Shown here one piece after another: positions 1 through 64,000 of a stretch of 64,000 nt of DNA. Each line of letters starts with the position of its first letter. Position 1 is the stretch's first letter. Under the pieces are notes generated by a model. The model did not search any database. It saw only the letters and a program-made list of their open reading frames with translations, and was not told the origin of the DNA. The DNA is from Streptomyces puniciscabiei (lineage in GTDB: Bacteria > Actinomycetota > Actinomycetes > Streptomycetales > Streptomycetaceae): contig NZ_VFNX01000001.1 in assembly GCF_006715785.1 (NCBI RefSeq), forward strand, positions 4,754,001-4,818,000. Direction: 5' to 3'. The position numbers and the translations under genes were made by a program.

Positions 1-1847
<1,847 letters not shown>

Positions 1848-1871
1848 CCCCTCTGACCGGGAGTTTCGGGA

Positions 1872-1899
1872 CCCCGGCCGCCGTATACAGCGGCCGGGG
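1872..1899 (+). terminator. leuA terminator hairpin
   Basis: Perfect 10-bp stem CCCCGGCCGC / GCGGCCGGGG with loop CGTATACA, 24 bases after the leuA stop. There is no U-run, as is common for terminators in high-GC actinobacteria. Confidence 0.7.
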
Positions 1900-1957
1900 C
1901 CCCGGCTGTTCTCGGCCACAGGGCCGGCCAGGTCACAGAAAGGTCTCCTACGGGGTA

Positions 1958-1990
1958 CTGACTCAGCCTCGGTGATGTGGCTAACATCAC
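1958..1990 (+). promoter_or_regulatory. Promoter with inverted repeat before the TerB-like gene
   Basis: A possible -35 CTGACT (1958-1963) and -10 TAACAT (1982-1987) are separated by 18 bases. The -10 sits inside a perfect inverted repeat GTGATGT (1972-1978) / ACATCAC (1984-1990), which suggests a repressor site. No regulator is encoded next to it. Confidence 0.4.
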
Positions 1991-2031
1991 GCCAGCGCCG
2001 CGATGTTGCGGCGTCGTTACGGAGGTGCGAC

Positions 2032-2727
2032 GTGCTGCCAGTACGGGGACGAGACGGCCGTGCCGCCAGGGCTGCGCACTTCCTGCGCATCCGCACCGCG
2101 TGGACACCCGTGGGGGACGGCGAGTTCTACTGCCCCGGCTGCGGAGGCGACCGCAACTACCAGCGGCTCACCGGCCGCCGCAGGCTCAGCCTGCTCGGCG
2201 TCCCCCTGCTGCCGCGCGGCACCGCGGGCCCGGTCGTGGAGTGCGCCGCCTGCGGCCACCACTACGGCACCGACGTCCTCGACCACCCCACCACCCGCCG
2301 CTTCTCCGCGATGCTCCGCGACGCCGTGCACACCGTCGCCCTCGCCGTGCTCGCCGCGGGCGGCACCTCCTCCCGTACGGCCCTGGAGACGGCCGCCGGC
2401 GCCGTACGCGCGGCCGGCTTCGACGGCTGCACCGAGGAACAGCTGGCCGCCCTGGTCGACGCCCTCGCCGCCGACACCGGCCGGGTCCTCGGCGCCGAGA
2501 CCGGCACCAGCCTGACCATAGAGCTGCACGAGGCACTGGACCCGCTCGCCCCGCACCTCGCCCCGGCCGGCCGCGAGTCCCTCCTCCTCCAGGCCGCCCG
2601 CATCGCCCTCGCCGACGGCCCCTACACCCCCGCCGAACACGACGCCCTCACGACGGTGGGCGCGGCCCTGACGATCTGCGCCGACGACGTGACCCGGCTG
2701 CTGGCGGCGGCACGCACGCCGTCCTGA
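2032..2727 (+). CDS. Zinc-ribbon TerB-like (tellurite resistance family) protein
   Basis: 231-aa protein, probably cytoplasmic. Near the N terminus is a CPGC ... CAAC pair (FYCPGCGGDRNY, then ECAACGHHYG), a typical four-cysteine zinc ribbon. The rest is all-helical and resembles the TerB fold, with the conserved tail LLLQAARIALADGPYTPAEH, where ADG is the acidic TerB-type helix motif. The role of TerB-family proteins outside tellurite operons is unclear. I chose GTG 2032 because GGAGGT (2021-2026) sits just before it; an upstream ATG at 1972 is in frame but overlaps the predicted promoter. The gene stands alone between leuA and the MMPL operon. The family call is from motif pattern only. Confidence 0.75.
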   Translation: MLPVRGRDGRAARAAHFLRIRTAWTPVGDGEFYCPGCGGDRNYQRLTGRRRLSLLGVPLLPRGTAGPVVECAACGHHYGTDVLDHPTTRRFSAMLRDAVHTVALAVLAAGGTSSRTALETAAGAVRAAGFDGCTEEQLAALVDALAADTGRVLGAETGTSLTIELHEALDPLAPHLAPAGRESLLLQAARIALADGPYTPAEHDALTTVGAALTICADDVTRLLAAARTPS

Positions 2728-2843
2728 CCCGCCCGCCCGTCGCTCCCCGTACTCCCCGGGGAGTAACGGCACCCGGAGACCGCCCTCGGCAGTACCCGCG
2801 AAGTCGCTCCCGCGTCCGACGTTTCCCGCCCCCTTCGCCGGGA

Positions 2844-2864
2844 GTCTGGAAGCCGTATCCAGAC
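2844..2864 (+). promoter_or_regulatory. Palindrome upstream of the MMPL operon
   Basis: Perfect 7-bp inverted repeat GTCTGGA (2844-2850) / TCCAGAC (2858-2864) with a 7-base spacer, about 30 bases before the MMPL start and just upstream of its Shine-Dalgarno GGAGGGAGG. A 16-bp perfect palindrome (TACTCCCC and its complement) at 2750-2765 lies nearer the previous gene and could be a terminator. The first is a plausible operator; the binding protein is unknown. Confidence 0.4.
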
Positions 2865-2892
2865 ATCCACTGCGGAGGGAGGCCCGGTTTTC

Positions 2893-4980
2893 ATGGGGGC
2901 TGCCAAGACACGGAGGACCAGGACGCTGCCCTGGCTGGTGGTCGGGCTGTGGGCGGTGGTGCTGGCCGTCGCCGGACCGTTCGCCGCAAGGCTGGGCGAG
3001 GTCCAGCACGACCGGGCCACCGACTATCTGCCGGCGTCCGCCGACTCCACCCGGGCCGCGCAGCTGCAGGACCGGCTGCCCGGCGGCGAGACCACCGAGC
3101 TGGTCCTCGTCTACCACCGGGCGACCGGCCTCACCGCCGCCGACCGGACCACGGCACGGACCCAGGTCACCGAGATCGGCCGGCGGCACCAGCTGACCGG
3201 GGGCAGCCCGCACGGCATCCCGTCGGCCGACGGCACCACCCTCATGTACCCCGTCACCAGCAACGAGCCCGGCACGGACGAGAAGAAGCGGAACACCTTC
3301 GTCGACGACATCCGCCAAGTGGCCCATGACCAGGGCGGGTTGAGTGTGCGGGTCGGCGGCCCGGCCGCCCTCGCCACCGACGCCTCCGGCGTGTACGCCT
3401 CGCTCGGCGGCCCCCTGCTCTACACCACCGTCGGCGTCGTCGCGATCCTGCTCGTCCTCATCTACCGCAGCCCCCTGCTGTGGCTGGTCCCGCTCGTCGC
3501 CGCCGGCGTCGGCGACTTCCTCGCCCGCGCCGCCGCCTACGGCCTCCACCAGGCCTTCGGCACCACCGTCTCCGGCCAGAGCGCCGGCATCATGACCATC
3601 CTCGTCTTCGGCGCCGGCACCGACTACGCCCTGCTCCTCGTCTCCCGCTACCGCGAGGAGCTACGGCGCCACGAGCGCCCGTACGACGCGATGCGCGCCG
3701 CCCTGCGCGGCTGCGGGCCCGCCGTCCTCGCCTCCTCCGGCACGGTCGCCGCAGGCCTGCTCTGCCTGCTCGCCGCCGACCTCAACTCCAGCCGGGGCAT
3801 GGGCCCGCTCGGCACGGTCGGCGTGCTGTGCGCGCTCGCCGCGATGCTCACCCTGCTCCCCGCCGTCCTCGTCCTGCTCGGCCGCCGCGTCTTCTGGCCG
3901 CTCGTCCCGGCGTACGGCAGCGAGCCCAAGGCCCGCCGGTCCCTGTTCGCGGCGATGGGCTCCTCCGCCGGGCGCCGCCCGCTGACCGTCCTCGCCTCCG
4001 GCGCCGTCCTGCTCGGCGCGCTCGCGCTGGGCACCCTGAACCTGCCCGGCGCGATCAAGCAGCTGGACACCTTCGTGCACCGGCCCGAGTCCGTGACCGC
4101 CATGGAGACCGTGGCCAGGGCCTACCCGGAGCGGTCCGCGCAGCCCATCGAGGTCCTCACCCCGGCCGGCCGGGCCGACGCCACGCTCGCCGCGGTCAGG
4201 GGCACCCGGGGAGTGGCCGACGCCCGCGCGGGCCGTACCGGCGGCGGCTGGACCGAGATCACGGTGACCGCGTCCGCGCCGCCCCAGTCCGCCGCCGAGA
4301 CCGCCACCATCGAGGCGCTCCGGCACCGGCTGCCCGGCTCCCACGTCGGCGGCCCCAGCGCCCAGCAGCTCGACCTGAAGGACACCAGCGCCCGCGACCG
4401 CCTGGTGGTCGTCCCGATCGTCCTCGTCTGCGTGCTGCTGATCCTGATCGCCCTGCTGCGCTCCCTCGTCGCCCCGCTGCTCCTGGTGGCCGCCGTGGTC
4501 GCCGTGTGGGGCGCCGCCCTCGGCCTGGGCGGGCTCGCCTTCGGCCCGCTGTTCGGCTTCCGCGGCACCGATCCCGGCCTCGGCCTGCTGTCCTTCGTCT
4601 TCCTGGTCGCCCTCGGCGTCGACTACGGCATCTTCCTGATGCACCGGATGCGGGAGGAGTCGGTCGCCCTCGCGGAGAAGGAGCACAGCGCCGAACCGGC
4701 GGCGGCCGCGCTGATCGCCCTGCGCACCACCGGCGGGGTCATCGCCTCCGCCGGGCTGGTGCTCGCGGCCACCTTCGCGGTGCTGACGAACATGGGCCTG
4801 GTGCCGCTGGTCGAGCTGGGCTTCGTCATCGCCGTCGGCGTCCTGCTGGACACCTTCCTCGTCCGCACCTACCTGGTGACCAGTGCGAGCGTCGCCCTCG
4901 GGCGCAGGGTGTGGTGGCCGGGCCGGCTGTCCCGCCCGGCGCCGGACGCCGACCGCACGCCGGAGCCCGTGAGCGCATAG
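2893..4980 (+). CDS. MMPL-family (RND superfamily) exporter
   Basis: 695-aa membrane transporter of the MMPL family, proton-driven exporters of lipids, drugs or other amphiphiles. It has the family's duplicated build: an N-terminal TM helix, an extracytoplasmic domain, a five- to six-helix bundle, then a repeat of both. Each half carries the conserved Asp-Tyr motif: FGAGTDYALLLVSRYREEL in the first and ALGVDYGIFLMHRMREE in the second. ATG 2893 follows a strong Shine-Dalgarno. The next gene, a histidine kinase, starts six bases after the stop, so the exporter, kinase and response regulator are very likely one transcript. The two-component system probably controls the exporter or senses its substrate. 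The substrate cannot be inferred. Confidence 0.9.
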   Translation: MGAAKTRRTRTLPWLVVGLWAVVLAVAGPFAARLGEVQHDRATDYLPASADSTRAAQLQDRLPGGETTELVLVYHRATGLTAADRTTARTQVTEIGRRHQLTGGSPHGIPSADGTTLMYPVTSNEPGTDEKKRNTFVDDIRQVAHDQGGLSVRVGGPAALATDASGVYASLGGPLLYTTVGVVAILLVLIYRSPLLWLVPLVAAGVGDFLARAAAYGLHQAFGTTVSGQSAGIMTILVFGAGTDYALLLVSRYREELRRHERPYDAMRAALRGCGPAVLASSGTVAAGLLCLLAADLNSSRGMGPLGTVGVLCALAAMLTLLPAVLVLLGRRVFWPLVPAYGSEPKARRSLFAAMGSSAGRRPLTVLASGAVLLGALALGTLNLPGAIKQLDTFVHRPESVTAMETVARAYPERSAQPIEVLTPAGRADATLAAVRGTRGVADARAGRTGGGWTEITVTASAPPQSAAETATIEALRHRLPGSHVGGPSAQQLDLKDTSARDRLVVVPIVLVCVLLILIALLRSLVAPLLLVAAVVAVWGAALGLGGLAFGPLFGFRGTDPGLGLLSFVFLVALGVDYGIFLMHRMREESVALAEKEHSAEPAAAALIALRTTGGVIASAGLVLAATFAVLTNMGLVPLVELGFVIAVGVLLDTFLVRTYLVTSASVALGRRVWWPGRLSRPAPDADRTPEPVSA

Positions 4981-4986
4981 CGGAAG

Positions 4987-6198
4987 ATGAACCCCGTGCA
5001 GGCAACCATCACCGCGTCCCGGGCCGGCCGGACCCTGGCATCCCTGGATCCCCTGCGGCAGGACGCCCTCCTGGCCGCCGCACTCGCCGCGCTAGCCTCG
5101 GGCATCGCCGTCACCGTCGGCAGCGGCCGGCACCCGGACGCGCTCGGCTGGGCCCTGCTGCTGGGCCTGCACGTGCCGCTGGTGTGGCGCCGGAGGGCCC
5201 CGCTCATCGTGCTCGCGGTCATGATCACGATGATCGCGACCTACCACCAACAGGAGTACAACCACTCGGCACCGACGGCCGCCTCGATGGTCGTCCTGTA
5301 CACCGTGGCGGTGACCAGCAGCGCCCGGCGCACGGCCGTCGTCGGCGGCAGCATCATCCTGCTGATGCTGCTGCTGAAGATCGGCGACGGCATGGCCGGG
5401 CTCACGGTGAGCTTCCAGATCACCGGCTGGATCGTCTCCATGCTGATCCTCGGCGGCTACATCCGCGTCCACCGGGAGAACGCCGCCGCGGCAGTGGAAC
5501 GCGCCGAACGCGCCGAGCGCACCCGCGAGGAGGAGGCCCGCCGCCGGGTCGCCGAGGAACGCCTGCGCATCGCCCGCGACCTGCACGACCTGCTCGCCCA
5601 CAGCATCACCCTCATCGGCGTGCAGACCTCGGTGGCCGCGCACGTCCTGGAGGCCGACCCCGAGCGCCTGGACCGCACGGCCGTCGCGCGGGCCCTCGAC
5701 GACATCGCCGAGACCTGCCGCACGGCCCGCGGCGAACTCCGTACGACCCTGGAGGTGCTGCGCGCCCCCGGCACCCCGGACGCCCGCGGCCCCCTGCCCG
5801 GCCTCGCGGGCCTCGCCGAGCTGGCGAAGTCGGCGGGGGCCGAGGCGGAGCTGACCGTGCGGGCCGACACGGTCCCGCCCGCCGTCGGCGCCGCCGCCTA
5901 CCGGATCGTGCAGGAAGCGCTCACCAACGCGGTGCGGCACGGCGGCCGGGCCGGGCTGACCGTGCGGGTGGCCGTGCACGAGGCGGAGGACGGCCTGCGC
6001 GTCCGGGTCACCGACGACGGTGTGGGCGCTCCCGATGCCGGCCCGCCCGGCTTCGGGCTGGTCGGCATGCGTGAGCGGGCCCGCAGCGTCGGCGGCACGG
6101 TCGAGGCCGGACCGCGCGCCGACGGACCGGGCTTCGAGGTGAGCGCCGTACTGCCGCTGGGGGAGAAACCGGGAGAGAGAGCGGAGGCCAAGGCGTGA
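4987..6198 (+). CDS. Sensor histidine kinase, NarL/DesK type
   Basis: 403-aa membrane sensor kinase. About four to five hydrophobic segments fill residues 25-155, with little extracytoplasmic sequence. A charged coiled stretch follows (VERAERAERTREEEARRR), then a HisKA_3 dimerisation domain with the phosphorylated His at about residue 200 in RIARDLHDLLAHSITLIG, and a C-terminal HATPase domain (RIVQEALTNAVRH, VTDDGVG, GLVGMRERA). It phosphorylates the adjacent response regulator, whose GTG start overlaps its stop as GTGA, implying translational coupling. The very short loops suggest it senses a membrane signal, such as envelope stress or the cargo of the MMPL exporter; this is inference. Confidence 0.92.
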   Translation: MNPVQATITASRAGRTLASLDPLRQDALLAAALAALASGIAVTVGSGRHPDALGWALLLGLHVPLVWRRRAPLIVLAVMITMIATYHQQEYNHSAPTAASMVVLYTVAVTSSARRTAVVGGSIILLMLLLKIGDGMAGLTVSFQITGWIVSMLILGGYIRVHRENAAAAVERAERAERTREEEARRRVAEERLRIARDLHDLLAHSITLIGVQTSVAAHVLEADPERLDRTAVARALDDIAETCRTARGELRTTLEVLRAPGTPDARGPLPGLAGLAELAKSAGAEAELTVRADTVPPAVGAAAYRIVQEALTNAVRHGGRAGLTVRVAVHEAEDGLRVRVTDDGVGAPDAGPPGFGLVGMRERARSVGGTVEAGPRADGPGFEVSAVLPLGEKPGERAEAKA

Positions 6199-6860
6199 TC
6201 AGAGTCCTGCTCGCCGACGACCAGACCCTGGTGCGGGCCGCGTTCGCGATGCTCGTGGAGTCGGCGCCGGACATGGAGGTCGTCGGGCAGGCCGGCACCG
6301 GCCGCGAGGCCGTCGACCTGGCCCGCGCCGAGTGCGCCGACATCGTCCTGATGGACATCCGCATGCCCGGCCTGGACGGCATCGAGGCGACCCGGCTGAT
6401 CGCCGCCGACGAGGACCTCGCCGGGGTCAGGGTGCTGGTGCTCACCACCTACGACACCGACGAGCACGTGGTGGAGGCGCTGCGGGCCGGTGCCTCCGGC
6501 TTCCTGGTGAAGGACACCCGGCCGGCCGACCTCCTCGACGCGATCCGCACGGTCGCGGCGGGCGAGGCACTGCTCTCCCCGGGGCCCACGGCACGCCTGA
6601 TCGAGCGGTTTCTGCGCAGCCCCTCGGCGCCGGTGACGGGCGGCCCCGAGTGCCTCTCGGACCGCGAGCGCGAGGTCCTGACACTGGTCGCGCGCGGCCT
6701 CAACAACGCCGAGATCGCCGAGGTGTTGGGCCTGAGCCCGCTCACCGCCAAGACCCACGTCAGCCGGATCATGGGCAAGCTCGGTGCCCGGGACCGCGCC
6801 CAGCTGGTGATCGTCGGCTACGAGTCGGGACTGGTGATTCCGGGGACCATGGGCGGGTGA
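6195..6860 (+). CDS. LuxR/NarL-family response regulator
   Basis: 221-aa DNA-binding regulator and partner of the preceding kinase. The receiver domain starts at MIRVLLADDQ with the acidic pair, and the phosphoacceptor is Asp54 in IVLMDIRMPGLDG. The conserved Thr and Lys are in VLTTYD and FLVKDTRPADL. The C-terminal LuxR helix-turn-helix contains LSDREREVLTLVARGLNN and LSPLTAKTHVSRIMGKL. Starts with GTG at 6195, overlapping the kinase stop by four bases. Its own stop overlaps the GTG of the sialidase gene (GTGA), so the sialidase may be co-expressed with the MMPL/two-component operon. Likely targets are its own operon and possibly the sialidase. Confidence 0.93.
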   Translation: MIRVLLADDQTLVRAAFAMLVESAPDMEVVGQAGTGREAVDLARAECADIVLMDIRMPGLDGIEATRLIAADEDLAGVRVLVLTTYDTDEHVVEALRAGASGFLVKDTRPADLLDAIRTVAAGEALLSPGPTARLIERFLRSPSAPVTGGPECLSDREREVLTLVARGLNNAEIAEVLGLSPLTAKTHVSRIMGKLGARDRAQLVIVGYESGLVIPGTMGG

Positions 6861-8278
6861 CCCCGAAGAGCCGCCCCCTGCTCACCGCCCTCGCGCTCCT
6901 CACCGCCTGCCTCTCCACAGCGGCCTCCGCCCAGGCGACCCCGACGACCGGCGGGACGGCCCCCGCCCTCGCGGCTCCCGGCCTCGTGGCTCGCGCCCTC
7001 GTGGCTCCCGGCCTCGTGGCTCCCGGCCTCGCGGCCCCCGCCCCCGCGAGCCCCGGTCGGTCGGCAGGTGCTCGGATGGCCTCCGCGCGTACTGCCCGCT
7101 CTCAGGAGGACCCCGCTCGTGCCCACCTCGGGCAAGCGGGCACCGGCCCAGTCGGCCGTGCCCACGCCGCGTCCGTGTCGGCGCGGGCGATCCCCCGCTG
7201 CATGTCGTCGGTGCCGTACGTCTCAGGCCGGGGCGGTTACGCCACGTACCGCATCCCCGCGGTCGTCAGGACCCGGCTCGGCACCGTCCTCGCCTTTGCC
7301 GAGGGCCGGCGCCACGGCGCCGCGGACACCGGTGACATCGACGTCGTACTGCGCCGCTCCACCGACGGCGGCTGCACCTGGGGCCCGCTGACCGTCGTGG
7401 CCGCCGGAGACGGGGACACCCGGGGCAACCCGGCGCCGGTCGTGGACCCGCGCACCGGCGCCGTCGTCCTGGTGACCTGCGCCAACGGCGGCAAGGCGAC
7501 CGAGGACCAGATCCGGCGCGGTGCGGGGGACCGCCGGGTGTTCGTGCAGCGCAGCGGGGACGACGGCCGGCACTTCACACCCCCGGCGGACATCACCGCC
7601 CAGGTGAAGCGGCCCGGCTGGCGCTGGTACGCCACCGGCCCCGGCCACGCCATCGCCCTCACCCGGGGCCCGCATGCCGGCCGTCTGCTGGTCCCCGCCA
7701 ACCACTCGGTAGCCGCGCCCGCCGGTTCCCCCGGCCCCGCGTCCCGCTACGACGGCGGCCACGCCCTGTACAGCGACGACGGTGGCCACACCTGGCACCT
7801 CGGCTTCGTGACCGGGCCCCACGGCGGCGTGACCAACGTCAACGAGACGACCGCCGCCCAACTCCCGGACGGACGGCTCTACTTCAACGCCCGCGACCAG
7901 TACGGCACCGCCCCCGGCAACCGCCTCGACACCTACTCCTCCGACGGCGGCACCACCCTCGACCGCCCCTACACCGTCCAGCCCACCCTGAACGCCGTCC
8001 CGGTCGTCCAGGGCAGCCTCCTCCAACTCGGCGGCCGTAAAGTCCCGTTGCTGTTTTCGGCCCCCTCGGTGCCCACGGCCCGCCGCGCCCTGGCGCTCTG
8101 GTCCAGCAGGGACTCCGGCCGCACCTTCACCAGAGAGCGCACCCTCTCGAACCACCCCGCCGCCTACTCGGACCTGGTCCAGCTGGGCCCCGGCACGGTC
8201 GGCGTCCTGTACGAGACGGGCAACAAGCGGGCGTACGACACCGTGGAATTCCGCAGACTGACCTTGCCAGGGAGCTAG
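6857..8278 (+). CDS. Secreted exo-alpha-sialidase (GH33)
   Basis: 473-aa secreted glycosidase that releases terminal sialic acid from glycoconjugates. The chosen GTG at 6857 gives a signal peptide (KSRPLLTALALLTACLSTA, then ASAQA). A low-complexity linker of pentad repeats of the type APGLV follows (about residues 35-68). The catalytic six-blade propeller starts near residue 115 with the FRIP-type motif YATYRIPAVV, which carries the first arginine of the triad. Asp boxes of the form SxDxGxTW occur as STDGGCTW, SDDGGHTW and SSDGGTTL, plus a weaker SSRDSGRTF. The start overlaps the upstream regulator stop. The stop CTAG palindrome (8275-8278) is shared with the convergent aldolase gene, so the two transcripts end head to head. 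With the Sat-like transporter and aldolase opposite, a sialic acid use pathway is likely. Confidence 0.9.
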   Translation: MTPKSRPLLTALALLTACLSTAASAQATPTTGGTAPALAAPGLVARALVAPGLVAPGLAAPAPASPGRSAGARMASARTARSQEDPARAHLGQAGTGPVGRAHAASVSARAIPRCMSSVPYVSGRGGYATYRIPAVVRTRLGTVLAFAEGRRHGAADTGDIDVVLRRSTDGGCTWGPLTVVAAGDGDTRGNPAPVVDPRTGAVVLVTCANGGKATEDQIRRGAGDRRVFVQRSGDDGRHFTPPADITAQVKRPGWRWYATGPGHAIALTRGPHAGRLLVPANHSVAAPAGSPGPASRYDGGHALYSDDGGHTWHLGFVTGPHGGVTNVNETTAAQLPDGRLYFNARDQYGTAPGNRLDTYSSDGGTTLDRPYTVQPTLNAVPVVQGSLLQLGGRKVPLLFSAPSVPTARRALALWSSRDSGRTFTRERTLSNHPAAYSDLVQLGPGTVGVLYETGNKRAYDTVEFRRLTLPGS

Positions 8279-9201
8279 AGCAGCCCGGCTGCCGCCAGAA
8301 CCTTCCCCACCCTCTCCACCTCCTCCCCCGACAACGGCACCTGCGGCTCCGCCGTGACCCCGCACTCGATGACCCCCCGCAGATGCAGCGCGGCCTTGAA
8401 CGCGCCCAGGGCCGACGAACTGCCCCCCATCCGTGCCGGATCCCCGACCGTGACCATCCCGAACAGCGCGCACAACCGCTCCTGCTCCACCCGCGCCCCC
8501 TCCCAGTCACCGGCCCGGCACATCCGGTACAGCCGGACGTACCCGTGCGGGTCGACGTTGGCCAGCCCCGGCACCGCCCCGTCGGCGCCCAGCGCCAGCG
8601 CGGAGTCCACGATCAGCTCCGAGCCGGTCAGCACGCTGAACCCGGGATGCGCGCGGGCGCCGGTGACGATCTCGCGGAAGGCGGCCAGGTCCCCGCTGGA
8701 GTCCTTGATCCCGGCCAGCACCTCGTCGGCGGCCAGCCCCAGCACCACGTCGGCGGGGAGCTTGGTGTGCACGGCGACGGGAATGTCGTAGGCGATGACC
8801 GGCACCGGAGACGCGGCGGCGATCCGGCGGTAGTGGTGGACGATCTCGGAGCGGTGGGTGCGGGCGTAGAAGGGCGCGGTGACGACCACAGCCTCCGCTC
8901 CGGCCGCCGTCACCGCCCTGACGTGGTCGAGCACGCGCGGCGTGGTCATGTCGATGGCGCCGGCGAGGACCGGCAGTTGGCCGCCCACATGGGCGACGAC
9001 CGCCTCCACCACCTGCCCGCGCTGCCGGTCGGTGAGGAACGCGGCCTCGGAGGTGGACCCGAGCAGGAACAGCCCGTGCACCCCGCCGTCCACGAGATGG
9101 TCGACCAGCCTGAGCAGCGAGGGCACGTCCACCTCGCGCTCCGGCGTCAGGGGCGTGCAGACGGGCGGGACGACACCGGTGAGCGGGGTGGGGAAGGGCA
9201 T
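8275..9201 (-). CDS. DapA/NanA-family aldolase, probable N-acetylneuraminate lyase
   Basis: 308-aa (beta/alpha)8 aldolase of the dihydrodipicolinate synthase/N-acetylneuraminate lyase family. The Schiff-base lysine is Lys166 in AGIKDSSGD and the catalytic tyrosine is Tyr138 in IAYDIP. The substrate loop reads GSTSEA, where DHDPS usually has GTTGE and NanA GSTGEA, so sequence alone does not fix the substrate. Context argues for sialic acid cleavage to N-acetylmannosamine and pyruvate: it is the last gene of an operon encoding a Sat-like importer and faces a sialidase. Its ATG lies one base after the ATPase stop. A role as a dihydrodipicolinate synthase paralogue is the main alternative. No nanE, nanK or nagAB is present in this window. 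Confidence 0.85.
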   Translation of the reverse strand: MPFPTPLTGVVPPVCTPLTPEREVDVPSLLRLVDHLVDGGVHGLFLLGSTSEAAFLTDRQRGQVVEAVVAHVGGQLPVLAGAIDMTTPRVLDHVRAVTAAGAEAVVVTAPFYARTHRSEIVHHYRRIAAASPVPVIAYDIPVAVHTKLPADVVLGLAADEVLAGIKDSSGDLAAFREIVTGARAHPGFSVLTGSELIVDSALALGADGAVPGLANVDPHGYVRLYRMCRAGDWEGARVEQERLCALFGMVTVGDPARMGGSSSALGAFKAALHLRGVIECGVTAEPQVPLSGEEVERVGKVLAAAGLL

Positions 9202-9202
9202 G

Positions 9203-10216
9203 TCAGGGCTCCTGGCGTGCTGGGGCTGCTGGGTCTCGGGTCGATTCGTCCTCCTGGACAGGATGGTGGCACCGGTAGCGGTGTCCGGGCCGTGACGCGG
9301 CCGAGAAGTCCGGCATGAACTCGGCGCACACCCCGTCGGCCTTCCAGCAGCGGGTGCGGAACGGGCAGCCGCTCGGCGGCCGGGTCGCCGAGGGCACCGG
9401 ACCGGTCAGCGGGATCGGGTCGATGGGCTCCAGCAGACCGGGCGTGGCCGAGAACAGGGCGCGGGTGTACGGGTGCCGGGCCGCGTCGGTGACCCGGTCG
9501 GCCGGGGTCTCCTCCACGATCCGGCCCAGGTACATGGTGATCACCCGGTCGCTCATCCGCCGTACCGTCTGGATGTCGTGCGACACGAACACCAGCGCCA
9601 GACCGAGGCGCTCCTTGAGGTCCAGCAGCAGGTTGAGGATCTGCGCGCGGACCGACACGTCCAGCGCGCTGGTCGGTTCGTCGGCGACGACCAGCACCGG
9701 GTCCAGGGCGAGCGCGCGGGCGATGGCGACGCGCTGCCGCTGCCCGCCGGAGAGCTGCCCGGGCAGCGCGTCGGCGAGGGCCCGGGGGAGCCCGACCAGG
9801 GCCATCAACTCCCTCACCCGGTCCTCCCGTTCGGCCCGCGTGCCGCGCTGATGCACATCCAGCGGGTCGCGCAGGATCCGCCGTACGGTCAGCCGCCGGT
9901 TGAGCGCGGTCGACGGGTCCTGGAAGACCATCCCGACGCCCGCGCCGACCAGGGTCCGGCGCTCGGCGGCCGGCATCGTCCACAGGTCACGGCCCTGGAA
10001 CGCCACCGACCCGGCGACCGGCCGCTGGACGCCCACCAGCACCCGCGCCAGCGTCGACTTCCCGCACCCCGACTCGCCGACCACGCCCACCGTTTCCCCG
10101 GCGCCCACGGTGAGATCGGCGCCGGTCAGGGCGTACACCCGGTCGCGGTGGAACACCCCGCCGCTGCGGGCCCTGTGCACGACATGGGCGTCCCGGACCT
10201 CGACGACGGCGTTCAC
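9203..10216 (-). CDS. Oligopeptide/sialic acid-type ABC transporter ATPase (OppF/SatD-like)
   Basis: 337-aa cytoplasmic ATP-binding subunit. Walker A is GESGCGKST, the Q-loop region is GMVFQDPSTALN, the ABC signature LSGGQRQRVAIA, Walker B LVVADEPTSALD, and the H-loop His is in VFVSHDIQTV. The C-terminal OppD/F extension has the cysteine cluster GCPFRTRCW that typifies peptide/nickel-type ATPases. GTG 10216 overlaps the preceding fused subunit's stop by four bases. It presumably pairs with the ATPase half of the fusion to give the two nucleotide-binding domains. A long ORF in this frame extends upstream to 11038 but is antisense-like filler, so the GTG is the real start. Confidence 0.92.
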   Translation of the reverse strand: MNAVVEVRDAHVVHRARSGGVFHRDRVYALTGADLTVGAGETVGVVGESGCGKSTLARVLVGVQRPVAGSVAFQGRDLWTMPAAERRTLVGAGVGMVFQDPSTALNRRLTVRRILRDPLDVHQRGTRAEREDRVRELMALVGLPRALADALPGQLSGGQRQRVAIARALALDPVLVVADEPTSALDVSVRAQILNLLLDLKERLGLALVFVSHDIQTVRRMSDRVITMYLGRIVEETPADRVTDAARHPYTRALFSATPGLLEPIDPIPLTGPVPSATRPPSGCPFRTRCWKADGVCAEFMPDFSAASRPGHRYRCHHPVQEDESTRDPAAPARQEP

Positions 10217-12171
10217 CGGAGAGCCTCCTCCAGGGGTACGGCCGGATGATGGCAGGCGGCCGTGTGCGTGGCCGTACCGGCGAGGACGGGCGCCCGGGCG
10301 TGGCACACCTCGCTCGCCAGCGGGCAGCGGTCGGCGAAGCGGCAGCCCGCGGGGAAGTCGGCCGGGGCCGGTACGACCCCCTTGATCTGCGTCATCCGTT
10401 CCTCGGCCGACTCCAGCGACAGCACGCTGCCCAGCAGGCCGCGCGTGTAGTGGTGGGCCGGCGCCGCCACCAGGTCGGCGGTCACCCCGCTCTCCACGAT
10501 CTGCCCGCCGTACATCACCACCACCCGGTCGGTGACGTCGGCGACCAGCGCCAGGTCGTGCGAGACCAGGATCAGCGCGAACCCCAGCTCCTCGCGCAGC
10601 CGCAGCAGCAGCTCCATCACCTGGGCCTGCACGGTGACGTCCAGGGCGGTCGTCGGCTCGTCGGCGACGATCAGCCGTGGTTCGCGGGACAGCGCCATGG
10701 CGATGAGCACGCGCTGCCGCTGGCCGCCGGACAGCTCGTGCGGATAGCTGCGCAGGGTGCGCTCGGGGTCCAGCCCGACCAGCTCCAGCAGCTCCCGCGG
10801 GCTTCGGCGGCCCCCGCGCCGCACGAGCTGCCCCAGCTGGGCACGGATGGTCATCGCCGGGTTCAGCGAGGACAGGGCGTCCTGGTAGACCATCGCCATC
10901 TCGTGCCCGAGCAGCCGCCGCCTGGCCCGCATCGGCTCGGCCAGCAGGTCCCGCTGCCGGAACCGCACCTGGCCGCCGACGCCCGCGTCCCTCGGCTGGA
11001 GCCCCATGATCGTGAGCGCGGTCAGCGACTTCCCGCACCCCGACTCGCCCACCAGGCCGAGTACCTCACCCGGGTACACCTCGAAGCCGACCCCGGCGAC
11101 GACGTCCACGCCCCGGTGCCGGTCCGGGAAGCCGATGGTCAGGTTCTCCACGGCGAGCACCGGCTGCCCGCCCGGCGCGGGACGCGGGCGGGCCCGGGAC
11201 CGCAGCCGGCGGGCGGCCTCGGCCAGACCGGGCAGCGGGAGCACCTCACCGGGCTCCGCCTGCTCCGACTGCGCTGCCGCCGCCTCCACTTCGCGCGCGG
11301 CCGGTGCCGCCCACGCGTCGGACACGCCCTCGGAGAGGATGTTCAGCGACAGCACGGTCAGCAGGATCAGCAGCCCGGGGAAGACGGTCGCCCACCAGCC
11401 GCCGGTCAGCACCATGTTCTTGCCGTCGGCGATGACACTGCCCCAGGACGGGTCCGGCGGCCGCACCCCGGCCCCGATGAAGGACAGCGACGCCTCGAAC
11501 ACGATCGCCTCGGCGACCTGCACCGTGCAGAACACCAGCACAGGGGCGGCGCAGTTGACGGCCACGTGCCGCACCACGATGTGGGGCGTACGGGCGCCGA
11601 TCACCCGTTCCGCCGTGACGTAGTCCTCGCCGTACTGATCGAGGACGTTGGCCCGTACGACCCGGGCGACGGGCGGCGTGAACAGGAAGGCGATGGCACA
11701 GATCAGCACGCCGATCCCGCCGCCGAAGACCGCGACCAGGACGGCCGCGAGGGCGATCCCCGGGAACGCCATCACCACGTCCAGGCAGCGCATCAGCGTC
11801 TCGTCGACCGCCTTGCGGGAGGTGGCGGCCACCGCCCCGACGACGGCTCCCACGACCAGCGCGAGCGCCGTCGCCCCCAGTCCGATCGCCAGCGACCACC
11901 GGGCGCCGTACATCAGCCGGCTCAGGATGTCCCGGCCGAGGCTGTCCTGCCCGAGCCAGTGCGCGGCGGACGGATGCCCGCTGCCGCCGGCCGGCTCCTG
12001 TTGGTCGAGCGGATCGTCGGGGGCGAGGAGCGGGGCGAGTACGGCGGCGAGGACGACGAGGACCAGGAAGCAGACGGCGACCCTCGACAGCGTCGGCAGC
12101 CGGCGCCGGCCGCGCAGCCGGACGCCGCCGGGCCGGGAGAGCCGCTCGGCAAGACGCGCGCGCGTGACCAT
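10213..12171 (-). CDS. Fused ABC permease-ATPase (DppC-DppD / SatC-like)
   Basis: 652-aa fusion. Residues about 1-285 form a DppC-type permease: an N-terminal TM helix (VAVCFLVLVVLAAVLAPLL), the GQDSLGRDILSRLMYGAR motif, and the EAA loop around AERVIGARTPHIVVRH. After a linker (about 285-340, charged and Ala/Pro-rich) comes a complete ATPase with GESGCGKSL (Walker A), MVYQDALSSLNP, LSGGQRQRVLIA, IVADEPTTALD and LVSHDLALVAD, and an Opp-type Cys cluster near the end. The fusion is in one continuous frame with no sign of a sequencing join. As I recall, SatC of the Haemophilus ducreyi sialic acid transporter is described with the same permease-ATPase fusion, which supports the context-based substrate. 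Its ATG overlaps the upstream permease stop by one base. Confidence 0.9.
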   Translation of the reverse strand: MVTRARLAERLSRPGGVRLRGRRRLPTLSRVAVCFLVLVVLAAVLAPLLAPDDPLDQQEPAGGSGHPSAAHWLGQDSLGRDILSRLMYGARWSLAIGLGATALALVVGAVVGAVAATSRKAVDETLMRCLDVVMAFPGIALAAVLVAVFGGGIGVLICAIAFLFTPPVARVVRANVLDQYGEDYVTAERVIGARTPHIVVRHVAVNCAAPVLVFCTVQVAEAIVFEASLSFIGAGVRPPDPSWGSVIADGKNMVLTGGWWATVFPGLLILLTVLSLNILSEGVSDAWAAPAAREVEAAAAQSEQAEPGEVLPLPGLAEAARRLRSRARPRPAPGGQPVLAVENLTIGFPDRHRGVDVVAGVGFEVYPGEVLGLVGESGCGKSLTALTIMGLQPRDAGVGGQVRFRQRDLLAEPMRARRRLLGHEMAMVYQDALSSLNPAMTIRAQLGQLVRRGGRRSPRELLELVGLDPERTLRSYPHELSGGQRQRVLIAMALSREPRLIVADEPTTALDVTVQAQVMELLLRLREELGFALILVSHDLALVADVTDRVVVMYGGQIVESGVTADLVAAPAHHYTRGLLGSVLSLESAEERMTQIKGVVPAPADFPAGCRFADRCPLASEVCHARAPVLAGTATHTAACHHPAVPLEEALR

Positions 12172-13127
12172 CAGCCCGCCCTCAGTCGTGGGTTGACCAG
12201 CAGATACAGAAGGTCGATGACGAGGTTGACGACGACGAACCCGGTGGCGGTGGTCAGGACGACCCCCTGGACGACGGCCGGGTCCCCGTTCTGCACGGCG
12301 TCGATCATCAGCTTGCCCATGCCGGGCAGCGAGAAGATGGTCTCGATGACGACGGCACCGCCGAGGAGGTAGCCGACCCGCAGTCCGAGCACGGTCAGCG
12401 GATTGACCAGGGCGTTCCTGAGGACGTTCCGCCCGACGACGACGCGGGGCGGCAGCCCGCTCCCGACGGCCGTACGGACGTAGTCCTTGTCCAGCTCCTC
12501 CACCACCGAGGTGCGCACGATCCTCGTCAGCTGGGCGGCCACCGGCAGCGAGAGGGCGAAGGCGGGCAGCGCCATGGTCCGCAGCCAGCCGGTGACCGAG
12601 TCGGCCGGGTTGATGTAGCCGCCGGTCGGGAACCAGCCCCGGTCCACCGCCAGGTACTGGATCATCAGCAGTGCCAGCCAGAAGCCGGGGGCGGCCACCC
12701 CGACGAGCGAGACGACCCGGATCACCTGGTCCGGGATCCGGTCCCGGTACACGGCCGCCGTGACGCCCCCCGCCAGCGCAAGCACCACCGCGATGGCGAG
12801 GCCGAGGAAGGTCAGCTGGAGGGTGAGCGGCAGCGCGGTGGTGACCTGGTCGGCCACCGGGGCCCGGGTCAGGGCGCTGGTGCCGAGGTCGCCGTGGAGC
12901 AGATCGCCGACGAAGCGGACGTACCGGACGGGGAGCGGATCGAGCAGGCCGTTGTGTTCGCGGAAGTCGTGCAGCTGCTGCGGGGTCGGGTTGGCGCCCT
13001 GGAAGAACGCCGACGCCGGGTCGACGTCCGAGAACCGCATCACCAGGAACACGAACAGCACGATCCCGAGCATCAGCGGCACGAGCAGCGCGACACGGCG
13101 GAGCAGGATCCGTACGACGGCCGTCAT
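12171..13127 (-). CDS. ABC transporter permease (DppB/SatB-like)
   Basis: 318-aa inner-membrane permease of the peptide/nickel family with about six TM helices. The N-terminal helix is RVALLVPLMLGIVLFVFLVM, followed by an extracytoplasmic loop with the family pattern of Asn/Pro and LRERLGL-type sequence (here LHDFREHNGLLDPLPVRY). The EAA coupling loop is around DYVRTAVGSGLPPRVVVGRNVLRNAL. It forms the membrane channel with the permease half of the fused subunit. Starts four bases after the solute-binding protein stop, and its TGA overlaps the next ATG. It is part of a tightly packed five-gene operon. Confidence 0.92.
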   Translation of the reverse strand: MTAVVRILLRRVALLVPLMLGIVLFVFLVMRFSDVDPASAFFQGANPTPQQLHDFREHNGLLDPLPVRYVRFVGDLLHGDLGTSALTRAPVADQVTTALPLTLQLTFLGLAIAVVLALAGGVTAAVYRDRIPDQVIRVVSLVGVAAPGFWLALLMIQYLAVDRGWFPTGGYINPADSVTGWLRTMALPAFALSLPVAAQLTRIVRTSVVEELDKDYVRTAVGSGLPPRVVVGRNVLRNALVNPLTVLGLRVGYLLGGAVVIETIFSLPGMGKLMIDAVQNGDPAVVQGVVLTTATGFVVVNLVIDLLYLLVNPRLRAG

Positions 13128-13131
13128 GCCG

Positions 13132-14772
13132 TCAGACCCACTTGGCCTGGAGGAGGTTGATGCCCGGGTAGGGCTGGGCCCTTATGCCGGTGAGCTTCCG
13201 GGGGTCCCAGGCGGTCATCAGCTCGTTGTGCACGACCGGGTACAGCACGGCCTGCTCGGCGACGAGGTCGATGTAGTCCTGGACCATGGCCTTCTTCCGG
13301 TCCGGATCCGGCTCCCGGGTCGCCCGGTCCATGTCCTTGAAGAGCTGCCTGGCGACGGGGTTGCCGGCCCACCGGGTGTACCCCATCCACAGGTTCTGCG
13401 GCCCGTAGTTGTAATGCATGATCAGGTCGGCGTCGAGCCCGAACTGATTGGGATTGGATGCGGCGGCGACGACCTGGTAATCCTGCTTCTGGTCCATCTT
13501 GGTGAAGACGGCGGTGGTCTCCTGCGGCGCGAGAGACGTCTCCACCCCGATCGCGTCCCATGACGCCTTGATGGTGGGCAGACAGTCCACGATCCAACTG
13601 ACGTTGACGGCGAGGATGTTGACCTTGAGGTGGCTGACCCCGGCGGCTTGGAGGAGGGCCTTGGCCTTCTGCGGGTCGTAGTCGTAGACGGTCCTGGCGC
13701 GCCGGTAGGCGGGGTTGCCCTCGTTGAGGAACGAGGACGCGGGCTTGCCGTGCCCCTTGAGGGCGACCCGCACCATCTTCTCCGTGTCGATGGCGTAGTG
13801 CAGTGCCTGCCGCACCCGCACGTCGTCGAAGGGCTCGTGCCGGGTGTTGAACATCAGGAAGAGGTTGTTCATCCCGGCGCCACCGGCGACCTTCAGGCCC
13901 CCCTGCTCCAGGCGCGCGATGTTGGCGTAGGGGATGTTGTCGGCGATCTGCGCCCCGGCGTCGGATCCGGAGATCTTCGCGACGCGCGGCGCGGCGTCCA
14001 CGATCGTCAGCCAGTTCATCCGCTTGAAGGCGGGCGGGCGGGGCCCGTTGTAGGCGGCGTACGCCTCGAAGGTGGTGTTGGACTTCGGGTGGTGCGCGGT
14101 CTGCCGGTACGGTCCCGAGCCGACGGCCAGTCCCCTGATGGCGTCGTCCCAGGCGCCGGGCCTGGCGAAGACGTGCTTCGGCATGATCTTGGCGAGGGTG
14201 AGCCGGGAGAGCCCGTCCGGGAAGGGGAACTTGAGCAGGAGCTCGACGGTGCGGGAGCCGGTCCTGCGGACGCCGTCCAGCCAACTGGCGAAGAATCCCT
14301 TGGCGAGCGTCTGTGTGCCCGGGTCGAGGATCCGGTCGAAGACGAACACGACGTCGTCGGCGGTGACGGGCTTGCCGTCGTGGAAGGTCGCGCCCGGGCG
14401 CAGCGTGAAACGCCAGGTGGTGGCGTTCGGGTCCGTCGGGACCTCGGTGGCCAGGGCCGGGTACGGCACCCGGCTGATCGGGTCGGTGTCCAGCAGGCCT
14501 TCGTAGATGTGGTTGTTGGCGGCCATGCAGAACGCGGACGCCGTCTGCGTCGGATCCCAGCTGCCGTCGTTCCCGTAGCCGATCACGGCGGTCAGCGTCC
14601 GGTCCTTGCCGGTGCCGTCGCCCCCGGTGTCGTTCGTGGACTGCGGCCCGGCGGAGCAGGCGGTCAGCGCGGGCGGCAGGAGAGCGGCCGCGCCGAGCGC
14701 ACCGGTGTGGCCGAGGACCTGCCGGCGGCGCGGTGCCGGTACGCCGGGGTCGGGTGTCACGTCGTCGCGCAC
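13132..14772 (-). CDS. Extracellular solute-binding lipoprotein, family 5 (SatA-like)
   Basis: 546-aa substrate-binding protein of the SBP_bac_5 (DppA/OppA) family. The N terminus holds a twin-arginine-like RRRQVLGHTG and a lipobox around LTACSAG, so it is probably an exported lipoprotein anchored outside the membrane. Family features include LATEVPTDPNATTWRFTLRP and GATFHDGKPVTADDVVF near residues 105-145 and VRQALHYAID in the middle. GTG 14772 has GGAGGACCC before it. First gene of the operon with two permease parts, two ATPase parts and the aldolase. Sialic acid is the likely ligand from context; oligopeptides are the family default. Confidence 0.88.
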   Translation of the reverse strand: MRDDVTPDPGVPAPRRRQVLGHTGALGAAALLPPALTACSAGPQSTNDTGGDGTGKDRTLTAVIGYGNDGSWDPTQTASAFCMAANNHIYEGLLDTDPISRVPYPALATEVPTDPNATTWRFTLRPGATFHDGKPVTADDVVFVFDRILDPGTQTLAKGFFASWLDGVRRTGSRTVELLLKFPFPDGLSRLTLAKIMPKHVFARPGAWDDAIRGLAVGSGPYRQTAHHPKSNTTFEAYAAYNGPRPPAFKRMNWLTIVDAAPRVAKISGSDAGAQIADNIPYANIARLEQGGLKVAGGAGMNNLFLMFNTRHEPFDDVRVRQALHYAIDTEKMVRVALKGHGKPASSFLNEGNPAYRRARTVYDYDPQKAKALLQAAGVSHLKVNILAVNVSWIVDCLPTIKASWDAIGVETSLAPQETTAVFTKMDQKQDYQVVAAASNPNQFGLDADLIMHYNYGPQNLWMGYTRWAGNPVARQLFKDMDRATREPDPDRKKAMVQDYIDLVAEQAVLYPVVHNELMTAWDPRKLTGIRAQPYPGINLLQAKWV

Positions 14773-14809
14773 GGGTCCTCCAGCAAGGGTTTAGGGGAGG
14801 GGGAGATAC

Positions 14810-14840
14810 GACGTCCTACGTCCGGTCGGTCGCGACCATA
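14810..14840 (-). promoter_or_regulatory. Promoter/operator of the Sat-like operon
   Basis: On the minus strand a -10-like TATGGT (14835-14840) abuts a perfect 10-bp palindrome GGTCGCGACC (14828-14837). A direct repeat GGACGTA/GGACGTC (14810-14823) lies further downstream, before the Shine-Dalgarno. Direct-repeat operators are known for GntR-type NanR, but no such regulator is encoded nearby. The remaining sequence to 15037 shows no gene. Confidence 0.4.
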
Positions 14841-15037
14841 GGAGGGGGCGTGGGGGCGGTCAAGACGGCGCACACGAATGGGCTAGCCGCCACAGGTCGG
14901 CACCAATGGCGGCGGCGCGCGCCGCCAACCCCCTTGCTCTGCTTCGTGCTTACAGGGCGCAGACCCCTGCCGAGTGTAGAGGCGCAGCGTCACTGCCGAT
15001 GTACGAAGAGTGAAACCCGGAGAGACGGGGGAGCGAC

Positions 15038-15289
15038 TTGGCCGGAACCGAAAAAGGCAGGGGTGGTGCCGCAGTGAAGCCTCCCATCGGCAGCTGTGCC
15101 GTGGACACCTGTACCGGGCGGGTCGGGATCGTCATGGGACACGTGGGGCCGTATGTGCAGCTGAGACCCTACGGCGGAGGCCGGGAGTGGGACGCCGACC
15201 CCGCAGAGGTGCGGCTTGCCACCCCCGCCGAGCGGCTGAGCGCGGCGACCGCCCGTGCCAACGCCCGCAGCCGTGGGGAGGTCCCCTAG
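15038..15289 (+). CDS. Small conserved hypothetical protein
   Basis: 83-aa protein of unknown function with no TM segment or signal peptide. The core KPPIGSCAVDTC has a Cys-x4-Cys pair, followed by GRVGIVMGHVGPYVQLRPYG, which reads like a small beta-barrel fold. The C-terminal third is an Ala/Arg-rich helix (RLSAATARANARSRG). TTG 15038 has GGGGGAG seven bases upstream; GTG 15074 (starting KPPIGS after the Val) is an equally possible start and would give 71 aa. I recognise the pattern as one seen repeatedly in Streptomyces, but no function is assignable. The stop overlaps the end of the pseudogene on the other strand. Confidence 0.6.
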   Translation: MAGTEKGRGGAAVKPPIGSCAVDTCTGRVGIVMGHVGPYVQLRPYGGGREWDADPAEVRLATPAERLSAATARANARSRGEVP

Positions 15290-16257
15290 ATCGCCACCTC
15301 CTCCATACGGGCGGTCACGACCAGGTCGCCCTCCGGGGCCGGCCGGGCCGGGTTCCCGGCGCGGTGGTAGCCGTCCGGGGTGAAGGCCGGGGCGCTGCGC
15401 CCGGGGGACCCGTAGTAGCCGCGCACGGGTACGGGCCCCGGACGAGGAGTTCACCTCGTTCAGGGCGTCCAGCCACAGGGCGGCGGTGCCGGGCGTCAAC
15501 GAGGTGACGGTCCCCCGCTCCCGCTCGATCGCGCGGAAGGCGGCCGCCGGCGCCGGTTCGTCGAGCAGCACCACCGTCCCGCCCACCGCCGGCGTGCCGA
15601 GGATGCCGGGGCAGCCGAGGTGAAGGGGGACTCGGCGGCCAGCGTCGCCGGACAGACGTCCTCGGGGCCGGGGGCGAGCGGCTCTGCGATGGTGCGGAGC
15701 TGGTAGGCGTAGTCGTCGTGAGTGCGGCCGACGAGGCCCGGCGGGGCCGTCCCGCCGGGGCGTCCGCCGCGCACTGAGCCGTCGGACGGCAGGAAGAACG
15801 CCACGGAGGCGTCCAGGCGGCGGTCCGGGACGGGCGCCTCGTCCACCGCGTGCAGCGGGAAGGCGAGCGCCCCACCCGGCAGCAGCGAGAAGCCGCCCGT
15901 CTGCTCGCCGGGCGCGGCCCAGGTGAAGATCCGCCGCAACGACGTCGAACCGCGGCGATCCCGGCGGCCATCTCCGCGTGGTCGAAGCCGCGGTGGACCG
16001 CCGGGCCGACGTAGCCGACGGCCTCGGTCGCGGCGACCAGGTGAGGGGTCTCCGTCTCCTGGTGGGTCAGTCCTCCGGGAGGGCCGGCAGCTGGACCACG
16101 ACCCGCTTGCCGGGCCCCGCGCCGCGCAGCCGCAGGCCGGCGGCGGCCATCCGGCGGTCCAGCCGGAAGTACGTCAGGCGGGTCGCACCGTGCACGAGCG
16201 CGGTGCGCGGGTGCGTGCTCGCGCGCCCACGCGTGCAGCAGCTCGGGCAGGGCACTC
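15286..16257 (-). pseudogene. Decayed aryl-AMP ligase (DhbE/EntE/salicylate-AMP ligase-like)
   Basis: Pieces of one acyl-adenylating enzyme lie in order on the minus strand but in different frames. The N-terminal part has ALVHGATRLTYFRLDRRMAA and GPGKRVVVQLP (about 16200-16080). HLVAATEAVGYVGPAVHRGF follows (about 16060-15985), then DDYAYQLRTIAEPLAPGPEDV-like sequence, typical of DHB/salicylate ligases (about 15720-15655). Next is GGTVVLLDEPAPAAAFRAIE (about 15585-15530), and finally RGYYGSPGRSAPAFTPDGYH and GDLVVTARMEE (about 15430-15300). The last of these ends in a stop just before the KDQINRGGEK motif expected in intact enzymes. At least four frameshifts and internal losses, including most of the adenylate-binding core, show it is not functional. 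It once activated an aryl acid, perhaps for a siderophore or antibiotic. Confidence 0.8.
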
Positions 16258-16283
16258 CTTCTTCCAGCACTCTCCGTCGCGCC

Positions 16284-16306
16284 GCGCTCAACATATTGTT
16301 CAAGCG
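16284..16306 (-). promoter_or_regulatory. AT-rich operator-like site before the decayed ligase
   Basis: The short AT-rich tract TCAACATATTGTTCAA (about 16288-16303) stands out from the GC-rich surroundings and lies just upstream of the pseudogene start and of recO. It resembles the half-symmetric sites bound by MarR/TetR regulators. It may be the surviving promoter of the dead gene or part of the recO promoter. Weak call. Confidence 0.3.
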
Positions 16307-16342
16307 CATCGGCAGCGGAGCGCTTGGGCGAGAATGGTGCTC

Positions 16343-17089
16343 ATGACTCTGTTCCGCGACGACGGCATCGTGCTGCGCACCCAGAAGCTGGGTGAGGCGG
16401 ACCGGATCATCACGCTGCTCACGCGCGGTCACGGGCGGGTACGTGCCGTGGCCCGGGGGGTGCGGCGGACGAAGTCGAAGTTCGGGGCCCGGCTGGAACC
16501 CTTCTCCCATGTCGACGTGCAGTTCTTCGCGCGCGGGAGCGAGCTGGTCGGGCGGGGGCTGCCGCTGTGCACGCAGAGCGAGACCATCGCGCCGTACGGG
16601 GGCGGAATCGTGACCGACTACGCCCGCTACACCGCCGGAACGGCCATGCTGGAGACCGCCGAGCGGTTCACCGATCATGAGGGCGAGCCGGCGGTGCAGC
16701 AGTATCTGCTGCTGGTCGGCGCCCTGCGCACGCTCGCCCGGGGCGAGCACGCCCCCCACCTCGTCCTCGACGCCTTCCTGCTCCGCTCCCTCGCCGTCAA
16801 CGGATACGCCCCGAGTTTCAGTGACTGCGCGAAGTGCGGGATGCCCGGACCGAACCGGTTCTTCTCCGTGGGATCCGGCGGTTCTGTCTGCGCCGACTGC
16901 CGGGTGCCCGGAAGTGTCGTACCGTCGCCGCAGACCCTGGTGCTCCTCGGCGCGCTGCTTACGGGAGACTGGGAGACGGCGGACGCCTGCGAGGCGCGGT
17001 ACGTCCGCGAGGGCAGCGGGCTGGTGTCCGCCTACCTGCACTGGCATCTGGAGCGCGGGCTGCGTTCGCTCAGGTACGTCGAGAAGTAA
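16343..17089 (+). CDS. recO: DNA repair protein RecO
   Basis: 248-aa recombination mediator that loads RecA with RecR and anneals ssDNA in the RecF pathway. The N-terminal OB-fold starts FRDDGIVLRTQKLGEADRI and continues through VARGVRRTKSKFGARLEPFS. The C-terminal helical domain carries a four-cysteine zinc site (SDCAKCGMPG and SVCADCRVPG) found in many RecO proteins. ATG 16343 fits the usual Streptomyces N terminus; in-frame ATG 16334 would add three residues. uppS begins 18 bases downstream, and the recO-uppS pairing is conserved in actinobacteria. Confidence 0.95.
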   Translation: MTLFRDDGIVLRTQKLGEADRIITLLTRGHGRVRAVARGVRRTKSKFGARLEPFSHVDVQFFARGSELVGRGLPLCTQSETIAPYGGGIVTDYARYTAGTAMLETAERFTDHEGEPAVQQYLLLVGALRTLARGEHAPHLVLDAFLLRSLAVNGYAPSFSDCAKCGMPGPNRFFSVGSGGSVCADCRVPGSVVPSPQTLVLLGALLTGDWETADACEARYVREGSGLVSAYLHWHLERGLRSLRYVEK

Positions 17090-17107
17090 GAGGGAGACGA
17101 GAAGCAC

Positions 17108-17959
17108 ATGGTCGTACGCGGGATCCTGGGGCGCCAGCGGCGCGAGTACAAGGCGCCGGAGCCGCACCCGTCCGGCGCCCGCGCGCCCAAGCTCCCCGGC
17201 GAACTGGTCCCGAACCACGTGGCCATCGTCATGGACGGCAACGGGAGGTGGGCGAAGGAGCGGGGGCTGCCGCGGACCGAGGGACACAAGGTCGGCGCCG
17301 AGCGGGTGCTGGACGTGCTCCAGGGGTCGATCGAGGTCGGCGTCCGCAACATCTCCCTCTACGCCTTCTCCACCGAGAACTGGAAGCGTTCGCCCGACGA
17401 GGTCCGCTTCCTGATGAACTTCAACCGCGACTTCATCCGCAAGACGCGGGACCAGCTGGACGAGCTCGGGATCCGGGTGCGCTGGGTGGGCCGTATGCCC
17501 AGGCTGTGGAAGTCGGTCGCCAAGGAGCTGCAGGTCGCCCAGGAGCAGACCAAGGGCAACGACCTGCTCACCCTGTACTTCTGCATGAACTACGGCGGGC
17601 GTGCCGAGCTCGCCGACGCGGCGAAGGCGCTCGCCGAGGACGTCGCGGCGGGGCGGCTGGACCCGGCCAAGGTCAGCGAGAAGACCATCCAGAAGTACCT
17701 GTACTACCCGGACATGCCGGACGTGGACCTGTTCCTGCGGCCCAGCGGCGAGCAGCGCACCTCCAACTACCTGCTCTGGCAGAGCGCGTACGCCGAGATG
17801 GTCTTCCAGGACGTGCTGTGGCCCGACTTCGACCGCCGTGACCTGTGGCGGGCCTGCGTCGAATTCGCCTCCCGCGACCGGCGGTTCGGCGGCGCCGTCC
17901 CGAACGAGGAGCTCCTCGCCATGGAGGCCGCCATGAAGGGCGACGAGTCCATCTCGTAG
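17108..17959 (+). CDS. uppS: Isoprenyl transferase (cis-prenyl pyrophosphate synthase)
   Basis: 283-aa cis-prenyltransferase making the polyprenyl diphosphate lipid carrier for peptidoglycan and other wall polymers. The catalytic Asp is about residue 43 in [20 protein letters not shown]. Other family blocks are [15 protein letters not shown] and the C-terminal [20 protein letters not shown], with PDFD as the end of the signature. ATG 17108 is preceded by GAGGGAGACGAGAAG. Downstream of recO, probably co-transcribed. An N-terminal basic tail of about 35 residues precedes the core, usual in actinobacteria. Confidence 0.95.
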
Positions 17960-17999
17960 CCACCGGCGGTTCACGCGGGTCGCCGAGGATGCGGGGTTC

Positions 18000-19325
18000 A
18001 TGAGACGTCTCACGCCTGCCCTCGCCCTCGGCGCCCTGCTGCTCACCGCGCTGCCCGCGCACGCCGCCGACGGCCCCGCGCACCGCGAGAGTTATGGCAC
18101 CAAGGCGCCGTACGAGCCCGGGCAGAGCACGCACACCTACCAGCGGCCCCCGGCCGGTTACACCGCCGTCTTCGCCGAGAACGTCTCCCGGCACGGCTCC
18201 CGTGCGGCGACCGGCAGCGAGGACGGCGACCTGGTCCTCGCACTGTGGGACAAGGCCCAGGCGGAGGGTCAACTCACCGGACCGGGCGAGGAGTTCGGGC
18301 CGACCGTGCGGGCGCTGACGGCCGCCATGGAGAAGGTCGGGTACGGCAACCTCAGCGGGCGCGGCCGGCAGGAGATGCGGGACACCGCGACGCGCATGGA
18401 GCAGCGCCTGCCCACGCTGTTCGCGAGCATCGCCGACGAGGGCGAGAAGATCGACGTGGTCAGCTCCGGGCAGGGGCGGGCCGTGGACAGCGCGGCCGAG
18501 TACACAGGAGCCCTCGCCTCCGCCGACCCCGCGCTGCAGCCGCTGATCGGTCCCACCCGCACCGACAAGGACCTGCTGTACTTCCACAAGGCGGCGGGCG
18601 GTGCCGCGTACCGCGACTACATCGCCCACGACCAGCGCCTCAAGGACACGCTGAACGCGATCACCGACCAGCCCAGGACGCACGAGGCCGCGCGCCGTGT
18701 GCTGCGCCGGATCTTCCAGGAACCCTTCGTCGACGGGATCACCGACCAGGTCGGCGCCGCGCGGGCGATCTACAACCTGTACGCCATCGCGCCGGCGATG
18801 ACCGAGGAGAGCCCGGACGGGGCGGGCTGGGGCCTGGAGCGCTACATCTCCCCCTCCGACGCGTCCTGGTTCGGCTACCTCTCCGACGCCGAGGACTTCT
18901 ACGAGAAGGGCCCCGGCTTCACCGACAGCGACATCACGTACAAGATGGCCGGCGTGCTCCTGGACGACTTCTTCCAGCAGGTCGAGGCCAAGCGCGCCGG
19001 CACCAGCGACCTCGGCGCCGAACTGCGCTTCACCCACGCCGAGGAGATCATCCCGCTGGCCGCGCTGATGGGCCTGCCCGGCAGCACGGAACCGGCGACA
19101 CCGGGGGAGCCGTACACCTACGCCGGCAACCCCTGGCGGGGGGCGTCGGTGGCCCCGCTGGGGACGAACATCCAGTGGGACGTGTACGAGAAGGACGGCC
19201 GCTACCTCGTCCGCATGCTCTACAACGAGCGGGAGACGCCGTTCCGGGCCGGCTGCCACCCGATCGCCGAGGGCAGCGCGTTCTACGACCTGGACGAACT
19301 GGAGCGGTGCTTCGGACGGGCATGA
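18000..19325 (+). CDS. Secreted histidine-type phosphatase
   Basis: 441-aa exported phosphatase of the histidine acid phosphatase branch (phytase/MINPP-like). The signal peptide is RRLTPALALGALLLTALPAHA. The catalytic motif is RHGSRAA with His65 as nucleophile, and the proton-donor motif near the C terminus is HAEEI, the HAE type seen in MINPP-like enzymes rather than HD. It likely strips phosphate from phytate or other phosphomonoesters outside the cell. Eight residues before the end is a Cys pair (GCHP, RCFG) that may form a disulfide. ATG 18000 lies 40 bases after uppS; the Shine-Dalgarno is weak. Phosphate control (PhoP boxes) is possible but not evident. Confidence 0.85.
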   Translation: MRRLTPALALGALLLTALPAHAADGPAHRESYGTKAPYEPGQSTHTYQRPPAGYTAVFAENVSRHGSRAATGSEDGDLVLALWDKAQAEGQLTGPGEEFGPTVRALTAAMEKVGYGNLSGRGRQEMRDTATRMEQRLPTLFASIADEGEKIDVVSSGQGRAVDSAAEYTGALASADPALQPLIGPTRTDKDLLYFHKAAGGAAYRDYIAHDQRLKDTLNAITDQPRTHEAARRVLRRIFQEPFVDGITDQVGAARAIYNLYAIAPAMTEESPDGAGWGLERYISPSDASWFGYLSDAEDFYEKGPGFTDSDITYKMAGVLLDDFFQQVEAKRAGTSDLGAELRFTHAEEIIPLAALMGLPGSTEPATPGEPYTYAGNPWRGASVAPLGTNIQWDVYEKDGRYLVRMLYNERETPFRAGCHPIAEGSAFYDLDELERCFGRA

Positions 19326-19366
19326 GCGCGGGCGCCGGATGATCGGCTTCTGTACGATCCCGCCTC

Positions 19367-19900
19367 ATGGTCATGGACATGGGGCGGGATGCGGTGCAGG
19401 ACGTCGTGGAACTGAGATACCGGCCGGAGGTCGCGGACCTCACCTCGGCGCTGCGGGCGCGGCAGCGGGTGAGCCGGGTGGGGTGGATCTACCGGTGGAC
19501 GCCCTACGTGACGGGGTTCGGCGCCCTGGTGGAGATCGTGCCGGCGGTCCAGGGCAAGCACTTCTCGCCCGGCATGCTGGCGTCGCTGGTCGTCGTCACC
19601 CTGTCGCTGGCGCTGTCTCCGTGGCTGGGGGCCCGTGCCTTCCACAAGCTCGCCGTGCGGCAGGGACTGATCCGGGTGACGGTGACGGAGGCCGGTGTCG
19701 CGGTGGCCACCGACAACGTCACGGCCTCGGTCAACTGGGTCGCGCAGCCGCGCTACCTGGAGACGGCCCGGGTGTTCGTGCTCCTGAGCGACGACAAGAA
19801 CGCCACGGCGTTCACCATGCTCCCCAAGAGCGGCCTGGCCGACCCGGCGGACGCCGACCGGTTGCGCGCCATCCTGGACCGCCACCTGCAGCGCCTCTAG
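19367..19900 (+). CDS. YcxB-like membrane protein
   Basis: 177-aa protein with two hydrophobic segments (about residues 45-60 and 68-90) and a C-terminal beta-rich domain (VTVTEAGVAVATDNVTASVNW, then VFVLLSDDKNATAFTMLPKSGL). This matches the YcxB-type C-terminal domain pattern, where a membrane hairpin is followed by a small PH-like fold. Function unknown. It reads toward zur, with only ten bases between the two stop codons. The start at ATG 19367 is one of two close Met codons (the next at 19373). Confidence 0.7.
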   Translation: MVMDMGRDAVQDVVELRYRPEVADLTSALRARQRVSRVGWIYRWTPYVTGFGALVEIVPAVQGKHFSPGMLASLVVVTLSLALSPWLGARAFHKLAVRQGLIRVTVTEAGVAVATDNVTASVNWVAQPRYLETARVFVLLSDDKNATAFTMLPKSGLADPADADRLRAILDRHLQRL

Positions 19901-19910
19901 GCCACGGCGC

Positions 19911-20321
19911 TCAGCCCTCGGCACAGTCGGCACACGTGCCGAAGATCTCCACCGTGTGCGCCACGTTCACATACCCGTGCTCCGCCGCGATCGCCTCCGC
20001 CCACTTCTCGACGGCCGGGCCCTCCACCTCAACCGCCTTGCCGCAGGCACGGCACACGAGGTGGTGATGGTGTTCTCCGGTGCTGCAGCGGCGGTAGACG
20101 GACTCGCCGTCGGACGTGCGCAGGACGTCGACCTCGCCGGCCTCGGCGAGGGACTGGAGGGTGCGGTAGACCGTGGTCAGGCCGACCGAGTCGCCCTTGT
20201 GCTTGAGCATGTCGTGCAGCTCCTGGGCGCTGCGGAACTCCTCGACCTCGCCCAGGGCCGCCGCCACGGCTGCACGCTGGCGGGTCGCGCGGCCCTTCAC
20301 GGGCGGTCCAGCGGTCGTCAC
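19911..20321 (-). CDS. zur: Zinc uptake regulator Zur (Fur family)
   Basis: 136-aa zinc-dependent repressor. An N-terminal winged helix (KGRATRQRAAVAAALGEVEE, LTTVYRTLQSLAEAGEVD) precedes a dimerisation domain with the metal ligands HHHHLVCRACG and a second CADC near the C terminus, giving a structural zinc site of two CxxC pairs. I chose GTG 20321 because GGAGA lies seven bases upstream and the protein then starts as TTAGPPVKG after the initiator, as in known Streptomyces Zur. An upstream in-frame ATG at 20360 is less likely. Last gene of znuA-znuC-znuB-zur, 63 bases after znuB. It most likely represses this operon through the boxes at 23028-23064. Confidence 0.93.
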   Translation of the reverse strand: MTTAGPPVKGRATRQRAAVAAALGEVEEFRSAQELHDMLKHKGDSVGLTTVYRTLQSLAEAGEVDVLRTSDGESVYRRCSTGEHHHHLVCRACGKAVEVEGPAVEKWAEAIAAEHGYVNVAHTVEIFGTCADCAEG

Positions 20322-20384
20322 CGTTGTCTCCTCACGTCTCGCTTCTGCCCGGGCGGCCATTGTGCCAGCCCGGGCCGGCAGCGG

Positions 20385-21287
20385 TCAGACGGTGATCTCG
20401 TCCGCGGTCCCGCGCGTGGCCGGAATCGAGCACTCCGCCGGGTCCCCGGCGGGCTGTGCGGCGGCCGCCGCACGGGCGCGGCGGCGGGCCAGCGGCGTGG
20501 CCAGGGCCGTCAGCGCGACGAACCCGGCGATGGTCAGCAGGACGATCGTCGCGCCGGGCGGCACGTCCTGGTAGTACGAGGTGATCGTGCCGCTGACGGT
20601 CACGGCCACGCCGATCGCGACCGCGATCACGAAGGTCGCCGTGAAGCTGCGGGTGAGCTGCTGCGCCGCCGCGACGGGTACGACCATGAGCGCGGACACC
20701 AGCAGCAGGCCGACCACGCGCATGGCCACCGTGACCGTGACCGCCGCGGTGACCGCCGTCAGGAGGTTGAGCGCGCGCACCGGCAGGCCCGTGACCCGGG
20801 CGAACTCCTCGTCCTGGCTGACCGCGAACAGCTGGCGGCGCAGGCCGAGCGTGACCAGCACGACGAACGCGGCCAGCAGGCAGATCGCGACGACGTCCGA
20901 CTGCGACACCGTCGACAGCGAGCCGAACAGGTACGTCGTCAGGTTCGCGTTGGAGCCGGCCGGCGCGAGGTTGATGAACATCACGCCGCCGGCCATGCCG
21001 CCGTAGAAGAGCATCGCGAGGGCGATGTCGCCGCGGGTCCTGCCGTACCAGCGGATCAGTTCCATCAGGACCGCGCCGAGGACCGAGACGGCCGTCGCCA
21101 TCCACACGGGGGACGTCGACAACAGGAAACCGAGGCCGACACCCGTCATCGCCACGTGGCCGATGCCGTCGCCCATCAGGGCCTGGCGGCGCTGGACCAG
21201 GTAGATGCCGACCGCGGGCGCGGTGATGCCGACCAGGACGGCGGCGAGCAGCGCGCGCTGCATGAAGGCGTAGTTCAGGAAGTCCAT
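20385..21287 (-). CDS. znuB: Zinc ABC transporter permease ZnuB
   Basis: 300-aa integral membrane permease of the ABC-3 family (zinc/manganese). Roughly eight to nine TM helices. Characteristic blocks are ALLAAVLVGITAPAVGIYLV at the N terminus, RRQALMGDGIGHVAMTGVGL and LGLRRQLFAVSQDEEFARVTG. The C terminus is an Ala/Arg-rich cytoplasmic tail. ATG 21287 overlaps the znuC stop by one base (TGATG), so the two are translationally coupled. Imports Zn2+ with ZnuA and ZnuC. Confidence 0.93.
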   Translation of the reverse strand: MDFLNYAFMQRALLAAVLVGITAPAVGIYLVQRRQALMGDGIGHVAMTGVGLGFLLSTSPVWMATAVSVLGAVLMELIRWYGRTRGDIALAMLFYGGMAGGVMFINLAPAGSNANLTTYLFGSLSTVSQSDVVAICLLAAFVVLVTLGLRRQLFAVSQDEEFARVTGLPVRALNLLTAVTAAVTVTVAMRVVGLLLVSALMVVPVAAAQQLTRSFTATFVIAVAIGVAVTVSGTITSYYQDVPPGATIVLLTIAGFVALTALATPLARRRARAAAAAQPAGDPAECSIPATRGTADEITV

Positions 21288-22057
21288 CAGCTCAGCAGTC
21301 CCGTCCGCAGAGGTTCGGTACCCGACGGTGCGTGCGGGTGTACGTGGTCGTGGCCGGGCAGGGCGTGCTGGCCGACGGCCTGCGGGGGCGGCCCGTCGTG
21401 CAGGACGCAGCCGTCGCGCAGGACGACCGCCCGGTCGATCAGGGGCTCCAGGGGGCCCAGTTCGTGCAGCACGAGCAGGACCGTCGTACCGGAGTCCACC
21501 TGCTGCTTCAGTGTGCCCGCGAGCACCTCCTGGCTGGCCAGGTCGACACCCGCCATCGGCTCGTCCATGATCAGCAGCTCGGGCTCGGCGACGAGGGCGC
21601 GGGCGATCAGGACGCGCTGGTGCTGGCCGCCGGAGAGGGCGTTCACCGAATCCTTGGCGCGGTCGGCCATCCCGACCAGCTCCAGGGCCCGGTGCACGGC
21701 TTCCCGGTCGGCCTTGCGGAAGACGCCGAAGCGGGTGCGGGACAGGCGGCCCGAGGAGACGATCTCCGTGACCGTCGCCGGGACGCCGCCCGCGGCCGTC
21801 GTCCGCTGCGGTACGTAGCCCACGCGCGCCCAGTCACGGAAGGCGCGGCGCGGGGTGCCGAACAGCTCGATCGCGCCGCCGCTGACCGGGACCTGGCCGA
21901 TGATCGTACGGATCGCCGTGGACTTGCCGGAACCGTTGGCGCCGAGCAGCGCGACGACCTCGCCGCGGCCGACGGTGAGGTCGATGCCGCGGAGCACGGG
22001 GCGCGCGCCGAGTTCGGCGGTGACGCCACGCAGGGATATGACGGGCTCGCTGGTCAT
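21287..22057 (-). CDS. znuC: Zinc ABC transporter ATPase ZnuC
   Basis: 256-aa ATPase with Walker A GANGSGKST, signature LSGGQHQRVLIA, Walker B LLIMDEPMAGVD and H-loop LVLHELG. The C terminus is His-rich (GQHALPGHDHVHPHAPSG), which may bind zinc. ATG 22057 is favoured by AGGGGA just upstream. ATG 22072, which forms an ATGA overlap with the znuA stop, is an alternative adding five residues. Energises Zn2+ import with ZnuAB. Confidence 0.93.
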   Translation of the reverse strand: MTSEPVISLRGVTAELGARPVLRGIDLTVGRGEVVALLGANGSGKSTAIRTIIGQVPVSGGAIELFGTPRRAFRDWARVGYVPQRTTAAGGVPATVTEIVSSGRLSRTRFGVFRKADREAVHRALELVGMADRAKDSVNALSGGQHQRVLIARALVAEPELLIMDEPMAGVDLASQEVLAGTLKQQVDSGTTVLLVLHELGPLEPLIDRAVVLRDGCVLHDGPPPQAVGQHALPGHDHVHPHAPSGTEPLRTGLLS

Positions 22058-22068
22058 CGGGTCCCCTG

Positions 22069-23028
22069 TCATTTCGCGCCCAGCGCCTGCTGGAGCGCCT
22101 TGAGGTTGGCCTCCTGGACGGAGAAGTAGTCCTTGCCGCGGCACTTGGCGGTGATGCCCTCGATCGGGTCGAGGACGTCCGTCTTCAGCCCGGCGTCGTT
22201 CGCGATGGTCTTCGCGGTCTTGTCGCTGACGAGCGTCTCGTAGAAGACGGTGGAGACGCCGTCGGCCCTGGCCATCGTCTCCAGGTCCTTCACGCGCGCG
22301 GCGCTGGGCTCGGACTCGGGGTCGAGGCCGCTGATGGCCTCCTCGGTCAGGCCGTAACGCTCGGCGAGGTAGCCGAAGGCGGCGTGGGTGGTGATGAAGA
22401 CCTTGGTCCTCGTGTGCGCGAGGCCGCTCCTGAACTGCCGGTCCAGGCCGGTCAGCCGCTCGACCAGGGCCGTGGTGTTCTTGCGGTAGTCGGCGGCGTG
22501 CTTCGGGTCGGCCTTCTCGAAGGCCTTGCCGACGCCCTCGGCGACCTGGGCGTAGCGCACCGGGTCGAGCCAGATGTGCGGGTCCTTGCCCGAGGACTCC
22601 TCGTTCTTGTGGGTGTCGTGCGCGGCCGCGTGGCCGCCGACCTCGTTGCCGTGCTCCTCCAGCGTGGTCAGGGAGGCCGCGTCGATCTTGGTCTTGACCG
22701 GGGACTGGGCCACCGCGTCGTCGACGGAGGGCTGCAGGTTCTTCAGGTACAGCACCGCGTCGGAGTCCTGGAGCGAGGCGATCTGCCGGGGGCTGATCTC
22801 CAGGTCGTGCGGCTCCTGGCCGGGGGAGGTGAGACTGGTGACGTGGACGTGGTTCCCGCCGATCCGCTCGGCGAGGAAGGCCATGGGGTAGAAGGACGCG
22901 ACGACGTCGAACCTGCCGGTGTTCGCCGCCTCCGCCCTGTCGCCGGAGCAGGCCGTGAGGGTGCCGAGGCCGAGGGCGGTCACGGCCGTGAGGGCGGCGG
23001 TGGGTATGAGGCGTCGTCGTACGTTCAT
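22069..23028 (-). CDS. znuA: Zinc-binding lipoprotein ZnuA
   Basis: 319-aa cluster 9 solute-binding protein. The N-terminal signal ends in a lipobox (LGTLTACSG), giving a lipoprotein. [15 protein letters not shown] starts the mature domain, and [20 protein letters not shown] carries a metal-ligand His. A His/acid-rich loop ([20 protein letters not shown]) lies between about residues 130 and 155, then [25 protein letters not shown] and the closing [10 protein letters not shown] chose ATG 23028 because it coincides with the predicted transcription start: no Shine-Dalgarno exists and a -35/-10 pair places +1 at the ATG. ATG 23037 is the next candidate. First gene of the zinc operon. Confidence 0.92.
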
Positions 23029-23065
23029 GACAGTCATTTTCAACAAATATGGAAACCGTTGTCAA
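23028..23065 (-). promoter_or_regulatory. znuA leaderless promoter with two Zur-like boxes
   Basis: Minus strand -35 TTGACA (23060-23065), 18-base spacer, -10 GAAAAT (23036-23041), with the ATG at 23028, so the mRNA is probably leaderless. Two 15-bp sites of Zur-box form overlap it: TGACAACGGTTTCCA (23050-23064) over the -35 and TGAAAATGACTGTCA (23028-23042) over the -10 and start codon. Binding of Zur with zinc would block RNA polymerase. The box assignment rests on resemblance to the actinobacterial consensus as I recall it. Confidence 0.75.
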
Positions 23066-23212
23066 CAAGCACCGGTAAAGGCCCGGCGAGAGCCCTGGAG
23101 GCGGACTTGGGGAGGGGGCCGATTTGGTCCGGGGGGAGCCTGCGCCGGTAACCTGAATCATTCGCTGGAAGCATCTCGCTTCAACGCCCGTCGTCGTAAT
23201 GAAGAGAGCACC

Positions 23213-24595
23213 GTGGCCGCCGACAAGATCGACACCATCGTCAGCCTGAGCAAGCGCCGTGGCTTCGTTTTCCCGTGCAGTGAGATCTACGGCGGACAGC
23301 GTGCCGCCTGGGACTACGGACCGCTGGGTGTCGAGCTCAAGGAGAACATCAAGCGCCAGTGGTGGCGCTACATGGTGACGTCGCGCGAGGACGTGGTCGG
23401 TATCGACTCGTCCGTCATCCTGGCCTCCGAGGTCTGGGTCGCGTCCGGCCACGTCGCCACCTTCACGGACCCGCTGACCGAGTGCACCGCGTGTCACAAG
23501 CGGTTCCGCGCCGACCACCTGGAAGAGGCCTACGAGGAGAAGAAGGGCCACGCCCCGGCGAACGGCCTGGCCGACATCAACTGCCCGAACTGCGGCAACA
23601 AGGGCCAGTTCACCGAGCCCAAGCAGTTCTCCGGTCTGCTGTCGACGCACCTCGGCCCGACCCAGGACAGCGGCTCGGTCGCCTACCTCCGTCCCGAGAC
23701 CGCCCAGGGCATCTTCACCAACTTCGCCCAGGTGCAGACCACCTCGCGCCGCAAGCCGCCGTTCGGCATCGCCCAGATGGGCAAGTCGTTCCGCAACGAG
23801 ATCACGCCGGGCAACTTCATCTTCCGCACCCGCGAGTTCGAGCAGATGGAGATGGAGTTCTTCGTCAAGCCGGGCGAGGACGAGAAGTGGCACGAGTACT
23901 GGATGGAGCAGCGCTGGAACTGGTACACCGGCCTGGGTCTCCGTGAGGAGAACATGCGCTGGTACGAGCACCCGAAGGAGAAGCTCTCCCACTACTCCAA
24001 GCGCACCGCCGACATCGAGTACCGCTTCCAGTTCGGCGGCAGCGAGTGGGGCGAGCTCGAGGGCGTCGCCAACCGCACCGACTACGACCTCTCGTCGCAC
24101 TCCAAGGCCTCCGGCCAGGACCTGGCCTACTACGACCAGGAGGCCCAGGAGCGCTGGACGCCGTACGTCATCGAGCCCGCGGCGGGTGTCGGCCGGACCA
24201 TGCTGGCCTTCCTGCTCGACGCCTACGTCGAGGACGAGGCCCCGAACGCCAAGGGCAAGATGGAGAAGCGCACGGTGCTGCGTCTCGACCACCGTCTCGC
24301 CCCGGTGAAGGTCGCCGTCCTGCCGCTGTCCCGCAACCCCGAGCTGTCCCCGAAGGCCAAGGGGCTCGCCCAGGCGCTGCGCCAGCACTGGAACATCGAG
24401 TTCGACGACGCGGGTGCCATCGGCCGCCGCTACCGCCGCCAGGACGAGATCGGCACGCCGTACTGCGTGACCGTCGACTTCGACACGCTCGAGGACAACG
24501 CGGTCACGGTGCGTGAGCGTGACTCGATGAAGCAGGAACGCGTGTCGCTGGACCAGATCGAGGGGTACCTCGCCGGCCGCCTGCTCGGCTGCTGA
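23213..24595 (+). CDS. glyS: Glycyl-tRNA synthetase (single-chain type)
   Basis: 460-aa class II aminoacyl-tRNA synthetase charging tRNA-Gly, the homodimeric (alpha2) form. Opens with [20 protein letters not shown] and [19 protein letters not shown]. Motif 2 and its neighbours appear in [34 protein letters not shown] and [14 protein letters not shown] Cys4 zinc knuckle is formed by CTACHKRF and CPNCGNKG. The anticodon-binding domain starts near residue 355 ([20 protein letters not shown]). GTG 23213 has GAAGAGAG upstream and gives the usual 460-aa length. Diverges from znuA. Confidence 0.96.
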
Positions 24596-24620
24596 GGCCT
24601 GCGGCGCTTCAGCCGCCCTT

Positions 24621-24666
24621 GCCCGCCCACCCGTCCGAGACCGTCGGCCGGGTGGGCGGGCCTTTT
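24621..24666 (+). terminator. glyS terminator
   Basis: GCCCGCCCACCCG (24621-24633) pairs with the downstream CGGGTGGGCGGGC (about 24649-24661), followed by CTTTT. A strong stem with a short U-run, 25 bases after the glyS stop. It faces the convergent NTF2-like gene and may serve both. Confidence 0.8.
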
Positions 24667-24687
24667 GCGTTCACCGTGACCTCGTGT

Positions 24688-25116
24688 TCACGGCCTGGCC
24701 GCCGCCACCCCCGCGCCGTCCATGTAGTCCCGTACCCGCGTGAGCAGGCCGTCGTGGACATGCAGGACCAGGAGACCGGGGACGCTGAACGAGGCGCCGG
24801 TGGCCGGCAGCGTGCCCCGTACCGTCTGGTCGGCGACGAGCACTCCGGGCTCCGTGGTCTCGTAGGTCGCGACCCTCCTGATCTCCTCCACCCGGGCGGG
24901 GCTCACAGCCCAGGCCGCCCGGTAGCCCGCGCGCACCGCCTCGCGCCCCTCGAAGCGCGGGGGGAAGCCGGGGGAGGTGAACGGGAACTCGTGCACCGCG
25001 TCCACGGCGTACAGGTCGGCGAGGTCGTCCGCGGACTTGTCGAGCATGGCGCGGTAGTAGCGGTCCAGCACCTGGCGCGGGGTGCGCGGGGCGGGTGACT
25101 GAAGGTCGTCCGGCAC
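24688..25116 (-). CDS. SnoaL/NTF2-like protein
   Basis: 142-aa single-domain protein with the NTF2-like cone fold pattern. An N-terminal helix (VLDRYYRAMLDKSADDLADL) is followed by YAVDAVHEFPFTSPGFPP, GREAVRAGYRAAW and a beta-rich C-terminal half ending LLVLHVHDGLLTRVRDYMDG. Members include SnoaL-type cyclases and many uncharacterised enzymes, so no reaction can be assigned. GTG 25116 follows GGAGGGACCC. It diverges from a TetR regulator, and one of two matching sites (25133-25146) lies in its own promoter, so that regulator likely controls it. Confidence 0.8.
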   Translation of the reverse strand: MPDDLQSPAPRTPRQVLDRYYRAMLDKSADDLADLYAVDAVHEFPFTSPGFPPRFEGREAVRAGYRAAWAVSPARVEEIRRVATYETTEPGVLVADQTVRGTLPATGASFSVPGLLVLHVHDGLLTRVRDYMDGAGVAAARP

Positions 25117-25132
25117 GGGTCCCTCCGTTCGC

Positions 25133-25195
25133 TCAACGGTTGTTGACCCACCCAGCCTAGGAGTCGGCCGCCTGTTCGGTCAACGGCTGTAGAGT
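25133..25195 (+). promoter_or_regulatory. Twin operator sites between the NTF2-like gene and tetR
   Basis: TCAACGGTTGTTGA (25133-25146, arms TCAAC/GTTGA) and TCAACGGCTGTAGA (25180-25193) share 12 of 14 bases. The second overlaps a -10-like TAGAGT (25190-25195), seven bases before the tetR ATG at 25202, so tetR is probably leaderless and autorepressed. Confidence 0.6.
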
Positions 25196-25201
25196 GAACC
25201 C

Positions 25202-25768
25202 ATGTCCGCCCCTCACCAGAGCCGCGCCGACCGCCGCCGTGCCACCGAGGCGCGCATCCTGGACCGGGCCCGGGAGCTGTTCGCGGAGAAGGGGTTCGAC
25301 CGGACCACCATCCGCGCCGTGGCGAGCGCGGCGGGCGTCGACCCGGCGCTGGTCATGCAGTACTTCGGCTCCAAGCGCGAGCTGTTCACCCGGGCCGTGC
25401 AGGCCGTCCCCGCGCTGCAGGCGGCCACCGACGCCGACGCGCTCGTCGATCGGCTGCTGGCCACGCTCGGCCTCAAGCTGGGCGGCCTGCCCGAGGGCGC
25501 GCTGGCGATGCTGCGCTCCATGCTCACCGACCCGGCGGCCGCCGAGCAGGCCCGCGAGACCCTGGGCCGGCAGATCGGCGGCGTCGGCGACGCACTGCCC
25601 GGGGCCGAGGACCGCGAGCTGCGCGCCGCGCTGATCGTCACCACCTTGCTGGGCGTCACGATCGGCCACCAGCTCCTCGGTCTGCCCGCGCTGCGTGACA
25701 CCCCCGCCGACCGCGTCGCCGCCCTGCTGCGACCGGCGATCGAGGCGCTGACGGAACCGGCGGGCTGA
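25202..25768 (+). CDS. TetR-family transcriptional regulator
   Basis: 188-aa repressor. The N-terminal TetR helix-turn-helix is at residues about 10-58 (RRRATEARILDRARELFAEK, FDRTTIRAVASAAGVDPALV, MQYFGSKRELF). The C-terminal domain is helical and resembles TetR_C of actinobacterial regulators (LVDRLLATLGLKLGGLPEGA). Ligand unknown. Divergent from the NTF2-like gene, with twin operator sites in the shared intergenic region. Probable leaderless start at ATG 25202. Confidence 0.92.
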   Translation: MSAPHQSRADRRRATEARILDRARELFAEKGFDRTTIRAVASAAGVDPALVMQYFGSKRELFTRAVQAVPALQAATDADALVDRLLATLGLKLGGLPEGALAMLRSMLTDPAAAEQARETLGRQIGGVGDALPGAEDRELRAALIVTTLLGVTIGHQLLGLPALRDTPADRVAALLRPAIEALTEPAG

Positions 25769-25781
25769 CGGCCGCCGGGGC

Positions 25782-26022
25782 TCAGCGGCGCCGCAACGCC
25801 TTGACGCTGTCGCCGAAGGCCCGGCTCTTCGAGCCGTCCCGGTGGCCGCCGCCCGCGCCGGGCTGGGCCGGCGGGCCGGGGCCCTGCTTGTCGTAGGGCG
25901 CCCTGACGGTCGTGCCCTGGACCCCCGCCTGCCGCGCCGCCGATGGAGAGCCGGCCGGACGTCTTCGCCGCGCGCATCTCCGCCGGTGTCGCCGCCTTTC
26001 CGCCCCCACCGCCTCTCGCCAC
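25782..26022 (-). pseudogene. Unassigned, possibly frameshifted small ORF
   Basis: The 353-base gap between tetR and the aldo/keto reductase holds a minus-strand reading. It starts ATG 26022 as ARGGGGGKAATPAEMRAAKT and SGRLSIGGAAG, then seems to continue in a second frame as TTVRAPYDKQGPGPPAQP and SKSRAFGDSVKALRRR, ending at 25782. The codon use looks coding, but no single frame covers both parts. The tail faintly resembles the linker before the membrane domain of ABC exporters. It could be a decayed gene or chance; function unknown. Confidence 0.3.
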
Positions 26023-26060
26023 CGCCCGGCACGGTGCTTTTCGTTAATGGGTCTGGACCA

Positions 26061-26103
26061 AGCTGACATCTATGGAATGACAGATATTGAAATCTGTCAG
26101 CTG
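26061..26103 (+). promoter_or_regulatory. Nested palindromic operator before the aldo/keto reductase
   Basis: A perfect inverted repeat TGACAGAT (26078-26085) / ATCTGTCA (26092-26099) is enclosed by a second pair AGCTGACA (26061-26068) / TGTCAGCT (26095-26102). The AT-rich site lies 20 bases before the ATG at 26122 and close to its Shine-Dalgarno. The form TGACA-n-TGTCA is typical of TetR-type regulators; the TetR gene directly downstream of the reductase is the obvious candidate. Confidence 0.65.
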
Positions 26104-26121
26104 TCATGGGAGGGTGGAGGC

Positions 26122-27132
26122 ATGACCACGCGAACCCGAACCCTCGGAACCACCGGCCCCCAGACCTCCGCCCTCGGCCTCGGCTGCATGGGCATGTCCG
26201 CGCTCTACGGCGACGCCGACCGCGCGGAGTCCATCGCGACCGTCCACGCAGCCCTGGAAGCGGGCGTCACCCTGCTGGACACCGGCGACTTCTACGCCAT
26301 GGGGCACAACGAGATGCTCATCGGCGAGGCCCTGCGCACCGCCCCGGCCGCCCTGCGCGAACAGGCCCTGACCAGCGTGAAGTTCGGCGCCCTGCGCGAC
26401 CCGGAGGGCAACTGGAGCGGCTACGACGGCCGCCCGGCCGCCGTGAAGAACTTCGCCGCCTACTCCCTGCAGCGCCTCGGCGTCGACCACATCGACGTCT
26501 ACCGGATCGCCCGCCTCGACCCGGACGTGCCGATCGAGGAGACCGTCGGCGCGATCGCCGAACTGATCGAGAAGGGGTACGTCCGGCACGTCGGCCTGAG
26601 CGAGGTCGGCGCCGGGACCGTCCGCCGGGCCGCCGCCACCGCCCCGATCGCCGATCTCCAGATCGAGTACTCGCTGATCAGCCGTGGTATCGAGCAGGAG
26701 ATCCTGCCCACCACCCGTGAGCTGGGCATCGGGATCACGGCGTACGGCGTGCTCTCGCGCGGGCTGATCTCCGGGCACTTCCGCCGCGACCGGCAGCTCG
26801 CCGCGAACGACTTCCGCGCCCACTCGCCCCGCTTCCAGGGCGAGAACCTCCAGCACAACCTCAACCTGGTCGAGGCCCTGCGCAAGATCGCCGAGCAGAA
26901 GGGCGTCACCGTCGCGCAGATCGCCATCGCCTGGGTGCTCTCACGCGGCGACGACATCGTTCCCCTCGTCGGCGCCCGCACCCGCGAGCGGCTGGGCGAG
27001 TCGCTCGGCGCGCTGGACGTCACCCTGGACCCGGCCGACCTGGCGGCGATCGAGGAGGCCGTCCCGGCGGACGCGGCGGCCGGCGACCGCTACCCGACCG
27101 CGCAGATGGCACACCTCGACAGCGAACGCTGA
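26122..27132 (+). CDS. Aldo/keto reductase
   Basis: 336-aa NADPH-dependent oxidoreductase with a TIM-barrel fold. Starts TRTLGTTGPQTSALGLGCMG. The catalytic Asp and Tyr are in LLDTGDFYAMGHNEMLIGEA and the Lys in LTSVKFG. Where most relatives have YxxH(R)xDP, this one has VYRIARLDPDVP, so the usual catalytic His is an Ala, a change I believe recurs in one AKR subgroup. The C-terminal NADP-binding part is IVPLVGARTRERLGESLGAL. ATG 26122 is preceded by GGTGGAGG. tetR follows after 26 bases, and the two probably form a substrate-inducible unit with the palindrome at 26061-26103. Confidence 0.9.
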   Translation: MTTRTRTLGTTGPQTSALGLGCMGMSALYGDADRAESIATVHAALEAGVTLLDTGDFYAMGHNEMLIGEALRTAPAALREQALTSVKFGALRDPEGNWSGYDGRPAAVKNFAAYSLQRLGVDHIDVYRIARLDPDVPIEETVGAIAELIEKGYVRHVGLSEVGAGTVRRAAATAPIADLQIEYSLISRGIEQEILPTTRELGIGITAYGVLSRGLISGHFRRDRQLAANDFRAHSPRFQGENLQHNLNLVEALRKIAEQKGVTVAQIAIAWVLSRGDDIVPLVGARTRERLGESLGALDVTLDPADLAAIEEAVPADAAAGDRYPTAQMAHLDSER

Positions 27133-27158
27133 CCATGGCTGCAGGTACGGTCTAAGGC

Positions 27159-27755
27159 ATGGCACCGCCCACCGAGACCCTGACCGCCGAGCGCATCCTC
27201 GAAGCGACCGAGGAGGTGCTGCGCCGACACGGCCCGGCCAAGGCCACCGTGGTCGACGTCGCCCGCGCGCTGGGCGTCAGCCACGGCAGTGTCTACCGGC
27301 ACTTCCGCACCAAGGCGGCCCTGCGCGAGGCGGTCACCAAGCGCTGGCTGGACCGTACGGCGGAGCGGCTCGCCGGGATCGTCGTGGCGGACGGCTCCCC
27401 CGAGGAGCGGCTGCGGGCCTGGCTCGCGGCGCTGTTCGAGGCCAAGCGGCACAAGGCGGGCGACGATCCCGAGCTCTTCGCCACCTACACGGTGCTGACC
27501 GACGAGGTCGGCACGGTGGTCGGCGAGCACATCGCCGACCTGACCGCGCAGTTGACCCGGATCATCGCGGACGGGGCCGGGTCGGGCACCTTTCCGGTGC
27601 CCGACCCGGCCGCCGCGGCTCGAGCCGTCTTCCAGGCCACCGGCCGTTTCCATGACCCCTGTTACGCCCGGGAGTGGACCACCCCCGGCGTCGACGAGGA
27701 GTTCACGGCCGTGGTCGACCTGCTGATCCGGGGCCTCAGCTCACCGTCACGGTGA
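27159..27755 (+). CDS. TetR-family transcriptional regulator
   Basis: 198-aa regulator. HTH region: TAERILEATEEVLRRHGPAK, VVDVARALGVSHGSVYRHF, RTKAALREAV. The C-terminal part (LAGIVVADGSPEERLRAWLA, ELFATYTVLTDEVG) is the ligand-binding dimer domain. Likely autoregulates the aldo/keto reductase-tetR pair. Its 3' end overlaps the convergent secreted-protein gene by 20 bases. Confidence 0.92.
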   Translation: MAPPTETLTAERILEATEEVLRRHGPAKATVVDVARALGVSHGSVYRHFRTKAALREAVTKRWLDRTAERLAGIVVADGSPEERLRAWLAALFEAKRHKAGDDPELFATYTVLTDEVGTVVGEHIADLTAQLTRIIADGAGSGTFPVPDPAAAARAVFQATGRFHDPCYAREWTTPGVDEEFTAVVDLLIRGLSSPSR

Positions 27756-28302
27756 CCGGGGACGAGTGCAGCGTGCCGGACTTGGTCGACACCCGCACCT
27801 GCTCGGTGCCCTTGGTGGTGAACGTCCGCCTGATCGTGTAGGTGCCGTTCTTGTTCACGACCGCCGTGGTCCTGAGCGTGGTCCACTTGCCGTTGTGCAG
27901 GTGCTGGAGCACCAGCGTGGAGCCGGACTTGACGCCTCTGACGCGGCCGATGAACACCACGGTGTTGCCGACCTTGACGGCCTTGCGGTTGGCCCGGACG
28001 GTGATCGAGCCCATCGCGGCCGGCGTCCGCGAGGGTTTCACGCTCGGCTTGCCGGTGCGGGTCACCGAGGGCATGGCGGTCGGCATGCCGGTGCGAGTCG
28101 GCGTCGGCATGCCGGTGCGGGTCGGCGTCGGCATGCCGGTGCGGGTCGGCGTGGGCATGCCGGTGCGGGTCGGCGAGGGGGTGGGGGTGGGAGTGCTGGT
28201 CGCTGCGAAGGCTCCGGTCGTACCGCCGGAGAGCAGCGCCACGGAGAGGACGCCGGCGCCAAGCGCGCGGCCGTAGCGGTGGTGGCGGAGTTCGGAGTTC
28301 AT
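27736..28302 (-). CDS. Secreted repeat protein with C-terminal Ig-like domain
   Basis: 188-aa exported protein. Signal peptide: a basic N terminus, then ALGAGVLSVALLSGGTTGA and FAA. Next is a Pro/Thr-rich low-complexity stalk with four copies of the octapeptide GMPTPTRT (about residues 44-80), then a KPS-rich stretch. The C terminus is a roughly 85-residue beta-sandwich resembling bacterial Ig-like domains (SITVRANRKAVKVGNTVVFI, STLVLQHLHNGKWTTLRTT, NGTYTIRRTF, and ending SSPVTVTVS). Such stalk-plus-Ig proteins are usually surface or extracellular. ATG 28302 is chosen because AGGAG lies six bases upstream; longer versions to 28404 lack a signal-like start. Function unknown. Confidence 0.75.
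   Translation of the reverse strand: MNSELRHHRYGRALGAGVLSVALLSGGTTGAFAATSTPTPTPSPTRTGMPTPTRTGMPTPTRTGMPTPTRTGMPTAMPSVTRTGKPSVKPSRTPAAMGSITVRANRKAVKVGNTVVFIGRVRGVKSGSTLVLQHLHNGKWTTLRTTAVVNKNGTYTIRRTFTTKGTEQVRVSTKSGTLHSSPVTVTVS
28077..28172 (-). repeat. 24-bp coding tandem repeat (about 4 copies)
   Basis: Near-identical 24-bp units containing CATGCCGGTGCGGGTCGG on the plus strand encode GMPTPTRT in the stalk of the secreted protein. Single-base differences separate the copies. Copy number is likely to vary between strains. Confidence 0.85.
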
Positions 28303-28454
28303 GTTCATCTCCTGTCGATCGCTCGATCGGACGCCTTCCAGGCTGACCCGACTTCGCTCCGTCGGCCACTCGAGACCGTCTGTAATCGCCCTCGGATCAG
28401 GCAAGTGCGCAGGTCAGCAGGGGTGTCCGGGACCGTTTTTCGGGCCCGGCGCGA

Positions 28455-28679
28455 TCAACGGGAGGGCTGCCGGGCCGCCGCCGGATCGACCGTCGCCTGG
28501 TGCGCCTCGGCCAGATGCTCCTCGGCCTTCAGCCACGGCAGGAACTGGGCGCCCTTGCGCCAGCCGCACGTGTCGCATCTGATCGTGCGCTGCACCCCCG
28601 TGCGCTGGACCCGGACGACGTGCTCCCGGCCGTGCTGGTCCCAGCGGCTCACCTTGCTCGTGCTGTTGTCCTGCGCCAT
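28455..28679 (-). CDS. Small zinc-finger-like hypothetical protein
   Basis: 74-aa soluble protein. It has a Cys pair in IRCDTCGWRKGAQFLPW, followed by a His pair in LKAEEHLAEAH, giving a CxxC...H-x4-H pattern compatible with one zinc finger. The N-terminal half is basic (DQHGREHVVRVQRTGVQRT), which suggests nucleic acid binding. ATG 28679 has AGGAGG about ten bases upstream. I recall similar short proteins across Streptomyces, all uncharacterised. Stands alone between the secreted repeat protein and the MFS gene. Confidence 0.6.
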   Translation of the reverse strand: MAQDNSTSKVSRWDQHGREHVVRVQRTGVQRTIRCDTCGWRKGAQFLPWLKAEEHLAEAHQATVDPAAARQPSR

Positions 28680-28804
28680 GACGCCTCGCGCCTCCTCGGC
28701 TGATGTGGCACACCCCGGCCGGGACAGGAGTGTGCAGCAAGACGAACATCAACAGGGGGAGCTTCACGCGGAGTTGTCCGAGCCGTGGCCCGGCCCCGGT
28801 CGCC

Positions 28805-30232
28805 TCACCCCATCTCGCGTGGCAGCCGCAGGCTGAGCAGGCCCGTCAGCACGACCCCGGCCAACTGCACCAGCAGCGTCGTGACCAGCGCGTCCCGCAT
28901 GCCCATGCGAGGCACCAGGGTGAGGAACAGGGTGCCGAGCGTGGCCACGCCGAGGGCGAGCGCGGACTGCTGGGTGGTGACCATCACACCGCTGCCGACG
29001 CCCGCCCGGGCGGGCGGCACCTCGGACATCACGATCCGGAACACATTGGGCAGTTGGAGCGCCTGCCCGGCACCGGCCACGGCGGCGCCCGGCAGCAGCG
29101 AGCCGAAGTCCAGGTGCGGCCAGTCCCGCCAGGCGGCCAGCACGATCAGCAGCACGCCCACGCCCTGGACCACCGAGCCGGCGGTGACCATCCGGGTGCC
29201 GTGACGGGCCGTCAGCCTGGGCCCGGCGAGGGAGGTGAACAGGAACACCACGGCCATCGGCGCGAGCGCGAGCCCGGCCGCGACCGGCCCGAGACCGGCG
29301 CCCTGCTGCAGCGCCAGCGCGATGACGAACATGAACCCGCTGAAGCCGATGGAGAACGGCAGGATCAGGATCAGACCCCGCCGCAGCGAGGCGAGCGCCA
29401 GCAGGCTCGGCGGCACCAGCGGGGTCCGCCCCGCCCGGTCGGCCCGCCGCTCCACCGTCCAGAACGCCCCGGCGGCGAACGGGAACGCGGCCAGCGACAG
29501 CCACGTCCACAGCGGCCACCCCGCGGCCCGGCCCTCGGTGAGCGGGGCCAGCAGCGTCAGCAGGGACACGGCGAGCAGGACCGTGCCGGGTCCGTCGACG
29601 GGCTCGGGGTGCTGCGAGCGGGTCTCGGGCACGACCCGCACGGCGAGGAGCAGGCCGAGGACGACCACGGGCACGTTGACGAGGAACACCGCGCGCCAGC
29701 CGGTCCCGGCGACATCGGCGGCGACGAGCACTCCGCCGAGTATCTGCCCGGCGACCATGGACAGTCCGGCGGTCGCGCCGTACAGGCTCATGGCCTTCGC
29801 GCGGCGCGCGCCGCGGGTGGTGGCCTGGATGGTGGCCAGCACCTGAGGCAGCATCGCGGCGGCCGAGGCGCCCTGCGCGACCCGCGCCGCGACCAGGCTC
29901 CAGGCGTCCGGCGCCAGCCCGCAGGCCAGCGAGGTCAGCCCGAACGCGGCCATGCCGCCGAGGAACAGCCGGCGGCGCCCGAACAGGTCGCCGAGCCGCC
30001 CGCCGAGCACCAGCAGCACGGCGTACGCCACGCCGTACCCGGCCACCACCAGCTCCAGCACGGCCTCGCCCGCGGCGAGGTCGGTGCCGATGGTCGGCAG
30101 GGCGACGTTGACGATGAAGAAATCGACGAGCGGCAGCGCCGCGGCCAGCAGTACGGTGAACAGCCCGGGCCCGCCGAGTGCGGGCGGTGCGGCCGTCGTG
30201 CGGACGGCCGGGGTGGTGACGGTTTCACTCAT
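28805..30232 (-). CDS. MFS transporter, DHA2-type drug exporter
   Basis: 475-aa major facilitator with about 12-14 TM helices. The first helix is LFTVLLAAALPLVDFFIVNVALP with the DHA2-typical acidic Asp. Motif A is GGRLGDLFGRRRLFLGGMA, and motif C-like sequence follows in GATAGLSMVAGQILGG. It probably exports a small toxic compound by proton antiport. I chose ATG 30232 (SETVTTPAVR after the Met), which has GGGGAC upstream; the longer frame to 30304 crosses the operator region. Divergent from an XRE-type regulator, with two palindromes between them. Confidence 0.9.
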   Translation of the reverse strand: MSETVTTPAVRTTAAPPALGGPGLFTVLLAAALPLVDFFIVNVALPTIGTDLAAGEAVLELVVAGYGVAYAVLLVLGGRLGDLFGRRRLFLGGMAAFGLTSLACGLAPDAWSLVAARVAQGASAAAMLPQVLATIQATTRGARRAKAMSLYGATAGLSMVAGQILGGVLVAADVAGTGWRAVFLVNVPVVVLGLLLAVRVVPETRSQHPEPVDGPGTVLLAVSLLTLLAPLTEGRAAGWPLWTWLSLAAFPFAAGAFWTVERRADRAGRTPLVPPSLLALASLRRGLILILPFSIGFSGFMFVIALALQQGAGLGPVAAGLALAPMAVVFLFTSLAGPRLTARHGTRMVTAGSVVQGVGVLLIVLAAWRDWPHLDFGSLLPGAAVAGAGQALQLPNVFRIVMSEVPPARAGVGSGVMVTTQQSALALGVATLGTLFLTLVPRMGMRDALVTTLLVQLAGVVLTGLLSLRLPREMG

Positions 30233-30259
30233 GTCCCCGAGCCTGCGCCCCCGCACAGA

Positions 30260-30298
30260 CTGGTACCAGAGTGTGCTGATCCTGGTACAAGAAGTACC
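30260..30298 (+). promoter_or_regulatory. Two GGTAC palindromes between MFS and xre-type regulator
   Basis: CTGGTACCAG (30260-30269) is a perfect 10-bp palindrome, and GGTAC-AAGAA-GTACC (30284-30298) has 5-bp arms. Both share the GGTAC core and lie between divergent start codons, so they are likely binding sites for the adjacent regulator. Confidence 0.6.
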
Positions 30299-30333
30299 TG
30301 GCAACAGGATGAGGGGACAGGCACCCTGGAACC

Positions 30334-31245
30334 ATGACCACCATGGCCACGGACCGCAAGACGCCCGCCCCGAAGCCGACGAGCCGTGGCTCGGAGATCC
30401 GGCGGCACGAGCTGGCCGCGTTCCTGCGCAGCCGCCGCGAGCGCATCAGCCCCGAGCAGGTCGGCCTGCCGCGCGGGGCCCGGCGCCGTACGCCGGGCCT
30501 GCGCCGGGAGGAGGTGGCCCAGCTCTCCGCGGTCGGCGTCACCTGGTACACGTGGCTGGAACAGGCCCGCGACATCCAGGTCTCCGTGCAGGTCCTGGAC
30601 GCCCTGGCCCGCGCGCTCATGCTGGACGCCGGCGAACGCGCCCACCTCTTCCAGCTGGCCGGTGCCACCGATCCGACGCCCGCCGCGAGCTGCCCGAGCG
30701 TCACCCCGGCCCTGCGCGCGATGCTGCGCCAGCTGGAGCCGATCCCGGCCTGCATCCAGAACAGCCGGTACGACATCCTCGCCTACAACCTCACCTACGG
30801 CCGCCTCCTGTGCGACCTGGACGCGATACCGGCGGAGGACCGGAACTGCATGCTCCTCGTGTACACGAACAAGGACTGGCAGTCATCGGTCATCCGCCTG
30901 GAGGAGACCCAGCGCCTGATGGCCGCCAAACTGCGCGCGTCCCTGGCCGGCCATCTCGGCGAGCCGGCCTGGAAGATGCTGCTGAAGCGCCTGGAGGCGG
31001 AATCCCCCAACTTCCGCGAGCACTGGGAGCGTTACGAGGTCGTCGGCAGCCGTTCCAAGACCAAGGAGTTCCTCAACGCCCATGTCGGCCGCCTCAAACT
31101 GGAGCACACCGACCTCTGGCTGGGCCCCGAACCGGGCGCCCGCATGGTGACGTACGCCCCGGCCGACGAGGAGACCCGCGAGCGCCTTGAGCGGCTGTAC
31201 GACCTCGCCCGCGGGGCCGTTGCCGGGCCTGCCGGAGCATCCTGA
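30334..31245 (+). CDS. XRE/MmyB-like transcriptional regulator
   Basis: 303-aa regulator. N-terminal helix-turn-helix: EIRRHELAAFLRSRRERISP, RRRTPGLRREEVAQLSAVGV and TWYTWLEQARDIQVSVQVLD. The remaining 200 residues match the MmyB-like ligand-binding domain (PIPACIQNSRYDILAYNLTY, FREHWERYEV, DLWLGPEPGARMVTYAPAD). MmyB-like regulators are reported to bind fatty acids or other hydrophobic ligands, typically next to oxidoreductases or exporters. Divergent from the MFS gene it likely controls. Confidence 0.92.
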   Translation: MTTMATDRKTPAPKPTSRGSEIRRHELAAFLRSRRERISPEQVGLPRGARRRTPGLRREEVAQLSAVGVTWYTWLEQARDIQVSVQVLDALARALMLDAGERAHLFQLAGATDPTPAASCPSVTPALRAMLRQLEPIPACIQNSRYDILAYNLTYGRLLCDLDAIPAEDRNCMLLVYTNKDWQSSVIRLEETQRLMAAKLRASLAGHLGEPAWKMLLKRLEAESPNFREHWERYEVVGSRSKTKEFLNAHVGRLKLEHTDLWLGPEPGARMVTYAPADEETRERLERLYDLARGAVAGPAGAS

Positions 31246-31297
31246 GGAGGCGGCCCCCTGCGCCCCGAAGGCGCTCCTGCACATCGGAGGCGCTCCT

Positions 31298-31349
31298 GCG
31301 CCCCGAAGGGGCGCGGGGAACTGCGCGACCAGCCACAACGGCGCCGCAC
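31298..31349 (+). repeat. 52-nt intergenic repeat, copy 1
   Basis: Begins with the hairpin GCGCCCCGAAGGGGCGC (stem of 7), then GGGGAACTGCGCGACCAGCC and a short tail CAACGGCGCCGCAC. An inverted copy with one mismatch is at 60446-60497. Degenerate partial copies of its first half (GCGCCCCGAAGGCGCTCCTG and similar) lie immediately upstream. Follows the xre-type gene. I recognise this as a family of intergenic elements common in Streptomyces; it may act as a terminator. Confidence 0.85.
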
Positions 31350-31388
31350 TTCGAACGACGGCACAGCGCGGCTTTACCAGCGGAGCGC

Positions 31389-32828
31389 TCAGGCTCCCAC
31401 CGTCTGGCGGATCTCCGCGGACTCCAGGGTCTCGGCCGTGCGTTCGGCGGTGCGGTGGGCCCAGTGGCCGCTGGTGAGGAGGCCGAGGAGGAGGACGGCC
31501 AGGCCGCAGGCGGTGAGGATCCACCAGCCGGGGCGGGCGGCGGAGACGAAGGCCTGCTTCATCGGTGAGGCGCCGATACCGGAGGCCAGGACCGCGCCCA
31601 CCACCGCGACGCCCAGCGTCTGGCCCAGCTGCCGGCTCGTGGAGGCGACCGCTGCGGCGACCCCGGCCTGGGCGCGTGGCATGCCGGAGACGGCCGTGTT
31701 GGTGATCGGCGCGTTGACGAAGCCGAAGCCGATGCCGAACAGGACGTAGCCGACGAGCAGGGGGGCGTTCGACGTCTCCGCCTCGAAGGCCGCGAAGAGG
31801 ACGCCGCTCGCCGTCATCGCCGTACCGGCGACCAGGAGGGGCAGGCGGGGGCCGCGGCTGCCCACCAGGCGGCCGGACAGCGGGGCGCACAGGAAGGTCG
31901 GCGCGGCCATCGGGAGCATCCACAGGCCCGCGTGCAGGGCGTTCAGGCCGCGGACGTTCTGCAGATAGAGCGTGGACAGGAAGAGGAAGCCGCCCAGCGC
32001 CGCGAACGCGCTGACCGCGATCACCGTGGCGCCGCTGAACGGAGCCGAGCGGAAGAAGCGCAGGTCGATCAGGGGTTCCGCGCGGCGGGGCTCGTACCAC
32101 AGGAGGCCGAGGAGGGCCGCGACGGCGACGGCGAAGAAGGGGGCCACCGCGGTCGCGCCCGAGTCCGGCGTCTCGATGATCGCGTACGTCAGCGAGCCGA
32201 ACAGGGCGATGACCAGGAGCTGCCCGACCGGATCGGGGCGGCGGGCCTTCGGTGCGCGGGACTCGGGGACGAAGCGGAGGGTGAGCAGGAGGGCCGCGAG
32301 GCCGACCGGGAGGTTGATCCAGAAGATCGAGCGCCAGCTCACGGACTGCACCAGCAGCCCGCCGACCAGCGGGCCGGCCGCCATGGATATGCCGACCACC
32401 GCGCCCCAGACGCCGATCGCCCTGGCCCGCTCCCGGGCGTCGGTGAAGGTGTTGGTGATGATCGACATGGCGACCGGGTTGAGCATCGAGCCGCCGACCG
32501 CCTGCACCATCCGGAACACCACCAGCAGGGACAGGTTCGGCGCGAGCGAACACAGCAGTGAGCCGATGGAGAACACCACCAGACCGGCCATGAAGACCCG
32601 TTTGCGGCCGATCCGGTCGGCCGTCGAGCCCGCGAGCATCAGCAGCGAGGCGAGGACCAGCGTGTAGGCGTCGATCGTCCACTGCAGGCCGGAGGTGGTG
32701 GCGTGCAGATCGCGCTGCATCGACGGCAGCGCCACGTTCAGCACGGTGTTGTCCAGGCTCACGATCAGCAGGCTCATGCAGCAGATCGCGAGCACGAGGA
32801 GACGGCGGCGGTGGCTCAGCTCTGGCAT
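31389..32828 (-). CDS. MFS transporter, DHA2 family (EmrB/QacA-like)
   Basis: 479-aa exporter with 14 predicted TM helices. TM1 is LVLAICCMSLLIVSLDNTVL with the conserved Asp. QWTIDAYTLVLASLLMLAG follows, motif A is GSTADRIGRKRVFMAGL, and GAVVGISMAAGPLVGGLLV is the antiporter motif C. It probably extrudes cationic or hydrophobic drugs. ATG 32828 has no Shine-Dalgarno but sits seven bases after a -10-like hexamer, so translation is probably leaderless. Three 16-bp repeats cover its promoter. No regulator gene is adjacent, which is unusual for this class. Confidence 0.9.
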   Translation of the reverse strand: MPELSHRRRLLVLAICCMSLLIVSLDNTVLNVALPSMQRDLHATTSGLQWTIDAYTLVLASLLMLAGSTADRIGRKRVFMAGLVVFSIGSLLCSLAPNLSLLVVFRMVQAVGGSMLNPVAMSIITNTFTDARERARAIGVWGAVVGISMAAGPLVGGLLVQSVSWRSIFWINLPVGLAALLLTLRFVPESRAPKARRPDPVGQLLVIALFGSLTYAIIETPDSGATAVAPFFAVAVAALLGLLWYEPRRAEPLIDLRFFRSAPFSGATVIAVSAFAALGGFLFLSTLYLQNVRGLNALHAGLWMLPMAAPTFLCAPLSGRLVGSRGPRLPLLVAGTAMTASGVLFAAFEAETSNAPLLVGYVLFGIGFGFVNAPITNTAVSGMPRAQAGVAAAVASTSRQLGQTLGVAVVGAVLASGIGASPMKQAFVSAARPGWWILTACGLAVLLLGLLTSGHWAHRTAERTAETLESAEIRQTVGA

Positions 32829-32834
32829 GGACTC

Positions 32835-32883
32835 AATCGTACGCTTAACTCGATAGTGCGTCTAACTAATAGTGTGCCTAAAT
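32835..32883 (-). promoter_or_regulatory. Leaderless promoter with three tandem 16-bp operator repeats
   Basis: Plus-strand units AATCGTACGCTTAACT (32835-32850), GATAGTGCGTCTAACT (32852-32867) and AATAGTGTGCCTAAAT (32868-32883) are related copies. On the minus strand they cover -35 TTAGAC (32860-32865) and -10 TACGAT (32836-32841), spacer 18, with the MFS ATG seven bases on. The AT-rich iteron-like arrangement suggests cooperative repressor binding. Confidence 0.6.
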
Positions 32884-33053
32884 GATGTCCACTACACGAT
32901 CACGGTGGTCGTCCTGGTCGGCGCCCTGTCCCGGTACCCGGGGCAGCCTGAGCCCAAGCCTGCGGGAGCGGCCGGCCGGGCTGCCGGCGGAATGAGGGAC
33001 AATGGGTGCTTGCCCCGTGTCCCCGTGCCGTAGATCCGTCCCGGAGCCCTGTG

Positions 33054-34184
33054 ATGACCCAGCCCCTCTCCATCGGCCCGCACGCCGTGACGCCGCCCGT
33101 CGTGCTCGCACCCATGGCGGGGATCACCAACGCGCCCTTCCGCACGCTGTGCCGTGAGTTCAGCGGGGGCAAGGGGCTCTTCGTGAGCGAGATGATCACG
33201 ACCCGGGCGCTGGTCGAGCGCAACGAGAAGACCATGCAGCTGATCAGGTTCGACGCGAGCGAGCGGCCGCGCTCGATCCAGCTGTACGGCGTCGACCCGG
33301 CGACCGTCGGCAAGGCCGTCCGCATGATCGCCGAGGAGGACCTGGCCGACCACATCGACCTGAACTTCGGCTGCCCGGTCCCCAAGGTGACCCGGAAGGG
33401 CGGCGGGTCCGCACTGCCGTACAAGCGGAACCTGCTGCGGGCGATCCTGAAGGAGGCCGTGAGCGGCGCCGGTGACCTCCCCGTCACCATGAAGATGCGC
33501 AAGGGCATCGACGACGACCACATCACCTACCTCGACGCCGGCCGCATCGCCGTCGAGGAGGGCGTCACGGCGATCGCCCTGCACGGCCGCACCGCCGCCC
33601 AGCACTACGGCGGCACCGCCGACTGGGACGCCATCGCCCGGCTGAAGGAGCACGTCCCCGAGATCCCGGTGCTCGGCAACGGCGACATCTGGTCGGCCGA
33701 GGACGCGCTGCGGATGGTGCGGGAGACCGGCTGCGACGGGGTCGTGGTCGGGCGCGGCTGCCTGGGGCGGCCCTGGCTGTTCGCGGACCTGGTCGCCGCC
33801 TTCGAGGGGCGTACGTCCTTCGCGCGGCCCACGCTCCGGGAAGTCGCCGACGTCATGGTCCGGCACGCGACCCTGCTCGGGGAGTGGATCGGCGAGGAGG
33901 CCAAGGGAGTCGTCGACTTCCGCAAGCACGTCGCCTGGTACCTGAAGGGCTTCGCGGTCGGCTCCGAGATGCGTAAGCGGCTCGCGATCACGTCCTCGCT
34001 GGAAGAACTGCGGGCCGGGCTGGACGAGCTGGACCTCGACCAGCCATGGCCGGCCGGCGCGGACGGGCCCCGCGGCCGTACGTCCGGCAACAACCGCGTG
34101 GTGCTGCCGGACGGCTGGCTGAAGGACCCCTACGACTGCGCGGGGGTCAGCGAGGACGCGGAGCTGGACACCTCCGGCGGCTGA
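33054..34184 (+). CDS. dusB: tRNA-dihydrouridine synthase B
   Basis: 376-aa FMN-dependent enzyme reducing uridine to dihydrouridine in the tRNA D-loop. TIM barrel starting PPVVLAPMAGITNAPFRTLC. The catalytic Cys107 is in DLNFGCPVPKVTRKGGGSAL; VTMKMRKGIDDDHITY, ALHGRTAAQHYGGTADWD and GNGDIWSAEDALRMV are further FMN-binding blocks. The helical tRNA-binding domain is C-terminal. ATG 33054 follows GGAG by seven bases; GTG 33051 is in frame just before. The stop abuts the convergent neighbour's stop with no gap (TGATCA). Confidence 0.95.
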   Translation: MTQPLSIGPHAVTPPVVLAPMAGITNAPFRTLCREFSGGKGLFVSEMITTRALVERNEKTMQLIRFDASERPRSIQLYGVDPATVGKAVRMIAEEDLADHIDLNFGCPVPKVTRKGGGSALPYKRNLLRAILKEAVSGAGDLPVTMKMRKGIDDDHITYLDAGRIAVEEGVTAIALHGRTAAQHYGGTADWDAIARLKEHVPEIPVLGNGDIWSAEDALRMVRETGCDGVVVGRGCLGRPWLFADLVAAFEGRTSFARPTLREVADVMVRHATLLGEWIGEEAKGVVDFRKHVAWYLKGFAVGSEMRKRLAITSSLEELRAGLDELDLDQPWPAGADGPRGRTSGNNRVVLPDGWLKDPYDCAGVSEDAELDTSGG

Positions 34185-35981
34185 TCAGCCCTTCTTCGGA
34201 TGCGGTGTCGAACCGAACGCCGTCAGGAAGCGGTCGCGGAACGCGCTCATCTTCCACACCGGGGCGTTGTGGGCCGGCCGCAGCCCGTCGGTCCAGTTCC
34301 AGCTCGCGACCTTGTCGAGGAGCTTCGGGTCCTTGGCGACGATCGAGACCGGGACGTCACGGCTGGCGTGGTTGCCGCTGGCGTGGGCGTTCGGCTGGTG
34401 GTCGCCGAGGAAGACCAGCACGGTGTTCTCGTTGCCGTAGCGCTCCAGCCACTCGGTCAGCGCCGTCACCGAGTACTGCACCGACTTGCCGTACTCCTCC
34501 TTGGAGTGGGTGTCGTCGGTGAGGGTGTAGGAGGACGGGTTGCCGGCCTTCTCGATGCCCTTGAAGATCGAGCCGTCGCCCAGCTGGTTCCAGGGCACCA
34601 TCTTCGGGATCGGCGCCCAGGGCTGGTGACTGGAGGTCAGGATGAGGAAGGACATCCGTGACCTGCCGTCGGCGGGCTTCTTGCTGTGCACCCGGTCCTG
34701 GTACTGCTGCAGGGTGTACTGGTCGGGCATGGTCGACCAGCTGAACTTCGGTCCCTTGTAGCCCAGTTCGAAGGCGTTGTAGACCTTGTCGAGGCCGTAC
34801 CACTTCTGCTCCGGCCACGCCTTCTGCACGCCCGGCATGACCCCGACCGTGTCGAACGCGCCGGTCTTCTTGAACGCCTCGGTCAGGCTCATGTGGTCGC
34901 TGGCCATCACCGTGCGGTAGCGCTGCTGGTTGCTGATCCACAGGCCCGACATGGTGGTGGAGTGCCCGAGCCAGCTGCTGCCGCCGTAGGTCGCCGAGGT
35001 CAGCCAGCCGCTCTTGGCGTGGAAACCGGCCTTGGCCAGCGCCTTGGTGCGGGCGTCGAGCGTCGCGTCCACGCCGGGCGCCATGAGCGGGTCCTCGATC
35101 GCGCTGCGGCCGTAGCTCTCGATGAACGTGAAGATCATGTCCTTGCCGCGCAGGTCCGGGACCAGCTGGCTGCCCGGGGTGTTCCCGAACGCGTCGACCT
35201 TCGCGACCTTCCGGAACTCCGCCTCGTCCTTGAGCGTGGCCGAGACCAGGCGGGCCTGGGCCTTCAACGCGGTGGCGGTGCTGTCGGAGGCGAGCGGCAC
35301 GCCGGCCGTCTGGAGGCCGAGGGAGGAGCAGGTGATCCAGACGACCCCGGCGATCAGCGTGCCCCGGGTCGCGATGGCGGTGTGCCGGGCGAGCAGATTG
35401 CTCAACCGGACCATGGACAGCGCCAGCAGCACGAACAGGAGAAGGACGGCGGCGATCACACCGGCCACGGCGACCAGGGTCTTGGTACGGCCGAGCGAGT
35501 CCTCCAGGTACGACTCCGCGTCGCCGAACAGGCTCCAGTCGAGAACGACGTTGAAACCACGGCCGAGATATTGCTTGAAGCCCATGTCGAGCGCGTTCAG
35601 CACGGTCATCGCGCCCAGCGCGACCCCGGACACGGCCGCCAGCACCACCCGTGGCCGGCGCGGCAGCGCGATCATCACGGCCGCGCCGATCACGGCCTCC
35701 GCCGGAATCCGCACGAACTGCCCGGGCTCCAGCTGGGCGACGGAGTTCGGCATCACCAGCGCGGCGATGACCAGGGCGGCGGCGAGCACGGTGACGGTGA
35801 CGGACAGCACCTGGGCGGCGGTCGGATGCTCCTCCCGCAGGCGCCGTACCCACGCCCTGGACGCGGCCCAGGGGCGTGGGAAGGGGCGGCGCGGACCGGG
35901 TATGCGTACGGCGGACCGTTCCGGCTCGGCCTCTTCGGCCTCCGCTACGGCAGATGCGCGCGTGCTCATGTCCTGGGACAC
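34185..35981 (-). CDS. LTA synthase-like membrane sulfatase/phosphatidylglycerol transferase
   Basis: 598-aa membrane protein. A cytoplasmic N terminus precedes about five TM helices (residues 50-270), then a large extracytoplasmic alkaline phosphatase/sulfatase-fold domain as in LtaS. Metal and catalytic motifs include FTFIESYGRSA, the nucleophile region GGSSWLGHSTTMSGLW, and VLVFLGDHQPNAH with the DH metal ligands near the end. Relatives transfer glycerophosphate or phosphoethanolamine to cell-envelope polymers, and the substrate here is unknown. I chose GTG 35981, with AAGGA six bases upstream; the frame runs further 5' without a better start. The TGA adjoins the dusB stop. Confidence 0.82.
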   Translation of the reverse strand: MSQDMSTRASAVAEAEEAEPERSAVRIPGPRRPFPRPWAASRAWVRRLREEHPTAAQVLSVTVTVLAAALVIAALVMPNSVAQLEPGQFVRIPAEAVIGAAVMIALPRRPRVVLAAVSGVALGAMTVLNALDMGFKQYLGRGFNVVLDWSLFGDAESYLEDSLGRTKTLVAVAGVIAAVLLLFVLLALSMVRLSNLLARHTAIATRGTLIAGVVWITCSSLGLQTAGVPLASDSTATALKAQARLVSATLKDEAEFRKVAKVDAFGNTPGSQLVPDLRGKDMIFTFIESYGRSAIEDPLMAPGVDATLDARTKALAKAGFHAKSGWLTSATYGGSSWLGHSTTMSGLWISNQQRYRTVMASDHMSLTEAFKKTGAFDTVGVMPGVQKAWPEQKWYGLDKVYNAFELGYKGPKFSWSTMPDQYTLQQYQDRVHSKKPADGRSRMSFLILTSSHQPWAPIPKMVPWNQLGDGSIFKGIEKAGNPSSYTLTDDTHSKEEYGKSVQYSVTALTEWLERYGNENTVLVFLGDHQPNAHASGNHASRDVPVSIVAKDPKLLDKVASWNWTDGLRPAHNAPVWKMSAFRDRFLTAFGSTPHPKKG

Positions 35982-36079
35982 CCAGCGTCCTTCCCTACGA
36001 GACCCGATCCGCAGTCCCGTACGGCCACCCGTCGGCCCCTGTTCAGGGCACTGAGCAAACACCGGGCAAATACAGCTCC

Positions 36080-38017
36080 CTAGGCCCCGCCCACCGCCGT
36101 CAGCAGAGCGAGCGGCGCCGCAGCCGACCGCGCCTCCCGCACACACGCATGCGGATAGGGAACCGGCTCCGGATGGGTGTCCCTGCCGTACCCGGCCAGA
36201 ACCTCCGGCAGCCGACACCCCACCACCGTCGCCGCGTCGATCAGCGAACGCGCCACCGCCCGGGCCTCGTCGTGCAGCCCGTACCGCGCGAGCCCCAGCG
36301 TGATCAGCGCGTTGTCATGCGGCCACACGGAACCCCGGTGGTACGACAGAGGGTGGTACGCCGCCTGCCCCGCGGCCAGCGTCCGCACCCCCCACCCGGA
36401 GAAGAAGTCCGGCTCCAGCAGCCGTCGGCCCACCACCTCGCCGTACTCCTTGTCCAGCAGCCCGGACCACAGCAGATGCCCGGCGTCGGAGGCCAGCGCG
36501 TCGATCTGGCGGCCCTCGCCGTCCAGCGCGAGCGCCGGGAAGGACTGCTCCCGCATCCAGAAGTCCCGCTGGAACCGGTCCCGGAGGTCGGCGGCGGCCT
36601 GCTCCAGCAGGGCGCCGTACGTCTCGTCGTCCCACACCGACCGCGCCAGCCACGCCGTGCGGCGCAGCGCGTCGTAGGCGTAGCCCTGTGCGCCCGCCGC
36701 CATCACCGCGCCGGTGGGCCGGCTGCCGTCGGCGCAGCAGATCGCGCCGGGGGAGTCCTTCCAGTTCTGGTTGGCGAGGCCGCCCTCGTCGGCGCGGTAG
36801 ACGAGGTAGCCGCGCGAGGTCAGGCCGCCGTGGTCCAGCATCCAGCCGACGGCGGCACGCGCGTGCGGCTCCAGGCGCCGCGCCGGGCCGGTGTCCCCGG
36901 TCTGTTCGACGTACGCGCCGAGCAGGATGAGGAACAGCGGGGTCGCGTCGACCGAGCCGTAGTACCGCCCGAACGGCACCTGGCCGAAGTGCGCCAGCTC
37001 GCCGTGCCGTACCTCGTGCACGATCTTGCCGGGCTGGGCGAGCGGGGACGGGGGGCTGCCGGCCGCCTGGGTTGCGGCGAGCGCGGGGAGCGTGGCGGCG
37101 GCCAGTTCCGGGCGGTACGGCAGCGCGAACAGGGAGGTGAGCAGGGCGTCCCGGGCGAGCAGGGTGAGGAACCAGGGTGCCCCGCCGGCCGGGACGCGCA
37201 GTTCCTCGCCGTCGGGCCCGCGCGCCGGCACCTGGAGCGCGGCCAGGTCGGCGAGGCCCCGCGCGCAGGCCGCCGCCAGTTCCGGCCAGCCGGTCGGGAA
37301 GGCCACGCCCTCGACGAACTCCCCTTCCAGCGCGCTGAGTTGCTCGTGCACGGACGCCGGGTCGCGGGGCACCCGCAGGGCGCGCTTCTCGCCGTGCGGG
37401 CGGGCCATCACCCGGAGCACCAGCTCGGTCGTGCCGTGCGGCGCCAGGTCGAGGGTCCACACCAGCCGGCGGGCGCCCGTGCCGGTCTCCTCCACGGCGT
37501 CGGGGGCCGGGTCGGCGGTGATGGTCGTACGGGACTGCCACTCGGCGCGCCGGTAGGTGAACTCGATGCCGTCGTCGAGGACTTCGCGGGAGCGCAGGGC
37601 GCCGGGCTTGGCGTAGGTGCGGTGGTCGGAGCGGAGCTCGAACTGGTCGGTGAAGTCGGCGTCGGCGGTGATGGCGAGCCGGACGGTGGTCGGCACCGGG
37701 CGGTTGCTGGTCACCCGGAGCGACTCGACGAACGAGCTGTCGCCGACGGCCTGCTGCCGGAAGAGGGTGTGCGCCGGAGGCTCCTGCCGGCCGCCGCGCG
37801 GGACGAGCACGCAGCGGGCCGCGTCACCGTCGGTGACCGGGGTGAGCACCTCGGGCACGGCGCCGTCGACGGTGAGCTGCCAGCGGCTGAGGTGCCGGGC
37901 GTCCCGTACGAACAACCCGTCCGGGGAGCCGCTGCCCCGGACCCCGCTGATGTCGCCCCGGTCGCCCACGGCGGCGAACGTCGCCCCGTGCACGAGCAGA
38001 TGGTGCCGGTCCGTCAT
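36080..38017 (-). CDS. Glycogen debranching-type amylo-alpha-1,6-glucosidase
   Basis: 645-aa cytoplasmic glycoside hydrolase. The N-terminal beta domain (LLVHGATFAAVGDRGDIS, GLFVRDARHLSRWQLTVDG) is the glycogen-debranching N-terminal module seen in actinobacterial enzymes. From about residue 290 comes an (alpha/alpha)6 barrel with PWFLTLLARDALLTSLFALP, then QNWKDSPGAICCADG and YHRGSVWPHDNALI near the end. It acts on alpha-glucan or related oligosaccharides. ATG 38017 overlaps the stop of the upstream glycosidase gene by four bases (ATGA), so the two are coupled. They diverge from a ROK regulator that probably represses them. Confidence 0.85.
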   Translation of the reverse strand: MTDRHHLLVHGATFAAVGDRGDISGVRGSGSPDGLFVRDARHLSRWQLTVDGAVPEVLTPVTDGDAARCVLVPRGGRQEPPAHTLFRQQAVGDSSFVESLRVTSNRPVPTTVRLAITADADFTDQFELRSDHRTYAKPGALRSREVLDDGIEFTYRRAEWQSRTTITADPAPDAVEETGTGARRLVWTLDLAPHGTTELVLRVMARPHGEKRALRVPRDPASVHEQLSALEGEFVEGVAFPTGWPELAAACARGLADLAALQVPARGPDGEELRVPAGGAPWFLTLLARDALLTSLFALPYRPELAAATLPALAATQAAGSPPSPLAQPGKIVHEVRHGELAHFGQVPFGRYYGSVDATPLFLILLGAYVEQTGDTGPARRLEPHARAAVGWMLDHGGLTSRGYLVYRADEGGLANQNWKDSPGAICCADGSRPTGAVMAAGAQGYAYDALRRTAWLARSVWDDETYGALLEQAAADLRDRFQRDFWMREQSFPALALDGEGRQIDALASDAGHLLWSGLLDKEYGEVVGRRLLEPDFFSGWGVRTLAAGQAAYHPLSYHRGSVWPHDNALITLGLARYGLHDEARAVARSLIDAATVVGCRLPEVLAGYGRDTHPEPVPYPHACVREARSAAAPLALLTAVGGA

Positions 38018-39795
38018 CGCCGGTCCCCTCCTTCGTCACTTCTGTCGAACGTGCCGCCGCCGGTGCGGGACACGGTGTGTCCGGGGGGCTTGGGAAGCTC
38101 TTTGTGCAGCTCGTGGTGCAGGTCGAGGGCGAGCGCGGCGGTCCAGCCGAAGCCGGTCGCGCCGCAGGCCTCGCCGGTGTACGGGTCGACGTACTCCGCG
38201 AAGTCCGTGGCCTCGGCGAGTTCCAGCACGGCCGCGCGCAGCGCGTCGGCCCGCTCCCGCTCGCCGTGCACCCGCAGACCCCGCTCCAGCAGCCAGCTCG
38301 TGTTGAACCAGGCCGGGCCGCGCCAGTACCGGTGCGGGTCGAAGGCCTCGCCGAGGAGGTCGTAACTGGGCACGAGCCGGGTGCGCTCGCCGAGCCCGAA
38401 GTGCGGCCCGCACAGCGTGCGCACGAGCGCGGCGGCCACCTCGCGCGGCAGCCCGGGCAGCATGAGCGGCACCAGACCGGACACACTCCGCTCCGGGATC
38501 AGCCCGGAGCCGCCCTGATCGGGGCGTGGGGTGGACTCGCCCTGTTGGCGGGCCGTTCCGGAGATGCCCTGCTCGTCGGCCGGGGCGGAGGTGCCTTGCA
38601 CGCGGGTGGGGCCGTCGGCAGCCGGCGAGTTGACGGGGCCGTGGGGACGGCGTGCGTCGACGCGGCCGGAGACACGTCGCTCGTGGACGTGGCCGGAGGC
38701 GCCCTGCCCTTGGGCCCGGTCGGTGGCGCCCTGCCCGTGAGCCGGGTCGGCGGCGGCCTGTTCATGGAGCGCGTCGGAGACACCGTGGGTCGCCACGGAT
38801 CCGCCCCGCTGGTGGATCTCTCCGCCGGCGCGCAGGTCCCGGCACAGGAACATCCCGTACGCCGGGTCCCACAGCCGGTCCACCAGCGCCTGGGTCAGCC
38901 GTTCGGCGCGTGCGTGCCGTGCGGTGCCGGCCGCACCCAGTTCCTCGGCGATCCGGGCCAGCGCGTGTTCGGAGGCGATGAGCAGGGCGTTGAACGCCGG
39001 GTCCTCGACCGCGAACTCACCCTCTTCGTCGGTGTACCCGGCGTCCCGGTAGTCGGCGGCCAGCCGCACATACCGTCCGTAGTCCAGATCCGTCGGCCGG
39101 TCCTCGGGTGCCCCGTGGTCGAGGTCGGCGCGGCGGAAGGAGCGGGCCGGGGCCGGGGTGGTACGGGCCAGCGGGGCGTCCCAGCACGGGCTGTTGTCCA
39201 TGCCCTGCTCCCAGGGGTGGACCACGGACACCAGCCCGCCGCCGCCCAGGTCCCGGCGGTGCAGCAGATAGCGGTGCCAGGCGGCCAGCCGCGGGTACAT
39301 CCGGGCCAGGAAGCCGCGGGCGCGCGACAGTCCGGGGTCGGCGCGGTGCACCAGCCAGGCCGCGAGCGCGTGTACCGGTGGCTGCACGATCCCCGAGGTC
39401 TGTACGGTGCGCGGGGCGCCCGCGGCGTGACCGGCGGTGGAGGAGCGCCAGAAGTCGGGGCTGGGGAAGTAGGCGTCGAGCGGTACGGAGGGGTTGAACA
39501 CGATGTGCGGGACACGCCCGTCGGCCCACTGGGCGGCCAGCAGTGTCTCCAGCTCGGTCTGGGCCCGCAGCGGCGAGACGTGCCTGAGGCCGATCGCGAT
39601 GAACGCCGAGTCCCAGGACCACTGGTGCGGATACAGGCTCCGGGAGGGGACCGTCGAGCCGCCCGTCCAGTTCGCGTCGAGCACCCGGGCCGCTCCGACC
39701 CGCAGGGACGCGCCCGAGGCCGGGGGACCGCAGGCGGTCCCGAAGGGCACGGGCGCCGCGGGACGGACGGTGAGCTTCGTGCTGCTGCGATCCAC
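38014..39795 (-). CDS. GH63/MGH1-like glycosidase with a low-complexity insertion
   Basis: 593-aa (alpha/alpha)6-barrel glycosidase resembling mannosylglycerate hydrolase/GH63-type enzymes. Barrel motifs are YPHQWSWDSAFIAIGLRHVS, SGIVQPPVHALAAWLVH, VVHPWEQGMDNSPCWD, RYWRGPAWFNTSWLLERGLR and ATDFAEYVDPYTGEACGATG. Between about residues 324 and 432 the sequence becomes repetitive, hydrophilic and Gly/Gln/His-rich, then resumes with PERSVSGLVPLMLPGL. From memory, homologues have only a few residues there, so this looks like an expansion in a surface loop. Coupled to the downstream debranching-type gene. The start is ATG 39795, preceded by an AT-rich operator region. Confidence 0.82.
   Translation of the reverse strand: MDRSSTKLTVRPAAPVPFGTACGPPASGASLRVGAARVLDANWTGGSTVPSRSLYPHQWSWDSAFIAIGLRHVSPLRAQTELETLLAAQWADGRVPHIVFNPSVPLDAYFPSPDFWRSSTAGHAAGAPRTVQTSGIVQPPVHALAAWLVHRADPGLSRARGFLARMYPRLAAWHRYLLHRRDLGGGGLVSVVHPWEQGMDNSPCWDAPLARTTPAPARSFRRADLDHGAPEDRPTDLDYGRYVRLAADYRDAGYTDEEGEFAVEDPAFNALLIASEHALARIAEELGAAGTARHARAERLTQALVDRLWDPAYGMFLCRDLRAGGEIHQRGGSVATHGVSDALHEQAAADPAHGQGATDRAQGQGASGHVHERRVSGRVDARRPHGPVNSPAADGPTRVQGTSAPADEQGISGTARQQGESTPRPDQGGSGLIPERSVSGLVPLMLPGLPREVAAALVRTLCGPHFGLGERTRLVPSYDLLGEAFDPHRYWRGPAWFNTSWLLERGLRVHGERERADALRAAVLELAEATDFAEYVDPYTGEACGATGFGWTAALALDLHHELHKELPKPPGHTVSRTGGGTFDRSDEGGDRR
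38497..38826 (-). repeat. Degenerate 30-bp-period coding minisatellite
   Basis: About 330 bases inside the GH63-like gene encode decad-spaced repeats such as EQGISGTARQ, QGESTPRPDQ, GGSGLIPERS, GQGASGHVHE and RRVSGRVDAR. The units are related to the native SVSGLV motif at the 3' border, suggesting growth by slippage or unequal exchange from that site. The frame is kept throughout. Confidence 0.7.
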
Positions 39796-39858
39796 TCGGG
39801 GCTCCCCGAAGACGAAGACACCCGGCCGGGCCGACCGGGTTTGGTGTTGACCCTCGTA

Positions 39859-39887
39859 GAGTTACGTCTATTTAACACGCAAAACTC
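39859..39887 (+). promoter_or_regulatory. Operator-like inverted repeat between glycosidases and ROK regulator
   Basis: GAGTT (39859-39863) and AACTC (39883-39887) flank an AT-rich 19-base core in the 131-base divergent intergenic region. ROK repressors such as Mlc/NagC bind AT-rich dyads. Weak but well placed between the two start codons. Confidence 0.45.
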
Positions 39888-39926
39888 AATATGTAATGCA
39901 GGCTTGGGAAACACAAGGGGGTGCGC

Positions 39927-41147
39927 ATGACCGAACGTCCGGGAAGAACCGGGAAGGCCGGCGGCCCGGCCGGTGCCGGAGAGCTGCTCGAACTGGTCCG
40001 CAGCGGGCGGGCGGTGACACGCGGTGCGCTCCAGCAGGCGACCGGACTGTCCCGCGCGACCGTCGGCCAGCGCCTGGACCGCCTCTTCCGGGCCGGCTGG
40101 CTGCGCGAGGGCGCCGGCGGCCCGGTCGACTCGCCGCTCGGCGGCCGCCCCTCCATCACCCTGGAGTTCGCCGACTCCCACGCCGTCGTCCTCGCCGCCG
40201 ACCTGGACACCCGGCACGCCCGCGCGGCCGTCCTGACGCTGACCGGCGAGATCCTCGCCGAGCACTCGGGGACGCTCGTGATCGGGGACGGGCCGGAGGC
40301 CGTACTGCCCGAACTGGGCCACTGGTTCGGGCAGTTGCTGGAGAAGGCCGGGCGGCCGGCGACGGAGGTCTGCGGCATCGGGCTCGCCGTGCCCGGCCCG
40401 GTGGACACCGGGACCGGCCGCGTGGTGCAGCCGCCGATGATGCCGGGCTGGGACGGCTACGACATAACGGGCCGTCTGTCCCGCGCCTTCACCGAGCACA
40501 CGGGCGCTCCGGCCGTCCCCGTGCTGGTCGACAACGACGCGAACCTCATGGCGTACGGCGAGCAGCGCGCCGGACACCCCGACTGCGCGGCCTTCGTGCT
40601 GGTCAAGGTGTCCACGGGCATCGGCGCCGGGGTGGTCGTGGACGGCTCGATCTACCGGGGGATCGACGGCGGCGCCGGCGACATCGGGCACATCCGGGTC
40701 GGCGCGGACGCGCTGTGCCGCTGCGGTTCGCACGGCTGTCTCGCCGCCGTGGCGAGCGGGGGCGCCGTGGCCCGGCGGCTGGCCGAGAGCGGGGTGCCGG
40801 CCGCCTCCGGCGCGGACGTACGGGATCTGCTGGCCGCCGGGCATCCGCAGGCGGCGGCGCTGGCCCGGGAGGCCGGGCGGCAGGTCGGTGACGTGCTGGC
40901 GACGGTGGTGACCCTGCTGAACCCCGGGGTGCTGATGATCGCGGGCGACCTGGCCGGGACCCCCTTCCTCACCGGCGTCCGGGAACTGCTCTACCAGCGG
41001 GCGCTGCCGCGTTCCACGGCACACCTGGAGGTCGTGACGTCCAGGCTGGGCGAGCGTGCCGCGCTCATCGGAGCGGGGGCGCTGGTCGTGGAACACCTCT
41101 ACGCGCCGGAGCGGGCCGAGGAGCGGCTGAGGGCACTGGGCGTCTGA
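39927..41147 (+). CDS. ROK-family transcriptional regulator
   Basis: 406-aa sugar-responsive regulator. The winged helix-turn-helix occupies residues about 20-75 (LVRSGRAVTRGALQQATGLS, RATVGQRLDRLFRAGWLREG). The ROK domain follows, with an ATP/sugar-site pattern (VLVDNDANLMAYGEQRAG, GIGAGVVVDGSIYRGIDGGA) and the zinc signature GHIRVGADALCRCGSHGCL. ATG 39927 is preferred because AAGGGGG sits five bases upstream; GTG 39921 is in frame. Divergent from the two glycosidase genes, so probably their sugar-inducible repressor. A kinase role is less likely given the intact DNA-binding domain. Confidence 0.9.
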   Translation: MTERPGRTGKAGGPAGAGELLELVRSGRAVTRGALQQATGLSRATVGQRLDRLFRAGWLREGAGGPVDSPLGGRPSITLEFADSHAVVLAADLDTRHARAAVLTLTGEILAEHSGTLVIGDGPEAVLPELGHWFGQLLEKAGRPATEVCGIGLAVPGPVDTGTGRVVQPPMMPGWDGYDITGRLSRAFTEHTGAPAVPVLVDNDANLMAYGEQRAGHPDCAAFVLVKVSTGIGAGVVVDGSIYRGIDGGAGDIGHIRVGADALCRCGSHGCLAAVASGGAVARRLAESGVPAASGADVRDLLAAGHPQAAALAREAGRQVGDVLATVVTLLNPGVLMIAGDLAGTPFLTGVRELLYQRALPRSTAHLEVVTSRLGERAALIGAGALVVEHLYAPERAEERLRALGV

Positions 41148-41601
41148 CACGGCCGGCGACCGGGGTCCGACGTGGCCGGTCCGGGCGTGTGACGTGGGTG
41201 TTTCCGGGTACCGGGAAGCGGTCCGCATGGTGAAATCCGGCGGGCTGTGGCAGCGTGATTCTCGCCACCCTTGATAAGGGTTGCGCTCAGATGAGCGGAT
41301 CATGGGCGACTGCACTTCTCCAAGGGGTGGCACTGGGTGCCACCCCTTGATCGTTCATCGATCGAAAACAGACGTGCGGGTTACTCGCTCATCTGAGCGG
41401 GAAACCCCGGGTTGGAGGGTGCTTGCGTTCAAGAAGTGAAGGCATCTGGTGGTGCTGGCTTGCCAAGCCTTGACTTTCGATCCGCTGGCGGACGACTGGT
41501 TACGGGCTCATGACGCGTAAGTGGACGTACCCATGCGCCTTCGATCTGGGTATGTTCCTGGCCGTCAGGGCAGCCACCGTGGCCTCAAGGAGTCGAGACC
41601 C
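41148..41601 (+). other. Hairpin-rich 454-bp intergenic region upstream of ppdK
   Basis: No convincing ORF. Four inverted repeats occur in a row: ACCCTT-GAT-AAGGGT (41267-41281), GCTCA-GA-TGAGC(GG) (41285-41298), a 12-bp perfect stem CAAGGGGTGGCA / TGCCACCCCTTG with loop CTGGG (41321-41349), and GCTCA-TC-TGAGC(GG) (41387-41400). The second and fourth are near-identical palindromes 102 bases apart. The large stem has no U-run. Near the gene, AAGGAG (41588-41593) is the ppdK Shine-Dalgarno. This may be a structured leader, a small RNA, or operators around a terminator. Confidence 0.5.
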
Positions 41602-44322
41602 GTGTCGGAAAACAAAGAACCCCACGTAGCGAAGTTCGTTTACGACTTCACCGAGGGCAACAAGGACCTCAAGGACCTCCTCGGTGGCAAGGGCGCCAAC
41701 CTCGCCGAGATGACCAACCTCGGTCTGCCGGTCCCTCCCGGCTTCACCATCACCACCGAGGCCTGCAAGGTCTACCTGGAGAGCGGTGAGGAGCCCGCGG
41801 CACTGCGTGACGAGGTGAGTGCGCACCTCGACGCCCTCGAGTCCCGCATGGGCAAGAAGCTCGGCCAGCCCGACAACCCCCTGCTGGTCTCGGTCCGCTC
41901 GGGCGCGAAGTTCTCCATGCCCGGCATGATGGACACGGTCCTGAACATCGGCCTCTCCGACAAGTCGGTGCAGGGCCTCGCCAAGCAGGCCGGCGACGAC
42001 CGCTTCGCCTGGGACTCCTACCGCCGCCTGATCCAGATGTTCGGCAAGACCGTCCTCGGCGTCGACGGCGAGCTCTTCGAGGAGGCCCTCGACAAGGCCA
42101 AGGAGGCCAAGAAGGTCACGGTCGACACCGACCTCGAGGCCGCCGACCTGAAGAAGCTCGTCACCACCTTCAAGAAGATCGTCAAGAAGGAGGCCGGCCG
42201 GGACTTCCCGCAGGACCCGCGCGAGCAGATGGACCTCGCCATCAAGGCGGTCTTCGACTCGTGGAACGGCGACCGCGCCAAGCTGTACCGCCGCCAGGAG
42301 CGCATCCCGCACGACCTCGGTACGGCCGTCAACGTCTGCTCGATGGTCTTCGGCAACCTGGGCCCCGACTCCGGTACGGGTGTCGCCTTCACCCGTGACC
42401 CCGCCTCCGGCCACCAGGGCGTCTACGGCGACTACCTGCAGAACGCCCAGGGCGAGGACGTGGTGGCGGGCATCCGCAACACCGTCCCGCTGGCGGAGCT
42501 GGAGTCGATCGACAAGAAGTCGTACGACCAGCTCATGCAGATCATGGAGACGCTGGAGAACCACTACAAGGACCTCTGCGACATCGAGTTCACGATCGAG
42601 CGCGGTCAGCTGTGGATGCTCCAGACCCGCGTCGGCAAGCGGACCGCCGGTGCCGCCTTCCGCATCGCGACCCAGCTGGTGGACCAGGGCCTGATCGACG
42701 AGACCGAGGCGCTCCAGCGCGTCACCGGCGCCCAGCTGGCCCAGCTGATGTTCCCGCGCTTCGACGAGCACGCGAAGGTCGAGAAGGTCGCGCGCGGTAT
42801 CGCCGCGTCCCCCGGCGCCGCGGTGGGCAGGGCGGTCTTCGACTCCTACACCGCCGTCAAGTGGTCCCGCTCGGGCGAGAAGGTCATCCTGGTCCGCCGT
42901 GAGACGAACCCGGACGACCTCGACGGCATGATCGCGGCGGAGGGCATCCTGACCAGCCGGGGCGGCAAGACGTCCCACGCGGCCGTGGTCGCCCGAGGCA
43001 TGGGCAAGACCTGTGTCTGCGGTGCGGAGGAGCTGGAGGTGGACACCAAGCGCCGCCGTATGACGGTCCCCGGCGGCCGCGTCGTCGAGGAAGGCGACCT
43101 GATCTCCATCGACGGTTCGACGGGCAAGGTCTACCTGGGCGAAGTCCCCGTGGTCCCCTCCCCGGTGGTGGAGTACTTCGAGGGCCGGATGCACCCGGGC
43201 GCGGACGACGCGGACGAGCTGGTCGAGGCGGTCCACCGCATGATGGCCTTCGCCGACCGCAAGCGCCGGCTGCGGGTCCGCGCCAACGCCGACAACGCCG
43301 AGGACGCGCTGCGCGCCCGCCGCTTCGGCGCCCAGGGCATCGGCCTGTGCCGCACGGAGCACATGTTCCTCGGTGAGCGCCGCGAGATGGTCGAGAAGCT
43401 GATCCTGGCGGACACGGAGAGTGAGCGCGAGGCGGCCCTGTCCGAGCTGCTCCCCCTCCAGAAGAAGGACTTCATCGAGCTCTTCGAGGCGATGGACGGC
43501 CTCCCCGTCACCATCCGCCTGCTGGACCCCCCGCTGCACGAGTTCCTCCCCGACATCACGGAACTCTCGGTCCGCGTGGCCCTGGCGGAGTCCCGCCAGG
43601 AGCCGCACGAGAACGAGCTCCGCCTGCTCCAGGCGGTGCACCGCCTGCACGAGCAGAACCCGATGCTGGGCCTGCGCGGCGTACGCCTCGGCCTGGTCAT
43701 CCCCGGCCTCTTCACCATGCAGGTCCGCGCCATCGCCGAGGCGGCCGCGGAACGCAAGACGGCGAAGGGCGACCCGCGCGCGGAGATCATGATCCCGCTC
43801 GTCGGCACGGTGCAGGAGCTGGAGATCGTCCGCGAGGAGGCCGACAAGGTCATCGCGGAGGTCGAGGCGGCGACGGGTACGGCGCTGAAGCTGGCGATCG
43901 GCACGATGATCGAGCTCCCGCGCGCGGCCCTCACGGCGGGTCAGATCGCCGAGGCGGCGGAGTTCTTCAGCTTCGGCACGAACGACCTGACGCAGACGGT
44001 GTGGGGCTTCAGCCGCGACGACGTCGAGGCCTCCTTCTTCACGGCATACCTGGAGAAGGGCATCTTCGGCGTGAGCCCCTTCGAGACGATCGACAAGGAC
44101 GGCGTCGGCTCCCTGGTGAAGTCGGCGGCGGAGGCGGGCCGGCGCACCCGCCCCGACCTCAAGCTCGGCGTCTGCGGCGAGCACGGCGGTGACCCCGAGT
44201 CCGTCCACTTCTTCCACGAGGTCGGCCTGGACTACGTCTCCTGCTCCCCCTTCCGCATCCCGGTGGCCCGCCTCGAGGCAGGCCGCGCGGCGACCCAGTC
44301 GGCGGGCAGCGACCACCGCTAG
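41602..44322 (+). CDS. ppdK: Pyruvate, phosphate dikinase
   Basis: 906-aa enzyme interconverting pyruvate, ATP and phosphate with PEP, AMP and PPi, central to the PEP-pyruvate node. The N-terminal ATP-grasp domain has DLLGGKGANLAEMTNLGLPV and VSVRSGAKFSMPGMMDTVLN. The swivelling phosphohistidine domain has GGKTSHAAVVARGMGKTCVC with His459 as phosphocarrier. The C-terminal PEP/pyruvate barrel carries IGLCRTEHMF, FSFGTNDLTQTVWGFSRDD and the catalytic Cys858 in LGVCGEHGGD. GTG 41602 has AAGGAG ten bases upstream; the upstream extension to 41521 lacks coding character. Length is standard. Followed by two strong hairpins. Confidence 0.97.
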   Translation: MSENKEPHVAKFVYDFTEGNKDLKDLLGGKGANLAEMTNLGLPVPPGFTITTEACKVYLESGEEPAALRDEVSAHLDALESRMGKKLGQPDNPLLVSVRSGAKFSMPGMMDTVLNIGLSDKSVQGLAKQAGDDRFAWDSYRRLIQMFGKTVLGVDGELFEEALDKAKEAKKVTVDTDLEAADLKKLVTTFKKIVKKEAGRDFPQDPREQMDLAIKAVFDSWNGDRAKLYRRQERIPHDLGTAVNVCSMVFGNLGPDSGTGVAFTRDPASGHQGVYGDYLQNAQGEDVVAGIRNTVPLAELESIDKKSYDQLMQIMETLENHYKDLCDIEFTIERGQLWMLQTRVGKRTAGAAFRIATQLVDQGLIDETEALQRVTGAQLAQLMFPRFDEHAKVEKVARGIAASPGAAVGRAVFDSYTAVKWSRSGEKVILVRRETNPDDLDGMIAAEGILTSRGGKTSHAAVVARGMGKTCVCGAEELEVDTKRRRMTVPGGRVVEEGDLISIDGSTGKVYLGEVPVVPSPVVEYFEGRMHPGADDADELVEAVHRMMAFADRKRRLRVRANADNAEDALRARRFGAQGIGLCRTEHMFLGERREMVEKLILADTESEREAALSELLPLQKKDFIELFEAMDGLPVTIRLLDPPLHEFLPDITELSVRVALAESRQEPHENELRLLQAVHRLHEQNPMLGLRGVRLGLVIPGLFTMQVRAIAEAAAERKTAKGDPRAEIMIPLVGTVQELEIVREEADKVIAEVEAATGTALKLAIGTMIELPRAALTAGQIAEAAEFFSFGTNDLTQTVWGFSRDDVEASFFTAYLEKGIFGVSPFETIDKDGVGSLVKSAAEAGRRTRPDLKLGVCGEHGGDPESVHFFHEVGLDYVSCSPFRIPVARLEAGRAATQSAGSDHR

Positions 44323-44346
44323 GCCCTGCCGGGCTGGTTGAACCCC

Positions 44347-44391
44347 GGAGCCGCTGCTGGTCCCCGACCCTCACCGATCGGCAGCGGCTCC
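44347..44391 (+). terminator. ppdK distal hairpin 1
   Basis: Perfect 10-bp stem GGAGCCGCTG (44347-44356) / CAGCGGCTCC (44382-44391) with a 25-base loop, 24 bases after the ppdK stop. Confidence 0.55.
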
Positions 44392-44406
44392 GGCGCACGA
44401 AAGAGG

Positions 44407-44440
44407 AGAGGCGACACCCTGTGCGGGGGGTGCCGCCTCT
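44407..44440 (+). terminator. ppdK terminator hairpin 2
   Basis: AGAGGCGACACCC (44407-44419) pairs with GGGTGCCGCCTCT (44428-44440) with one mismatch, followed by CTGTGTGTT. A good intrinsic terminator candidate closing the ppdK transcript. Confidence 0.75.
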
Positions 44441-44589
44441 CTGTGTGTTCAGTTTCGGCCGGTGTCCTGTTTTGGATCATCAGATGCGGTGATCGGATCG
44501 GGACGTAAGGATTCGCCATGTGATCGAGGCGCTACGTTCTGTAACTCCGGTGGCCGGTGGGGCTGTCGGAGTCATGGGAGAGGTGGCGT

Positions 44590-45012
44590 ATGAAGAAGAC
44601 AGTGGTGGGTCTGGTTGCTGCGGGGGTCTTTCTCGCGGGTGCCGGAACGGCGGTTGGGTCGTCGTGGCGGAATCTGCCAGACCAACGCACGGCAGGAGTT
44701 GCCTTCGAGGGAGGCCAGTACCAGTTCAATCCTACTGAGCGTAACCACGGAGCATTCGAATGGCGTGGCTACCTGAGGGACACCAACACCACGGATGGCC
44801 ACAACGGGTACGTGGAGGTCCAGGTCGATGGCCATGACTGGATGCGCTACTACGGCAAGCAGGGGAAAGCCGTCTTCATGCATCACTCGAACTGGGATGG
44901 GGCTCAGCAGTACATCGAGCATGCCCGACTCCACGTGTGCCGTGACCGGGGCGCTCTTCGTCCTGACAATTGCTCGACCGAGCGGCATTTCAGCTACGGA
45001 ATCAACGGCTGA
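44590..45012 (+). CDS. Small secreted protein of unknown function
   Basis: 140-aa exported protein. Signal peptide: KKTVVGLVAAGVFLAGAGT then AVG. The mature part of about 115 residues is rich in aromatic residues, Asn and His, with a beta-strand look (FEGGQYQFNP, HGAFEWRGYLRDTNTTDG, YVEVQVDGHDWMRYYGKQ). Two cysteines near the C terminus (HVCRDRGALRPDNCS) could form a disulfide. No family recognised. ATG 44590 follows GGGAGAGG. It is the first gene of a three-gene run with an ABC ATPase (12 bases on) and an FtsX-type permease. Codons ending in A or T are visibly commoner than in neighbouring genes, hinting at transfer. Confidence 0.75.
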   Translation: MKKTVVGLVAAGVFLAGAGTAVGSSWRNLPDQRTAGVAFEGGQYQFNPTERNHGAFEWRGYLRDTNTTDGHNGYVEVQVDGHDWMRYYGKQGKAVFMHHSNWDGAQQYIEHARLHVCRDRGALRPDNCSTERHFSYGING

Positions 45013-45023
45013 GCGAGGTCGTG

Positions 45024-45704
45024 GTGGCGGAAACACTGGTCGCCAGAGAAATCGATCTCTTCTATGGGACGTCGCAAGCGGTCAAGGGAGCGTCGATCGT
45101 GCTGCGCCGGGGCGAGATCGCGGCAATCACCGGGCCGAGCGGCTCGGGCAAGTCATCGCTGCTTTACTGCCTTGCCGGCGTACTGCCCGCCAGCCGAGGT
45201 GAAGTCCGCTTCGAGGGCTGTTCATTCGAGGAATTGGACGATGACGAGCTGAGCGCTCTTCGTCGGGATCGCTTCGGATTCGTCTTCCAGTACGGGGAGC
45301 TGCTACCCGAGTTGACCGTAGAGGAGAACGCTGCCCTGCCCCTGCGTCTGGCAGGGCAGCGAAAGAGGGCCGCGCTCTCAGCTGCCGGTGAGGTGTTGGG
45401 CAGGTTGGGTCTGGCGGAGCTGCGAAAGCGCCGACCGTCCCAAGTGTCGGGTGGACAAAGCCAGCGCGTGGCCGTGGCCCGTGCTCTGGTGCATCGACCG
45501 GCTGTGGTCTTCGCCGATGAGCCGACGGGCTCGCTCGACAGCGGCAACGCCTCGGCTGTGCTAGGCGAGTTCCTGACGCTGGCTCGCTCACAGGGCACGG
45601 CTGTCCTCCTCGTCACCCATGACCCGGATGTAGCGGCACGCGCCGACAGCCGCTACTCCATGGTGGATGGCGTCCTTACTGCAGTGAGGCCGGTCGAATC
45701 GTGA
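45024..45704 (+). CDS. ABC transporter ATPase, LolD/MacB type
   Basis: 226-aa ATPase. Walker A is GPSGSGKSS, the Q-loop is RDRFGFVFQYGELLPELTV, the signature VSGGQSQRVAVA, Walker B VFADEPTGSLD and the H-loop LLVTHDPDVA. The EEDELSALRRDRFGF-type sequence is typical of the LolD/MacB/FtsE branch, partnering FtsX-domain permeases in mechanotransmission or extracytoplasmic release. I chose GTG 45024, five bases after GAGG; GTG 45021 is equally possible. Its stop overlaps the permease GTG by four bases. Confidence 0.9.
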   Translation: MAETLVAREIDLFYGTSQAVKGASIVLRRGEIAAITGPSGSGKSSLLYCLAGVLPASRGEVRFEGCSFEELDDDELSALRRDRFGFVFQYGELLPELTVEENAALPLRLAGQRKRAALSAAGEVLGRLGLAELRKRRPSQVSGGQSQRVAVARALVHRPAVVFADEPTGSLDSGNASAVLGEFLTLARSQGTAVLLVTHDPDVAARADSRYSMVDGVLTAVRPVES

Positions 45705-47983
45705 AGGAGCTGCTTCTCGGACTACGTCTGCTGTTGGGCAGCGGACGCGGCAACCGTGTGCGATTCGCGCTGATGAGCGTGGGTGGCTCGATCGGTGTGT
45801 GCTGTTTGGCGATCGTGCTCACGATCCCCGGGATTCTGGCCGCGCAGGATGCGCGTGTCGCGGCAAGACAGCCGGTGGTGCCGAGAGACGAGTCGCACCG
45901 CCCGGTCTTCGCAGGGTTTCCCCTTCTACTGGAGCGGACTGAACCGTACGGCTCCAGGCCCCTCACTCGCATCTTCCTGGCCCGTGGTTCAAAAGACGTC
46001 GGGCCGCCACCAGGTTTGTCGTCGTTCCCGCGCGTAGGGCAGGTCTTCGTCTCCCCGCGGTTGCATCAGGCTCTACGTGCCGAGCCGAATCTCGCCCAAC
46101 GTCTTCCAGGGCGGGAATCGGGTCTGATTGGCCATCAGGGGCTCGCCCGCCCCGAGGAGCTGGTTGCCTACGTCGGCGTACGTCGTGGTGAGCTGTCGGA
46201 CGGCACTCCCGTCGTATGTTTCGGAGCGAAGAAGGCCTCGGAACGCACTGTGGATCCGGCGACACTCGGCATCTTGCGCTTCACCATGGTGGGGATCGTC
46301 CTGGTGCCATTGGCGGTGTTTCTCTCCGTCTGTGCCCGTCTATCCGCGGCCGAGCGGGCTCGCAGGCTGGCCGCGCTGCGTCTGCTGGGCATGAGCGGCA
46401 AGGGGGTGCAGCGGGTGAACGCCGCCGAGACGGTCGCCGCTGCCGGCCTCGGCTCCCTACTGGGGCTGGGTGCGTACTGGGGGTTCAACCAGCTCGTCTC
46501 GCGGATCGGACTGCCCGGATTCAGTTGGTACCCGAGCGATGGCGCGCCGACCAATTCCACCATTGTGGCCTGCCTGTTGGGCTGCCCAGCACTCGCATGG
46601 GCCGTGGGGCGGGTCAGTGCACGGAAGGCGGCTGCGAACCCACTCGCCGTTCGCAGGACGGCTCCAGAGAAGCTTCCATCTGCCTGGGGTTTCGTTCCGC
46701 TGCTGGCCGGGTCGGGCATCGCCGCGGGTTACTGCGTCGCCGGGGCAACTGGGCGCGTGCCTACCGACACTGGATCGTCCGTGCTTCTGATCCCCTCAAT
46801 GATCGTCCTCATCGGCGTCGGCCTTGTGACGATTCTGCCGCGGCTGTCCCGGGCGCTGGCCGGACGGATCGCCCGGTCCACCCACTCACTCGCCCTCGGT
46901 CTCGCCATGCGGCGCAATGAGGCCGAGCCGGGCGGGGCGCTTCGGGTGGCTGCTGGACTGGTCGTGTTGGTGTTTGCGGCATCCCTGGCCCAAGGGGTGC
47001 TTATCGAGCTGGACCAGGTCAGCAAGAACACCTCTCCGATCCAGGACTACGACATGCGGTACGCGCAGCTGACCGCGGCTCAGCGACAATCCCTTGAACG
47101 ACTGCCGGGCGTTCGCGCCCATATCGTCACCATGGAGTCGTCGCTCGTCGGTGGGTCGGAAATGGCATGGTCCCCCCAAGTCGTCCTGGCCACGTGCAGG
47201 CAGCTCCGGTCTGCGGTGCCGTGGGTTGGTGAGTGTGTTGACCGGCAACCCCTGCGGCTGACGAACACAAAGATGCCCCAGGACGGACCAGCAGACGTCG
47301 GAAAGAAGCTTGTTCTCCGGTTGGGCGGCGGCCACCGCGACGTGCCGATCACGGTGCCGAAGCGAACGGTCCCCTACCACGAGTTCGCGGATTCCTGGGT
47401 CCTCGGCAGCCAGGCGATCCTCGTTCCGCCGTCCGAACTGCCCGCGAGTGCACGTCCGGAGAGCGCCACGCTGACCCTGATCAGTGCCTCAGACCCCGAC
47501 ACCGTCCGCAGAGTCCTCGACGGCATCGGTCATGTCGCTCCGACGATCGAGGTGATCCCGCAGGGGCTGAACATCACGGCCCTCCAGCAGATCGCGGTCG
47601 TCAAGACTCTCCTAGCTCTCGGCATGGTCCTGGGCGCCGTCATCGGTGTTGCCGCCTATGTGGTCGCCGCCACCGACCGCGCAGTGGAACGGCGCCCTCA
47701 GGTCACCGCTCTGGCCCTGCTCGGTGCACGCCCCCGCACCCTGCGGGCCGTGCAGGTCACGCAGGTCGTGCTGCCGCTGTCGGTGGGGCTGCTGCTCGCC
47801 GTCGCCCTGGGCAAGATGGCCGAGTCCAGCTATCTGGTCACCGGCGGCGGCACGGTCTTCTGGGACGGTGCCGGTCTCCCCCTCCTGCTGGCTGGCACCC
47901 TAGGCGTTGTAGCTGTCGCCGCGCTCGGCTCCCTCCCGCTCGTCGGGCGGCGGATCGACCCCGAGTTGATTCGGCGGGACTGA
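45701..47983 (+). CDS. FtsX-type ABC permease
   Basis: 760-aa membrane protein with two FtsX domains and about ten TM helices. An N-terminal helix (ALMSVGGSIGVCCLAIVLTI) precedes a large extracytoplasmic segment (residues 60-185). A helical bundle follows (TMVGIVLVPLAVFLSVCARL, TVAAAGLGSLLGLGAYWGF, and others), then a second extracytoplasmic segment of about 200 residues, and a closing pair of helices after AYVVAATDRAVERRPQVTAL. It works with the preceding ATPase. In this class the permease often releases, senses or resists an extracellular product (lipoprotein, bacteriocin, antimicrobial peptide). The adjacent secreted protein may be the partner. Confidence 0.88.
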   Translation: MKELLLGLRLLLGSGRGNRVRFALMSVGGSIGVCCLAIVLTIPGILAAQDARVAARQPVVPRDESHRPVFAGFPLLLERTEPYGSRPLTRIFLARGSKDVGPPPGLSSFPRVGQVFVSPRLHQALRAEPNLAQRLPGRESGLIGHQGLARPEELVAYVGVRRGELSDGTPVVCFGAKKASERTVDPATLGILRFTMVGIVLVPLAVFLSVCARLSAAERARRLAALRLLGMSGKGVQRVNAAETVAAAGLGSLLGLGAYWGFNQLVSRIGLPGFSWYPSDGAPTNSTIVACLLGCPALAWAVGRVSARKAAANPLAVRRTAPEKLPSAWGFVPLLAGSGIAAGYCVAGATGRVPTDTGSSVLLIPSMIVLIGVGLVTILPRLSRALAGRIARSTHSLALGLAMRRNEAEPGGALRVAAGLVVLVFAASLAQGVLIELDQVSKNTSPIQDYDMRYAQLTAAQRQSLERLPGVRAHIVTMESSLVGGSEMAWSPQVVLATCRQLRSAVPWVGECVDRQPLRLTNTKMPQDGPADVGKKLVLRLGGGHRDVPITVPKRTVPYHEFADSWVLGSQAILVPPSELPASARPESATLTLISASDPDTVRRVLDGIGHVAPTIEVIPQGLNITALQQIAVVKTLLALGMVLGAVIGVAAYVVAATDRAVERRPQVTALALLGARPRTLRAVQVTQVVLPLSVGLLLAVALGKMAESSYLVTGGGTVFWDGAGLPLLLAGTLGVVAVAALGSLPLVGRRIDPELIRRD

Positions 47984-47998
47984 GGGGCGCGACAGGTG

Positions 47999-48030
47999 AG
48001 GGGGCGGTACCCGGTATGGGTGCCGTCCCT
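47999..48030. terminator. Convergent terminator between FtsX permease and tetR
   Basis: AGGGGGCGGTACCC and GGGTGCCGTCCCT can pair with one bulge around loop GGTAT, in the 49-base gap between converging genes. Confidence 0.5.
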
Positions 48031-48032
48031 CT

Positions 48033-48767
48033 TCAGTTGTGGGGGGTGAGCAGGCCTTTCACCAGGGCCGCCAGGCCGTGGGCGTAGGTGTCCTGTGCGG
48101 TCAGGGTGGCCCAGCGGTCCGCCAGTTGGGCCAGGCGGGGGAGTTCGGCCGGGTCGAGGTCGGCGAAGACGCGGTCGCGGTAGGTCGGGCGGGCGTCGGT
48201 GGCGCGCCGGCGGGCCGCTGTCGCGCGGACCAGGATCTCGCCGGCGGTGTAGTACCAGATGGTGCGGTAACCGTGTACGGCGTCGTCCGGGGACAGTCCG
48301 CACTCCGTCAGACCGTCCACGATCTGCTCGACGTGCCACAGGGCCGACGTGGACATGAGGTCGTCCGCCGTGAGGACGTCCACCGTCCAGGGACAGGCCG
48401 CCAGTACCTCGTGGATCGCGGTGGCGGCGGCGATGACGCGTTCGAGTGGGTCGGTGGGAGGGGCCGGCGGGCGGCGCAGGGTGCGGGCGGCGTAGTCGTC
48501 CAGGAGCAGGACGAGGAGTTCCTCCTTGTCGCGGACGTGGTGGTACAGCGCCATGGGCGTGCTGCCGATCTCGGCGGCCAGGCGGCGCATCGTCAGCCGC
48601 TTCACCCCCTCCTCCGTCACGATCCGGAGCGCCGTCCGGATGATCTCCGCGCGGGAGATACGGGCTGGTCGGCCGGGGGTGTTGCCGGTCGTGGTGCCGG
48701 TGCCCTTGCCGGTCGTCGTGCCGGTGGGCTTTCGGGCGGTGGGCGGTTGCGGCATGGGGTCCATCAT
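48033..48767 (-). CDS. TetR-family regulator with TetR_C domain
   Basis: 244-aa regulator. A disordered Thr/Gly-rich N-terminal tail (PTGTTTGKGTGTTTGNTPGR) precedes the HTH (SRAEIIRTALRIVTEEGVKR, LTMRRLAAEIGSTPMALYHH, VRDKEELLVLLLDDYA). The C-terminal domain resembles the tetracycline-repressor TetR_C (HVEQIVDGLTECGLSPDDAV, YRTIWYYTAGEILVRATAAR). Start uncertain among ATGs at 48767, 48764 and 48755. Divergent from a drug exporter, with a TetR-type palindrome over the exporter start. Confidence 0.9.
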   Translation of the reverse strand: MMDPMPQPPTARKPTGTTTGKGTGTTTGNTPGRPARISRAEIIRTALRIVTEEGVKRLTMRRLAAEIGSTPMALYHHVRDKEELLVLLLDDYAARTLRRPPAPPTDPLERVIAAATAIHEVLAACPWTVDVLTADDLMSTSALWHVEQIVDGLTECGLSPDDAVHGYRTIWYYTAGEILVRATAARRRATDARPTYRDRVFADLDPAELPRLAQLADRWATLTAQDTYAHGLAALVKGLLTPHN

Positions 48768-48821
48768 GCCTGCGTCGTCCGCCGCGGGTTGCGGAGTGTC
48801 GACAACGCCGCTCGGCCGCGC

Positions 48822-48844
48822 TAGTTTTCTTACATGTATAGAAA
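48822..48844 (+). promoter_or_regulatory. Leaderless MFS promoter with overlapping palindrome
   Basis: TTTCT-TACATGTA-T-AGAAA (48826-48844) contains the 8-bp palindrome TACATGTA and TTTCT/AGAAA arms. The MFS ATG (48834) lies within it, and a -10-like TAGTTT (48822-48827) sits six bases before. No Shine-Dalgarno exists, so the mRNA is likely leaderless and the operator covers the transcription start. Confidence 0.7.
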
Positions 48845-50342
48845 CCAAAGCGGGCGGTTAGGCGGCGGCAGGAGCGGCTTGCTGCTCGCGGCCGCCGCCG
48901 TCGCCCAGTTCGTCGTCGCTCTCGACATGGCCGTGGTCAACGTCGCGCTCCCCGCGATCCGTACCGCCCTCGGCTTCGCTCCGCTCGACCTGTCCTGGGT
49001 CGTGCACGTGTACGCGCTCACCTTCGGCGGCTTCCTGCTGCTCGGGGGCAGGGCCTGCGATCTGTACGGGCGGCGCCGGCTGTTCGTCGCGGGGCTCGTC
49101 GTCTTCGGGGTCTGTTCGCTCGCCGGCGGACTCGCCCGGGAACCGTGGCAGTTGGTCGCCGCACGCGCGGGGCAGGGTGTGGGTGCGGCGGCCGCCGCAC
49201 CGGCCGCCCTCGCCCTGCTGACCGCCACCTTCACCGACGGCCCCGCCCGCGTCCGCGCCCTCGGGGTGTGGAGCGCGATGAACGCCGTCGGCGGGGCGCT
49301 GGGTGTCCTCGCGGGCGGCGTGCTCACCCAGTACGCGGGCTGGCGCTGGGTGATGCTGATCAATCTGCCCATCGTGGCGACCGCCCTCGTGCTGATCCGC
49401 GCGGCCGTACCGACCGAGCCCGGGCCGGTGCGGCGGGAGCGGCCGGATCTGCTCGGAGCGCTGCTGGCCACCGGCGGCACAGGGCTGCTGGTGTTCGGTG
49501 TCGTACGGACCGACGTGCAGGGGTGGGTGAGCCGGGAGACCCTGGCCGCTCTCGGCGGCGCGGCTCTTCTGCTGGCCGCGTTCGCCGTCGTCGAATCCCG
49601 CGCGGACGCACCGCTGTTGCGGCTCGGGCTGCTGCGCGGTCGCTGGGTCGCCGGTGCCAACCTGCTCGTGTTCCTCGCCGCGGCCGGGCAGTTCAGCGCG
49701 TTCTACTTCGTCTCGCTGTACCTCCAGCAGGTCCTGGGCCTCGGCGCCGCCGCGACCGGCGCCGCGTTCCTGCCGTTCAGCGTGGGCTCGGTCGCGGCCA
49801 CCTTCGCCGCCACCCGGATCACCGCGCACCGCTCGCCCCGCACCGCCCTCGTACCCGGCGCGCTCTTCGCCGCCGCGGGCATGGCCTGGTTCGCCCGGAT
49901 CAGCCCGCACGGCAGCTTCCTCACCGATGTGCTCGGGCCGTCCCTGCTCACCAGCGTCGGCATCGGGCTGGTGTTCGCACCGGCGGCGGCCGCCGCCACG
50001 ACCGGTGTCCGGTCCGGCGAGGCCGGCATGGCCTCGGGGCTGTTCAACAGCGCACGTCAGCTGGGCGGATGCATCGGCGTGGCCACGCTGGCCACGGTGG
50101 CCGCCCACCACACCGGTGCGGCCACCGACCCCGGCGCCCTCAACGGCGGCTACGCCCTCGCCCTGGCCGTCACGGCCGTCCTCCTCCTGTTCGCGGCGGT
50201 CGTGGCGGTCGCTGTGCTGCCCCGAATACCCCGAGTGCCCCGAGCGCCCCGACCGCCCCGGCGGCGCATCCGGAGCGCCGACACCGATGCCCCCCACCTC
50301 ACAGCTCCTGCGGACCAGCGAATGGAAGGAACACCGTCATGA
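48834..50342 (+). CDS. MFS transporter, DHA2 drug exporter
   Basis: 502-aa exporter with about 14 TM helices. TM1 region LLLAAAAVAQFVVALDMAVV with NVALPAIRTALGF, WVVHVYALTFGGFLLLGGRA, motif A GGRACDLYGRRRLFVAGLVV, and motif C-like AMNAVGGALGVLAGGVLT. Long basic, Pro/Arg-rich C-terminal tail. Likely proton-coupled drug efflux, induced through the divergent TetR. The stop overlaps the ATG of a cupin gene (ATGA), so both are co-translated. Confidence 0.92.
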   Translation: MYRNQSGRLGGGRSGLLLAAAAVAQFVVALDMAVVNVALPAIRTALGFAPLDLSWVVHVYALTFGGFLLLGGRACDLYGRRRLFVAGLVVFGVCSLAGGLAREPWQLVAARAGQGVGAAAAAPAALALLTATFTDGPARVRALGVWSAMNAVGGALGVLAGGVLTQYAGWRWVMLINLPIVATALVLIRAAVPTEPGPVRRERPDLLGALLATGGTGLLVFGVVRTDVQGWVSRETLAALGGAALLLAAFAVVESRADAPLLRLGLLRGRWVAGANLLVFLAAAGQFSAFYFVSLYLQQVLGLGAAATGAAFLPFSVGSVAATFAATRITAHRSPRTALVPGALFAAAGMAWFARISPHGSFLTDVLGPSLLTSVGIGLVFAPAAAAATTGVRSGEAGMASGLFNSARQLGGCIGVATLATVAAHHTGAATDPGALNGGYALALAVTAVLLLFAAVVAVAVLPRIPRVPRAPRPPRRRIRSADTDAPHLTAPADQRMEGTPS

Positions 50343-50737
50343 CCATCACGACCGTCGATCTGTTCTCCTCGATGCTGGACTTCCGACCCGACGGCGGTGT
50401 CCTGGCCGGCGCCCGGCGGATGACCGAAGGCGATCCCGGCTCCTGGCAGGTTGCGGCCTTCCATGTGGAGACCGACGCCGACGTGCACGCCGACCACTGG
50501 GAGGTGCATCCCGCGGGCGAGGAAGCCGTGTGCTGTCTGGCCGGGGGCGTGCGCCTGTATGTCCGCCCCACGGCTGAGGGCGGCGCCGAGGAGATGGTGC
50601 GGCTGGCGCCGGGCACCGCCGTGATCGTGCCGCGCGGCCGCTGGCACCGGCTCGAACTGGACGCTCCGAGCGATCTGATGTCGATCACCCGCCGGGGCGG
50701 CTCACGTCTGGAGAAACGCACCGGTCTCTGCGGCTGA
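50339..50737 (+). CDS. Cupin-domain protein
   Basis: 132-aa single cupin. Metal-site pattern: ADHWEVHPAGEEAVCCLAGG for cupin motif 1 (HxxxxxxE) and PGTAVIVPRGRWHRLELDAP for motif 2. The beta-barrel may bind a metal and act as a small enzyme or sensor; the reaction is unknown. ATG 50339 has AAGGAAC nine bases upstream and overlaps the MFS stop. Being coupled to the drug exporter suggests modification of the exported compound; this is inference. Confidence 0.85.
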   Translation: MTITTVDLFSSMLDFRPDGGVLAGARRMTEGDPGSWQVAAFHVETDADVHADHWEVHPAGEEAVCCLAGGVRLYVRPTAEGGAEEMVRLAPGTAVIVPRGRWHRLELDAPSDLMSITRRGGSRLEKRTGLCG

Positions 50738-50765
50738 TCGATCCGCGCCCGATCGATCCGCGCCG
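50736..50765 (+). repeat. 15-bp tandem repeat after the cupin gene
   Basis: GATCGATCCGCGCCC (50736-50750) is followed directly by GATCGATCCGCGCCG (50751-50765); the first copy overlaps the cupin stop codon. Confidence 0.8.
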
Positions 50766-50779
50766 TTGAGCAGCCCGGG

Positions 50780-50813
50780 AGGGGGCGGCAGCCGATCCCG
50801 TCCGTCGCCCCCT
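50780..50813. terminator. Convergent terminator
   Basis: AGGGGGCG (50780-50787) / CGCCCCCT (50806-50813), an 8-bp perfect stem between the convergent cupin and DUF4232-like genes. Confidence 0.6.
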
Positions 50814-50843
50814 GGCGCGCCGCCCGGACCTGTCACCTCCGCC

Positions 50844-51389
50844 TCAGAAGACGCCGTCGACATTGACCGGACCGACCTGGAAGACGCCGGAGCAGATGGT
50901 CCAGGGTGCCGGGACCAGGGTCGCGGTGCGGGAAGCCGGCGGGTAGACCCGCAGGTAGCTGCCGGTGCGCAGGCAGGGCCCGCCCACCGGGCCGTTGGTG
51001 GTGCGGACGACCGCCGACGCCGTATGGGCGGGGGCGAGGGTGACCGTGCCGTACGACCGGCCGCTGCGGGTGGCGGCCGGGCCGATCCGGTGGTGCGCGG
51101 TGTCCAGGACGCTGACGCCCGGGTAGCCGCGCAGGGCACAGCTGGCCGTGCCGGTGTTCGTGAACCGGACAGGCCAGTACAGCGACCCGGCCGCGCCTTC
51201 CTTGCGGCCCATGGAGAGGTACAGGTCGCTCACACCCCGGACAGTGGTCGACGCCCGTGCCGTCGCCGGGGTCGCGCTCCACGCGGCTCCCGCGGCCGTG
51301 AGGCCGAGAAGAGCGGCGGTCAGCACGGCCGCCGGGCCGCGCCGGGGGAGTGTCCGGAGGAGTCTCAGAGGATTCGGGTACCGGGACAT
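50844..51389 (-). CDS. Secreted DUF4232-like protein
   Basis: 181-aa exported protein. Signal peptide: a basic N terminus, then PAAVLTAALLGLTAAGAAWS. The mature domain of about 130 residues has the DUF4232 pattern: LYLSMGRKEGAAGSLYWPVR and FTNTGTASCALRGYPGVSVL, a second Cys in GPVGGPCLRTGS and a third in WTICSGV. Members are common actinobacterial extracellular or lipoproteins of unknown role. ATG 51389 follows GGAGG. Five 8-bp direct repeats precede it at 51408-51447. Confidence 0.85.
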   Translation of the reverse strand: MSRYPNPLRLLRTLPRRGPAAVLTAALLGLTAAGAAWSATPATARASTTVRGVSDLYLSMGRKEGAAGSLYWPVRFTNTGTASCALRGYPGVSVLDTAHHRIGPAATRSGRSYGTVTLAPAHTASAVVRTTNGPVGGPCLRTGSYLRVYPPASRTATLVPAPWTICSGVFQVGPVNVDGVF

Positions 51390-51407
51390 GCCGTATCCGC
51401 CTCCATC

Positions 51408-51447
51408 GGGTGAATGGGTGAATGGGTGAATGGCTGAAGGGGTGAAT
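51408..51447 (+). repeat. Five 8-bp direct repeats
   Basis: GGGTGAAT in units 1, 2, 3 and 5, with GGCTGAAG as unit 4, in perfect 8-bp phase, just upstream of the ribosome site of the DUF4232-like gene. It may alter promoter spacing or simply be a slippage tract. Confidence 0.85.
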
Positions 51448-51597
51448 CAGTGGATGAAGGGCACTTTGTTCGATGCACCCCGGGCCGGAAAAGTTGTGCC
51501 CATCCCTCGTCCATCGCCTTGCGGGTCCCCTGGCACACGGTCGCAACACGCCTTTCGTAATCGACGCGCATGGTTGATCGTTGGGCCGTGCATCAAT

Positions 51598-51623
51598 GAC
51601 GAAGAGGACCGACGAAGAGGACC
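51598..51623 (+). repeat. 13-bp tandem repeat before the sugar transporter
   Basis: GACGAAGAGGACC occurs twice in tandem (51598-51610, 51611-51623), 20 bases before the ATG of the solute-binding protein. Each copy contains an AGAGG that could be mistaken for a Shine-Dalgarno. Confidence 0.75.
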
Positions 51624-51643
51624 GACGTCAGGGGGCACCGACG

Positions 51644-52915
51644 ATGACGATGAGCCGTAGGGGACTGCTGGCCGCGGGGGCAGGGACGATGGCAGGTGCC
51701 GGGTTACTCGGCGCCTGCGGATCCAACACCGGGCGCGGGGGCGGGGACGCCCAGGGGACGGCGCTGTCGCAGTGGTATCACCAGTACGGTGAGGCCGGCA
51801 CCCAGCAGGCCGTCGAGCGGTACGCCGGCGCCTACCGCAAGGCGCGCGTCACGGTGCAGTGGCGGCCGGGGAACTACGACCAGCAGACCGCCGCCGCCCT
51901 GCTCACCGACTCCGGGCCGGACGTCTTCGAGGTCAACGGGCCCACGCTCGACCAGATCCAGGGCGGTCAGGTCGTCGACCTCACCGAGCTGATCAAGGAC
52001 GTCAGGGACGACTTCAATCCGGCCGTCCTCGCGCCCAAGACGTACGAGGGCCGGGTCTGGGCCGTTCCGCAGGTCATCGACATGCAGATGCTCTACTACC
52101 GCAAGAGCCTGCTGCGCGACGCCGGGGTCGAGCCGCCGGACACGCTGGACGCCCTCGTGGACGCGGCGCGCAAGCTCACCGGCAGCAAGGTCAAGGGCCT
52201 GTTCCTGGGGAACGACGGGGGAGCCGGTGTGCTCGGCGGCACGCCCCTGTACGCCGCCGGGCTCCAGCTCGTCACCGAGGACGGCAAGGTCGGCTTCGAC
52301 GATCCCGCCGCCGCCCGCACCCTCGGCAAGCTCCACCGGCTGTACGCCGACAAGTCGCTCCTGCTCGGCGCGCCCGCCGACTGGTCCGACCCGTCCGCCT
52401 TCGTCCAGGGGCTGACCGCGATGCAGTGGTCCGGGCTGTGGGCGCTGCCGCAGATCAAGAAGGAGCTGGGGGACGACTTCGGGGTCCTGCCGTTCCCCGA
52501 GGACGGCGGTCACGGCAGGCCCGCCGTACCGGTCGGGGCGTACGGCGCCGCCGTCAGCGGCCGCAGCAGGCACAAGGAGGCCGCGAAGGAGTTCGTGCGC
52601 TGGCTGTGGGTCCAACGCACCGACTACCAGGAGGACTTCGCGCTGTCGTACGGCTTTCACATCCCGGCCCGGATCTCCCTCGCCAGGAAGGCCACCCAGC
52701 TGCGGTCGGGGGCCGCCGCCGACGCCGTGCGCCTCACCACCGACCACGGCTACGCCCAGCCGCTGCTGTGGACGCCGGCCGCCCAGACCGCCTACCAGGA
52801 CGCGCTCAGCCGGATCATCAGCAGCGGGGCGAGTCCGGAGGGCGAACTGCGGGCCGTCGTACGGAAGGTGGCCGCCGAGCTCGACCGGGTGAAGAACGCG
52901 AAGAAGACCTCGTGA
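51644..52915 (+). CDS. Sugar ABC transporter substrate-binding lipoprotein (CUT1 family)
   Basis: 423-aa family 1 solute-binding protein. Tat-like SRRGLLAAGAGTMAG, then lipobox LLGACGSN, so a Tat lipoprotein is likely. Mature domain features: VQWRPGNYDQQTAAALLTDS, SGPDVFEVNGPTLDQIQGGQ, YEGRVWAVPQVIDMQMLYYR and EVGA-like late blocks (AKEFVRWLWVQRTDYQEDF). Binds an oligosaccharide or sugar. ATG 51644 is the first of two close Met codons and has GGGGG about nine bases upstream. First gene of a three-gene operon with two permeases; no ATPase is encoded. Confidence 0.9.
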   Translation: MTMSRRGLLAAGAGTMAGAGLLGACGSNTGRGGGDAQGTALSQWYHQYGEAGTQQAVERYAGAYRKARVTVQWRPGNYDQQTAAALLTDSGPDVFEVNGPTLDQIQGGQVVDLTELIKDVRDDFNPAVLAPKTYEGRVWAVPQVIDMQMLYYRKSLLRDAGVEPPDTLDALVDAARKLTGSKVKGLFLGNDGGAGVLGGTPLYAAGLQLVTEDGKVGFDDPAAARTLGKLHRLYADKSLLLGAPADWSDPSAFVQGLTAMQWSGLWALPQIKKELGDDFGVLPFPEDGGHGRPAVPVGAYGAAVSGRSRHKEAAKEFVRWLWVQRTDYQEDFALSYGFHIPARISLARKATQLRSGAAADAVRLTTDHGYAQPLLWTPAAQTAYQDALSRIISSGASPEGELRAVVRKVAAELDRVKNAKKTS

Positions 52916-53814
52916 GGAGCCGCAGGACCCTCTGGTTCTGGGTGTTCGTGGGGCCGTTCGCGCTCGGGCTGGCGCTGTTCACCTACGTTCCGCTGCTGTG
53001 GAGCGTGGGACTGAGCCTCTTCGACGCGCACAACACCGTCACGCCCACGCACTTCGTCGGGCTGGACAACTACACGGCGATGCTGAGGGACGACGCGTTC
53101 GTCGACAGCCTGCGGACCTTTCTCGTCTTCACCGCCTTCATCGTGCCGGTCACCTATGCCCTCTCCCTCTCGCTCGCCCTGATGGTGAACCGCCTCGGAC
53201 GCGCCCGCGCCTTCTTCCGGTCCGTCTTCTTCCTCCCGGCCGCCTGCAGTTACGTCGTCGCCGCGCTGGTGTGGAAGATGTCGATCTTCAACGGGGTGCG
53301 GTTCGGGCTGGCCAACACCGTCCTGGGGTGGTTCGGCGGGGATCCCGTCGCCTGGCTGGCCGGCAGCGATCCGCCCTGGTACTGGCTGGTCATCGTGACC
53401 GTACGGCTGTGGCTGCAGGCCGGGTTCTACATGATCCTCTTCCTGGCCGGGCTGCAGCGGATCGACCCGGTGCTGTACGAGGCGGCCGCCGTGGACGGGG
53501 CCCGGCCCGGCTGGACCGTGCTGCGGCACATCACCCTGCCGCAGCTGCGGGCCACCTCGGTCGCGGTGGTGCTGCTGCTCGTCATCAACGCCTTCCAGGC
53601 CTTCGACGAGTTCTACAACCTGCTCTCGGACGCGCGGGGTTATCCGCCGTACGCCCGGCCGCCGCTGGTCTACCTCTACTACACCGCTCTCGGGCAGGGG
53701 CAGAACCTGGGGCTCGGCAGCGCGGGCGCGGTGATCCTCGCGCTGGTCATCGCGGTCGTCACGGTGGGGCAGGCGCGGTGGCTGCGACTGGGAAGGACGG
53801 ACGCCGATGGATGA
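52912..53814 (+). CDS. Sugar ABC transporter permease 1 (MalF/UgpA-like)
   Basis: 300-aa permease with six TM helices. TM1 is TLWFWVFVGPFALGLALFTY, GLDNYTAMLRDDAFVDSLRT is the usual loop, and the EAA motif is YEAAAVDGARPGWTVLRHIT. GTG 52912 overlaps the preceding stop by four bases. Forms the channel with permease 2. Confidence 0.93.
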   Translation: MRSRRTLWFWVFVGPFALGLALFTYVPLLWSVGLSLFDAHNTVTPTHFVGLDNYTAMLRDDAFVDSLRTFLVFTAFIVPVTYALSLSLALMVNRLGRARAFFRSVFFLPAACSYVVAALVWKMSIFNGVRFGLANTVLGWFGGDPVAWLAGSDPPWYWLVIVTVRLWLQAGFYMILFLAGLQRIDPVLYEAAAVDGARPGWTVLRHITLPQLRATSVAVVLLLVINAFQAFDEFYNLLSDARGYPPYARPPLVYLYYTALGQGQNLGLGSAGAVILALVIAVVTVGQARWLRLGRTDADG

Positions 53815-54640
53815 CGCCCTGGTACGGGTGGGCCGGGCGCTCAGGCTGGTGATGCTGATCGCGCTCGCCCTGCTCTTCCTGATCCCCTTCTATCTGCTGG
53901 TGCGCAACGGGCTGTCGAGCGAGCAGGACATCACCTCGCCCGAATGGACCTTCTTTCCGGGGGAGGTGCGATGGGAAAACGTCCGGGAGCTGTTCGACGA
54001 CCCGTCCGTCCCGTTCGCCCGCTCGCTGCTCAACTCCGCGCTGATCGCCGTCGCGACCACGCTGGGCACCCTGTTCCTGGCCTCCCTCGCGGGCTACGGC
54101 CTCGCCCGCATCCCCTACCGGCACGCGAACAAGGTCTTCTACGGCATCCTCGGCACCCTGCTGGTCCCGGCCGCCGTCACCTTCGTGCCCAGCTTCGTGC
54201 TGGTGTCGTCGCTGGGCTGGATCTCCACCTACCGGGGGCTGATCGTCCCGACGCTGTTCTCCGCGTTCGCCTGTTTCGTGTTCCGGCAGTACTTCCTCGG
54301 CTTTCCGCGGGAGTTGGAGGACGCGGCGCAGGTCGACGGGCTCGGGTACTGGCGGACGTACTGGCTGGTGGTGGTGCCGAACGCGCGGCCGGTGTTCGCG
54401 GCGGTCGGGACGATCGTGTTCCTCGGGGCGTGGAACTCCTTCCTGTGGCCGCTGGTGATCGGGCAGGACCAGAGCGCCTGGACGGTGCAGGTGGCCCTGT
54501 CGTCGTTCACCACCTCCCAGGTCGTGCGACTGCACGAGCTGTTCGTCGCCGCGGCCGTGTCGATCCTGCCGCTGCTCGTGGTGTTCCTGTTCTTCCAGCG
54601 GTGGATCGTGGCCGGGGTGGAGCGGTCGGGGATCGACTAG
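53807..54640 (+). CDS. Sugar ABC transporter permease 2 (MalG/UgpE-like)
   Basis: 277-aa permease, six TM helices. LVMLIALALLFLIPFYLLVR starts it, NSALIAVATTLGTLFLASLA and GYGLARIPYRHANKVF follow, and the EAA loop is LEDAAQVDGLGYWRTYWLVV. Overlaps permease 1 by eight bases. With no ATPase here, the transporter probably uses the shared MsiK-type ATPase that serves many Streptomyces sugar importers, encoded elsewhere. Confidence 0.93.
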   Translation: MDDALVRVGRALRLVMLIALALLFLIPFYLLVRNGLSSEQDITSPEWTFFPGEVRWENVRELFDDPSVPFARSLLNSALIAVATTLGTLFLASLAGYGLARIPYRHANKVFYGILGTLLVPAAVTFVPSFVLVSSLGWISTYRGLIVPTLFSAFACFVFRQYFLGFPRELEDAAQVDGLGYWRTYWLVVVPNARPVFAAVGTIVFLGAWNSFLWPLVIGQDQSAWTVQVALSSFTTSQVVRLHELFVAAAVSILPLLVVFLFFQRWIVAGVERSGID

Positions 54641-54655
54641 CCGGTCACCAGCGGG

Positions 54656-55432
54656 TCACAGCGTGCCGCCGCTGTCCACGACCAGGTCGGTGCCGACGAC
54701 GGAGGCCGCGTCGTCCGAGGCCAGGTAGAGGACGGCGGCGGCGACCTCCCGGGTGGCGGCGATGCGGCCGAGCGGGAGGGTGGCCCGCGCGCGCTCGGCC
54801 CGGTCCGCCTCGGTCTCGCCCGGGCGCAGGGACATGGAGGTCTCGGTGGCACCGGGGCTGACCACGTTGATCCGCACACCGTCCCGGATGTGGTCCAGGG
54901 CGGCGCCCCGGCTGAGCGCGGTCACGGCCGCCTTGGACGCGGAGTAGGCGGCGGCTCCGCGGGAGGCGGTGTGCAGGCCGAAGGTGGAGGAGATGTTGAC
55001 GATCGCGCCGCCCGCCGGCTGGGTGCGCATCCGGCGGATCTGCGCCTGGAGGGCCAGGAAGACCCCGGTGACGTTGGTCGCGAGCTGGGTGTGCCAGTCC
55101 TCCTCCGGGAGGTCCGCGAGGGGCTGCCCGCCCCGGAACACGCCCGCGTTGTTGACCGCCACGTCGAGCGAGCCGAAGTACTCGACGGCGGCGCGGACCA
55201 CCGCGTCGGCATCCCCCGCACGGGAGATGTCGGCGCTCACCGCGAGGCCCTTGCCGCCCTGTTCCTCGATCAGCCGGACGGTCTCCGCCAGCGGCTCGGG
55301 GCGCCGTCCGGCGACGACGACCCGGGCTCCCTCGGCGGCGAGCGCGAGGGCGACGGTCCGGCCGATGCCGGATCCGGCGCCGGTGACGAGGGCCGTCCGG
55401 CCGGAGAAACGGTGGTGTGCGGCGGTGGTCAT
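54656..55432 (-). CDS. SDR-family oxidoreductase
   Basis: 258-aa short-chain dehydrogenase/reductase, Rossmann fold. Cofactor motif TGAGSGIG near residue 17, NNAGV in the middle, catalytic Ser in NISSTF and Tyr/Lys in AYSASKAAV. The basic residue pattern VVAGRRPEPL suggests NADP use. Substrate unknown. ATG 55432 follows GGGGAGATC. The upstream TetR gene on the same strand and a shared 16-bp motif in both promoters suggest it is that regulator's target. Confidence 0.93.
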   Translation of the reverse strand: MTTAAHHRFSGRTALVTGAGSGIGRTVALALAAEGARVVVAGRRPEPLAETVRLIEEQGGKGLAVSADISRAGDADAVVRAAVEYFGSLDVAVNNAGVFRGGQPLADLPEEDWHTQLATNVTGVFLALQAQIRRMRTQPAGGAIVNISSTFGLHTASRGAAAYSASKAAVTALSRGAALDHIRDGVRINVVSPGATETSMSLRPGETEADRAERARATLPLGRIAATREVAAAVLYLASDDAASVVGTDLVVDSGGTL

Positions 55433-55445
55433 GATCTCCCCTTTT

Positions 55446-55461
55446 CTTGACCGTTCGTTTC
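55446..55461 (-). promoter_or_regulatory. TetR operator candidate, SDR promoter
   Basis: Minus strand GAAACGAACGGTCAAG, ending about 14 bases before the SDR start codon. It matches GGAACGATCAGTCAAG in the tetR promoter at 56109-56124 at 13 of 16 positions. The ACGAACGGT form resembles known TetR-family sites. Confidence 0.6.
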
Positions 55462-55501
55462 AGTATGAGGTGATGAAAAAGGCGCTGCTCGACCGTGCGC
55501 C

Positions 55502-56086
55502 TCAGTCGAGCAGCGCCAGCGCCTGCTCTGCCGCGTCCCGTACCCGGGCCGGGTCCGAGGACGCCTTGCCGACCACCCGCAGCCCCTGCATCAGCACCAG
55601 GAGCATGCGTGCGAGGACGAGCGGGTCGCGGTCGGCGGGCAGTTCACCCTGGGCCTGGGCGCGCACGAGTGCCGAGTGCAGCGCCGTCTCGATGTGGTCC
55701 CAGTTGCGCTCGACGTGCCGGGCGGCGGCCGGGTCGTGCGGGGCGAGTTCGGCGGCGGTGTTGGTGATCAGGCAGCCGTTCAGCCGCAGCCGCTCGTCGG
55801 CGGCCTCCGCCGCGTACCGCCGTACGACCCCGCGCACGGCCGGCAGGGCGGCGCCCGGCTGGGACAGCTCCCGCACGATCCGGCCGAGCCCCGCCCGCTC
55901 GTAGCGCTCCAGCGCCTTCAGGTACAGCTCGTGCTTGCTGCCGAAGGTCGCGTACAGGCTCGCTCTGCCGATGCCGAGGTGCTCGACCAGGCCGGCCATC
56001 GACGTCGCCTCGTAGCCGCGCCGCCAGAACAGCTCGAGGGCCGACTGCAGCGCGGCGTCCGGATCGAATTCCTTGGTCCTGGCCAC
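55502..56086 (-). CDS. TetR-family regulator
   Basis: 194-aa regulator of the AcrR/NemR type. HTH: FDPDAALQSALELFWRRGYE, TSMAGLVEHLGIGRASLYAT and FGSKHELYLKALERY. The C-terminal domain (ERLRLNGCLITNTAAELAPH) has the Cys seen in several redox or electrophile-sensing relatives. GTG 56086 is seven bases after a -10 (TAGGCT), so leaderless. Probably represses itself and the downstream SDR gene. Confidence 0.92.
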   Translation of the reverse strand: MARTKEFDPDAALQSALELFWRRGYEATSMAGLVEHLGIGRASLYATFGSKHELYLKALERYERAGLGRIVRELSQPGAALPAVRGVVRRYAAEAADERLRLNGCLITNTAAELAPHDPAAARHVERNWDHIETALHSALVRAQAQGELPADRDPLVLARMLLVLMQGLRVVGKASSDPARVRDAAEQALALLD

Positions 56087-56093
56087 GTACCGC

Positions 56094-56124
56094 AGCCTAG
56101 GTTTATCTGGAACGATCAGTCAAG
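56094..56124 (-). promoter_or_regulatory. tetR leaderless promoter with operator
   Basis: Minus strand -35 TTGACT (56118-56123), 18-base spacer, -10 TAGGCT (56094-56099), then seven bases to the GTG. The operator motif (56109-56124, plus strand GGAACGATCAGTCAAG) covers the -35, consistent with autorepression. Confidence 0.65.
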
Positions 56125-56147
56125 CAAAGTCGATCCGTCGGCGTCGG

Positions 56148-56501
56148 TCAGACCGTGCGCACCTCGTACGCCGCCACCCGCACCTCGGCGTCGTCCAGGC
56201 ACTCCCCGCTGACCAGGTCGAAACGCTGCTTCAGCAGGGGCGAGGCGACGAACGGGCGGCCGAGGCGGGTGCCGGTCAGGCCGCGGGAGAGGACGGCCGC
56301 GCCGGTGAAGGGGTCGCGGTTGTCGACGGCGTACAGGCGGTCGGCGCGGTCCCGGAAGAGGGCCACCTGGCGGCCGTCCGGCAGCAGGGCGGCCACCCCG
56401 CGGCCCGGGGTGAGCGCGCTCAGGTCGCAGGCCGTGAACCAGTCGTCGTCGGCGAGCCGGAGCTGGACCTTGAGGTCGGTGGTCTCGACAGCCAGGGTCA
56501 T
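56148..56501 (-). CDS. nirD: Nitrite reductase small subunit NirD
   Basis: 117-aa Rieske-fold subunit of the NAD(P)H-dependent assimilatory nitrite reductase. The pattern VALFRDRADRLYAVDNRDPF and FVASPLLKQRFDLVSGECLD is typical. The Rieske Cys/His ligands are absent, as usual for NirD. ATG 56501 overlaps the nirB stop by four bases. Works with NirB to reduce nitrite to ammonium. The 3' end faces the tetR gene. Confidence 0.95.
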   Translation of the reverse strand: MTLAVETTDLKVQLRLADDDWFTACDLSALTPGRGVAALLPDGRQVALFRDRADRLYAVDNRDPFTGAAVLSRGLTGTRLGRPFVASPLLKQRFDLVSGECLDDAEVRVAAYEVRTV

Positions 56502-59104
56502 CGGGCGCTTCCTTCCAGTACGTCGTCGGCGGGCCGCAGGCCGATGTTCAGCAGCGGCAGGTCGGGCTTGATCTGGTCGCGCTCGGGGACGAAGGCGACG
56601 ACCGGGTCCGGGGTGTCCGGGGCGTTCACGAAGGACACGAACCGGGCCAGCTTCTCGGGGTCGTTGATGGTCTCCGCCCATTCGTCGCGGTAGTTCGCGA
56701 TGTGGGTCCGCATGAGCTGCTCCAGCTCGTCGCAGATGCCGAGCGAGTCGTGCACCACCACATCGCGTACGTGGTCCAGGCCGCCCGGGATCCGCTCCAG
56801 CCAGACGCTCGTGCGCTCCAGGCGGTCGGCGGTGCGGATGTAGAACATCAGGAACCGGTCGATCAGACGGACCAGTTCGGCGTCCGACAGGTCCTGGGCC
56901 AGCAGGTCGGCGTGGCGCGGGGTGGCGCCGCCGTTGCCGCCGACATACAGGTTCCAGCCGTTGGCCGTGGCGATCACGCCGAAGTCCTTCGACTGGGCCT
57001 CGGCGCACTCGCGCTGGCAGCCGGAGACCGCCGACTTCAGCTTGTGCGGGGAGCGCAGGCCCCGGTAGCGCAGCTCCAGGTCGATCGCCATCCTGACCGA
57101 GTCCTGGACGCCGTAGCGGCACCAGGTGGAGCCCACGCAGGACTTCACGGTACGCAGCGACTTGCCGTAGGCGTGCCCGGACTCGAAGCCGGCATCCACC
57201 AACCGCGCCCAGATCAGCGGCAGTTGCTCCACCCGCGCGCCGAACATGTCGATCCGCTGGCCGCCGGTGATCTTCGTGTAGAGACCGAAGTCCCGGGCGA
57301 TCTCGCCGATCACGATCAGCCTCTCGGGCGTGATCTCGCCGCCGGGGATGCGCGGCACCACCGAGTACGAGCCGTTCTTCTGCAGGTTGGCCAGGAAGTG
57401 GTCGTTGGTGTCCTGCAGGGCCGCCTGCTCGCCGTCCAGGACATAGCCGCTCGCGCCGATCGTCGGGGCGAGGGAGGCGATGATCGAGGCGACGGCCGGC
57501 TTGCAGACCTCGCAGCCGTCGCCGCCCCGGGCGCCCTCACGGCCGTACCGGTCCAGCAGCTCCTGGTACGACGTGATGCGCAGGGCGAGGACGATCTCGT
57601 ACAGCTCCTCGCGGGTCTGGGAGAAGCAGCCGCACAGGCCCTTGTCGACCTCGACGCCGGACGCCTCCAGCTCGGCGTTGACCAGCTGGCCGAGCACCTT
57701 GACGCAGGAACCGCAGCCGGTGCCGGCCTTGGTGCACTTCTTCACCTCGGGCACGGTGGTGCACTTGTGCTCCGTCACCGCGCCGCGGATGGTGCCCTTG
57801 CTGACGTTGTGGCAGGAGCAGATGATCGCCTCGTCCGGCAGGGCGGAGGGGCCGAGCTGGACCCCCGAGCCGGCTCCGGCGGGCAGGACGAGCGACTCGG
57901 GGGAGAGGGGAGGCACCGAGCCGGTCAGCGCACGCAGGGTGCCGTACGCGTCCGCGTCGCCGACGAGGATGCCGCCGAGCAGCGTGCCGTCGGAGCCGAT
58001 GACCAGCTTCTTGTACTGGCCGGCGCGGGAGTCGGAGTAGACGACGTCCAGGCAGTCCTCGGTGGTGCCGTGCGCGTCGCCGAAGGACGCCACGTCCACG
58101 CCGAGCAGCTTCAGCTTGGTGGACAGGTCGGCGCCGGTGAAGGACGCCTCGTCCTCGGCGATGGTGGCCGCGGCCGTCTCCGCCTGCTCGTAGCCGGGGG
58201 CCACCAGGCCGTACACCCGGCCGTCCGCCGCCAGCGCGCACTCGCCGATCGCGAACACGTGCGGGTCGGTGACCGTACGGCACTGCTCGTCGACGGTGAT
58301 GCCGCCGCGCTCGCCGACCGCGAGGCCGCAGTCCCGGGCCAGCTGGTCGCGGGGGCGGACGCCCGCGCTGAACACCACCATGTCGGTGGCCAGGTCGGAA
58401 CCGTCGGACAGCTTCATGCCGGTGACGGCACCGGAGGCGTCCGTGACGATCTCCTGCGTGCCCACACCCGTGTGCACGGTCAGGCCCATGCCCTCGATGG
58501 TCCGCAGCAGCGCCGCGCCGCCGCCCTCGTCCACCTGCACCGGCATCAGGCGCGGGGCGAACTCCACGATGTGCGCGGTCAGTCCGAGCCCCTTCAGCGC
58601 GCCGGCCGCCTCCAGGCCGAGCAGGCCGCCGCCGACCACGGCTCCGGTCGTAGCCCTCGTCCTCGCGTACTCCTCGATGGCGAGGAGGTCCTCGATGGTC
58701 CGGTAGACGAAACAGCCCTCGGCGTCCTTGTTCGGGACCGGCGGCACGAAGGGGTAGGAGCCGGTGGCCAGGACGAGGGTGTCGTACTCGAAGACCTGGC
58801 CGGACCGGGCCGTGACCTTCTTCGCCTCGCGGTCGATCGTCTCCGCGGGGTCGCCGACGTACAGCTCGATGCCGTGCGTCTCGATGAACTCCATGTCGGT
58901 CATGGACAGGTCCTCGGGTGTCCTGCCCGAGAAGTACGAGGTGAGGGCGACGCGGTCGTACGCTGGACGCGGCTCCTCGCACAGCACGACCACGCGGTGC
59001 GTGGCGGTCAGGCCGCGCTCGGCGAGCGCTTCGAGGAAGCGCTGGCCGACCATGCCATGGCCGACGAGCACGATCGTGGGGGTGGCCCCCAGGGCGGTGG
59101 TCAT
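56498..59104 (-). CDS. nirB: Nitrite reductase large subunit NirB
   Basis: 868-aa NAD(P)H-nitrite reductase. The N-terminal FAD/NAD module starts PTIVLVGHGMVGQRFLEALA. BFD-like [2Fe-2S] domains follow with ICSCHNVSKGTIRG, CTKAGTGCGSCVKVLGQ and CGCFSQTREEL. The siroheme/4Fe-4S reductase has the ligand set CVGSTWCRYG and SAVSGCQRECAEAQSKDF. Full length for the family. ATG 59104 overlaps the stop of the upstream flavoprotein by one base (TGATG). Nitrite assimilation, in a three-gene operon with nirD. Confidence 0.96.
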   Translation of the reverse strand: MTTALGATPTIVLVGHGMVGQRFLEALAERGLTATHRVVVLCEEPRPAYDRVALTSYFSGRTPEDLSMTDMEFIETHGIELYVGDPAETIDREAKKVTARSGQVFEYDTLVLATGSYPFVPPVPNKDAEGCFVYRTIEDLLAIEEYARTRATTGAVVGGGLLGLEAAGALKGLGLTAHIVEFAPRLMPVQVDEGGGAALLRTIEGMGLTVHTGVGTQEIVTDASGAVTGMKLSDGSDLATDMVVFSAGVRPRDQLARDCGLAVGERGGITVDEQCRTVTDPHVFAIGECALAADGRVYGLVAPGYEQAETAAATIAEDEASFTGADLSTKLKLLGVDVASFGDAHGTTEDCLDVVYSDSRAGQYKKLVIGSDGTLLGGILVGDADAYGTLRALTGSVPPLSPESLVLPAGAGSGVQLGPSALPDEAIICSCHNVSKGTIRGAVTEHKCTTVPEVKKCTKAGTGCGSCVKVLGQLVNAELEASGVEVDKGLCGCFSQTREELYEIVLALRITSYQELLDRYGREGARGGDGCEVCKPAVASIIASLAPTIGASGYVLDGEQAALQDTNDHFLANLQKNGSYSVVPRIPGGEITPERLIVIGEIARDFGLYTKITGGQRIDMFGARVEQLPLIWARLVDAGFESGHAYGKSLRTVKSCVGSTWCRYGVQDSVRMAIDLELRYRGLRSPHKLKSAVSGCQRECAEAQSKDFGVIATANGWNLYVGGNGGATPRHADLLAQDLSDAELVRLIDRFLMFYIRTADRLERTSVWLERIPGGLDHVRDVVVHDSLGICDELEQLMRTHIANYRDEWAETINDPEKLARFVSFVNAPDTPDPVVAFVPERDQIKPDLPLLNIGLRPADDVLEGSAR

Positions 59105-60321
59105 CAGGAGCCTCCATCATTGGTGAGCAGGTGGAGCAGGGGCCCGCCGTCGGAGGGCAGCGGCTCTGCTCCCTCCCAGGCGCGGGCGAGCGCGCCGACG
59201 GTGCCGAGTTCGCCGACGAGGACCCCGCCGACCAGGCGGTCGTCGCGGACGACGACCTTGCGGTAGGTGCCGCGGGTGGCGTCGGCGAGCCGTACGACGT
59301 CGTCGCCGGGGCGCGCCTCGGTCTCGCCGAACGCGGCCAGGTCGAAGGGGGAGCCCGGGCCGTTGAGCGTCAGCCGGGTCAGGGAACGGGTGCCCAGGTA
59401 CCGGGCGCCGGCGTCGCCCGCGAGCAGCTCGGCGAGCGCGTCGGCCTGTTCGAGCGCGGGGGAGGCCAGGCCGTAGACCGTGCCGCCGTGCTGGGCGCAG
59501 TCGCCGACGGCGTGGATGCGCGGGTCGGAGGTGCGCAGTTCGTCGTCGACGAGGATGCCCTTGCGCACGGCGAGACCGGCCTGCTCGGCGAGTCCGGTGC
59601 GCGGCCGCACGCCGCAGGCGAGGACGACGAGGTCGGCGTCGAGCGCGTACCCGTCGGCCAGCTCGACCGAGCGGACCGCGCCCGCGACCGAGCGCACGTC
59701 CCGCACCCGGCACTCGGTGTGCACCTCGACGCCCAGCTCGGTGAGGTGCCGCAGCACCAGCCGGGAGGCGTCCGGGTCGAGCTGGCGTTCCATGAGCCGC
59801 TCGGACTGCTGGGCGAGGACCACCTGGGCGCCGCGCACGGCGAGCGCGCGGGCGGCGGAGACGCCGAGCAGCCCGCCGCCGATGACGACCGCGCGCACCC
59901 CCGGCCGGACCGCCTTGGCCAGCCCCAGGCAGTCGTCCATGGTGCGGAACGCGTGGACGCCCTCGGGCAGTTGGTGGTCCGGTGTGAACAGGCCGCGCAG
60001 CGGCGGCAGCACGGGGTTGGAGCCGGTGGCGAGAACCAGCGTGTCGTATGCGATCGAGGAGCCGTCGGCGCACCTGACGGTCCGGGCCCCCCGGTCGATG
60101 CCGGTGACCCGGGCCCGCAGCAGGCCCTCGGGCGCGGGCAGGCCGATCACCTCGGGGGCGTACCGTCCGGCCAGCACCTCGGCGAGCAGCACCCGGTTGT
60201 ACGGCGGGTGCTCCTCCTCGCCGACGAGCAGCGCGGGCGTGCCCAGCTCGCCGAGCCGCCGGGCGAGCCGTACGCCCGCGAGGCCGGCGCCGATCACCAC
60301 CACACGCGTATTCGAGGTCAT
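59104..60321 (-). CDS. FAD-dependent oxidoreductase of the nir operon
   Basis: 405-aa flavoprotein homologous to the N-terminal FAD/NAD(P)H module of NirB but without the Fe-S and siroheme domains. Dinucleotide motifs: VVVIGAGLAGVRLARRLGEL and AVVIGGGLLGVSAARALAVR, plus DTLVLATGSNPVLPPLRG and HAVGDCAQHGGTVYGLASPA. Such NasC-like electron-transfer subunits feed nitrate or nitrite reductases. First gene of the operon, coupled to nirB. Preceded by GlnR-like half-sites. No nitrate reductase catalytic subunit or transporter lies in the window. Confidence 0.9.
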   Translation of the reverse strand: MTSNTRVVVIGAGLAGVRLARRLGELGTPALLVGEEEHPPYNRVLLAEVLAGRYAPEVIGLPAPEGLLRARVTGIDRGARTVRCADGSSIAYDTLVLATGSNPVLPPLRGLFTPDHQLPEGVHAFRTMDDCLGLAKAVRPGVRAVVIGGGLLGVSAARALAVRGAQVVLAQQSERLMERQLDPDASRLVLRHLTELGVEVHTECRVRDVRSVAGAVRSVELADGYALDADLVVLACGVRPRTGLAEQAGLAVRKGILVDDELRTSDPRIHAVGDCAQHGGTVYGLASPALEQADALAELLAGDAGARYLGTRSLTRLTLNGPGSPFDLAAFGETEARPGDDVVRLADATRGTYRKVVVRDDRLVGGVLVGELGTVGALARAWEGAEPLPSDGGPLLHLLTNDGGS

Positions 60322-60344
60322 GCCCTTGAGCGTGCGGTCCCGAC

Positions 60345-60382
60345 GTTACCCGGCCGCATCACGCCTGTTTCCCGTGAGGAAC
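60345..60382 (-). promoter_or_regulatory. GlnR-like site of the nitrite reductase operon
   Basis: Minus strand pentamers GTTCC-n6-GAAAC-n6-GATGC-n6-GTAAC (60382 down to 60345), with GAAAC and GTAAC fitting the GTnAC/GaAAC pattern of Streptomyces GlnR sites with 6-base spacing. nirB is a reported GlnR target in Streptomyces coelicolor. Two of the four half-sites are poor matches. Confidence 0.55.
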
Positions 60383-60445
60383 GCTGCCCTCAGCCTGCGG
60401 CGCCTGGGCCTGTGAGGTCCGGGGGTGTGATGGGTCGTATTTCAG

Positions 60446-60497
60446 GTGCGGCGCCGTTGGGGCTGGTCGCGCAGTTCCCCGCGCCCCTTCGGGGCGC
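60446..60497 (-). repeat. 52-nt intergenic repeat, copy 2
   Basis: Reverse complement of the element at 31298-31349 with a single mismatch: GCGCCCCGAAGGGGCGC hairpin, GGGGAACTGCGCGACCAGCC, then a CCAACGGCGCC tail. It lies immediately downstream of the sortase gene on the same strand, as copy 1 lies downstream of the xre-type gene, supporting a 3'-end role. Confidence 0.85.
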
Positions 60498-60503
60498 CTC
60501 CGC

Positions 60504-61145
60504 TCAGCCGCGGCTGCCCGTCAGGTGGGCGAAGACCACCACGTTGCCCTGGTAGCCGGTGGCCTTCGAGTAGCCGCCGCCGCAGGTGATGACGCGGAGC
60601 TCGGGCCGGGGCGCCGCGCCGTAGACCTTCTCGTCGGGGAAGTCGTGCGCCGCGTACACCTCCACCGCGTCCACGGTGAACACGGCCACCGAGCCGTCCC
60701 GGCGGTCCACCTCGATGCGGGCGCCCCGCTTCAGTGCGCCCAGGTCGTAGAAGACGGCGGGGCCCTCGGCGTTGTCGACATGGCCGGCGACGATCGCGGT
60801 GCCCGTCTCGCCGGGTATGGTGCCGGCCTCGTACCAGCCGGCCAGGTTCTTGTTCTGCGCCGGGGGCACGTCCAGGCTGCCCGAGCGGGTGAGGGCCAGG
60901 CCCATCAGCGGGGCGTTCACACGGATCGCGGGTATGCGGATCCGGGTGGGTATGGAGGGGACGAGAGCGGGGGCGGCGAGCCGCTCGTCGCGCGGTTGCG
61001 GGCGTCCCTCGGCCGCGGCGGGCTGCGGTGGCGTGTGTGTCCCGGCGCCGCCGCCGAGCAGCCACACCCCGGAGCCGAGGGCCACGACGGTGACCGCGGC
61101 TATCGCGGTGTCGCCGACCCTGTCGCGCCTGGTTCGCTTGCGCAT
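60504..61145 (-). CDS. Class F sortase
   Basis: 213-aa membrane-anchored transpeptidase. One N-terminal TM helix (TAIAAVTVVALGSGVWLLGG), then a Pro-rich linker and the sortase beta-barrel. RIRIPAIRVNAPLMGLAL starts the domain. Catalytic His122 is in TAIVAGHVDN and Cys188 in LRVITCGGGYSKATGYQG. The expected Arg after the Cys strand is not evident: the segment reads TGYQGNVVVFAHL. ATG 61145 has GAGAGGG about six bases upstream. It lies downstream of a gene for a protein with a plausible sorting tail, 142 bases away. Housekeeping pilus or wall anchoring is the family role. Confidence 0.9.
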   Translation of the reverse strand: MRKRTRRDRVGDTAIAAVTVVALGSGVWLLGGGAGTHTPPQPAAAEGRPQPRDERLAAPALVPSIPTRIRIPAIRVNAPLMGLALTRSGSLDVPPAQNKNLAGWYEAGTIPGETGTAIVAGHVDNAEGPAVFYDLGALKRGARIEVDRRDGSVAVFTVDAVEVYAAHDFPDEKVYGAAPRPELRVITCGGGYSKATGYQGNVVVFAHLTGSRG

Positions 61146-61287
61146 GCGAAGCCCTCTCCCGGGGGCGGACCCCGAACACCGGGGGCGGACCCCCGTCGAC
61201 CCCCTCCCCCTCCGGGCCGCGAGGGGCATCGGACCCGGAGGGGGCGGGAATGTGCGGTACCGGCTGACGGACAGCGGAGGGTGTCCG

Positions 61288-61794
61288 TCAGATCCCGTCG
61301 CCTCTCGCCCGGCGATGCAGGAGCCAGGTACCGCCCGCGGCGGCGACGGCCAGCGCCGCCACACCCGCCGCGGTCTGCACGGGGTCGGCGCCGAGCGCGC
61401 CGCCGACCCCCGTCTTCACACTTCCTCGCGGCTGCACCTGCTCGTGCGCCGCGCTCAACGCCACCACCAGGTCGCCGGTCACCTGCCGGCCGCCCTCGGC
61501 ACACTTGGCGACGATCTCGTACGTCCCCGGCTGCGCGCTCTCCGGCACCCGGAACTGCCCGATCGCCTCGCCGTTGTGCGAGCTGGGCGCCAGGGTGAAG
61601 GTGCCGGAGCCGACGGCGCTCGCGTCCCCGAGCGCCGAGCCCTTGTCGCCGCACACGGCGGTGTTCACGGTGACCTGGCCGCCGGGCACCACGCTGGAGG
61701 GGTACACGTCCAGGCTGCCGGTGGCGGCCCAGGCGGGTGCCGCCGCCACCACGACGAGCGCGGTACCGGTCAGCAGACGGGCGGTGCGTCGCAT
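61288..61794 (-). CDS. Secreted, probably wall-anchored protein
   Basis: 168-aa exported protein. Signal peptide: ARLLTGTALVVVAAAPAWA. The mature domain (SLDVYPSSVVPGGQVTVNTA, CGDKG, FRVPESAQPGTYEIVAKCAE) is an Ig-like sandwich with two Cys (49 and 98). The C terminus has a sorting-like arrangement: SVKTGVGG (125-132), a hydrophobic segment GVAALAVAAAGGTWLL, and a basic tail HRRARGDGI. It resembles LPxTG-type anchors with a degenerate motif. The adjacent class F sortase is the obvious anchoring enzyme; this is inference. A palindrome CTTACC-GA-GGTAAG lies upstream at 61828-61841. Confidence 0.8.
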   Translation of the reverse strand: MRRTARLLTGTALVVVAAAPAWAATGSLDVYPSSVVPGGQVTVNTAVCGDKGSALGDASAVGSGTFTLAPSSHNGEAIGQFRVPESAQPGTYEIVAKCAEGGRQVTGDLVVALSAAHEQVQPRGSVKTGVGGALGADPVQTAAGVAALAVAAAGGTWLLHRRARGDGI

Positions 61795-61827
61795 GGTGCT
61801 CCCCAGGTCAAGCGTCTCGGTCTGTCC

Positions 61828-61841
61828 CTTACCGAGGTAAG
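61828..61841 (-). promoter_or_regulatory. Palindrome upstream of the anchored-protein gene
   Basis: CTTACC-GA-GGTAAG, perfect 6-bp arms, about 33 bases before the start codon. A GGGAGC-CGC-GCTCCC hairpin lies just beyond (about 61850-61865). The rest of the 244-base gap to the M4 gene shows no ORF. Function unknown. Confidence 0.4.
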
Positions 61842-62038
61842 TCGCAGTCCGGGAGCCGCGCTCCCTGATAGCCCGTCAGAAATACGGTGAACGGGTGTCG
61901 CCCCTGGCCCCCACACGGCCTAGTCCCCGCCGGATTCCGGCAGGTCACAGGCGCGCCTCGGGGGCACAGGGGCGACCAGTACGAAAAGGACACGAATGGA
62001 GCGATGCCCGCCGTTGAACGGGTGACGGGACGGCGGCC

Positions 62039-63691
62039 TCAGTTCACGTTGACGGCGCTCCAGGCCGCCGCCACCGCGTTGTACTCCGCGCTGCCCGCGC
62101 CGTACAGGTCCTTGGCGGCGTTCAGGGTCGCCGTGCGGGCCCCCGCGTAGTTCGTGGAGGAGGTCATGTAGACCGTCAGCGCCCGGTACCAGATCTTGCC
62201 GACCTTGTCCCGGCCGATGCCGGTGACCGTGGAGCCGTTGTACGTCGGCGAGTCGTAGCTGACGCCGTTGATGGTCTTCTGGCCGCTGCCCTCCGCCAGC
62301 AGATAGGCGAAGTGGTTGGCGACGCCGGAGGAGTAGTGGACGTCGAGGTTGCCGACCGAACTGCTCCAGTAGTCCGCCGAGTTGCCGTCCTTCGACGGCT
62401 TGTCCATGTAGCGCAGCGCGGTGTGGCCGAAGCCGGACTTCACGATCTTCTCGCCGATGAGGTAGTCACCGGGGTCGGACGGGTTGTTCGCGTACCACTC
62501 GACCATGGTGCCGAGGATGTCCGAGGTGGCCTCGTTGAGCCCGCCGGACTCGCCCGAGTAGGTCAGCGCGGCCGTCTTGGACGTCACGCCGTGCGTCATC
62601 TCGTGGCCTGCCACGTCCAGCGCCACCAGCGGCCCGAAGGTGGTCCCGTCACCGTCGCCGTACGTCATGCAGAAGCAACTGTCGTCCCAGAAGGCGTTGT
62701 TGTAGTTGCTTCCGTAGTGGACGCGGTTGTACGACCCCTTGCCGTCGCCCGCGATGCCGCTGCGCCCCTGGACGTTCTTGTAGTAGTCCCAGGTCATGTT
62801 CGTGCCGTACTGGGCGTCGACGGCGGCCGAGGAGCGGTCGGCGGTGGTGCCGCTGCCCCAGTGGTTGTCGGCGTCCGTGAACAGGTCCGCGGGGGCCCGG
62901 CTGAAGCAGATGCCGAAGAAGCACAGGTCGGTCTTGTTCTCGGCGTCACCGGTGTAGGTGTTGCCGCGCGTCGGGTCCTTCAGCTGGTACGACGATCCCG
63001 ACTGGGTCGTCTCCAGCGGGACCGTGCCGCTGTACAGGGACTTTCCGTCGCCTGCGGCGGTCTCGATGCTGTCCCAGGCGTCGATCTGCCGGCCGGTGCG
63101 GGCGTCGGTCAGCACGGTGCGGGCGACCGGGTTGCCGAGCGAGTCCAGGCCGACCGCGGTGGTGCGCCAGGCGAGCTTCGGGGTGCCGTGCAGGGCGTCG
63201 ACGATCAGCTCGGGCTTGGCCTTGACCTGCTTGAGCGTGTCGCCGAGGTTGACGGCGCGCAGGGCGTTCACGGCAAGGTCGGCGGCCTTGACGGCCGGGA
63301 TCCTCGGGAGGATCGAGGCGAGGGATATCTCGCCGCGGGTGGCCCGGTTCGCGCTGCGGTAGGTGCCGTCCGGGGCCAGGTGGACCACGAAGTCGCCGCC
63401 GAGCACGGGCAGTCCGTGGTAGGTACGGTCGTAGCGGACGTGCTGGGTGCCGTCCTTGTCCACGATCACGTCGCGGACGCTGGTGTTCTCGGCGGAGGTC
63501 AGGCCCAGGCTCGCGGCATGGGCCAGGAGCGCTGACGCGGCGTGCTGGATGGCGGTGGCCCGGGTCGGTCTGGCGTCGGCGTGGGCGGCGGGGGAGAGGG
63601 CCATGGTCAGCAGCGTCGCGGTGCTGACGGCGACGCCGGCGGTGGTGGCGAGACGACGGGATCCTCGGACGTGCTGGCGTATCCGGCTCAT
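62039..63691 (-). CDS. Secreted M4-family metalloprotease (thermolysin-like)
   Basis: 550-aa extracellular zinc protease. Signal peptide up to about residue 39 (LATTAGVAVSTATLLTMALS). An FTP/PepSY-type propeptide follows (VRYDRTYHGLPVLGGDFVVH), then the peptidase. Zinc motif HEMTH at 363-367 (VAGHEMTHGVT), the downstream Glu ligand in GGLNEATSDILG, and the catalytic His in DVHYSSGVANHFAYLL. Unlike thermolysin it has extra Cys residues (LCFFGICF and SCFCMTYG), likely disulfides. Digests proteins outside the cell. ATG 63691 follows a GAGGA. Probable repressor site at 63757-63776. Confidence 0.93.
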   Translation of the reverse strand: MSRIRQHVRGSRRLATTAGVAVSTATLLTMALSPAAHADARPTRATAIQHAASALLAHAASLGLTSAENTSVRDVIVDKDGTQHVRYDRTYHGLPVLGGDFVVHLAPDGTYRSANRATRGEISLASILPRIPAVKAADLAVNALRAVNLGDTLKQVKAKPELIVDALHGTPKLAWRTTAVGLDSLGNPVARTVLTDARTGRQIDAWDSIETAAGDGKSLYSGTVPLETTQSGSSYQLKDPTRGNTYTGDAENKTDLCFFGICFSRAPADLFTDADNHWGSGTTADRSSAAVDAQYGTNMTWDYYKNVQGRSGIAGDGKGSYNRVHYGSNYNNAFWDDSCFCMTYGDGDGTTFGPLVALDVAGHEMTHGVTSKTAALTYSGESGGLNEATSDILGTMVEWYANNPSDPGDYLIGEKIVKSGFGHTALRYMDKPSKDGNSADYWSSSVGNLDVHYSSGVANHFAYLLAEGSGQKTINGVSYDSPTYNGSTVTGIGRDKVGKIWYRALTVYMTSSTNYAGARTATLNAAKDLYGAGSAEYNAVAAAWSAVNVN

Positions 63692-63756
63692 CGGTCTCCT
63701 CGGGGAAGCGCCCGACTAGGCGTGGGGGCGGCGCTGATGTCCCCAGAGATTTAAGA

Positions 63757-63776
63757 GGCCATGACATGTCATGTCC
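63757..63776 (-). promoter_or_regulatory. Perfect palindrome in the protease promoter region
   Basis: CATGACATGTCATG (63760-63773) is a perfect 14-bp palindrome, extending to a 20-bp dyad GGnCATGACATGTCATGnCC with one mismatch pair. It lies 70-85 bases upstream of the M4 protease start, a typical place for an activator or repressor site. The regulator whose 3' end is at the window edge is a candidate. Confidence 0.6.
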
Positions 63777-63925
63777 ATAGCCCTGTTATGGAGATGTGTG
63801 AGGGGGCGGGGGAGGCGACGCACCGGCTGCGGCTCTGAATGGCGAGGGCATGACAGGCTGGCCCGGTCGTCGGGGTCGTCGCCCGGCCGGACGTACGCGG
63901 TGCGGGGCGGTCGGCCGGACAGGCT

Positions 63926-64000
63926 CTACGCCGACACGAGATCCCTGATGAGCTGCGTCATCTGCGCGGACGGGGCGACCCCCAGTTCCCTGCGGAGCAG
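63926..64000 (-). CDS. C-terminal end of a SARP/BTAD-type regulator (partial)
   Basis: Only the last 24 codons and a stop are inside the window: LLRRELGVAPSAQMTQLIRD then LVSA. The pattern (R)LLRRELGVxPSxQ is characteristic of the bacterial transcriptional activator domain (BTAD) of SARP/AfsR-type regulators. Truncated by the window end; the N-terminal part is not visible. Confidence 0.6.
   Translation of the reverse strand: MLRRELGVAPSAQMTQLIRDLVSA

Follow-up and report, generated by a model that had tools for sequence, protein, structure and literature searches.

What might a small secreted protein of no named family do beside an FtsX-type ABC transporter? The question is raised by three adjacent genes in the window, by which we mean the whole 64,000-nt stretch of Streptomyces puniciscabiei DNA that was analyzed (host genome, 9.15 Mb). 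An initial annotation had described an exported 140-aa protein, here called SP, with a LolD/MacB-type ATPase and a ten-helix double-FtsX permease behind it; it had taken the codon use as a hint of acquisition and had suggested that SP could be a released effector, an immunity factor, or a sensor. The features discussed below are collected in Table 1.

Table 1. Features of the three-gene module and its upstream region (window positions)
Feature	Position	Strand	Remarks
Terminator-like hairpins just 3′ of ppdK	44406..44447		DNA similarity with both module-less relatives (L280, L281) ends here
ATCATCAGATGCGGTGAT, degenerate copy of inverted repeat TCACC-N6-11-GGTG	44476..44493		Possible operator
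TACGTTCTGT, copy of TACNTTCYGT element	44533..44542	+	Possible -10 region
SP gene	44590..45012	+	ATG at 44590, stop at 45010-45012; Secreted, 140 aa, family unnamed; signal peptide and ~117-aa mature all-beta domain (predicted)
Sec signal peptide, SP residues 1-23	44590..44658	+	Alignment of 33 relatives; probable cleavage site
Two-Cys loop C117-C128, consensus CRDRGSLRPDNC	44938..44973	+	83-member alignment; putative disulfide
LolD/MacB-type ABC ATPase	45024..45704	+	Walker A, signature, H-loop; family matches
Double-FtsX permease, 760 aa	45701..47983	+	Pfam, AlphaFold2 model, fold matches; ten helices read as TM
Permease extracellular domain 1, residues 57-185, TM1/TM2	45869..46255	+	AlphaFold2; limits from its secondary structure
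Permease extracellular domain 2, residues 442-624, TM7/TM8	47024..47572	+	AlphaFold2 model

SP carries a Sec-type signal, and its residues 1 to 21 had pLDDT values below 50 in the structure model. The likely cleavage site is preceded by A-x-A in most relatives and by A-x-G in the window copy; no lipobox was recognized in SP by eye. The protein has two cysteines, C117 and C128, as the initial annotation had noted for the C-terminal part. The loop between them is strongly conserved, with a mean majority fraction of 0.91 versus 0.62 for the mature domain across 83 sequences, 36 of which came from a scan with a loop pattern and were hence preselected on the CRDRGSLRPDNC loop; C117, D126, and C128 were also invariant in 33 relatives found without that pattern. 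Structure prediction, named earlier as a check and done on the single chain, gave an all-beta model. No serine in SP is fully conserved: S129 reached at least 90% in two other alignments but fell below 0.9 in the 83-member alignment, some members having A, L, or T instead, and no other serine is near-invariant. A Pfam search with SP returned no family at the cut-off (a single row, a plant family, at an E value of 0.08), 25 SP members gave a best Pfam family at only E 0.069, and neither NCBIfam nor PADLOC gave a match to SP, so that its description as a protein of no known family stood.

The ATPase most likely starts at the GTG at 45024 and thus follows closely behind SP, as had been claimed, the gap being 11 bases rather than 12. 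Walker A, signature, and H-loop motifs are present in all 83 ATPases aligned, and the strict Walker B pattern is present in 52. The protein is of the LolD/FtsE/MacB type and scored below the cut-off in all 25 NCBIfam matches listed, the best being LolD (191.4 bits; cut-off, 307.75). The permease starts at the GTG at 45701, with a 4-base overlap with the ATPase stop, and matches FtsX (PF02687) in two stretches (32 bits; cut-off, 25.5); an NCBIfam search with it returned no families. AlphaFold2 predicted ten long helices, which we read as transmembrane, and two extracellular domains, the second of which contains C499 and C512, invariant in 40 sequences. Among full-length fold matches of this model, YbbAP of Escherichia coli and BceAB were closest, and a profile search gave LolE as the best solved relatives, weakly (E 0.0094 to 0.015). 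By the FtsX-type permease domains, the ATPase motifs, and the fold matches, the ATPase and permease are a Type VII (MacB/LolCDE/FtsX) ABC transporter, in agreement with the original description of the pair.

Two elements recur upstream of the unit. The TACNTTCYGT element occurred 40 to 69 nt 5′ of the SP start in 33 of 83 upstream sequences, each 250 nt long, where mononucleotide shuffles lead one to expect 0.05. The inverted repeat TCACC-N6-11-GGTG was found in 31 of 83 regions of 200 nt, versus 0.67 expected from block shuffles, with a median distance of 111 nt to SP; the window copy, ATCATCAGATGCGGTGAT, deviates from the strict pattern. Conservation of the two elements suggests a shared regulator, though the unit contains no regulator gene.

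Codon use in the module had been described as less GC rich than that in flanking genes. Values of GC3 were 0.709 for SP, 0.727 for the ATPase, and 0.775 for the permease, compared to a mean of 0.929 (standard deviation [SD], 0.042; minimum, 0.79) for 46 other window ORFs, and codon-adaptation scores were 0.386, 0.385, and 0.421, compared to 0.718 (SD, 0.087; minimum, 0.517); the comparison set is imperfect in that the ORF picker is biased to high GC3 and some frames are perhaps wrong. The adjacent ppdK gene has a GC3 of 0.95. An unusual composition marks the module in most of its hosts, not in this genome alone: over 56 loci each, mean GC3 was 0.84 for SP, 0.81 for the ATPase, and 0.82 for the permease, and ppdK averaged 0.95 (19 loci). 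Since GC3 is lowered in most hosts and some module loci reach 0.90 or more, low GC3 by itself is no proof of recent arrival here. Besides the atypical codon use, the data show a patchy distribution and, in one relative, a site that lacks the module.

That site was seen when synteny in related genomes was compared, another check named at the outset. Locus L280 (genome G016) aligns with window positions 38823 to 44440 and again from 48059, leaving ~0.4 kb where the module would be, and by this alignment it is an empty site for the module. In L281 (G020), similarity to the window returns only at 51546. The order ppdK, module, and then the same TetR and MFS genes as in the window is found in G475 (L113) and in S. 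filipinensis (L180), the latter with ~2.4 kb extra between ppdK and the module. In CoH27 (L179), which holds the nearest SP relative in the collection scan described below (70%), ppdK is absent within 6 kb. These comparisons indicate that the module is a discrete unit, present at more than one site and missing from most genomes searched. The slot after ppdK (window positions 44440 to 48059) is itself variable: of 30 ppdK loci, 15 were read in the right direction, and different genes lie 3′ in these; only two of the 30, one of them the window's own, matched an SP profile.

SP was found in 35 of 295 genomes of the genus, the own genome counted, and a profile search of the order found it in 45 of 293 genomes, all from one of nine genera. 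A scan of an 84,980-species genome collection with the loop pattern D[RK]G[SAT][LF]xPD[NY]C, which sees only SPs that have this pattern, gave 71 loci: 67 from Streptomyces, 2 from Cellulomonas, 1 from Actinocorallia, and 1 labeled Microtetraspora glauca. The last (L223; NRRL B-3735, JOFO01000030.1) is probably a mislabeled Streptomyces.

Linkage was assessed in three overlapping sets of loci. The ATPase and permease genes lie directly 3′ of SP in 33 of 36 non-own loci of the genus. The exceptions are L051 and L055, where SP stands beside ppdK and the ABC genes are missing, and L074, a weak SP match, also with the ABC genes missing; in L055, the intact SP gene lies in inverted orientation with respect to ppdK. 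Of the 33, two (L042 and L057) carry an SP interrupted by a stop; the permease is also broken in L042, and it appears as two pieces in L046, L070, and L073. Both ABC genes were present in 19 of 19 order-level loci chosen from 46 profile matches (truncated in both genes in L109) and in 70 of the 71 collection loci, Cellulomonas and Actinocorallia included (L206 keeps only a permease remnant, and L232 is partial). Filtering left 83 of 125 loci as intact, nonidentical triads. The commonest neighbor beyond the three genes was ppdK (24 of 83 loci), and no family occurred in more loci within ~7 kb, some loci being short and the neighbors being without annotation; because the gene picker missed some module genes too, recovering the three in 79, 78, and 65 of the 83, rarer neighbors are perhaps undercounted. 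Searching from the permease side, we found, among the matches listed (121 genomes), 17 near-full-length close homologs (at least 49% identity) and one 73-residue fragment (64%; G117). Of these 17, 14 have SP, 2 (G061 and G095) have none detected, and 1 (G001) lies at a contig end. Two same-family ATPase-permease pairs without SP (L160 and L161) have a high GC3 (0.92 to 0.96). The three genes thus co-occur elsewhere and differ from their neighbors in base composition, the two points on which the initial annotation had said its reading would fall if the contrary were found. We conclude that SP, the ATPase, and the permease are a real three-gene system, with an SP family that lies below all cut-offs in the libraries searched.

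Pairwise distances correlated at 0.77 for SP and permease, 0.75 for SP and ATPase, and 0.93 for ATPase and permease, which shared descent explains as well as interaction does; a covariation analysis yielded no usable contact signal. Median dN/dS values over 25 pairs were 0.225 for SP, 0.185 for the permease, and 0.073 for the ATPase, and SP dN exceeded permease dN in 15 of the 25. SP is under purifying selection and is not like an arms-race toxin. Its frame is open in L051, whose flanks are 93 to 96% identical to those of the ABC-carrying locus L045, and the alignment makes it seem that L051 lost its ABC genes recently; SP is intact in L055 as well, despite the missing ABC genes. Purifying selection and intact SP genes without ABC genes argue against an effector that is toxic to its own cell and depends on the ABC pair for immunity. 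Of the initial interpretation, the MacB/FtsX-type (Type VII) module with a dedicated secreted protein is supported; effector, immunity factor, and sensor stay candidate roles.

The same observations bear on the main rival explanation, which we consider unlikely: that the genes form a bacteriocin-like unit, in which SP would be an antibacterial protein secreted via Sec, with the ABC pair shielding the producer, as with lactococcin 972 (Lcn972), which kills by binding lipid II. The ABC genes of that system have been proposed to confer immunity (PMC4055356), and it likewise combines a small Sec-secreted protein with an ATPase and a large permease. The patchy distribution and the insertion or deletion of the module would fit, and the SP-less pairs of L160 and L161 could be orphan immunity genes. 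PF09683 genes were found in 5 of 61 genomes of the genus, and a similar three-part layout, with permease and ATPase genes behind, was seen in 2 of the 5 loci read (L176:3359-6648 and L178:3682-7034), which are lactococcin-972-type systems of Streptomyces. Gene order in these is bacteriocin-permease-ATPase, however, whereas the window has SP-ATPase-permease. SP matched neither PF09683 nor TIGR01653, although controls did (40.1 bits to TIGR01653 for L176; 35.5 bits to PF09683 for a gene of the own genome). The window permease had no match to TIGR01654, to which the L178 permease scored 50.9 bits, itself below the 189.35 cut-off, and hhalign gave a probability of 0.2% against an Lcn972 permease profile of only two sequences. 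With TIGR03608, the window ATPase scored 161.1 bits and the L178 control 217.9, both below the cut-off of 254.85. Moreover, SP is not diversifying, and it persists intact without ABC genes. The module is not a lactococcin-972 system; it differs in the secreted family, in the lack of detectable permease similarity, and in the gene order. The own genome does carry a lactococcin-972-family gene elsewhere (L105:5752-6216; G000:C1, ~3498.2 to 3498.6 kb), with an ORF for a small membrane protein behind it; the 14 kb read there contained nothing related to the window ATPase or permease.

A second set of relatives is formed by the PadR-ATPase-permease loci of the genus, whose permeases are 27 to 34% identical to that of the window among the matches listed. 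In the own genome, LysR, AhpC, and CMD genes come after the PadR-type copy, a neighborhood that we take to be SCO5036-5031, and the PadR-type loci are presumably SCO5034-5036, judging by an oxyR-ahpC neighborhood (seen in L172). We likewise assume that the antibiotic-responsive ABC pairs of Streptomyces coelicolor are related to the loci analyzed here. All 13 loci of this family that were read have the PadR-ATPase-permease arrangement, and in none was a gene for a secreted protein picked next to the ABC genes. SCO5034-5036, SCO3089-3090, and SCO3110-3111 resemble the module in having an ATPase and a permease; vancomycin induces the first, and the latter two, its homologs, add to bacitracin resistance (PMC3123327). 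From this vancomycin and bacitracin link we infer that the substrate may be connected with envelope stress. It is conceivable, but quite improbable, that SP and the ABC pair act separately on one stress, the pair as a BceAB-like protection pump and SP as an extracellular sponge for the same compound. Related pairs without SP do respond to envelope antibiotics (PMC3123327), and solo SP and solo ABC loci exist, but SP-ABC adjacency is near-constant across genera, which suggests more than a shared stress.

The best explanation is a single functional unit, a reading that we hold with roughly even confidence and doubt: a Type VII (mechanotransmission) ABC transporter of YbbAP architecture, with SP as its dedicated extracytoplasmic partner, would lift a molecule that is hydrophobic or bound to the membrane. 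This reading is based on the gene unit and its conservation, on the predicted structures of permease and SP, and on purifying selection; docking, stoichiometry, direction of transport, and kind of substrate we infer. Weighing against it are the lack of a usable contact signal in the covariation analysis and the occurrence of solo SPs and of solo ABC pairs. Two ATPases would act on one pseudo-symmetric ten-helix permease. SP would leave the cell via Sec, and its beta-sandwich would dock onto both extracellular domains of the permease. ATP-driven closing of these domains would then lift the molecule from the outer leaflet to, or past, SP; candidate cargoes are lipids, lipid-linked precursors of the wall, and antibiotics that act on the envelope. 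That the ABC pair instead exports or releases SP itself is very improbable: the genes share a unit and LolCDE relatives take lipoproteins from the membrane (PMC12646458), but SP has a Sec-type signal and no lipobox by eye, and solo SP genes are intact without ABC genes.

The single-unit reading draws on known machines of this class. YbbAP of E. coli docks the secreted hydrolase TesA, 1:1 with the permease, and has been proposed to extract hydrophobic molecules for it (PMC12646458; PDB 9GE6/9GE7); LolCDE extracts lipoproteins for LolA, FtsEX controls EnvC, and BceAB works with BceS (PMC12646458). By analogy with these partners, SP would most plausibly serve the ABC machine as its secreted partner, and the likeness of the permease to YbbAP indicates the same role. 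An FtsEX-EnvC-like arrangement, in which the ABC pair would pass force to SP and SP would regulate a cell wall hydrolase or another envelope process, with no transport, appears improbable, given that the full-length fold matches of the permease are YbbAP and BceAB rather than FtsX and that no constant fourth gene was seen nearby in the 83 loci.

Partner proteins such as EnvC, LolA, TesA, and BceS help to classify Type VII machines and to predict their functions (PMC12646458). The machine type is already known here, and the secreted SP family is the new part. More tentatively, and with the balance of our judgment somewhat against it, SP may found a new class of Type VII partner, a nonenzymatic Ig-like carrier or clamp that docks through the CRDRGSLRPDNC loop and would let a YbbAP-type machine of Gram-positive bacteria extract lipid-linked or envelope-active molecules on the external side of the membrane. 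A conserved partner family running from Streptomyces to Cellulomonas, below all cut-offs searched, would add a new functional branch in monoderm bacteria, and it would open to direct testing what FtsX-type ABC pairs do in actinobacteria that make antibiotics.

Among known systems, BceAB differs in that BceB has one large extracellular domain, at TM7/TM8, where the window permease model has two. BceAB also has a histidine-kinase partner (PMC12646458); in the 83 loci, with neighbors unannotated and genes picked incompletely, no fourth gene was seen to be constant beside the module. The closest likeness is to YbbAP-TesA. YbbAP is the top Foldseek match of the window permease model, and both systems have a LolD-type ATPase, a single ten-helix permease with extracellular domains at TM1/2 and TM7/8 (predicted here rather than solved), and a small secreted partner encoded adjacently. 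Differences are that SP, ATPase, and permease genes are codirectional and that the window ATPase misses the YbbA equivalog cut-off (168.5 of 336 bits). Unlike TesA, a GDSL serine hydrolase, SP is predicted to be all-beta and has no fully conserved serine; because SP is not TesA-like, a carrier, clamp, or regulator is to be expected in its place rather than an enzyme.
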